Origin: a virus
Virus record (IMG/VR): IMGVR_UViG_3300042691_015855
Location: 1 to 30,600 of that record
Strand: one strand, 5' to 3'
DNA: 30,600 nt
In this document: positions 1 through 30,600 of the stretch, one piece after another
Numbering within the stretch: position 1 is the stretch's first letter
Layout of the letters: each line of letters opens with the position of its first letter
Notes under the pieces: generated by a model
Told to the model about the DNA's origin: nothing
Databases searched by the model: none
The model's input: the letters and a program-made list of their open reading frames with translations, nothing else
Made by a program: the position numbers and the translations under genes

Positions 1-182
1 CTAAAGCAGATGCTATAGCATTGTTATATAGAGTAGGAGATCAAGTTAAATTGAACTTTAAAACAAGTGATCAAGTTACTTGTGGTGCTAGACCAGAGCA
101 TTTAAAGAATCAAGAAATAATTCTTACTGAAATGGTAGATGGTAAATTAGTATCCCATTGGGATGAAATATTTGTAGATTAA
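1..182 (+). CDS. C-terminal end of an unrecognised protein (5' end outside window)
   Basis: An open frame enters from the left edge (first full codon at 3) and ends at a TAA at 180-182, giving 59 visible residues with no start. It ends in a polar, strand-rich stretch (GDQVKLNF, then WDEIFVD at the terminus) that could be a small beta-barrel, but I do not recognise a family. The next gene starts 4 bases after the stop, so it belongs to the same rightward gene string. Codon use matches the neighbours. Function unknown. Confidence 0.7.
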   Translation, partial: KADAIALLYRVGDQVKLNFKTSDQVTCGARPEHLKNQEIILTEMVDGKLVSHWDEIFVD

Positions 183-186
183 ACTT

Positions 187-435
187 ATGGATTATAATAG
201 ATCATTTACACTTGAAGGAATTCCAGCATTAATAGGGTTAGGAGTTGTAATAGCTGCTTTTTATGGTTGGATAAATAATGCTTATAGATTAACTAAAGCA
301 GATTTTGAGCCTTCTTATAAAACAGAAATTATAAGAACAGCAGGAGTAATAATAGTTCCAGCAGGAATAATATTAGGGTATATTGATATACCAGACAATA
401 AAGAAGTTGCATCAGCAACACAATTAAATAAATAA
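187..435 (+). CDS. Small membrane protein with two predicted transmembrane helices
   Basis: The product has 82 residues. Two hydrophobic stretches are visible, about residues 12-29 (IPALIGLGVVIAAFYGWI) and 51-68 (TAGVIIVPAGIILGYIDI), joined by a short polar loop with several charged residues. This suggests a helical hairpin in the host inner membrane. There is no signal peptide separate from the first helix. The gene lies 4 bases after the previous stop and 5 bases before the next start, so it is probably co-transcribed with the replication genes that follow. I do not recognise a family. A role such as membrane anchoring or a holin-like function would be a guess. Confidence 0.75.
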   Translation: MDYNRSFTLEGIPALIGLGVVIAAFYGWINNAYRLTKADFEPSYKTEIIRTAGVIIVPAGIILGYIDIPDNKEVASATQLNK

Positions 436-440
436 CACAA

Positions 441-1118
441 ATGGCAAATTTTTTTGAAACAGTACAGGAACCAACAGCGTTGGCAGGTAATTACATTAAG
501 CCTGGAATTAATGAGAATGTAGTATTTGGTGGATTTACTGTACAATTAGATAAAAATGGTAAACCTCAATTGATTAGAAGTTTTTATCCTGAAGGTGGAG
601 ATCCTGAAAAAAGTACTAGAAAGCAGTATGAGAACTTTTTACCAGGAGTTAGAAAAGATGGTAGAGGTAAAGAAAGCTCTAACTATGTTACTTGGGTAAC
701 ATCAGTAATGCATTTTCTAGGTGCTTTGACAACTAGAGATAATATAACAAAAGTTTTATTTGAAACTTTACCAGTTCCAGAATCAGAAATTGATGACTTG
801 GTTCCTACAGAAGCTCAACTAAATGCTTTTGTTAGTAAAATTAATCCTTTAGTAGTTGGTAAAACTCTAAGATATAAATTTAAAGGCGAAGAAAGAATTA
901 GTACTACTACAGGTAAACTTATTGTAGGTACATCTTTACAAGTAGCTTTTATTCCTTATGCAGAAGCTATAAATGCAGGTTGTGAAAAACCAGTGGTAGC
1001 TATGGCAGATACTAAACTAAAGTATAATGTTGATAGCAAATGGGATTTGAAGAAATTAGCTGTAGTAACACCTGATTTAGATGGTTTCCCTGGAGCTACA
1101 GATAGCGCAGGATTTTAA
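441..1118 (+). CDS. Conserved replication-block protein, possible single-stranded DNA-binding protein
   Basis: The product has 225 residues. The second half (about residues 135-170) alternates hydrophobic and polar residues, as in an OB-fold barrel, and the C-terminus is an Asp-containing, Gly/Pro-rich tail ending in Phe (PDLDGFPGATDSAGF). This loosely recalls the acidic, aromatic-ended tails of bacterial and T7-type SSBs. It sits immediately upstream of a primase, and crAss-like phages are known to carry an SSB in their replication block. No diagnostic SSB motif is visible, so the call rests on context and general shape. Structure prediction showing an OB-fold would support it. Otherwise it stays a conserved protein of unknown function. 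Confidence 0.45.
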   Translation: MANFFETVQEPTALAGNYIKPGINENVVFGGFTVQLDKNGKPQLIRSFYPEGGDPEKSTRKQYENFLPGVRKDGRGKESSNYVTWVTSVMHFLGALTTRDNITKVLFETLPVPESEIDDLVPTEAQLNAFVSKINPLVVGKTLRYKFKGEERISTTTGKLIVGTSLQVAFIPYAEAINAGCEKPVVAMADTKLKYNVDSKWDLKKLAVVTPDLDGFPGATDSAGF

Positions 1119-1130
1119 TAAAACAAATAT

Positions 1131-2159
1131 ATGTTTGATACAATAAATCTATCAAAAGATTACCTTCTAACTAAAGTTAGTCAGTATCAAATATTTAGAT
1201 ATTACTGTAAGAACTTTGTTGAAAATAAATTATTTTCATCAGAGTTCAGAAGTGATAGCTCTCCTTCCTGTAAAATCTACAATAACAATGGAAATCTGTT
1301 ATATCATGACTATGGGAGTGGAGAAAGCTATGACTGTTTTAGCTATATACAAGCTAAGTTTAAGATAATGTACAATATAAGTTTATATTTTGACGAAGTT
1401 CTTAAAGTAATAACAACAGATTTTGGGTTAATAAAACAAATAGGGGATAAAAAACTAACTCCTTCTTACAACTACATAGGTAAAGCTGATACTTTTAAAG
1501 GTATTAAGACTAAATACACCCTTAGAAAAAAACAAAGAGCTTGGAATAGGACAGATACCTATTGGGAAGATTATCATTTATCACAAGAATTACTGGATTT
1601 CTACAATGTTCAGCCTTTAGAGCACTATTGGAAAAGCCAAGGTGACTATTTGAATTTAGTGTATTCTTATAAAGATAATATATTTGACCCAGCTTACTCT
1701 TATGAGGAAATTAATGGGTATAGGAAGATTTTAAGGCCCTATGCAACTAAACTACAGAAGTGGGATAGTTGTATGCCTAGGCAAATAATAGAGGGTTACA
1801 ATCAACTAGAAAACACTGGAGATATATGTTTAATTACTTCTTCAAGAAAAGATACTATGGTATGGAGATCTTTTGGAATTAATGCATGTAATCCTGGTAG
1901 TGAAACTATGTTTTTAACAGATAATTGTTTAGAGCTATTGAAAAATAGATTTAAACAAATTATAATTAACTATGATAATGATGAACAAGGAATTAAATCT
2001 ATGAATAAATATTCATTAGAGTATAATCTACCTATGTTTATAATACCAAAATCACCTGGAATAAAAGATATTTCTGATTTAGTTTACTTCAAAGGAGAAG
2101 ACTTTACTCAGAAAACAATAAACAATTTAAAAAATAATTTAGTATGGAACCAAATTTAG
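1131..2159 (+). CDS. DnaG-like primase with divergent TOPRIM domain
   Basis: The product has 342 residues and is expected to make RNA primers for phage DNA synthesis. Residues 38-73 (SSPSCKIY ... YHDYGSG ... YDCFSYI) resemble the N-terminal domain of DnaG primases, but the Cys/His zinc ligands are mostly missing. Residues 231-318 look like a TOPRIM fold: a strand with K240-D241, the GINACNPGSE segment around E258, the metal-binding motif IIINYDNDEQG with D282 and D284, and KDISDLV at the end. The usual first TOPRIM Glu (EG..D) is replaced by SSRKD, which is unusual. DnaG usually has about 600 residues, so this is a short phage form without an obvious helicase-binding domain. Its last 16 bases overlap the next gene. 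Confidence 0.8.
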   Translation: MFDTINLSKDYLLTKVSQYQIFRYYCKNFVENKLFSSEFRSDSSPSCKIYNNNGNLLYHDYGSGESYDCFSYIQAKFKIMYNISLYFDEVLKVITTDFGLIKQIGDKKLTPSYNYIGKADTFKGIKTKYTLRKKQRAWNRTDTYWEDYHLSQELLDFYNVQPLEHYWKSQGDYLNLVYSYKDNIFDPAYSYEEINGYRKILRPYATKLQKWDSCMPRQIIEGYNQLENTGDICLITSSRKDTMVWRSFGINACNPGSETMFLTDNCLELLKNRFKQIIINYDNDEQGIKSMNKYSLEYNLPMFIIPKSPGIKDISDLVYFKGEDFTQKTINNLKNNLVWNQI

Positions 2160-2449
2160 ATTTTGACAATGAAACAATGAATAATAATGAAGATAATAAT
2201 ACACCAACAGCAGAAATAACTGTAATTAGAATTCGTGAAACAGAATTATGGGGATTGCGTGGTAAAGGCTATGATAGAAAGCAAATAGCTAACTATTATG
2301 GAGTAACACCTCAAGAACTTTATCAAGTTATGGTAGATTTTGGAATGGTTAAAGCTAGAACAGCTTCTGAAAATCCAACTTACATCATTGAACCTGTTAG
2401 AGATATGGTAATACTACCTGATTTAGCTCCTGCATTAGTAGAAGCATAA
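2144..2449 (+). CDS. Small protein with a possible helix-turn-helix
   Basis: The product has 101 residues. After an Asn/Asp/Glu-rich N-terminus, residues 32-68 (RETELWGLRGKGYDRKQIA followed by NYYGVTPQELY) read like a helix-turn-helix: the form 'K-x-Q-I-A-x-x-Y-G-V-T-x-x-x-L' is typical of DNA-binding HTH units that include the recognition helix. The C-terminal 30 residues are hydrophobic and Pro-containing. The start codon lies inside the end of the primase gene (16-base overlap in another frame), which implies translational coupling. It could be a small transcription regulator or a replication accessory factor. It is followed directly by a strong terminator hairpin, so it closes this transcription segment. 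Confidence 0.6.
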   Translation: MEPNLDFDNETMNNNEDNNTPTAEITVIRIRETELWGLRGKGYDRKQIANYYGVTPQELYQVMVDFGMVKARTASENPTYIIEPVRDMVILPDLAPALVEA

Positions 2450-2455
2450 TTATTT

Positions 2456-2483
2456 AAGGGGGCTATGAAAATAGTCCCCTTTT
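2456..2483 (+). terminator. Rho-independent terminator-like hairpin
   Basis: An 11-bp stem (AAGGGGGCTAT at 2456-2466 with ATAGTCCCCTT at 2471-2481, one G-U pair) is capped by a GAAA tetraloop and followed by T residues. It comes 6 bases after the stop of the HTH-like gene. The next ATG lies only 5 bases after it, so any transcript of the following gene must read through the hairpin or start upstream of it. Confidence 0.85.
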
Positions 2484-2488
2484 AATTT

Positions 2489-2674
2489 ATGGAAGAATTA
2501 AAAAAATATTTAGACAGTCGTTTAAAAGTTCTAAATAAACTTTTAAATGCAGAGTGTGGAGTAGTGACTAATGATGCTTTTGAGGATGTTAGAATACTAG
2601 GTCAAATAGCAGAAGTAGAGGGTTTCCTCAAAGTAATAAATAAATTAAACGATGGCAAAGTACATAGTAGTTGA
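2489..2674 (+). CDS. Small helical protein of unknown function
   Basis: The product has 61 residues and is mostly charged with regularly spaced Leu/Ile, giving two probable amphipathic helices (LDSRLKVLNKLLN and about residues 33-55). It begins 5 bases after a terminator hairpin and its last 23 bases overlap the start of the next gene in another frame, so the two are probably translated together. No family is recognised. Confidence 0.6.
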   Translation: MEELKKYLDSRLKVLNKLLNAECGVVTNDAFEDVRILGQIAEVEGFLKVINKLNDGKVHSS

Positions 2675-2882
2675 TTTTGTAAGAGAGGCTAGTCCTCTTG
2701 TAGATAAATCAGAAAAAATAGGGTTTAATGATAGTGATAAATATCCTTATTTAAATATGCATCCTACTAATTATGGTGTATATAGAACAGGAGAAAAATC
2801 TGCAATAGTAGCTTATATTCCTACTCATTTAGAAGATCAGGAAAAACAAGCTGAATACCTATGTAAGGCATTAAATAAATAA
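2652..2882 (+). CDS. Small hypothetical protein
   Basis: The product has 76 residues. It begins with a short beta-like stretch (MAKYIVVDFV), has aromatic residues in the middle (PYLNMHPTNYGVYRTGEKSA) and ends with an amphipathic helix rich in Glu, Gln and Lys. It overlaps the preceding small gene by 23 bases and the next ATG follows its stop after one base. The mixed alpha/beta pattern suggests a small folded domain, but I do not recognise it. Confidence 0.6.
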   Translation: MAKYIVVDFVREASPLVDKSEKIGFNDSDKYPYLNMHPTNYGVYRTGEKSAIVAYIPTHLEDQEKQAEYLCKALNK

Positions 2883-2883
2883 A

Positions 2884-3420
2884 ATGAGAGGTAAACGATT
2901 TAAAATTAAAAATAAAAATGAACTTCCTGATGTAAAAATTAAAAAAACCAGAGTTAAACCACAGAGAAATCACAAAGTAGGTAATGCTCAGAAAGTAATT
3001 TATGATGAAATTCAATTTCAAAGTAATTTAGAAAAGAATATGTACATTCTACTTAGAGATAGTGGAATGCAGTTTAATAAGGATTTCTTTTATGAGAAAG
3101 CTTTTGTAACTTTAGTAGAACCTTTTGTTATAACTAATGAAATATGGATCAATAAAAAATCAACTAAAACTTATCTAATGGATTCCAAGTCTGTTAGGAA
3201 GATGATTTATACTCCAGATTTTACAGAAAATATAGACCCTACTAAAGCTAAATGGATAATAGAAACTAAGGGAAATCCTAATGAATCTTTCCCATTGAGA
3301 TTTAAACTATTTAAATTATGGTTATCTAAAAATAACCCAACTTGTAAAATATATGTACCTTCTAATAAAACTCAATGTGAACAAACAATAAATTTGATAA
3401 CAAATGAAGTTAGTAGTTGA
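2884..3420 (+). CDS. PD-(D/E)XK nuclease, endonuclease I-like
   Basis: The product has 178 residues. The basic N-terminus (residues 1-35) is rich in Lys and Arg. The catalytic core follows the order of phage T7 endonuclease I and related PD-(D/E)XK enzymes: E50 in the helix QFQSNLEKNMYILL, then YTPDF with D112, then WIIETKG with E127 and K129. These residues would bind the metal that cuts phosphodiester bonds. In this family the substrates are branched DNA such as Holliday junctions, or ssDNA, which fits a place beside a flap exonuclease. Its 3' end overlaps the exonuclease start by 17 bases. A VSR- or TnsA-like specificity cannot be excluded. The fold call is firm and the substrate is inferred. 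Confidence 0.82.
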   Translation: MRGKRFKIKNKNELPDVKIKKTRVKPQRNHKVGNAQKVIYDEIQFQSNLEKNMYILLRDSGMQFNKDFFYEKAFVTLVEPFVITNEIWINKKSTKTYLMDSKSVRKMIYTPDFTENIDPTKAKWIIETKGNPNESFPLRFKLFKLWLSKNNPTCKIYVPSNKTQCEQTINLITNEVSS

Positions 3421-4126
3421 TGGAGATAGTATTTGTTTTATTTGTGGATGGAATACTGTACTTAAAGCTTGGGATACTGATTATGATAGAGTTATATTAA
3501 ATGTTAATAATTTAGTTAGTAAGATATTAATTAATACTAAAGCAAATGAGTATTTAGGTTTTGTTGGACAAGGTAGAGGATTTAGGAAAGAGTTATTTCC
3601 TGATTATAAGAGTAATAGGGATGGAGCAGTTTATCCACCTTATTTAGGTCAAATTAAGCAACATTTAGTTGATTACTGGAACTTTGTTAAAGTAAGTAAA
3701 TTTGAACCTGATGACGCTGTTTCTATCTTAAAACATAGAAATAAAGAAGTTACTATAGCAGCTATAGATAAAGATATAATTTATAATATTCCAGGTGAGC
3801 ATTATAATTATAAAACTCATCAATGGATAAAAACATCTAGGATAGATGCTAATTTAACTTTCTGGAAATCAATGATTTTAGGAGATACAAGTGATGGAAT
3901 TAAAGGCATTCCAAAGAAAGGGAGTGTCTATGCAGAAAAAGTTTTTGAAGACCACATATTAAAAGATTATAAAACAATAGTATTAAACGCATATACACAG
4001 CATTATGGAGAATATGAGGGGGTAAAAGAATTTTACAAGAGTTATATACTTCTAAAAATGTTAGAAGTGGATGATGACTTTAATCCAGAGTTTGTACCTT
4101 TGGATGTAAATAAATTAAGTATATGA
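3404..4126 (+). CDS. 5'-3' exonuclease / flap endonuclease (FEN family)
   Basis: The product has 240 residues. The acidic metal-binding residues of the FEN/PIN-like 5' nucleases appear in order: LVVDGDS (D6, D8), the helical-arch signature FRKELFPDYKSNR (residues 60-72), EPDDA (E101, D103, D104), AIDKD (D122, D124), and GDTSDGIKGIP (D161, D164), which begins the helix-hairpin-helix DNA-binding segment. The size matches stand-alone phage enzymes such as T5 exonuclease and T4 RNase H (roughly 290-305 residues), somewhat shorter. Expected role: removing RNA primers and 5' flaps during replication. The stop overlaps the next start as ATGA (4123-4126). Confidence 0.92.
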   Translation: MKLVVDGDSICFICGWNTVLKAWDTDYDRVILNVNNLVSKILINTKANEYLGFVGQGRGFRKELFPDYKSNRDGAVYPPYLGQIKQHLVDYWNFVKVSKFEPDDAVSILKHRNKEVTIAAIDKDIIYNIPGEHYNYKTHQWIKTSRIDANLTFWKSMILGDTSDGIKGIPKKGSVYAEKVFEDHILKDYKTIVLNAYTQHYGEYEGVKEFYKSYILLKMLEVDDDFNPEFVPLDVNKLSI

Positions 4127-4767
4127 GTTTTAAACTAGGAGATGCAAATAAAACAATAGCGTATTTATTGCCATTCTTACACCAGAATGGTAAAATGAAT
4201 TGTGATAGCTTTTTTAGTAGGAATGAGATGAATTTCCCTACTAATTTGTTTGTCAATGCATTTAATAGATGCGAGGAATTTCCAGAAATGGAAGAACATC
4301 TATTTTTATTATATAGATTTAGTACTAATGTTCTTTTTCAGAATTTTGAAAAGAAATTAGGGTATCTTCCGGAGTATGTGCAGGTTTATGATCCTGACAA
4401 ATATCATAGAATGTTTATATTCAAACTTAATCCAGAGTATATTGAATCTTTAATTAAATTTAAAGAAGGTAAGTTTTCTAAAATTAAGGAAGAACATAAA
4501 AAAATAATAATGGATTTTCATAGGTTGGATAGGAAATATATTGAGAACCCAGATAAAAATAGAAATATTATTTCAGGGACTTTATATAAACAAAAGTGGA
4601 AAAAAGAACAGATAGAAGAAGAATTTTTAAATGATCCTAGTGTTCATAAATCTTCATGGATTAGGTTACCTAGTGATGCTGAGTGTTCTTCTATACCAAA
4701 TGATGAAGCAGAAACTTATTACAATAAATATAAAGTACATGACACAGGATTGGGAATCACTGCTTAA
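4123..4767 (+). CDS. Conserved hypothetical protein
   Basis: The product has 214 residues, largely helical and rich in Phe, Lys and Glu, with no cysteine cluster or nucleotide-binding motif. The N-terminal third (GDANKTIAYLLPFLHQNGK) is followed by an aromatic-rich middle and a very basic Lys/Glu helix around residues 110-150. It is coupled to the upstream exonuclease by an ATGA overlap, and its last 29 bases overlap the uracil-DNA glycosylase start. The position among replication and repair enzymes suggests a related role, but I cannot name one. Confidence 0.7.
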   Translation: MSFKLGDANKTIAYLLPFLHQNGKMNCDSFFSRNEMNFPTNLFVNAFNRCEEFPEMEEHLFLLYRFSTNVLFQNFEKKLGYLPEYVQVYDPDKYHRMFIFKLNPEYIESLIKFKEGKFSKIKEEHKKIIMDFHRLDRKYIENPDKNRNIISGTLYKQKWKKEQIEEEFLNDPSVHKSSWIRLPSDAECSSIPNDEAETYYNKYKVHDTGLGITA

Positions 4768-5389
4768 AGAAGAATTTAGTAAAGAATACTTTGTAAAGCT
4801 TAAAAGTTATATATCTAGTGAAAGAAAAATAAAAACAATTTATCCATCCCCTGAAAATATCTTTAAAGCTTTTAACACAAGTTACATTGATACTAAAGTA
4901 GTTTTACTTGGCCAGGATCCATATTTTAATGGACAAGGTGTAGGATTATCTTTTTCTGTAAAACAGGGAACTGTAATACCTCCATCATTAAAACAAATTC
5001 TTCTAGCAATAGAGAATAGTTGCTATGATGGGTTAAAAATAGACTACACCTCTGATTTACAATATCTAGCTGACCAAGGAGTTTTATTATTAAATAGAAT
5101 ACTAACTGTTGAAAAAGGAGTTCCTTTATCACATAAAAATATAGGCTGGGAAACATTTACCTCTAAAATTATACAACTACTAAATTTGCATCCTTACAAT
5201 ATTATTTATATCTTAGCAGGCAAAGAAGCCCAGTCTATAATACCAATGATTGATGATAGACATATAGTCATTGAGTTAGAACATCCGGCTTTTGCTTCTA
5301 GGCAAAATAGAGATTGGAAGTATGATGATTGTTTTAATAAAGTTAATACTTTGTTAGAGAATCAAGGGAGAAATCCTATAAAATGGTAA
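4739..5389 (+). CDS. ung: Uracil-DNA glycosylase, family 1
   Basis: The product has 216 residues, close to the roughly 225 of bacterial family-1 enzymes. It cuts uracil bases out of DNA. Visible motifs are GQDPY at 58-62 (D60 activates water), GLSFSV at 69-74, PPSLKQI at 81-87 (the Pro-rich loop), LLLN followed by LSHKNIGWETF, and HPAF near the C-terminus, which keeps the catalytic His but departs from the usual HPSPLS loop. I place the start at the ATG at 4739, because family-1 enzymes begin with a 'DW...L' stretch as here (MTQDWESLLKEE), while the frame further upstream only shadows the preceding gene. Together with the dUTPase and ThyX in this window it keeps uracil out of phage DNA. Confidence 0.93.
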   Translation: MTQDWESLLKEEFSKEYFVKLKSYISSERKIKTIYPSPENIFKAFNTSYIDTKVVLLGQDPYFNGQGVGLSFSVKQGTVIPPSLKQILLAIENSCYDGLKIDYTSDLQYLADQGVLLLNRILTVEKGVPLSHKNIGWETFTSKIIQLLNLHPYNIIYILAGKEAQSIIPMIDDRHIVIELEHPAFASRQNRDWKYDDCFNKVNTLLENQGRNPIKW

Positions 5390-5392
5390 TTT

Positions 5393-6250
5393 ATGAATAA
5401 TAATGAAAGAGTAATGAGAGTTGTAGCTTATTTTAACTACAAACCTTCAAACATAAAGAGTTCTTTTGAAAGAATTTCAAAGAAAACTGGAGAAACTAAT
5501 TCAGAAGTAATCAAACTTGCTAAAGAATTCATTAGAAACAGTAATAAGAGTGTAGATGTTAATTTAGAACCTTATAAAGATGGTGATAAAAAGAATATAC
5601 TAATTATTGGAGATACCCATGAACCTTTTACTAAAGAAGGCTATTTAGCTTTTTGTAGGAAAGTTCAAGAGGAGTATGATTGTGGTACTGTAATTCACAT
5701 AGGGGATTTAACAGATAATCATGCTGTTAGCTATCATGAGAAAAGTCCTGATGGGATGTCAGCAATTAATGAATTTAATGCAGCTAAAGCAGCTTGTAAA
5801 AATTGGTATTATACTTTTCCTAATGTAAAAATTTGTATTGGGAATCATGATGCTTTACCTTTTAGAAAAGCTTTTACAGCTGGATTACCTGAAGGTTGGT
5901 TAAAAAGTTATCAAGAATTATTAGAAAGTCCTCCTACTTGGGAATGGAGTTTTAAGCACATTATTGATGGGATTATTTTTCAACATGGAACTGGTTTATC
6001 TGGAGAAATGGCAGCTATTAATACTGCAAGAGAAAATAGACAATCTACAGTAATAGGTCATTTGCATACAGTATGTAATACTAGGTATTTGGCTTCTTAT
6101 AAAGATTTAATATTTGGTATGTCAGTAGGTTGTGGAATAGATCATGAGAAGTATGCTTTTGCTTATGGTAAAGAGAATTCTCGTAAACCTGTTATTTCTT
6201 GTGGAGTAATAATTAATGGGATTCCTATTAATATCCCAATGACTATTTAA
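5393..6250 (+). CDS. Calcineurin-like metallophosphoesterase with N-terminal helical extension
   Basis: The product has 285 residues. The five metal-binding motifs of the metallophosphoesterase family are all visible: GDTHEP (D74, H76), HIGDLTDN (D105), GNHD (150-153), FQHGT (H198) and GHLH (222-225). The family hydrolyses phosphomonoesters or phosphodiesters with two metal ions. Substrates range from nucleotides to nucleic acid ends, and the sequence does not say which applies. The first 60 residues form a basic helical region that may bind DNA. The gene follows the glycosylase by 3 bases. A second, unrelated-looking member of the superfamily lies at 9575-10111. Confidence 0.88.
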   Translation: MNNNERVMRVVAYFNYKPSNIKSSFERISKKTGETNSEVIKLAKEFIRNSNKSVDVNLEPYKDGDKKNILIIGDTHEPFTKEGYLAFCRKVQEEYDCGTVIHIGDLTDNHAVSYHEKSPDGMSAINEFNAAKAACKNWYYTFPNVKICIGNHDALPFRKAFTAGLPEGWLKSYQELLESPPTWEWSFKHIIDGIIFQHGTGLSGEMAAINTARENRQSTVIGHLHTVCNTRYLASYKDLIFGMSVGCGIDHEKYAFAYGKENSRKPVISCGVIINGIPINIPMTI

Positions 6251-6262
6251 AAATAAAATACA

Positions 6263-6424
6263 ATGATAGAAGTAAAATTACAGTTTGAAAATCAAATGTT
6301 GTACGATAGGTTTGTAGCTACTGTAGTAAATAAGCAGCTAATAGTGCAACATATAGCACCTGGAGATGCTTATTTAGAATATGACCATGAAACTAAAACT
6401 GGTAAAGTAAATTTAAAGAAATGA
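6263..6424 (+). CDS. 53-residue hypothetical protein
   Basis: A short frame from an ATG at 6263 to a TGA at 6422-6424 fills the otherwise empty gap between the phosphoesterase and the next gene, and its stop overlaps the next ATG as ATGA. The product begins MIEVKLQFENQM and ends in a Lys-rich tail. It looks like a small mixed alpha/beta peptide. The exact fit of both ends to the coupled gene pattern is the main evidence that it is real. Function unknown. Confidence 0.6.
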   Translation: MIEVKLQFENQMLYDRFVATVVNKQLIVQHIAPGDAYLEYDHETKTGKVNLKK

Positions 6425-6858
6425 GAAATCCCAAGAGAATTCCTATTATCATTAAATTCTTTAAAGAAAATCCTTATGAATTGGATAAATTTTTAGGAGA
6501 AGAAGTTGCTAACGAAGAAACCATTATACTACTAAAACAATATTGGAAAACAGTTCCTGATCAAAGAATGGGGCAATTATTAGTAAATTTAGGGATGAAT
6601 ATTAAACCAAGTTGTTGGATTAAAGAAGAAGTGGATTGGTTAATTGAACATGGTTATTTTAAATTTGAAGAACTACATTTTTGGGGTACTAATTTCTATA
6701 AAAATGGAAAAAGAAAACCTAAAACAGTTTATAAACTATTAAAGGATTTAGATTTAGACCATATTGAGAATATAATTAAATTTAATAAAGAAAGAGGTCA
6801 ACAAATTGATCAAAGGTATTTAAAATACTTTTATAAAAGAATACAAGAAAATATATGA
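6421..6858 (+). CDS. Conserved phage protein of unknown function upstream of ribonucleotide reductase
   Basis: The product has 145 residues. The N-terminus MRNPKRIPIIIKFF and the later stretch YWKTVPDQRMGQLLVNLGM recall a small family of phage and bacterial proteins that begin with 'R-[DN]-P-x-R-I' and carry 'W...PD.R..QL..N'; this is from memory and not verified. The C-terminal half is helical and very basic (Lys/Arg near residues 95-145). It is joined on both sides by ATGA overlaps, to the 53-residue protein and to the reductase, so it may be made in step with the reductase. No catalytic motif is visible. Confidence 0.65.
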   Translation: MRNPKRIPIIIKFFKENPYELDKFLGEEVANEETIILLKQYWKTVPDQRMGQLLVNLGMNIKPSCWIKEEVDWLIEHGYFKFEELHFWGTNFYKNGKRKPKTVYKLLKDLDLDHIENIIKFNKERGQQIDQRYLKYFYKRIQENI

Positions 6859-8119
6859 ATATAGGATTGCAAGTATTAAGTGATGTGGTAACATTTAATA
6901 AATATGCTAAATACATACCACAAATTAAAAGAAGAGAAACTTACGATGAAATTATTTTAAGATATTTACAAATGATGGTAGATAAATACCCTGATTTGGC
7001 AAGTAATATTATGAGAAATGGTCAGTATATTTTTGATAAGAAAGTTTTACCTTCAATGAGAGGTTTACAATTTGCTGGAATGGCTATTCAAAAGAATGAA
7101 GCTAGAATATATAATTGTTGCTATGCTCCTGTAGATGACTATAGGGTATTTGGAGAAATAATGTTCCTTCTATTAGGAGGTACAGGTGTAGGATATAGTG
7201 TTCAAAATAAGCATGTTGAAAAACTACCTGAAATTAAAGTTCCAACTAAAGAGCAAAAGTTCTTAATTGGAGATAGTATTGAAGGTTGGGCTGATGCAGT
7301 TAAACATTTAATGGGGAGTTACCTAGGCTATAGGAACACTCTTCCAAGATTTGATTTTAGTGATATTAGACAAAAGGGAGTTAGGTTAATTACTGCTGGT
7401 GGTAAAGCTCCGGGGCCTGAACCTTTGAGAAAATGTTTATTTGAAATACAAACTATTTTAAGTAGAAAATCTAATGGAGATAGGTTAACTGATATTGAGG
7501 TTCATGATATTATTTGTCATATAGCTGATGCAGTATTAGCTGGAGGTATTAGGAGAGCAGCTTTAATTTGCTTATTCTCTGCTGATAGTGAGGCTATGTT
7601 ATCTTGTAAATTTGGTAACTGGTGGGAACTTAACCCTCAACGTGGTAGAGCTAACAACTCTGCTGTTCTTGTAAGACATAAAATTACTAAAGAGTTTTTC
7701 TTAGATCTATGGAAGAAAATTGAATTAAGTGGAAGCGGTGAACCTGGTTTCTATTTTACCAATAATCCTGATTGGGGCACTAATCCTTGTGTAGAAATAG
7801 CTTTAAGACCTTTCCAATTTTGTAATCTTTGTGAGGTAAATGTTTCTAATGTTGAATCTCAAGAAGATTTAAATAATAGAGTTAGAGTAGCAACTTTCTT
7901 TGGTACTTTGCAAGCTTCATTTACAGATTTTCATTATCTACGTCCTATTTGGAAAAAGACTACAGAAAAAGATGCATTAGTTGGTATTGGTATGACAGGT
8001 ATTGCTAGTATGGAAGTATTTAAATATAACCTTACAGAAGCAGCTAATGTTGCTTTCTTAGAAAATATTGAAGTAGCTCAGACTTTAGGAATTAATAGAG
8101 CAGCTAGGATTACTTGCGT
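6855..8119 (+). CDS. nrdJ: Class II (adenosylcobalamin-dependent) ribonucleotide reductase, exon 1
   Basis: This exon encodes residues 1-421 plus two bases of codon 422. The enzyme reduces ribonucleotides to deoxyribonucleotides. The class II active site is recognisable: the NPCVEI loop puts C312 and E314 two apart and C323 eleven after C312, the same spacing as C408, E410 and C419 in the Lactobacillus leichmannii enzyme. C88 or C89 (ARIYNCC) is the likely partner cysteine. GGTGVGYSV (108-116), AGGIRRAAL (229-237) and NWWELNPQRGRANNS (255-269) are further family segments. Read straight through, the frame would stop at 8139-8141 in intron sequence. The natural end is the splice site after T8119, which rejoins ITCV to KPSGTTS. 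Spliced length 641 residues, versus 739 in L. leichmannii. Confidence 0.9.
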
Positions 8120-8907
8120 AGATTTTTGCGCCTTTAATTAGAGATAATTATCGAAAAATTTCCTTAATTGCTGGAAACTCCTAATTTTTTATTATATTTG
8201 TATAATAAAAGATGGACAATCAGCAGCCAAGCCTACAGTCTGTAGGAAGGTTCAACGACTATCCCGTAAGGGAGTACACTCAAGTGAGTGGAAACAGGAA
8301 ACATCTGAAAAAGATGGTGATATAGTCTAATCTTTATAGTAATATAAAGTAGTTTATGTATAAATTGTATAAAATAGTTAATTTGAAAAATAATAAAGTG
8401 TATATAGGTATGACAAAAAATTCTTTAGAAAAAAGATTTTACCAACATTGTTTTATATCTAAAACAAGAAATACTTCTTTATACAATTCTATGAAAAAAC
8501 ATGGAATTGAAAATTTTAAAATTGAATTATTAAATACCTATAATAATAAAAAAGATTGTTGTAAAGCTGAAATTGAAAATATTTTATTAAATAAAAATAA
8601 TTCTTATAATTTAGCAAAAGGTGGTGAAGGTGGTTTTGTAGTAAATAATATTGAAGATTGGAAATCTAAATTGTCAGAAAAAAGACAAGGTAGAAAACCT
8701 TCTTTAGGTATGAATCATTCAGAATCAAATAAACAATTATTTTCAAAAATATCTAAACAATATTGGTTAGAAAATAAAATTTACAACAACGAAGAAATAT
8801 TAAAATTAAGTTTTAAAGAAGCAAAATTAAAATTTAATATTAGTAAAACACATTATTATAGAATACATAGACAGTTCAGAATTAACGCTTCTGAATGAAT
8901 ATAAATG
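8120..8907 (+). mobile_element. Group I self-splicing intron (IA-like) in the ribonucleotide reductase gene
   Basis: The 788-nt intron follows a U (8119) and ends with G (8907), as group I introns do. P1: exon GCGU at 8116-8119 pairs with GCGC at 8128-8131, with a U-G pair at the splice site. P10: TTTTT at 8123-8127 can pair with exon-2 AAAA. P2: TAATTA / GAGA / TAATTA (8135-8150). P3 candidate: AGATG 8210-8214 with CATCT 8302-8306. A core hairpin CCTACA-gtc-TGTAGG lies at 8232-8246. The conserved GGTTCAACGACTAT at 8249-8262 gives P7, GACTAT pairing with ATAGTC at 8322-8327. P9: CTTTATA-GTAA-TATAAAG (8332-8349). The core motifs resemble the T4 td-type IA introns. The endonuclease gene lies after P9. 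Splicing restores a perfect reductase motif. Confidence 0.92.
8356..8898 (+). CDS. Intron-encoded GIY-YIG homing endonuclease
   Basis: The product has 180 residues. The GIY-YIG nuclease domain is at the N-terminus: YKIVN (3-8), KVYIGMT (13-20), then KRFYQH with the catalytic Arg, and an invariant Glu later (about residue 72, in KAEIENILL), followed by NLAKGGEGG. Residues 85-135 include RQGRKPSLGMNHSE, a NUMOD3-like minor-groove-binding motif, and the C-terminus (KEAKLKFNISKTHYYRIHR) looks like a helix-turn-helix, the I-TevI style of modular DNA recognition. It would cut intron-less reductase alleles so that the intron is copied in. The start lies 6 bases after P9 and the stop 9 bases before the 3' splice site. 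Confidence 0.92.
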   Translation: MYKLYKIVNLKNNKVYIGMTKNSLEKRFYQHCFISKTRNTSLYNSMKKHGIENFKIELLNTYNNKKDCCKAEIENILLNKNNSYNLAKGGEGGFVVNNIEDWKSKLSEKRQGRKPSLGMNHSESNKQLFSKISKQYWLENKIYNNEEILKLSFKEAKLKFNISKTHYYRIHRQFRINASE

Positions 8908-9568
8908 AAAACCAAGTGGTACTACAAGCTGTGTATTAGGTACTTCATCAGGAGTTCATGCTTGGCATAATGACTATTATATTAGGAGAATGCAGATGAC
9001 TAAGTCTGAAGATTTGTATAAATATTTAGCTTATAATCATCCGGAATTAGTTAAAGATCATTTACTTCTCCCTAATTCTGCAGTAGTAGAAATTCCTATT
9101 AAAGCACCTGAAGGTTCTGTATTAAGAACTGAAACTGCTATTGATACTTTAGAAAGAGTTAAAAAACTATCTCAAGAATGGATTCAACCTGGTCATATTC
9201 ATGGAGATAATTCTCACAATGTTAGTGCTACTATTTCTATTGATAAAAATAGAACTTATATGGCATTTGATATGAATGATGGAAAAGGTACTCAATATTC
9301 TCAAATTGAGAATGGTTATTTAGATGAATGGCAAGTAGTTGGAGAATGGATGTGGCAAAATAAAAAACATTATAATGGTTTAAGTGTATTACCATTTGAT
9401 GGTGGTAGTTATTCCCAAGCTCCATTTGAAGATATTACTGAAGCTCAGTACAATGAATTAATTAAAAACATTACTTCAATTGATTTAAGTAGAATTGTTG
9501 AAGAAGATGATGTTACTACACTAGTTGATGAATTAGCTTGTGGTGCAGATGGTTGTGTAATTTTTTAA
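8908..9568 (+). CDS. nrdJ: Class II ribonucleotide reductase, exon 2
   Basis: This exon completes codon 422 and encodes the last 219 residues. It opens with KPSGTTSCVLGTSSGVHAW, a strongly conserved segment of class II reductases, and continues YYIRR. The middle holds an alpha/beta part of the barrel and the C-terminus is CGADGCVIF, whose two cysteines (four residues between) would serve as the shuttle pair that re-reduces the active site. There is no native start at the exon junction: an internal ATG at 8990 opens the same frame but would miss the KPSGT motif, so translation depends on splicing. The next gene begins 6 bases after the stop. Confidence 0.9.
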
Positions 9569-9574
9569 GCATGT

Positions 9575-10111
9575 ATGAGTAATGTAAGATTTATAGGGTG
9601 TTTGCATTTAGGACATAAGTCTATAGCTATACATAGAGGTTTTAATGATGATTTTTATCATGATGAAAAACTAATTGATAGTTGGAATTCAGTTGTTAAT
9701 AAAAAGGATTTAACTTATATTCTTGGAGATATTGCTATGGAAACTGATAAACATTATTATAAATTAAATAGGTTGAAAGGTAGAAAAATAGTTGTGCTAG
9801 GTAATCATGATTTACCTAAGCACACTAGAAATTTATTAAACTATGTAGAAAGTGTTGCAGGTATGGTAAAATATAAAGGTTATGTTTTAACTCATGCTCC
9901 TATACATCCTAATGAAATAGGGTTTTGTAAAGGTAATATACATGCACATGTTCACGATAATAAATTACATGAAGTTGAAATAATGAGTAAATATTTAGAT
10001 GAAGATTCTGTATTGATAAAAACTTTACATAAATATCATTGTGTAGATGCTAAATTAATCAATTTCAAACCTATATCTTTAGAAGAATTAGAACATGGGA
10101 AAATCTTATAG
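9575..10111 (+). CDS. Small metallophosphoesterase with Cys in place of the first metal-binding Asp
   Basis: The product has 178 residues, a compact single-domain metallophosphoesterase. Motifs: FIGCLHLGHKSI (C9, H11, where the family usually has D-x-H), ILGDIAM (D52), VLGNHDLP (76-79), LTHAPIHP (H107) and NIHAHVH (121-127). Proteins of this size in phages and bacteria are probable phosphodiesterases or nucleotide phosphatases of unknown substrate. The Cys at the first position is the odd feature. I recall similar substitutions in some phage members, so it may be a subgroup trait rather than a loss of function. The 3' end overlaps the next gene by 17 bases. It differs strongly from the 285-residue member at 5393-6250. 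Confidence 0.85.
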   Translation: MSNVRFIGCLHLGHKSIAIHRGFNDDFYHDEKLIDSWNSVVNKKDLTYILGDIAMETDKHYYKLNRLKGRKIVVLGNHDLPKHTRNLLNYVESVAGMVKYKGYVLTHAPIHPNEIGFCKGNIHAHVHDNKLHEVEIMSKYLDEDSVLIKTLHKYHCVDAKLINFKPISLEELEHGKIL

Positions 10112-10316
10112 GAAAGCAAAAATATTTCCTAATGCTGGAAGCAGTGAAAAAAAAGATAAACAATTAGCTAATAGAAAATTTAGAAGGATTAAAGCAGATG
10201 AATTTAATGAGGATGAACTTCCATTAGATTTAGATGAAGTATCTGATAAATGGAGTATGTCCAAAGATGGTAAACATTATTGGAAAAATGCTACTAAAAG
10301 ACAAATGAGTAAATGA
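10095..10316 (+). CDS. Small basic hypothetical protein
   Basis: The product has 73 residues with a very basic first half (many Lys/Arg, including ANRKFRRIKADE), an acidic centre (EDELPLDLDEVSD) and a C-terminus with GKHYWKN. The charge pattern suggests a small nucleic-acid or protein binder. It starts inside the end of the phosphoesterase gene and its stop overlaps the next start as ATGA. No family recognised with confidence. Confidence 0.6.
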   Translation: MGKSYRKAKIFPNAGSSEKKDKQLANRKFRRIKADEFNEDELPLDLDEVSDKWSMSKDGKHYWKNATKRQMSK

Positions 10317-10546
10317 GTAGTCAAATAAATATTTGGAAAACTCAATATTATGGAGGGATTTATAATGAAAGACACTATTTTAGAGTTGTTGATTATAAAT
10401 CCCCTAAAGTAATATGGGAACAAGGGTTAGGAGTTTTAAAAGATTTATTAACTCCAGAAGAATATCTTCAACTAGATAAGATTGAAGAATTAATAATAAA
10501 ACAATATAATTTAATTAAAGAAAATGACAAAGAAAACAGTAAATAA
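10313..10546 (+). CDS. Small hypothetical protein
   Basis: The product has 77 residues: an aromatic, beta-like N-terminal half (INIWKTQYYGG, HYFRVVDYKS) followed by a helical C-terminal half with repeated Leu, Ile and Glu. It is coupled upstream by ATGA and overlaps the next gene by 23 bases. No family is recognised. It lies in a run of three small genes before the dUTPase. Confidence 0.6.
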   Translation: MSSQINIWKTQYYGGIYNERHYFRVVDYKSPKVIWEQGLGVLKDLLTPEEYLQLDKIEELIIKQYNLIKENDKENSK

Positions 10547-10853
10547 GAAACCAGTACTTGATGTTTCAGTACCACAAGTAGAAAAAGTAGTGCCAATTAC
10601 TCAATTACTTGAAGAAAAAATTGAAGATTTAAATCATGCAATGATAAATTTAAGTGGAGAAGTAGTTACTTATAAGAATACTATATCTGAACTAAGATCT
10701 TCTAATCAAAGTTTATCAACTAGATTAAGAAATTCAGAAGCTATTATTAAATCTTATTCAGAAACTTTTGCTAAACAAGATATTGAAATAGAAAGATTTA
10801 AAATTAGTTTAGGAAGAATTCCTAATTGGATTAAAAGTTTATTTAATGTATGA
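10524..10853 (+). CDS. Coiled-coil protein with amphipathic C-terminus
   Basis: The product has 109 residues. Residues about 25-90 show heptad-like spacing of hydrophobic residues among Glu, Asn and Ser, as in a coiled coil, suggesting self-association. The end, GRIPNWIKSLFNV, is a short hydrophobic helix with two Trp/Phe that could touch a membrane or partner. The first 15 residues are basic and probably disordered. It overlaps its neighbours on both sides (23 bases and ATGA). No function can be named. Confidence 0.6.
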   Translation: MTKKTVNKKPVLDVSVPQVEKVVPITQLLEEKIEDLNHAMINLSGEVVTYKNTISELRSSNQSLSTRLRNSEAIIKSYSETFAKQDIEIERFKISLGRIPNWIKSLFNV

Positions 10854-11290
10854 AAGTAAATATTAAAAAATTGCATCCAAATGCAATTATCCCTAAGTAT
10901 GCTAAACCTGGAGATGCAGGTATGGATTTATATGTAGCTGATTTTGAATTTATTCTTAATGAAGAATATGGTGATCTTGTTGGTCTTAAAGTTAATTCTG
11001 GAATAGCTGTTGAAATACCTGAAGGTTATGTAGGATTAGTATTTCCTAGAAGTGGTATTAAAAATACGGGTAATAGATTATCTAATTCTGTAGGAGTTAT
11101 TGATAGTGGTTATAGAGGTTCTATACAAGCTTATTTTGATGTAATTGATAGAGATTTACAACTTTATACAGTTGGAGATAGATTTGCTCAACTAATGATA
11201 ATACCTTATCCTAATGTAGAATTTGAAGAAGTAGATGAATTATCTTCCTCTGAAAGAGGTGAAAGTGGATTTGGTTCCAGTGGAAAATAA
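10850..11290 (+). CDS. dut: dUTPase (trimeric deoxyuridine triphosphatase)
   Basis: The product has 146 residues, the normal length of a trimeric dUTPase. All five signature motifs are present in order: PGDAGMDLY (20-28), PRSGI (66-70), NSVGVIDSGYRG (79-90, with the catalytic Asp at 84), GDRFAQL (109-115) and the flexible C-terminal P-loop-like RGESGFGSSG (136-145), which closes over the nucleotide. It hydrolyses dUTP to dUMP and pyrophosphate, lowering uracil incorporation into DNA and supplying dUMP to the thymidylate synthase encoded two genes downstream. The start overlaps the coiled-coil gene's stop as ATGA. Confidence 0.96.
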   Translation: MKVNIKKLHPNAIIPKYAKPGDAGMDLYVADFEFILNEEYGDLVGLKVNSGIAVEIPEGYVGLVFPRSGIKNTGNRLSNSVGVIDSGYRGSIQAYFDVIDRDLQLYTVGDRFAQLMIIPYPNVEFEEVDELSSSERGESGFGSSGK

Positions 11291-11293
11291 ATT

Positions 11294-11617
11294 ATGACAC
11301 AAGAAAAATTTGATGGAATAGTTGACAATACTTGCAAAAGTATTGTCAACACTTTATCTGTAAAAGGTAGAGAATATACAAGAAACAATAATCCTCTTCA
11401 TAATTTTGAAGTAGGGGCAACTATGTCTAATCAGACTAGAGAAAAAGTATTGTATGGATTTGCTTTAAAACATTTAATTAGTTTAGCTGATATTAGAAAT
11501 GATATTGAAAAAGGTAAATTACCTTCATTAGAAACTATTGAAGAGAAATTTGGTGATGCTATTAATTATTTGATTTTAGAGAAAGCTAGTTTAATTGATA
11601 GATTAGATGGAAAATAA
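11294..11617 (+). CDS. Helical protein, possible nucleotide-metabolism (DUF1599-like) domain
   Basis: The product has 107 residues, all helical. The pattern KGREYTRNNNPLHNFEVGA, then KHLISLADI, then EKFGDAINYLIL resembles the small all-helical proteins called DUF1599 or 'nucleotide modification associated domain 1', which have been linked to nucleotide pyrophosphohydrolase-like or base-modification roles in phages. This identification is from memory of the pattern and is moderate. The gene lies between dUTPase and ThyX, in line with a part in dNTP metabolism. A perfect inverted repeat lies near its 5' end (reported separately). Its 3' end overlaps thyX by 11 bases. Confidence 0.6.
   Translation: MTQEKFDGIVDNTCKSIVNTLSVKGREYTRNNNPLHNFEVGATMSNQTREKVLYGFALKHLISLADIRNDIEKGKLPSLETIEEKFGDAINYLILEKASLIDRLDGK
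11321..11350 (+). repeat. Perfect 13-bp inverted repeat with GCAA loop inside a gene
   Basis: GTTGACAATACTT (11321-11333) and AAGTATTGTCAAC (11338-11350) are exact reverse complements around GCAA, a GNRA tetraloop. It begins 27 bases after the ATG of the helical nucleotide-metabolism-like gene and is wholly within coding sequence. No T-tract follows, so it is not a classic terminator. Confidence 0.85.
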
Positions 11618-12296
11618 AGTTGAATTAATTGGCTGTTATGGAAGTGATGAAATAATCTGTCTTTCAGCCTGGACAAGTACCTCAAGAAATCTTACTTCAG
11701 AGAAAAGAGAAAGAATATCTGCATTAATAAACCAGTTATGGAGTAATGGTCATGAAACACCTTTTGAGAAGGCTACAGTGCATTTTTTAGTAGATTGTGA
11801 TATTGCATCCCATATACACTTATTAAAGCATAGGATGGCTTCTATTAATGCAGAGAGTGCTAGGTATAAAGAGTTAAAAGAAGATAAGTATTATATTCCT
11901 AATGATTTTAAAGAAGTAAAAATATCTAAAGATGTACTTATTGATGGAGAATCTGATTTTCCTTTTTCAGCTAATAAATATACTTGGTATGAAGTTTTAA
12001 AAGAATTTACAGAAAATTCTAATAGACTTTATCATGAATGTCTTGAAGATTTAACTCCTATACTTGGTAGAAAAAGAGCTAAAGAATCTGCTAGATACTT
12101 TAAAACTTACAATTCTCAAATACAAGCTGATGTACAATTTAATATGAGGTCATTTGCTAACTTTTTAAAGCTTAGAAATAGTGAACATGCACAGCTAGAA
12201 ATTAGGATAATTGCAGAAAAAATGTTATCTTTAGTACAGAATATACAAGGTAATCCCTTTAAGCATACTCTTAAAGCTTGGGGTATTAAAAAATAA
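11607..12296 (+). CDS. thyX: FAD-dependent thymidylate synthase ThyX
   Basis: The product has 229 residues, within the usual range for ThyX. The ThyX signature is present as KHRMASINAESARY (74-87), where H75, R76, S79, N81, S84, R86 and Y87 match RHRxxSxNxxSxRY and only the first Arg is Lys. HETPFE (49-54) and the late segment RNSEHAQLEIR are further family marks. It makes dTMP from dUMP using methylene-tetrahydrofolate and reduced FAD. With the dUTPase upstream supplying dUMP, this forms a short thymidylate pathway independent of host ThyA. It overlaps the preceding gene by 11 bases. Confidence 0.96.
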   Translation: MENKVELIGCYGSDEIICLSAWTSTSRNLTSEKRERISALINQLWSNGHETPFEKATVHFLVDCDIASHIHLLKHRMASINAESARYKELKEDKYYIPNDFKEVKISKDVLIDGESDFPFSANKYTWYEVLKEFTENSNRLYHECLEDLTPILGRKRAKESARYFKTYNSQIQADVQFNMRSFANFLKLRNSEHAQLEIRIIAEKMLSLVQNIQGNPFKHTLKAWGIKK

Positions 12297-12301
12297 ATTA
12301 A

Positions 12302-13090
12302 ATGAAAGTAATAAAAAAAGTACTTGAAAAGGTATATGAAAACAAAGAATTAAGAAAAAGTATAGTACCATTATTTATAGGTAATCCAGGATTAGGTAAA
12401 ACAGTATTAATAGATGAATTTGCAAAAGAAAAAGGAGTTAAATTAGTAGAATTAATTACTTCACAAATGTCACCATTTGAGATTAGTGGTATTGCTATGC
12501 CTGACAAAGATCTTAAAAAGATGATTTATTATAATTTTGATAAACTAGAAAGTTTGCAAGATGGAGATATTTTATTCTTTGATGAGTTATTGAATGGTAA
12601 TCCAATAGTATTAAATGCATGTTTAACTATTTTAGAGCAGAGAAAGTTAATATCTGGTAAACCACTTCCAGATATATTAATTTGTGCAGCTGCTAACCCA
12701 CAAGGTATGACTCCTTTAACACCTCAAATTAAAGAAAGATTTGTTTGGTATGATGTTAAATTTGATAAAGCTATGTGGATTAAGTATATGCAAGATAAAT
12801 ACTTTGTTTCTCCGTCTATAGGTAATAAGTTATCAAAATTAATATCTGATGAGAGTTTTGCTGGTAATAATTTTTACACTCCTAGAAGTGTAGATAAAGC
12901 TGTTAATATGATTATTAACAAAGTACCTACTCCTTATGAGGATGTATTAAATCCTATATTAGAAGAACTATTTACCAATCCATTTGAAGAAGAAGTTCAA
13001 CTAGATGAAGAAAGAGTTCTATTACCTAGTGAAATGATTAAGTGGATTGATTTAATTAGGTATAAAAAATTAACAAAAACTAAAAAATGA
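12302..13090 (+). CDS. MoxR-type AAA+ ATPase
   Basis: The product has 262 residues. The AAA+ core shows Walker A GNPGLGKT (27-34), Walker B ILFFDEL (90-96), sensor 1 AAANP (N132) and a probable arginine finger at R146 (QIKERFVWYD). The segment MSPFEISGIAMPD between Walker A and B is characteristic of the MoxR branch, whose members (RavA, NorQ, CbbQ, GvpN) usually act as ring chaperones that remodel or activate a partner with a VWA domain. The next gene encodes exactly such a VWA-like protein and overlaps this one as ATGA, so the two probably form a complex. The substrate in a phage is unknown. Confidence 0.88.
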   Translation: MKVIKKVLEKVYENKELRKSIVPLFIGNPGLGKTVLIDEFAKEKGVKLVELITSQMSPFEISGIAMPDKDLKKMIYYNFDKLESLQDGDILFFDELLNGNPIVLNACLTILEQRKLISGKPLPDILICAAANPQGMTPLTPQIKERFVWYDVKFDKAMWIKYMQDKYFVSPSIGNKLSKLISDESFAGNNFYTPRSVDKAVNMIINKVPTPYEDVLNPILEELFTNPFEEEVQLDEERVLLPSEMIKWIDLIRYKKLTKTKK

Positions 13091-14094
13091 AATTATTAGA
13101 AAGTAAAAGAATGCAACTTCCTAAAATATTCTTTGTTACAAATTCAGAAGAAATAAAAGCACTTCCAATTGGAGTTCCATTTATTCTTGGTGATGAAAGT
13201 AATGAAGAATATTTAGTAAGATTGCTAGAATATGAAATACTTTATCAATCTGCTGTAAAATCAGGGTTTCCATTTAACTTTAGAACAATATTAGAAGAAA
13301 ATGGTTATTCTGTAAAAAGATTTGATTATCAAAAACCTTCTTATTTAGACTATAAAACTGAAGGAATGAATTCAAAAGCTGTTGATAGTTCAATTCCTGA
13401 ATATCCAGGAGAAGGTATTAGAGAATATATTAAAGATAGTGCTGCTTATGTAGATATTGAAAAACTTAAAGAGTTAAATGTATTCCCTTTATGGTTAAAT
13501 GATATTGAAAAAGCTATTAGTACAAACATTCATAATTTTGCTGTATTTAATAATAATATGTACAACAAAAAATTAGAAGGTATGTATGGAGGATTGGAGT
13601 TAACTTCTCCTCAAAAGAATCTTATTATTATAGATATTTCCGGAAGTATTCCAAAAGCTGTATCATCAACAACATTGACACTAGCTAAAAATTTAGCAGA
13701 AACTTTTTATGCTGACTTACTAATTACAGGTAGTAAATCTACTTTGTATCATTATGAAGAATTATATAAGTTAAATATAGATACTATATATGCTGAAAAT
13801 GAGATGGATAATGATCAAGCTTGGTTTAAGAAACTAGTTACACAAGAAGAAAAACATTATAAAACAGCTATTGTTTTTGGAGATAATCACTCTCCTTGTT
13901 ATCCTTGGAGTAATAAGTTTAATAAAGGTTGTAAAACTATAAGTCGTGAGGATGGTAAAAAATTATGTAAATGGAAAATACAGAAACTAATATCTTTTCA
14001 CACAACATCAACATCAAACATTGCAGGGTACGCTGATTGGTTTACCCCTGAAGAAACTCAACATATAAGTGATTGGGTTAAATATTTAAATTAA
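13087..14094 (+). CDS. VWA-like protein, probable partner of the MoxR ATPase
   Basis: The product has 335 residues. Residues about 176-300 look like a von Willebrand factor A domain: strand NLIIIDISGS gives the DxSxS metal-ion-dependent adhesion motif (D183, S185, S187), LLITGSKST follows, and AIVFGDN (D266) is in the position of the third metal ligand. The N-terminal 170 residues form a separate, unrecognised region (PKIFFVTNSEEIKALPIGVP near the start). In RavA-ViaA, NorQ-NorD and CbbQ-CbbO, a VWA protein links the MoxR ring to its target. By analogy this one would choose the substrate. The start overlaps the ATPase stop as ATGA. Confidence 0.72.
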   Translation: MKLLESKRMQLPKIFFVTNSEEIKALPIGVPFILGDESNEEYLVRLLEYEILYQSAVKSGFPFNFRTILEENGYSVKRFDYQKPSYLDYKTEGMNSKAVDSSIPEYPGEGIREYIKDSAAYVDIEKLKELNVFPLWLNDIEKAISTNIHNFAVFNNNMYNKKLEGMYGGLELTSPQKNLIIIDISGSIPKAVSSTTLTLAKNLAETFYADLLITGSKSTLYHYEELYKLNIDTIYAENEMDNDQAWFKKLVTQEEKHYKTAIVFGDNHSPCYPWSNKFNKGCKTISREDGKKLCKWKIQKLISFHTTSTSNIAGYADWFTPEETQHISDWVKYLN

Positions 14095-14103
14095 AATAAA
14101 AAC

Positions 14104-14595
14104 ATGAATACTTTTTTAAAAGCAACAGAATTAAAATTAATTAACGGTGGTTACCTTTCAGATAGTGCAGGAAATCCAGTATCAAATACAGAGTTTGTAA
14201 CTGCTCAAAAGAATGCTGAGTATGTAATGGTATTTGCACAAATGGCTAAAGGTAAAGACTTTAGAGGAAAAAAAGCTGATAGCTTATCTGCTTTAAAAGC
14301 AGAAGTTCAAGATTATTTTAATAATTCTCGTCCTACAATCTTTATAGAAAAACCAAAAGAAGTAGCTAAACCAATGCATAGTTCTCTAGCTAAAGAAGCT
14401 TTGGAATTTATTAAGTTCCAGGAGAGTTCTAGTAAAGTAGATAAGATTAATAATTTCTTACAACAGTTTAATGTTATCAATGAATTTGAAACATTTGGAT
14501 TATTCTTTACTCAAGACATTGTTAAATTAACACAGATTTATACAATAGATCAAATTAAAGAAGCAGTAACATCAGTAATTGATTTAATAGACTAA
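14104..14595 (+). CDS. Hypothetical protein following the MoxR-VWA pair
   Basis: The product has 163 residues, mainly helical. The N-terminus includes NGGYLSDSAGNPVSNTEFV, then a Lys-rich linker around residues 55-100 (IFIEKPKEVAKP), then a helical C-terminal domain. It starts 9 bases after the VWA-like gene and ends just before a terminator, so it is the last gene of the segment and may belong to the same functional unit. No catalytic motif is seen and no family is recognised. Confidence 0.68.
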   Translation: MNTFLKATELKLINGGYLSDSAGNPVSNTEFVTAQKNAEYVMVFAQMAKGKDFRGKKADSLSALKAEVQDYFNNSRPTIFIEKPKEVAKPMHSSLAKEALEFIKFQESSSKVDKINNFLQQFNVINEFETFGLFFTQDIVKLTQIYTIDQIKEAVTSVIDLID

Positions 14596-14603
14596 AAACT
14601 AAC

Positions 14604-14635
14604 AAGGGTTGTTATTTAATTATAACAACCCTTTT
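14604..14635 (+). terminator. Rho-independent terminator-like hairpin
   Basis: A perfect 12-bp stem (AAGGGTTGTTAT at 14604-14615, ATAACAACCCTT at 14622-14633) with a 6-base loop is followed by T residues. It begins 8 bases after the preceding stop. As with the hairpin at 2456-2483, the next start codon (14642) is only 6 bases after the end. Confidence 0.85.
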
Positions 14636-14641
14636 AAAATT

Positions 14642-15391
14642 ATGAAAGAACAAATAAACTCAGCTATTCAATGGCTAAAAGACCAACCTATTAAAGGTTG
14701 TATTACAGGAAGTTGCCTGTTAGATTATTATGAAGGACAGGATGTAGATATTTTTGTTTATGATGAGAAATCATTTATTAAACTATTATTTGCAATGCAC
14801 CATTCACCAATGTTTAATATATTGGACCCATTAGAGAAATGGAAATTTAATCAATATATAGATGTAAATGATTCTACTTTTTACAAGTTTGGATTAATTA
14901 CTATTAAATTTATGTACAATACTTGTGTTCCTGTGAATATAGTATTAAAGAAAAAGTGTCAGGATATATTTTCAGTGATTTCATCTTTTGACATAGACAT
15001 TATTTGTAGGGGTTATGATATTCAAACTCAACAATATTTAGATCTATCTCAGAATTTACCAGATAAAACAGCTACTTGGAATAGATGGAATACTGCTTTT
15101 AGTAGTGATGAAATCTGGCAAATAAGTAGAATACTAAGACAGTTAGAAAGATGTTTTAAATATCATAAGAGAGGTTATAATACAGATTTAATTGTATTAA
15201 AATACATTGAATTAATTGAGAAGTTAGAAGAATTTGAAAGCTGTTTTAATTCTGAAAATTTTAATGAAAAACTAAAAGTAACTAAAGCTAACATAGCTAT
15301 AGTAAAACAAATTTGCCAACTATGGTTGGAAACACATGAAATAACTGATGAGCAATTGGAGTTATTAAAAATAAAAATGAAGGAAATATGA
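14642..15391 (+). CDS. Nucleotidyltransferase-fold protein, possibly degenerate
   Basis: The product has 249 residues. An N-terminal DNA polymerase beta-type nucleotidyltransferase core is suggested by ITGSCLLDYYEGQDVDIFVY: G23-S24, then D34-x-D36, the first two catalytic Asp. The third carboxylate is expected in PVNIVL, where Asn (N99) stands instead of Asp, and the following SSFDIDIICRGYD recalls a segment in phage and giant-virus proteins of this fold. The C-terminal 100 residues are helical and charged. I place the start at the ATG at 14642, because the earlier in-frame ATG lies inside the terminator hairpin. Whether the protein transfers nucleotides is uncertain. Confidence 0.65.
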   Translation: MKEQINSAIQWLKDQPIKGCITGSCLLDYYEGQDVDIFVYDEKSFIKLLFAMHHSPMFNILDPLEKWKFNQYIDVNDSTFYKFGLITIKFMYNTCVPVNIVLKKKCQDIFSVISSFDIDIICRGYDIQTQQYLDLSQNLPDKTATWNRWNTAFSSDEIWQISRILRQLERCFKYHKRGYNTDLIVLKYIELIEKLEEFESCFNSENFNEKLKVTKANIAIVKQICQLWLETHEITDEQLELLKIKMKEI

Positions 15392-15585
15392 GATTAACAT
15401 TAGATGATCTTTTGAATGCTTTACAAAATCCTAATACAAAGGGAGTAAAGTTAGAAAATAATAGAGATACTTGGGCAAGAATTGGTAATGGAGATTCTTT
15501 TAGTGAATTAGGAATGGAAACTTCTGCATTAAAAGCATTCTTACAAGAATGGATTGATGAAAATCCATATATGAACATCGGGTAA
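15388..15585 (+). CDS. Small hypothetical protein
   Basis: The product has 65 residues with two probable helices (LTLDDLLNALQNP and ALKAFLQEWIDENPY) and a Gly/Asn-rich middle. It overlaps the nucleotidyltransferase-fold gene as ATGA and the next ATG follows its stop after two bases. No recognisable domain. Confidence 0.6.
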   Translation: MRLTLDDLLNALQNPNTKGVKLENNRDTWARIGNGDSFSELGMETSALKAFLQEWIDENPYMNIG

Positions 15586-15587
15586 TT

Positions 15588-15863
15588 ATGAAACAGAAAT
15601 TAGTAGAATTTATAGAAAATAATAGTTTAAACTTTAACACTTCAGGAAGTGGTTTAAATTCAGCTTGTGTAATTATATCAGGATATGCTTTATATTTGCG
15701 TATAGAGAGCACTGAAGTTATTAAAGAAGCTATTGGTGAGGTATTTCCTAAATCAATAGGAAATTTTGAGAAAGAATTAGATAGAGTGTTTGAATATGCT
15801 CAAAATAATAATTATGGTAATTATTGGAAAACAACAGAAGCCGGATTAATATACAAATTTTAA
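15588..15863 (+). CDS. Small hypothetical protein
   Basis: The product has 91 residues. It begins with an amphipathic helix (MKQKLVEFIENN), has a strand-like segment (SACVIISGYALYLRIES) and ends with an aromatic-rich region (NNNYGNYWKTTEAGLIYKF). This is consistent with a small mixed fold. It lies between the 65-residue gene and the DUF932-like gene with 1-2-base gaps. Family unknown. Confidence 0.6.
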   Translation: MKQKLVEFIENNSLNFNTSGSGLNSACVIISGYALYLRIESTEVIKEAIGEVFPKSIGNFEKELDRVFEYAQNNNYGNYWKTTEAGLIYKF

Positions 15864-15864
15864 T

Positions 15865-16605
15865 ATGAAAAACTGGGAAACAAATGAAGACTTTTTAAAG
15901 TCTGTAGAAAAACCTACATACGAAGGTAGGTATTGTGCAATTCCTCATGATTTATTTATTGATGAAATTAATAATCAATTAGCAATCAAAGGAATGGAAA
16001 TAGAAAGTAAGAAGTATTTAGTAGCTAATAGAGGTCAAATAATGATTGGTGAATATGGTATTAAAGCTGATGATACAGAAATGAATATTAGTATTTCTTT
16101 TAGGAATAGCTATAATAAACAAGTTTCTGCTGCTATTAAATCAGGTGCTATTGTACTTGTTTGTAGTAATGGTATGTATAGTATAAGAGGAGAATCTTTT
16201 AAAAGAAAGCATTTAGGTGTAGATGCTTTTGCAGATACTCAAAGAAATATTTCTTTATCTATTGAGAGTGCAGAAAAAGAATATAAGAAACTATTGCAAG
16301 ATAGGGATGAGTTAAAAGAAATAACTGTAACTAAGAAAATAATAGCAGAACTTGTTGGGGATATGTACCTTAATGAGTCTATTATTACAGAAACTCAATT
16401 ATCTTTGCTAAAGAATGAATTGAAGACTTCAAAGCATTTTACAGAAGATAATGCTTGGTGTTTCTATAATAATGTTACAGAAGTATTAAAAGATAATCAC
16501 CCTATGAATTACATGAGGCAACATTTGAAAGTTTATAGTTATTTGAGTGATAATTTTGATCTTACTAATAGACCTAAAATTTATAAACAACTTTTATTAT
16601 CGTGA
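15865..16605 (+). CDS. DUF932-like phage/plasmid protein
   Basis: The product has 246 residues. The central region, SFRNSYNKQVSAAIKSGAI and then VLVCSNGMYS (about 78-106) followed by KRKHLG, resembles DUF932, a family found in phages and plasmids whose members carry an 'S.D.S.a......V.CSN' core; its function is not established. The C-terminal half is helical, with a Lys/Glu segment around residues 130-175. The position beside primase-like and nucleotidyltransferase-like genes suggests a role in replication or anti-host defence, which is inference. The last bases overlap the GTG start of the next gene. Confidence 0.6.
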   Translation: MKNWETNEDFLKSVEKPTYEGRYCAIPHDLFIDEINNQLAIKGMEIESKKYLVANRGQIMIGEYGIKADDTEMNISISFRNSYNKQVSAAIKSGAIVLVCSNGMYSIRGESFKRKHLGVDAFADTQRNISLSIESAEKEYKKLLQDRDELKEITVTKKIIAELVGDMYLNESIITETQLSLLKNELKTSKHFTEDNAWCFYNNVTEVLKDNHPMNYMRQHLKVYSYLSDNFDLTNRPKIYKQLLLS

Positions 16606-17033
16606 AATCTTTCTTATTAAAAGGAAAACAACCCATTATTAAATGGGGTATGCTACCAGATCAAGTTTATTTTGAAGGGGAAGTTCCTGAAGGTTACTCT
16701 TTAGCAGTTTCCCCTTCAGGAAACTATATTGTAGTAGATGTTGACAGACATGGGGATACTAGTGGGTTTGAGAATATTCCTCATTTAGTACAAATGGAAT
16801 TAGATAAAACTTTGCAATACCCTACTAAAAATGATGGCAAGCATTATTGGATGTATTACTCAGGTGATAAACCTTTAGGGAATAAAACTAGTGGATTGGG
16901 AATAGATTTAAGAACTAATAAGGGTTATGTAGTATGGTATCCTAAAACAGATATAAGAAACTGTTTAGATCAAATACAACCTACTTCTGAGAATATGAAC
17001 CAATGGTTAGAAAAATTGTTCTCTTATAAATAA
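16602..17033 (+). CDS. Minimal stand-alone Prim-Pol domain (archaeo-eukaryotic primase family)
   Basis: The product has 143 residues from a GTG start that overlaps the previous TGA. It resembles the N-terminal primase/polymerase domain of plasmid and phage replication proteins and retains the three archaeo-eukaryotic primase motifs: hhhDhD at YIVVDVDRHGD (D46, D48), the sxH motif at NDGKHYWMYY (H81) and the hD motif at GLGIDLRTNKGYVV (D102). The N-terminus (KGKQPIIKWG) also fits Prim-Pol proteins that begin 'GK.P....W'. The helical primase extension and helicase part that normally follow are absent. It may prime DNA, fill gaps, or act as a nucleotide-binding regulator beside the TOPRIM primase at 1131-2159. 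Confidence 0.72.
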   Translation: MKSFLLKGKQPIIKWGMLPDQVYFEGEVPEGYSLAVSPSGNYIVVDVDRHGDTSGFENIPHLVQMELDKTLQYPTKNDGKHYWMYYSGDKPLGNKTSGLGIDLRTNKGYVVWYPKTDIRNCLDQIQPTSENMNQWLEKLFSYK

Positions 17034-17037
17034 TATC

Positions 17038-17088
17038 TAATATATTATACATTAACTGTTAAAACAATGGTTAATGTATAATATATTA
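17038..17088. repeat. 19-bp perfect inverted repeat, A+T-rich
   Basis: TAATATATTATACATTAAC (17038-17056) and GTTAATGTATAATATATTA (17070-17088) are exact reverse complements around a 13-base loop. The arms also contain short self-palindromic runs of TATA type. It fills the 70-base gap between the Prim-Pol gene and the ATG at 17104. No T-tract follows and the stem is nearly all A-T, so it is unlike the terminators in this window. It could be a protein-binding operator, a replication-linked structure, or an mRNA leader hairpin. Confidence 0.8.
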
Positions 17089-17103
17089 TACAAAATAAAA
17101 ATT

Positions 17104-17382
17104 ATGAAACAGAAAAAAATTGATGAAATTATATTAGAAATATATGATGTTCTATATAAAAATGCTGAACCATCAGCTAATTTTAGACAACTAATAGAAG
17201 ATGGTGAAACTGTTAAACCTTTTTGGTTTATGAATTATTATCTAAGTGATAATGAACAAGAAGTAATTATTGAGGAGATATTAACCAAGCATAAGATTAA
17301 AGACAAGTATAAAAGAAGATCATTTAAACTTAGTGTTATGCTAGGTTGTAGTCCTACTGGTACAAAGAAAGAAATTAAATAA
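17104..17382 (+). CDS. Hypothetical protein, last gene of the rightward block
   Basis: The product has 92 residues, helical and basic at its C-terminus (KHKIKDKYKRRSFKLS, then GCSPTGTKK). I start it at the ATG at 17104, 15 bases after the large inverted repeat, because the earlier in-frame ATG lies inside the repeat arm. The region DNEQEVIIEEILTKHKIKD precedes the basic tail, which could bind nucleic acid. Its stop codon forms part of the shared terminator stem. No family recognised. Confidence 0.65.
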   Translation: MKQKKIDEIILEIYDVLYKNAEPSANFRQLIEDGETVKPFWFMNYYLSDNEQEVIIEEILTKHKIKDKYKRRSFKLSVMLGCSPTGTKKEIK

Positions 17383-17400
17383 CCCCTATTGGGGTTATTT
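17377..17400. terminator. Bidirectional terminator shared by the convergent gene blocks
   Basis: A 10-bp stem (AAATAACCCC at 17377-17386, GGGGTTATTT at 17391-17400) with a TATT loop has T-rich 3' ends when read from either strand. It includes the TAA stop of the + strand gene (17380-17382) and the TAA stop of the - strand giant gene (17395-17397 on the + strand). One hairpin therefore serves both directions. Confidence 0.85.
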
Positions 17401-20400
17401 AGTTGTCATTTTCATATACTTAATTGCATTTTCAGGATCTGAGTTAACTCCATTATATCCCCAAAACTTTAAAAACTTGGCCCATAATTTACTATCTCCT
17501 TTTTCCCAAATACCACTATCTCTTTTATAAACTGCAAAAGGATCTGTCATTTGAGTTAAAAGAGAAGATAATCTATCTAATACAGAAAATACTGGAATTG
17601 GATTTTTAACAGTTTTATAAACTTCTTTTACAGAAGGCATACCTAAGAAATTTTGAGGATCTCCAAATGTTCCATAAATACCTAATTCACTATTAATCCT
17701 CATTGATAAATACAATAAATGTTTTAATTTAGCTTTCTCATCATCATCTCCAGCTTCCATTAAACTATTTAAAATAATAATAAACATACCACTAGCTGCA
17801 ACAATTAATAATTCTCTTCTAGCTCTTCTTAAATTTTGTTTTTCTGCAGGGCTATAATACCCATTATCAACTCCGGCTATAAATCTACTTAGTTGTTTAA
17901 CATCAGTTGCTAAATGTTTATAAAAAGTTATCCAATATCCTTCAGTTATAACTCCTAATTCTTGATCAATACCTTTAGACTTATACCTTTTCTTAATTCC
18001 TGGAAGTAAGAATTTTTTATACATGGTTAGTAATTTACCTGCTGAATATCTTTCAATTTGAATTTTATCCTGGGAATTATATATACCATGCATTCTTTTA
18101 TTCAACCCATGTAATGTAGATTGTATATCTCTTGAAATAAGTCCATTTTCTGAAGGTGCTTGAATGTTTACCCCCTCTTTTAGCTTTATTTCGCCAGTTG
18201 TTTTATCTAATGTATATGCATCAAATAAAGTAATAACTTCTCCTTTATTAGTAGTTACTTTAGTATCTAATAACATAGCTATCATAGTTCTAACTTGAAT
18301 AGCATGTTCCCCTTGCTGTTGCATAAAAAACCAAGTATCAGTATTAAATAACTTTTTAAAAGCAGTTTTAGAAATATTTCTTCCTGCAGAATCTTTATAC
18401 TCTCCTTGCATAGGATCATATAAATCTACTAGCTGACCTAACAAACTTTTAGAGTAAGGAGAATTAAAATCTTTAATAAAGTTTGTAATATTACCATCAT
18501 AAATAGCTCTTGATTTTAACCAGGCTGTATCTGAAAAAAATTGTTTAGCAGCAGACTCCATTAGAGCTTGTATGTTAGCTTGTAAATAATTGGCCACACT
18601 ACCTATAGGATTACCACCTACTTGTGTCACAGAAGCAAAACTCATTAATCCTCCAATTAGTTTATCTACTGGAACCCCTAAAACTTTTTGATCAGTTTTT
18701 ATATCTAATTTTCCATAGATTTGATTATCTATGTGCATAGCTAATAATGAAGCTATGTTATTACCTCCTAGTTTTTTCTTGTATTTTAAGAATTCATCTT
18801 TAACTCCAGCTTTTTCAACTAAGGCATCTACATATTTATTGCCAGCATCATCTGTTTTATAAGGAGCATTCTTAGTTACATTTTCTAAAAGCATTTCTCC
18901 AACATTAGCCATTTTAGATTTAACTTCATATTCTAAAGATTCAGCTTCATACATAACTATAGACTGTATTAAGTCCAAAGAAACATCATCAGCTTTCATG
19001 TTAAAGTTAAATATCATAGGAATGGTTTTACCATCTTCCCCATACTTACTAACTTCTTCATCTTTAAAAGAAATTAATTCACTTCCTACATATTTTAAAT
19101 GGTTAACTAATCCTTTATCAGTAACACTATCCCAACCTGATTTCTTAATAGATGGAAGAATATAACCCATTTTATGAGGTAATCTTTCCTGAGATTTAAA
19201 ATAAGAAGCTACTAAAAATTTATAGTATTCAAATTTAGGAGATGCTTTTAATTGCTCATATTTATCATTCTTAAATTTAGTAGGGTTGAGCATTAAAAAT
19301 TCTTTATCATAAGTAGTTCCAGTTTCACTAGTATAACCATTTGATTTATTAATAAAATTAGTTAAATCATTCTGAGATATAACACCTTCTTCTACAAGCT
19401 TTTGTTTTTCTTTAATTAAAGTGTCTATACTTTTCTGTAAAACAATTCTCTCTTGTGTAACAGGGTTAATTACAACTACATCTTCAGACTGAGGTATTCT
19501 AACAAAGTTATCTTTATAAAAGTTTCTCCATAATGATTTTTCATCAGCTACATTATCTGCTAAATTTAATCTCTTATAGTGGTTAGCTTTAACCTGATTG
19601 TATTTATTATAATCTATTTCAGATACAAAAGACATACTCTCACTAAATACTGGAGAACCTTGGTCATCTAACTTTTCAAAAACATTAACTTTTTCATACA
19701 ACCCTTGATTGTAATCAGAAGGATTATCTTTATTTCCAAAAGAAGTTTTTTCAAAAGCTGCTCCAGCTTCTCTTTCAAATTTAACTAGTTTTTGTCTAGC
19801 ATCTTCCATTTTATCTTTTAATACTCTATCAAAAGAAGAAATTAATTCATTAGAACTACTAGCAGCAGGAGTAAACCAAGTATCTAACCAAGCTATATCT
19901 TCTGAACTTCCATATTTTAAACTTTTTATTAAAACATCTCTTGTAATCCCCTTCTCAGATTTTAATTTTTTAACATCAAACTCATACTGTTTAGTTAGTT
20001 TTTCTTTTATTTTAGGATTAGTAGTTTTGTCAATTCTTTCTTTCTGAAAAACTAAAGTTTTTTCTACTTCTGCATTAGCAGTTTTAGACACACCTTGTAA
20101 TAAAAAATCAGCTAATAAATCAACACTTTGATTTTGATAAGTTTTATTGATAATAGAAACTCCTTTTTGAATTTCTTCAAGCTTTGAAAACATCTCTGAT
20201 TTCAAATCTTTATCAGAGTTAGAATCTAATATAAATCTTAGGTCATCTAATATAGGGGAGTATAAATCATTTATAGTTTTAATGTATAAAAGTTTATCAA
20301 TAGCTTGAGCTTGAGTCAACTCTCCATTAACTATTTTATTATTTAATAAAACAATTTGTGCAGGTAATCCAAGGACAGATATTTTTTTATCTACTCTTGT

Positions 20401-23400
20401 TATTAATTTATTAGTAAACTGGTAATGTAAAGCGTTAACAAATTCTGTCAATTTTTTAATAGGTTCAGCTTGATTTAAAGTTTCTAATACTTCTTTAGTT
20501 TGTAATAAAGCAGCTTGTTTACTTGCAGTATCTGGAAGTTTATTAACACTCTTTAATCTTTTATGTAAAATGATTTTAATATTATTTATCAAAGTAACTT
20601 GTTGATCATTATATGTGTTATCTAAACCAGTAGGCTTTGATGGAGCATCATAAAACTGATCTACTATATATGAATAAGCATTTACAGGAACTTCATCTTC
20701 AACATAAGCTTCTTCTAAAACATCTTTTTGATTAGGTAAATAAACCGGTAATACACCTAAATCATCTTTTTCAAATACTAACCCATTGGTCAATGCTAAT
20801 CCTTTATAAATAGATAACTGAGCTGCATGAGTTTGTTTTTTAGAAGCACTTCCATAAGTTTTCATGTAATCAAAAGAAGTAGTAGAGTATTTAGTAGATT
20901 TTAAATCTAAGATTTTAACTTTACCTTCTGGAGATATTAACAAAAGATCTAATGTTCCTGCAATCTTGTTATTACTATCACCTAATATAACTTGAGGAAT
21001 GATTAAATAATTTTTATATTTATCAAGTGACTTTTTTAATTCATCATAAGTTTTACTAAGAGTTTCTTCATTTACTACAACTTCTTCAGCATTATCTTTA
21101 TCAACTCTAATTTTATGAGCTTCAAGAACATTCTGCACAGCAGAAGATTTATCTACACCATTAACTAATTCTTGTAATAAATCATCAAATTGATTACCAA
21201 ATTCTCTAGCTTTTCCACCTAAATCTACATCTCCAAAGTATTCAAAGTAAGCTTGTTCTCCATTAGGGCCAGCTAATTTCTTTAAAAAACTAGTAGCTCT
21301 TTGATATTTTTGTCCATTAACAGGAGATATATATTCATTTTCTGTACTACCTAACTTTTGCCATTTACTTATTTTATTAATAACATCTATTTGATTAGCT
21401 GTAATATTATTACCTGTATTAGCAGCATAATTAGAAATAGCCATAGTTAATGAAGTATTAAATCCTACGTTATTACTAAATTCAGGAGTTGATGGAGCAA
21501 CTTCATTAGGATCTATGTATTGTTCTAAGTGTATATTACTTAAATCTAGTGTAGTATCAGGGTCTAAAACAAATAAAGCTATATCTTTTAAAGATAGTTC
21601 CATTATTTGTTTATCTGACATATTTTTTAAATCAGGAATTAAAAAACTTTTAATATAGTTACAAACTTGTTTCCAAAATCTAGTAGCTATGTTACTTTTT
21701 TGAGGAAGGTCTTCTAAGATAGTAATAGATTCATTTTCTATTTCTGTAGTAATAACTTCTCTCCAACCTCTTTCAGTTAGTTTTCCATTAGAATATAATT
21801 CACTAGTGTATTTTTTAGTTATTAATTCATTGATTAAACTTTCTTCAGTTCTTTTTTTCAATATATCAGCTTTAAACTGTTTAAAAGATAAAGGCTTAGT
21901 TTTATATAACCATTCAACTAAAGGGTGTGTAAACTCATGTAATGCTGAATTAAAGGAACTTTTATTAGTTCCTAGTATAACTATGTTGTCTTTAGGATCA
22001 TAAGCTCCTGAAGCTTTTTTAGAAAGATTATCATTGAATTCATTTTCACTTAAAATTTTAAAGTTTACTCCAAATTTTTTAAAGAATCTTTGAGCATAAA
22101 AAGTTAAGTCAGCTTTAGATAATGGAACTGCATTATTGTTATTACTAAATTCTACAGGTTGTTTAACAAACTCTTTAAACCCATTTATATCTTGTTTAGA
22201 ACCTAATATGTGAATTTGTTCTGGTTCTTTTACTGCTACCCAATTTATTGCAGGAGTATCGCTAAAAGCTTCTACACCTCTTTCTTTAGCACTTTTTTGA
22301 TTTATTATAAGAGAATCGTTTTCTACAAGATTAATTTGTTTTAGATTTCCAAATTTACTTAGTTCTAAACTATTACTTTCTATAGGTGTTTGAGAGTTTA
22401 TAACAGCAGCTACTTCAAATTTTGTTTTACCACCTTCATCTAAATTTGAACCAAAAACTGTAATATCTTTTTTTAATTTAGAAAAATAAATAGCCATATT
22501 ATAACCTAATTCTTTACTAAATCTTTTAATAAAATTATCAATTTTATTATCGGTTTGATGATAAACAATATCTTTTACTTTACTATCAGGAAATATACTA
22601 TCAAGATATTGAGAGTATAGTTGTAAAGCTTGTTGTTTTTGTTCAATGAATTTTTCTAAAACTGCTATTTTTTGTTTTGATTTAGTTATAGCATTTTCTT
22701 TTTCAGAAGCTTCTCCAAACCCACCCTCAAATTGTCCAGTAGAAGGATTAAATCCTTTAGGTAATCCTGTTTTTTCATCAATGCCTGTTTCTCTAATTGG
22801 TGTGGTTTCTTCTTCTAAAAGTCTTTTTTTATAACCTAATAAAATTTTATTTAAATCTAATTTAGATTCATTTATTCCAGATATGAGTAATTTCCAAGAA
22901 CTTTCTGAATATCCGTAGGGTATAGTTTCTCCTTTATATTTATTATATAATTCAGTACCTCTTACTAAATCAAATAAAGGATTTCTTAACTGTTCAATTA
23001 ACTGTTCTTTTTCTTGATTAGAAAAATTATTAAATCCTAAAGCTTCATATACTTCATTAGCTAACTCAGGATTAGAATCAAATAGTTCTTCTACTCCTGG
23101 TTTAATATTATTTGATTCAGATATAGATTTTGAACTTGCTAGTTTACTATCATCAGCAACATTGCTTACATTATAAAACATGAAACTATTAGTCTGAATT
23201 ATTTTATTTAATTTTTCAGCAGTAGATACATTAAATTTTTCAGTTTTATATTTGGCTTCTTTATTAAATAATTGTAAAACAGAATTAATAAATTTTTGCC
23301 ATAATGTAAGTTCAGTTTGAACTTCTTCTTTTATACCTTCTAATAATTTTTTAAAATCTGGATTAGAAAAAGCTTCTGATAAAAATTCATGTTCATCTTT

Positions 23401-24564
23401 TAAACCATATACAGATCCTTCTTTACCTTGTTGATATGATAACTTTGTTTTATCCTTTACTTGATTTAATAAACTATTTATATTTCTTTTAAAATTAGCA
23501 TCATAGTTAACAGCTAAATGAGTAACTCCATGTATTAATTCATGAGCTAATAATTGAAAAGCTCCTCTATCTATTCTAAGATTCTCTTCATAAATATAAA
23601 TAGAATTAGTGTTAGGTTGATACCAAGCTGCTGTATTTTCTTGAGAAAATTCTTTATTAGAAAAAACTACCACTTTTATATTAGTAGCATTTTTAACAGC
23701 ATCTTGAATAATAGGATTATCAATAAGTTCTGTAGCATACTTTAGTATGTCAGTTGATCCATCATTATAAAATTCTTTAACTATAACAGGTTTAATTCCT
23801 CTATCATTTGCTTCTCTTTTATCTCTAATACTTTGCTCAACTTTTTTAGTAATAATTTCTTGTCTATTTTCTTCTGAAATTTCTGATATTTTAGAAGTTA
23901 ATTTATAAAAACCTTTTACAAATCTTTTAGGAAATTTAAAAGTTTTACCATCAGGCATTTGAAAAATAAAAGTTTCAGATTTACTATTATTTAATTCTTT
24001 TTTAACTTGATCAAAAACAGTTGAAGTAAATCCAAATGAAAATATTTTATCAAAATTATCTCTTACAGAACTTTCTACAATATCATTTTGATTTTCTAGT
24101 ATTTCATAAAAGTTAGGGTAAACTCTACTTTCTCCTATAAACATTATATGTTCAGGATAGATACCTTTTTGATTCATTATTTGTGATAATGATGGATCTC
24201 TATCTCTTGAAAAACCACCAAAGAAAGCAAAATCTTTTTTAGTAGTATCATACTGTATAGAATCAAAAGTAATATCTTCTATACTTTTAACATTTGATCC
24301 TGTAGCTTTATTAAATAACATTAAAGCTAAATCATCATCTTTTAATAATGAACTATCAAAATTACCACTATTACTATTTGAAAATATTTGTACACTAGAA
24401 TTTAAAACCTCTTTAACTCCTGGGTCTATTGATAGACTAGTATCATACGATGTTGCATCTGGAATTTGATTATTATTTTTCCAATACTCTTTCCAAGCTT
24501 GCTGTTCCCCTATTTTAGCTGTTAAAGCTTTCCATTCAGGACTATTTATATTAGGACATGTCAT
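17395..24564 (-). CDS. Giant polyvalent virion protein: zincin-like peptidases, ADP-ribosyltransferase-like and PD-(D/E)XK domains
   Basis: The product has 2389 residues. Domains in order: an N-terminal segment with NINSPEWKALTAKIGEQQAW, an opening seen in phage giant proteins; a first zincin with HELIHGVTH (341-349) and a downstream EHEFLSEAF (391-399) supplying a possible third zinc ligand; an ADP-ribosyltransferase-like region with VYHQTD (H669), AIYFS (Y693) and EPEQIHILG (E780, E782); a second zincin-like motif HEFTH (876-880); a PD-(D/E)XK nuclease motif with D1206, then ILDLKST (D1220, K1222); long charged helical stretches; and a hydrophobic segment near residues 2250-2268 (ELLIVAASGMFIIIL). 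Such multi-domain 'polyvalent' proteins are injected with phage DNA. It starts one base after the polymerase stop. Confidence 0.75.
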   Translation of the reverse strand: MTCPNINSPEWKALTAKIGEQQAWKEYWKNNNQIPDATSYDTSLSIDPGVKEVLNSSVQIFSNSNSGNFDSSLLKDDDLALMLFNKATGSNVKSIEDITFDSIQYDTTKKDFAFFGGFSRDRDPSLSQIMNQKGIYPEHIMFIGESRVYPNFYEILENQNDIVESSVRDNFDKIFSFGFTSTVFDQVKKELNNSKSETFIFQMPDGKTFKFPKRFVKGFYKLTSKISEISEENRQEIITKKVEQSIRDKREANDRGIKPVIVKEFYNDGSTDILKYATELIDNPIIQDAVKNATNIKVVVFSNKEFSQENTAAWYQPNTNSIYIYEENLRIDRGAFQLLAHELIHGVTHLAVNYDANFKRNINSLLNQVKDKTKLSYQQGKEGSVYGLKDEHEFLSEAFSNPDFKKLLEGIKEEVQTELTLWQKFINSVLQLFNKEAKYKTEKFNVSTAEKLNKIIQTNSFMFYNVSNVADDSKLASSKSISESNNIKPGVEELFDSNPELANEVYEALGFNNFSNQEKEQLIEQLRNPLFDLVRGTELYNKYKGETIPYGYSESSWKLLISGINESKLDLNKILLGYKKRLLEEETTPIRETGIDEKTGLPKGFNPSTGQFEGGFGEASEKENAITKSKQKIAVLEKFIEQKQQALQLYSQYLDSIFPDSKVKDIVYHQTDNKIDNFIKRFSKELGYNMAIYFSKLKKDITVFGSNLDEGGKTKFEVAAVINSQTPIESNSLELSKFGNLKQINLVENDSLIINQKSAKERGVEAFSDTPAINWVAVKEPEQIHILGSKQDINGFKEFVKQPVEFSNNNNAVPLSKADLTFYAQRFFKKFGVNFKILSENEFNDNLSKKASGAYDPKDNIVILGTNKSSFNSALHEFTHPLVEWLYKTKPLSFKQFKADILKKRTEESLINELITKKYTSELYSNGKLTERGWREVITTEIENESITILEDLPQKSNIATRFWKQVCNYIKSFLIPDLKNMSDKQIMELSLKDIALFVLDPDTTLDLSNIHLEQYIDPNEVAPSTPEFSNNVGFNTSLTMAISNYAANTGNNITANQIDVINKISKWQKLGSTENEYISPVNGQKYQRATSFLKKLAGPNGEQAYFEYFGDVDLGGKAREFGNQFDDLLQELVNGVDKSSAVQNVLEAHKIRVDKDNAEEVVVNEETLSKTYDELKKSLDKYKNYLIIPQVILGDSNNKIAGTLDLLLISPEGKVKILDLKSTKYSTTSFDYMKTYGSASKKQTHAAQLSIYKGLALTNGLVFEKDDLGVLPVYLPNQKDVLEEAYVEDEVPVNAYSYIVDQFYDAPSKPTGLDNTYNDQQVTLINNIKIILHKRLKSVNKLPDTASKQAALLQTKEVLETLNQAEPIKKLTEFVNALHYQFTNKLITRVDKKISVLGLPAQIVLLNNKIVNGELTQAQAIDKLLYIKTINDLYSPILDDLRFILDSNSDKDLKSEMFSKLEEIQKGVSIINKTYQNQSVDLLADFLLQGVSKTANAEVEKTLVFQKERIDKTTNPKIKEKLTKQYEFDVKKLKSEKGITRDVLIKSLKYGSSEDIAWLDTWFTPAASSSNELISSFDRVLKDKMEDARQKLVKFEREAGAAFEKTSFGNKDNPSDYNQGLYEKVNVFEKLDDQGSPVFSESMSFVSEIDYNKYNQVKANHYKRLNLADNVADEKSLWRNFYKDNFVRIPQSEDVVVINPVTQERIVLQKSIDTLIKEKQKLVEEGVISQNDLTNFINKSNGYTSETGTTYDKEFLMLNPTKFKNDKYEQLKASPKFEYYKFLVASYFKSQERLPHKMGYILPSIKKSGWDSVTDKGLVNHLKYVGSELISFKDEEVSKYGEDGKTIPMIFNFNMKADDVSLDLIQSIVMYEAESLEYEVKSKMANVGEMLLENVTKNAPYKTDDAGNKYVDALVEKAGVKDEFLKYKKKLGGNNIASLLAMHIDNQIYGKLDIKTDQKVLGVPVDKLIGGLMSFASVTQVGGNPIGSVANYLQANIQALMESAAKQFFSDTAWLKSRAIYDGNITNFIKDFNSPYSKSLLGQLVDLYDPMQGEYKDSAGRNISKTAFKKLFNTDTWFFMQQQGEHAIQVRTMIAMLLDTKVTTNKGEVITLFDAYTLDKTTGEIKLKEGVNIQAPSENGLISRDIQSTLHGLNKRMHGIYNSQDKIQIERYSAGKLLTMYKKFLLPGIKKRYKSKGIDQELGVITEGYWITFYKHLATDVKQLSRFIAGVDNGYYSPAEKQNLRRARRELLIVAASGMFIIILNSLMEAGDDDEKAKLKHLLYLSMRINSELGIYGTFGDPQNFLGMPSVKEVYKTVKNPIPVFSVLDRLSSLLTQMTDPFAVYKRDSGIWEKGDSKLWAKFLKFWGYNGVNSDPENAIKYMKMTTK

Positions 24565-24565
24565 A

Positions 24566-27500
24566 TTATTTACAAAGGTTTTTAAGTTCTTCTAATGAAG
24601 TATTTTCAAATTGAGTTACAAAGTTAATTAAAATTTTAACATCCTTTATATTTTTTTCAGTAAAACCTGCAGGACTAGCCAACATTTCCTTAAACTCATT
24701 CTTTAAATCTTGATATTCTTCAGCACTATTTTCTTTTAAATCTAAAAGCTTTTTAACCATATTTTTTTGAGGATCTTTTTTAAAGTCATCAACTTTCTTT
24801 AAAGGTACTCCAACAAAATTAATAAAAGCTTCTACCAACTCATTGTTTATATTAAAAGTTGAAGTAGTAACAATTGGTGTTGGTGTTTTATTCATCAATG
24901 TAGTTATTAATTTATCATACTTAGGATAAATAACATCATCATAAATAGCTTTATCAGCTAAAGATAATTTACTTTCATCAACTTTACCATCAGCTTTAAA
25001 TTGAGCATTAGGTATTTTAGCCTTTATCTCTTGTCTTTCTAAATCTCTTAATCTTTCTATTTCAGCTTTTATTTGTTCAATAGTTTGTGGTGTAGTTTTA
25101 TTATCTACAACAATAGGAGTTGTTAACGGCTTAGTGTAAAATTCTTCATTCTCTTTAACAGGGAAGAAATAAGGTACAAATCCTTTGTTACCATAAGGGA
25201 ATATTTCTTCATACTTAGCTTCCCAACCTATTAATGGATTTTCTTTTGTGGCCCCAACAACCTTAACTAATTTGTAATATCTTTTAACATTTTTACCTTG
25301 TACAGATTCATTTATCCCTAAGTACTCTAAGAATTGAATTCTCTTTTTAAATTCACCGTCTTTCTGAATATAGATTTCATTAACTAACCCAGTTGATAAT
25401 AAAGATTCTATGTAGATTTTAGTTAAAGCTTTCCTAGAACTTTCAGTTTTAGAAAGGTCATTAAATAAACCTGGGGTAATTTTAAAAGTTAACTTGCTTT
25501 TGTCTTCATTAAAAATGATTGGAGATAAACCTTTAAAATCTGTTGCAGATAAATATTCTTCTGAAGATACAAATTCACCAGAAGTTTTTTTATCTTTTAG
25601 ATTAGAAACTTTTGCATCAATGTTTTCAATAGCTTTTAATAAAGCTTGTACATTGTACCCCTCTTCACTTTTATTTTTTAAATTTTCTAAATAAGAAGTT
25701 AGTTTCTTTTTAATATTACTGTTAATGAATTCTAATTTATTACTTCTAATACTAAAGATGTTGTTAGAATCTCTTATAAATAACTCTGTAAATTCTTTTT
25801 CAAATTCTTGTAAAGACATCCCTAAAACTTCTTCATAACTATTATCTCTAATAGCATCCTGAACTTTAAACAACATTGCAGAGAAGTTATTAAAGAAGAA
25901 TGGTTCTGTAAATGGAAGAACTGTTTCATTAACAAATAACCCTGCATCTTTAATATAGATTTGATTAATTAAGAATCCAACCATTATCTGAGATTTTAAT
26001 GTAAGATCTTTATTTACACTTCCATCTTCATTTAAAACAGGAGCAAAAAATAAATTATACATATCATCAGCTATTTGCTTTTGAAGATTAGGTGTTAGTT
26101 TTATAAATGAATCTATAGATAAGTAGTGTACTACTTTATCTTTCATAGCTGTACCAGGTTTACCTACAATAGTTTTAGGGGATAATTTACTTAACAAAAA
26201 GTTATCACCCATTAAACCTGAAGCTTTAAGTTCATTGAAAGCTCTAATAAATTGTGGTAATACATCTTCAGAAGATGTTACATAACTATTTATTGATGGA
26301 GTTATTTTATTTAATACTTGATTGTTTTTTCTTAAAGCTCTAAATCCTAAAGTATTAGTAATGAGGTAAGTCATTCTTTTAATATTAGCTTCTTTATTAA
26401 AGCTAAGTTTAAAGTTCTTTAATACATTAGACATTATATCTAATACAGGTTTTGTAGAAGCTATTAAAAACAATCCAGAATCTTCAGTTATAATTTTGTA
26501 TGCTTTTAAAATTTCTTCTTTTAAGAATCTATCTTTATTAATAATTTCTAAAAAGTCAATAGGATGTTTATCAGGATTTTTTTCTTTGTTGTAAATGTAA
26601 GAAGCTGTATTACTTAATGTGTAATCCGGATTAACTTGTATTCCTATTTTCTCTAAAGCATTTAGTGTATTTAAATTTTCAGAGGTAGATGGTTTAGTTC
26701 CTTTAATGAAAGATAATAACTGAGTAAAATTAATAGTATAGTTATTAACTTGTAGTAAAGGTATTAAATGATATAAAACAGCATTTTCAAATTCAGTTTC
26801 TGCATTACCATCTTGCAAACTCTTAATCTTTTCTACTACTTGATCAATAGTATATTCAGTATATAACTTTTCAGGTTTAGCAGGTAAATAACTTTTGATT
26901 AATTCTTCTATACTAACATTACCATCTTCTTTTTGAGATTCTTTTTTAGTTTTAAAAGGGTCTTTTAATAATTCTATGGCCCCTAATAATTCTTTTACTT
27001 TAGGAGTTAACCCAATCATAAGCTGATGCTCAGGTGTATATAGAGCAGGTCTTTTAATAATAGTGTCAATAATTAAAGCACCTTGCATAGTAGAAGTAAT
27101 GTTAAATCTACCAGCATCCTGATGTTTCATGTTATCAACTGCTAATGATAACCACAAAGTTAAAACTTCGTTTATAGATTGTTTGTTATCCCAGAAATAA
27201 TTATTAACTTCTCCTACATTAAATATTTTAGCCCCATACTGCATAAAGTATTGCCCCATGATATTTCCTAAAGCTGCAATACCAATATTCTCTCCACCTT
27301 TAGCATTAGCTATAGATGTTTTAACTCTACTAGCTAGAGAAAAATAATGAGGTATATTAACATTGTCTTTTATACCTGCAGGTTCTAATACATCTTTAAT
27401 AAAGTTTTCAACCCTAGTTCTTTCAGCATCTCTCTCAGAAGCAGCAGCATTACCTGTATTGTGTATTAACACTTTCTTTAACTCTAACATTAGATTAGAA

Positions 27501-30500
27501 GTTTCAGGAGTTGTTAAAGGAGAGTAGTTTAATAAATTACCATTGTTATAATTTGTATAATTACTTTTAACTTGCTTTCCTAAATTTGCTGTAAACTCTT
27601 CTAAGGTAGTATAATATTTATTTTGCCTTAAAGCAGCTTCAAATAATTTTTTTCTAAGTTCTTTTATATCAGCAGCTGTTTTAATTTTACTTTCTAAATT
27701 ACCTTGTATTAATTCAGAATATTCATCAAAGTTATTTGCTAACCAAGTAACAAATTTTTGTTGAGTAAAATTAGAATCATCAATTGTATTATCAAATAAA
27801 GCTAAACTTTCTGGAGATAATCTAGCTAAGACTTTTCTAGCATCTTCATAGTTAGAAGCTGACAATACTTTTAAAGAATATTCATTGTATTCTAATTTAG
27901 CTAATAAATCATTATAAGCTTCATCTAGTTTTAACAATCTATCAAAATCAGCTTTAACTCCTTTAGAAGTTTTATAGAATTCTATGTATTCTTTAAATGC
28001 TTCTTCAATAGCTTTATCTTCTTCAACATTTAAGTAATTACCATAAGCAGTTTCATTCTCCCCATAAGTTTCTAACCCATGAGCAAACAAACTATCAATA
28101 TCAAAATCGGCTCCGGAGAATGCTCTAATATCATTAGGGACAATAGCTGTGTTTCCAGTTTCAACAGGAAGGAAATCTACTATCCTCATGTACACCATAG
28201 AAGATTTTTCCTGAGTTGGAATACGTTGAGCTGCATACTCTAGGAATTTTTTATCTTTTACTAGAACTTCACTACCAATAGAAAGTCCATATTGTTTAGC
28301 TGTCTGTGGAGATATTACACATTCTGCATAATAACAATTTTTTATTGGATCAAATTTAACTTCTAAGTCCCTAGATGAAACTGGTACTTTACCATTCTTT
28401 GCTTCATTAGAAGTAATGATGTTATTGTTTTCATCTAACTGAACTTCATAAGCATAGTCTGTCATTAATGTAAACTTTTGTCCAGCTACTTTGTGAGAAA
28501 GTGTTTGCCCTAAGTAAGAGTATAACATTTTTTCAACTTTGTTTAAGCTCCTAGATAAGTTTAAATTAAACTTAGGCATATCTAAGTTTTCAGTTGCAGA
28601 TAACAACTCTTGCAAAATAGGGTCATCCCCCATTTGTTCTATACTATCTTTAAATGATTTTAATAAAGCTTTATACTTAGGAAGATCTCCTTGTTTATAA
28701 GTTTTACTTAATTCATCATAAGTTTGTTTTATTCTATATTCTTTAGTTTTCTTAAAGATATTAACAATATCCCCTACAGTAAACTCTCTTCCATCAATAG
28801 TAACTTTTGTTGCAGAATCTTGTTCACTATCTATTAACTGAAGAAGCTGAGTTCCATCTACAATTCTGTTTTTCATGTTATCAGTGATAACCTGCTCTCT
28901 AATAAATAAATCAGAAATCTCATAACCATCTAAAGAAGGATCATCTCCTTGTACTTTCTCTAAAGATTGAGAGTTGTAAATAACAGTTTTAACAGCAGAA
29001 GCATGTAAAGTAATCCCTGTACCATTTAATTCCATTTTATTTAAAAGGGTATGTAATCTTTTAAATTGAGGAACAGGTTCATATAAACCAACAAGTTCTT
29101 TAACAATAGCATTATATCCTTCTTCATCAGTAGAATCATATAACATGTTTACTAAAGTATTTACCCTAACTTTGTTTTCCTCTTTTACATAGGAAACCAT
29201 GTTTCTATTTAAATTTTTAACAGATGTCTTTCCATATAAAGCATAAGAGAAAATAGAAATCTTTCTTGGGTTATCCAAGGCTCCGTATTCTTCTAGTATA
29301 TCCTTATCTCTTTCAGAGAGAGGAATACATTTTCTCATTTTCTTATAAATGTTTTTTACAACATCATTAAATTTACCATTACTCCTTAAGTATTTATTTT
29401 CATACCAAGATTGTGTACAGTAACTTTGGGCATCTGTAGATTCACCAGCCTTAGATTTTCCTCTAGCTGTTTTTTCAAAGTCATCAATAATTGAAATTCT
29501 AGTTTTACCATAACCTAATGAATTTCCAGAAGCATTTAATCCAGCCATCCTCTTAGGAAGATCTAATCTATCTTTGAAGTTTAACCCTACATCACCAACC
29601 ATTAAATTTAAAACTGAATAAGAATTGATAAAATCATTTAAAATAAAGTTTTGTAAATATCTAAGGTTTAATTTACCATCGTCATACTGAAAGTTCTTAG
29701 GGAGAAGGTTATTTGTATATTTACCTTCCTCTTGTTTAGTTACTAATCCAATTTCAGGATCACTTAAAAGATCTAACATCTCTTGAGTTAAATTCTCAAT
29801 CAAAGCCTTTGTTAAATCATTAACATCAGATTGTTGTAAAGATTCTTTATTAACAATTAACTCATATAAACTATCTGCATTTACTCCACCAATATTTGCA
29901 ATTTTAAATTCTCTTGGAAGATTCCTTGTTTTTAAAATATTAATTAATGCTTCATTATTATTTGAATCTAAAGCATCTATAATTTCTTGCTTAACATCTT
30001 TGTTAATAGTGTTAAATTTATTGATGGCTTTTTTATCATTCCTAATTTCATTTAAAGCTTTTTTAACTCTAAGAAAATCTTGATTAATAATGTTGAACAT
30101 ATTTTCTTTTAGTTCATCAGTATAACCTTCTTCGTTAGTTATGTAAGTTGCTTTAGGAAGCATAAAAGCATACTGAGTACTTTTACCCTCATTCTGAAAA
30201 GGTATAAATAAAGCATAACCTGGTTTAGCAATAGAATTTAAAACACCTTTTGCTTTATCAGTTTCATATAAATAAAAGTAATTTAAGAATTTACCTCTTG
30301 GAGATAATGACTGGAAAGATTTTCCATCATCATTACTTAGATAAGTTATCTCAGCAAAATCATTATCTGTTTGAATAACCCTACTACCATCTAATATATA
30401 AGGAGTTAGGTTACCTATATGTTTTAAAGCCAAAGGATCATTTAACAAAGGGTTTTGTTTTAAAGCATCAAAGTAATATCTTTCTAAAGTTTCATTGGAA

Positions 30501-30600
30501 GATAAATCATTTTCTTTTAAGTAAGCTTGGAAAGCTTCAAAGTTATTATCTTGCAAAGCTTCTAAGAATTTCTCAGGAGAACTTTTAATAGTGTTTAATA
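24566..30600 (-). CDS. Virion RNA polymerase of crAss-like phages (partial, N-terminus outside window)
   Basis: 2010 residues are visible and the frame is open to the window edge. The TTG at 30554-30556 is not the start, because in-frame codons continue upstream (PEKFLEAL before it). The catalytic signature DFDID (visible residues 831-835, bases 28094-28108, in AFSGADFDIDSLFAHG) matches the metal-binding DxDxD of the crAss-like phage RNA polymerase, which unites two double-psi beta-barrels in one chain, like the eukaryotic RNA-silencing polymerases. HKVAGQKF about 125 residues upstream (K703, K708) fits the lysines of the other barrel. In phage phi14:2 this protein is carried in the virion and transcribes early genes. 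The rest is helical with no other recognised domain. Confidence 0.85.
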   Translation of the reverse strand, partial: LNTIKSSPEKFLEALQDNNFEAFQAYLKENDLSSNETLERYYFDALKQNPLLNDPLALKHIGNLTPYILDGSRVIQTDNDFAEITYLSNDDGKSFQSLSPRGKFLNYFYLYETDKAKGVLNSIAKPGYALFIPFQNEGKSTQYAFMLPKATYITNEEGYTDELKENMFNIINQDFLRVKKALNEIRNDKKAINKFNTINKDVKQEIIDALDSNNNEALINILKTRNLPREFKIANIGGVNADSLYELIVNKESLQQSDVNDLTKALIENLTQEMLDLLSDPEIGLVTKQEEGKYTNNLLPKNFQYDDGKLNLRYLQNFILNDFINSYSVLNLMVGDVGLNFKDRLDLPKRMAGLNASGNSLGYGKTRISIIDDFEKTARGKSKAGESTDAQSYCTQSWYENKYLRSNGKFNDVVKNIYKKMRKCIPLSERDKDILEEYGALDNPRKISIFSYALYGKTSVKNLNRNMVSYVKEENKVRVNTLVNMLYDSTDEEGYNAIVKELVGLYEPVPQFKRLHTLLNKMELNGTGITLHASAVKTVIYNSQSLEKVQGDDPSLDGYEISDLFIREQVITDNMKNRIVDGTQLLQLIDSEQDSATKVTIDGREFTVGDIVNIFKKTKEYRIKQTYDELSKTYKQGDLPKYKALLKSFKDSIEQMGDDPILQELLSATENLDMPKFNLNLSRSLNKVEKMLYSYLGQTLSHKVAGQKFTLMTDYAYEVQLDENNNIITSNEAKNGKVPVSSRDLEVKFDPIKNCYYAECVISPQTAKQYGLSIGSEVLVKDKKFLEYAAQRIPTQEKSSMVYMRIVDFLPVETGNTAIVPNDIRAFSGADFDIDSLFAHGLETYGENETAYGNYLNVEEDKAIEEAFKEYIEFYKTSKGVKADFDRLLKLDEAYNDLLAKLEYNEYSLKVLSASNYEDARKVLARLSPESLALFDNTIDDSNFTQQKFVTWLANNFDEYSELIQGNLESKIKTAADIKELRKKLFEAALRQNKYYTTLEEFTANLGKQVKSNYTNYNNGNLLNYSPLTTPETSNLMLELKKVLIHNTGNAAASERDAERTRVENFIKDVLEPAGIKDNVNIPHYFSLASRVKTSIANAKGGENIGIAALGNIMGQYFMQYGAKIFNVGEVNNYFWDNKQSINEVLTLWLSLAVDNMKHQDAGRFNITSTMQGALIIDTIIKRPALYTPEHQLMIGLTPKVKELLGAIELLKDPFKTKKESQKEDGNVSIEELIKSYLPAKPEKLYTEYTIDQVVEKIKSLQDGNAETEFENAVLYHLIPLLQVNNYTINFTQLLSFIKGTKPSTSENLNTLNALEKIGIQVNPDYTLSNTASYIYNKEKNPDKHPIDFLEIINKDRFLKEEILKAYKIITEDSGLFLIASTKPVLDIMSNVLKNFKLSFNKEANIKRMTYLITNTLGFRALRKNNQVLNKITPSINSYVTSSEDVLPQFIRAFNELKASGLMGDNFLLSKLSPKTIVGKPGTAMKDKVVHYLSIDSFIKLTPNLQKQIADDMYNLFFAPVLNEDGSVNKDLTLKSQIMVGFLINQIYIKDAGLFVNETVLPFTEPFFFNNFSAMLFKVQDAIRDNSYEEVLGMSLQEFEKEFTELFIRDSNNIFSIRSNKLEFINSNIKKKLTSYLENLKNKSEEGYNVQALLKAIENIDAKVSNLKDKKTSGEFVSSEEYLSATDFKGLSPIIFNEDKSKLTFKITPGLFNDLSKTESSRKALTKIYIESLLSTGLVNEIYIQKDGEFKKRIQFLEYLGINESVQGKNVKRYYKLVKVVGATKENPLIGWEAKYEEIFPYGNKGFVPYFFPVKENEEFYTKPLTTPIVVDNKTTPQTIEQIKAEIERLRDLERQEIKAKIPNAQFKADGKVDESKLSLADKAIYDDVIYPKYDKLITTLMNKTPTPIVTTSTFNINNELVEAFINFVGVPLKKVDDFKKDPQKNMVKKLLDLKENSAEEYQDLKNEFKEMLASPAGFTEKNIKDVKILINFVTQFENTSLEELKNLCK

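Follow-up and report, generated by a model that had tools for sequence, protein, structure and literature searches.

A crassvirus RNA-polymerase-associated cargo protein with an N-terminal stack of effector-type domains

Polyvalent proteins, as described by Iyer et al. in 2017 (PMC5512222), stack an MPTase and an ART-PolyVal domain in one phage protein and are encoded among virion or RNA polymerase (RNAP) genes; the main text of that paper makes no mention of crAss. Two further proteins, the phage T4 Alt, an injected ART (PMC5512222), and the N4 vRNAP gp50, whose C1 domain contains an HExxH motif (PMC12633501), are carried in the virion and ejected, and they resemble the protein considered here without shown homology. 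In crassviruses, gp49 of crAss001 was found in virions by mass spectrometry (PMC10172136), g065 of phi14:2 is annotated from MS/MS in its database record, and ejection of the cargo homologues through the tail has been proposed in papers. PDDEXK domains in crass transcription proteins have also been published already (PMC7886860). Our analysis considered P0001, a giant protein encoded in a 30.6-kb IMG/VR record that is referred to below, at its full length, as the window (Table 1).

The reading frame of P0001 is intact over 2389 aa of the minus strand. With a gap of 1 bp, it lies directly downstream of P0002, which carries DFDID (the DxDxD motif) at about 28094-28108, confirming the crAss RNA polymerase that a first-pass annotation had placed beside it. 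The residues named in that annotation (HELIH 341, HEFTH 876, H669, Y693, E780, E782, D1206, D1220 and K1222) were all found at their positions. When the P0001 sequence was shuffled 2000 times, HExxH appeared 0.01 times per shuffle on average and never twice.

Table 1 Features of P0001 and its neighbour, with window coordinates and the basis of each assignment.
Feature	Residues and details	Window coordinates	Strand	Basis
gp49/gp65-type RNAP-associated cargo protein P0001	2389 aa	17395..24564	(-)	
N-terminal cap	1-45, MTCPNINSPEWK...; C3 codon 24556-24558	24430..24564	(-)	Cap profile and alignment
764-aa segment missing from L001	43-806	22147..24438	(-)	Comparison with 87%-identical relative
Zincin 1	299-459, HELIH 341-345; candidate third ligand E393 or E397	23188..23670	(-)	Profile, AlphaFold
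ART-PolyVal-like domain (probable)	655-806, H669, Y693, D750	22147..22602	(-)	Pfam PF18760, BLAST
Zincin-like 2	806-1060, HEFTH 876-880	21385..22149	(-)	Profile; AlphaFold secondary-structure order
PD-(D/E)XK nuclease	1078-1297, D1206, D1220, K1222, Q1249, Y1253	20674..21333	(-)	Pfam PF12705
MID segment	1300-1560	19885..20667	(-)	Kept in minimal freshwater relatives
Conserved crassvirus cargo body	1561-2389	17398..19884	(-)	Homology
Crassvirus RNAP P0002	Open at window edge, 2010 residues seen	24566..30598	(-)	

By tblastn (down to 2e-31) and by profile, residues ~1560-2389 correspond to the protein annotated as 'RNA-polymerase subunit' in crAss-like phages, with matches in 74 phage records that include crAss001 gp49 and phi14:2 gp65. 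In the annotated phage records that we opened, the gp49-type gene is likewise found immediately downstream of the RNAP gene. Scanning IMG/VR with the cargo-body alignment yielded 79 further loci, and a single-protein scan of the same database with the cargo body alone gave no matches. By homology and gene order, P0001 is thus a crassvirus RNAP-associated cargo protein of the crAss001 gp49 / phi14:2 gp65 type, sharing with both the homologous C-terminal body, the place directly downstream of the RNAP and an N-terminal Cys. It differs from them in carrying four effector-type domains on 2389 aa, whereas gp49 has 1349 aa and neither zincin nor nuclease was detected in it, and gp65 has 1421 aa and a zincin as its only detected effector (Z1-body). 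As both homologues are virion proteins, the delivery with the virion that had been suggested for P0001 appears likely by analogy. Two contigs assigned to Methanoflexus and Bacilli MAGs (L097 and L098) also contain crass-like RNAP/gp49 regions; they may be mis-binned phage contigs.

The first zincin motif (HELIHGVTH) marks a real domain, as profile, AlphaFold model and structural neighbours agree. A profile from other phages only, with P0001 excluded, gave 94 bits (E 2.5e-27), and the residues invariant in four crassviruses include H341, E342, H345, E393 and E397. In the AlphaFold model of residues 270-815, pLDDT is 75-96 over most of the domain, which contains the HExxH helix, the downstream helix with a Glu and the small sheet by which a zincin is recognized. 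Its structural neighbours are gluzincin-type, with middling Z values (up to 7.7), and Foldseek with the model of residues 270-815 returned no significant match. The top structural row, N4 vRNAP 2448-2590 (VIA-align), was discounted, as this stretch lies in C2 and not in C1, and the N4 paper places the HExxH in 2124-2375. For the second motif, HEFTH, the motif itself stands, while the zincin-like fold is moderately supported: a clean profile gave 13.3 bits (E 0.03 at a database size of 10,000 proteins) and matched none of 168 shuffled or reversed controls, the order of secondary-structure elements in AlphaFold fits a zincin, and the structure comparison listed no zincin match for this domain. 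An E-value of 3e-10 was discarded, as the underlying profile may have contained zincin 2 itself.

The RecB/Cas4-type nuclease proposed earlier is likewise real. Pfam PDDEXK_1 (PF12705) matches above its cut-off, with E 1.4e-6 when the entire protein is searched and 4.4e-8 with the slice, and the five residues listed in Table 1 are invariant in nine homologues. They make up a D...DxK...QxxxY active site in a nuclease fold, with structural matches to AddAB/RecB/Cas4/MGME1 folds (Z 8-10.8).

The ART region matches Pfam ART-PolyVal (PF18760, Tox-ART-HYD2) with 21.8 bits (E 3.4e-4), which falls short of the 31.2-bit cut-off. With a profile made from seven other ARTs, the P0001 ART scored 22 bits, as compared to at most 10 for 200 shuffles; it should be noted that with an ART profile built without P0001, the full-length protein was missed under default filters and the slice was matched only with filters off. 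By BLAST, the region matches the stand-alone ART of another locus (L133), which itself scores 43.9 bits, over the Pfam cut-off. H, Y and D are the residues used in the ART-PolyVal family (PMC5512222), and H669, Y693 and D750 align with this family, loosely so near D750. Two residues of the H/Y/E trio in the first-pass annotation thus fit the family by alignment, and the third catalytic residue is likely D750 rather than E780/E782. In the AlphaFold model of residues 270-815, pLDDT of this region is mostly below 60 and no credible ART is seen, so that the match in sequence comes without confirmation of the fold. Residues 655-806 are probably an ART domain.

P0001 is therefore a phage protein that combines at least two catalytic domains unrelated to each other, zincin and nuclease being secure and the ART probable, and the polyvalent-type stack suggested earlier is supported. 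It differs from the polyvalent proteins of PMC5512222 in being built on a crassvirus RNAP cargo body, and a polyvalent effector stack on such a body is what is new in P0001; in our literature search, outside which the phi14:2 RNAP paper lies, no paper was found to describe an ART, a zincin or coupling by cysteines for crass cargo. The stack is hereby placed on a protein family with members known inside crassvirus virions. The domain combination is, however, not specific to this locus, since ART, zincin and nuclease also occur together in gut Suoliviridae. In the gp49-like proteins of cr1_1 and cr4_1, an ART, zincin 1 and a PD-(D/E)XK nuclease lie, in this order, N-terminal to the same body; these proteins have one zincin (ART-Z1-NUC), while P0001 has two (Z1-ART-Z2-NUC). 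By eye, a P-loop-like 'GHP(A/G)IGKTY' is common to the N-terminal parts of cr1_1 (L013:3312-9335) and of another gp49-like protein (L024, 5933-11617).

Called with profiles seeded from P0001 segments, the relatives form a series that starts at 1080 aa with no enzyme and has P0001 as its longest discrete form. About 35 members of a clade that we term freshwater (a working label for the clade, not the sample source) have 1080-1183 aa and consist of cap, MID and body only. Four relatives (L020-L023) have this minimal form plus the nuclease, the closest relative (L001) has cap, zincin 2, nuclease, MID and body, and P0001 has cap, zincin 1, ART, zincin 2, nuclease, MID and body. Close relatives thus show stacks growing and shrinking one domain at a time and, because many relatives have none of the stack enzymes, none of these would be essential to cargo function. 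L001 is 87% identical to P0001 over the shared part and lacks exactly residues 43-806, with zincin 1 and the ART, so that by this comparison the segment is a clean N-terminal insertion relative to L001. Its GC3 is 6.4%, as compared to 12.8% elsewhere in P0001, and when IMG/VR was scanned with residues 1-1221 as a single query, L001 was the sole match, so that no close relatives of the segment were found. Over the shared part, dN is about 0.06-0.14 and dS about 0.57-0.70, and every catalytic residue of Z2 and NUC is kept; judged against L001, these two domains are under purifying selection. In the cap alignment, C and E are invariant. We rejected the cap as a general packaging tag on many proteins, as it occurs in one copy per contig in 13 contigs, where it is carried by the gp49-like protein or, in L133, by the ART link. 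A crass-type gp49-like cargo protein was also present in a phage of a cyanobacterium, the Leptolyngbya phage Lbo-JY46 (L005, 3431-11677); this protein of 2748 aa carries an acetyltransferase domain at its N-terminus as well as two HExxH motifs.

Domains also vary on the other side of the boundary between the two genes. The last ~400-700 RNAP residues of relatives, just before gp49, carry an ART (L054 over the Pfam cut-off, L020 below it), NADAR (L001:7244-7696 and L042:5573-6772, both over the Pfam cut-off; the RNAP of the window is without it), a 2OG-Fe(II) oxygenase of AlkB type (L043, L048) or an SF1 helicase (L035), as well as weak matches to ASCH (L042) and DprA-like (L031) domains and HExxH motifs seen by eye (L023, L052, L059). 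Several of these enzymes, namely ART and NADAR, would act on ADP-ribose. In other loci, extra link genes stand between RNAP and gp49 (L057:5838-8183, L042:6777-8180 and L133:4130-5116). The first two have no Pfam match, and the third encodes the ART related to that of P0001 as a separate protein of 328 aa, which starts with the same cap, MICPNKNTPEWK. By these comparisons, the stretch from the RNAP C-terminus to the gp49 N-terminus is a hypervariable slot for effectors and, because the ART is separate in L133 and the domains in the slot vary, fusion into gp49 as in P0001 would be one solution of a wider habit. The seam would thus be a defined place where a phage group that ranks among the most abundant repeatedly swaps enzymes likely to serve host attack or counter-defence.

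The termini at these seams share a further property. Cysteine makes up only 0.14-0.16% of crassvirus cargo proteins, and yet it is found within residues 2-8 in 61 of 62 distinct gp49-like N-termini (the choice of start codon may explain the one without it) and within the last 10 residues in all 56 RNAP C-termini, whereas none of 60 gp49 C-termini has a terminal Cys. In gp47-like proteins, the N-terminus is free of cysteine, and a Cys, which in most of them is the sole one, lies at the very C-terminal end or a few positions short of it. In phi14:2 gp66 there are exactly two cysteines, at 3 and 2179 of 2180, and the freshwater-clade RNAPs show the same two-end pattern (e.g. 5 and 4070 of 4070). 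The links, too, have exactly two, one per end: 3 and 325 of 328 in the L133 ART, 3 and 468 in L042, 3 and 782 in L057. Where RNAP and gp49 are fused (L073, L085 and L089, with DFDID and body in one frame of >3700 aa), there is no cysteine over the ~3,770 aa seen, and where gp47 and RNAP are unsplit, a state called from length (L209, L212, cr1, cr4), the protein has no N-terminal Cys and the upstream gene no C-terminal one. The window fits this pattern, with Cys 2009 of 2010 in the RNAP and Cys 3 in P0001. As a control, an N-terminal Cys is seen in 9% and a C-terminal one in 8% of the other ORFs at these loci, and among 53 giant zincin proteins of other phages, two have an N-terminal and two a C-terminal Cys. 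These 53 proteins (giant ORFs of L099-L175) contain 0.01% cysteine overall, which suggests a general avoidance of cysteine in such proteins.

On its simplest reading, the pattern predicts that neighbours pair at each seam. We lean towards the view that the cargo is coupled head to tail via single terminal cysteines, in the order gp47-like, RNAP, optional link and gp49-like, with effectors added at the RNAP/gp49 seam. New effectors would join there either fused to one side, as the ART and zincins of P0001, or as links with two cysteines, as the L133 ART. The bonds would probably be disulfides that form in the virion and are reduced once inside the host; in crAss001 virions, disulfides are present in proteins of the tail and the vertex (PMC10172136), and our literature search did not find reports of cysteines or disulfides in crass cargo proteins. 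If true, the pattern would give a simple account of how giant proteins are stored and pushed in order through a narrow tail, and such a cysteine-coupled train would, once confirmed, be new in kind.

Taken together, we consider it likely that P0001 is the last member of the RNAP cargo set, enlarged at its N-terminus by an effector stack, and that it is packaged, ejected and acts early as a multi-enzyme effector. The stack would be flanked by two conserved parts, the N-terminal cap and the cargo body, P0001 would be packaged with the RNAP in the virion, as its homologues suggest, and ejection into the host would take place with or before the DNA. ART, nuclease and zincins would then be exposed in the cytoplasm early, near the start of viral transcription, where the ART may modify host macromolecules, the nuclease may cut DNA and the zincins may either cut proteins of the host or separate the domains from each other. 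The last point bears on an alternative that falls a little short of an even chance, in which the zincins mainly process the cargo itself, cutting between stacked domains after ejection and sparing host proteins. Iyer et al. propose such a role for the MPTase in polyvalent proteins (PMC5512222) and in P0001 the zincins flank the ART (Z1-ART-Z2); however, phi14:2 gp65 (Z1-body) has a zincin and no other detected effector to be freed.

The target of the nuclease can be questioned in a similar manner, and somewhat more tentatively one may suppose that it serves the handling of phage DNA in ejection, replication or packaging rather than an attack on host or rival DNA. Its nearest folds are the recombination exonucleases named above and crassviruses carry several PDDEXK nucleases whose role is unclear (PMC7886860; PMC10136315), although the ~35 minimal freshwater relatives do without a nuclease at that place. 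It is improbable, on the other hand, that the N-terminal stack was acquired recently and is for the most part non-functional, being tolerated by a cargo protein of large size. The clean insertion missing from L001, its lower GC3 and the change from HGT to HQT in the ART motif of P0001 would fit such an origin, but the 764-aa frame is uninterrupted, zincin 1 retains all residues invariant in its family, distant crassviruses carry these domains in the corresponding protein as well, and purifying selection on Z2 and NUC also argues against it.

Elsewhere in the window, a ribonucleotide reductase gene (6855-9568) is, by reading, split in two frames (6855-8141 and 8990-9568), and a GIY-YIG-like ORF (8356-8898) lies between them, as if by an intron.
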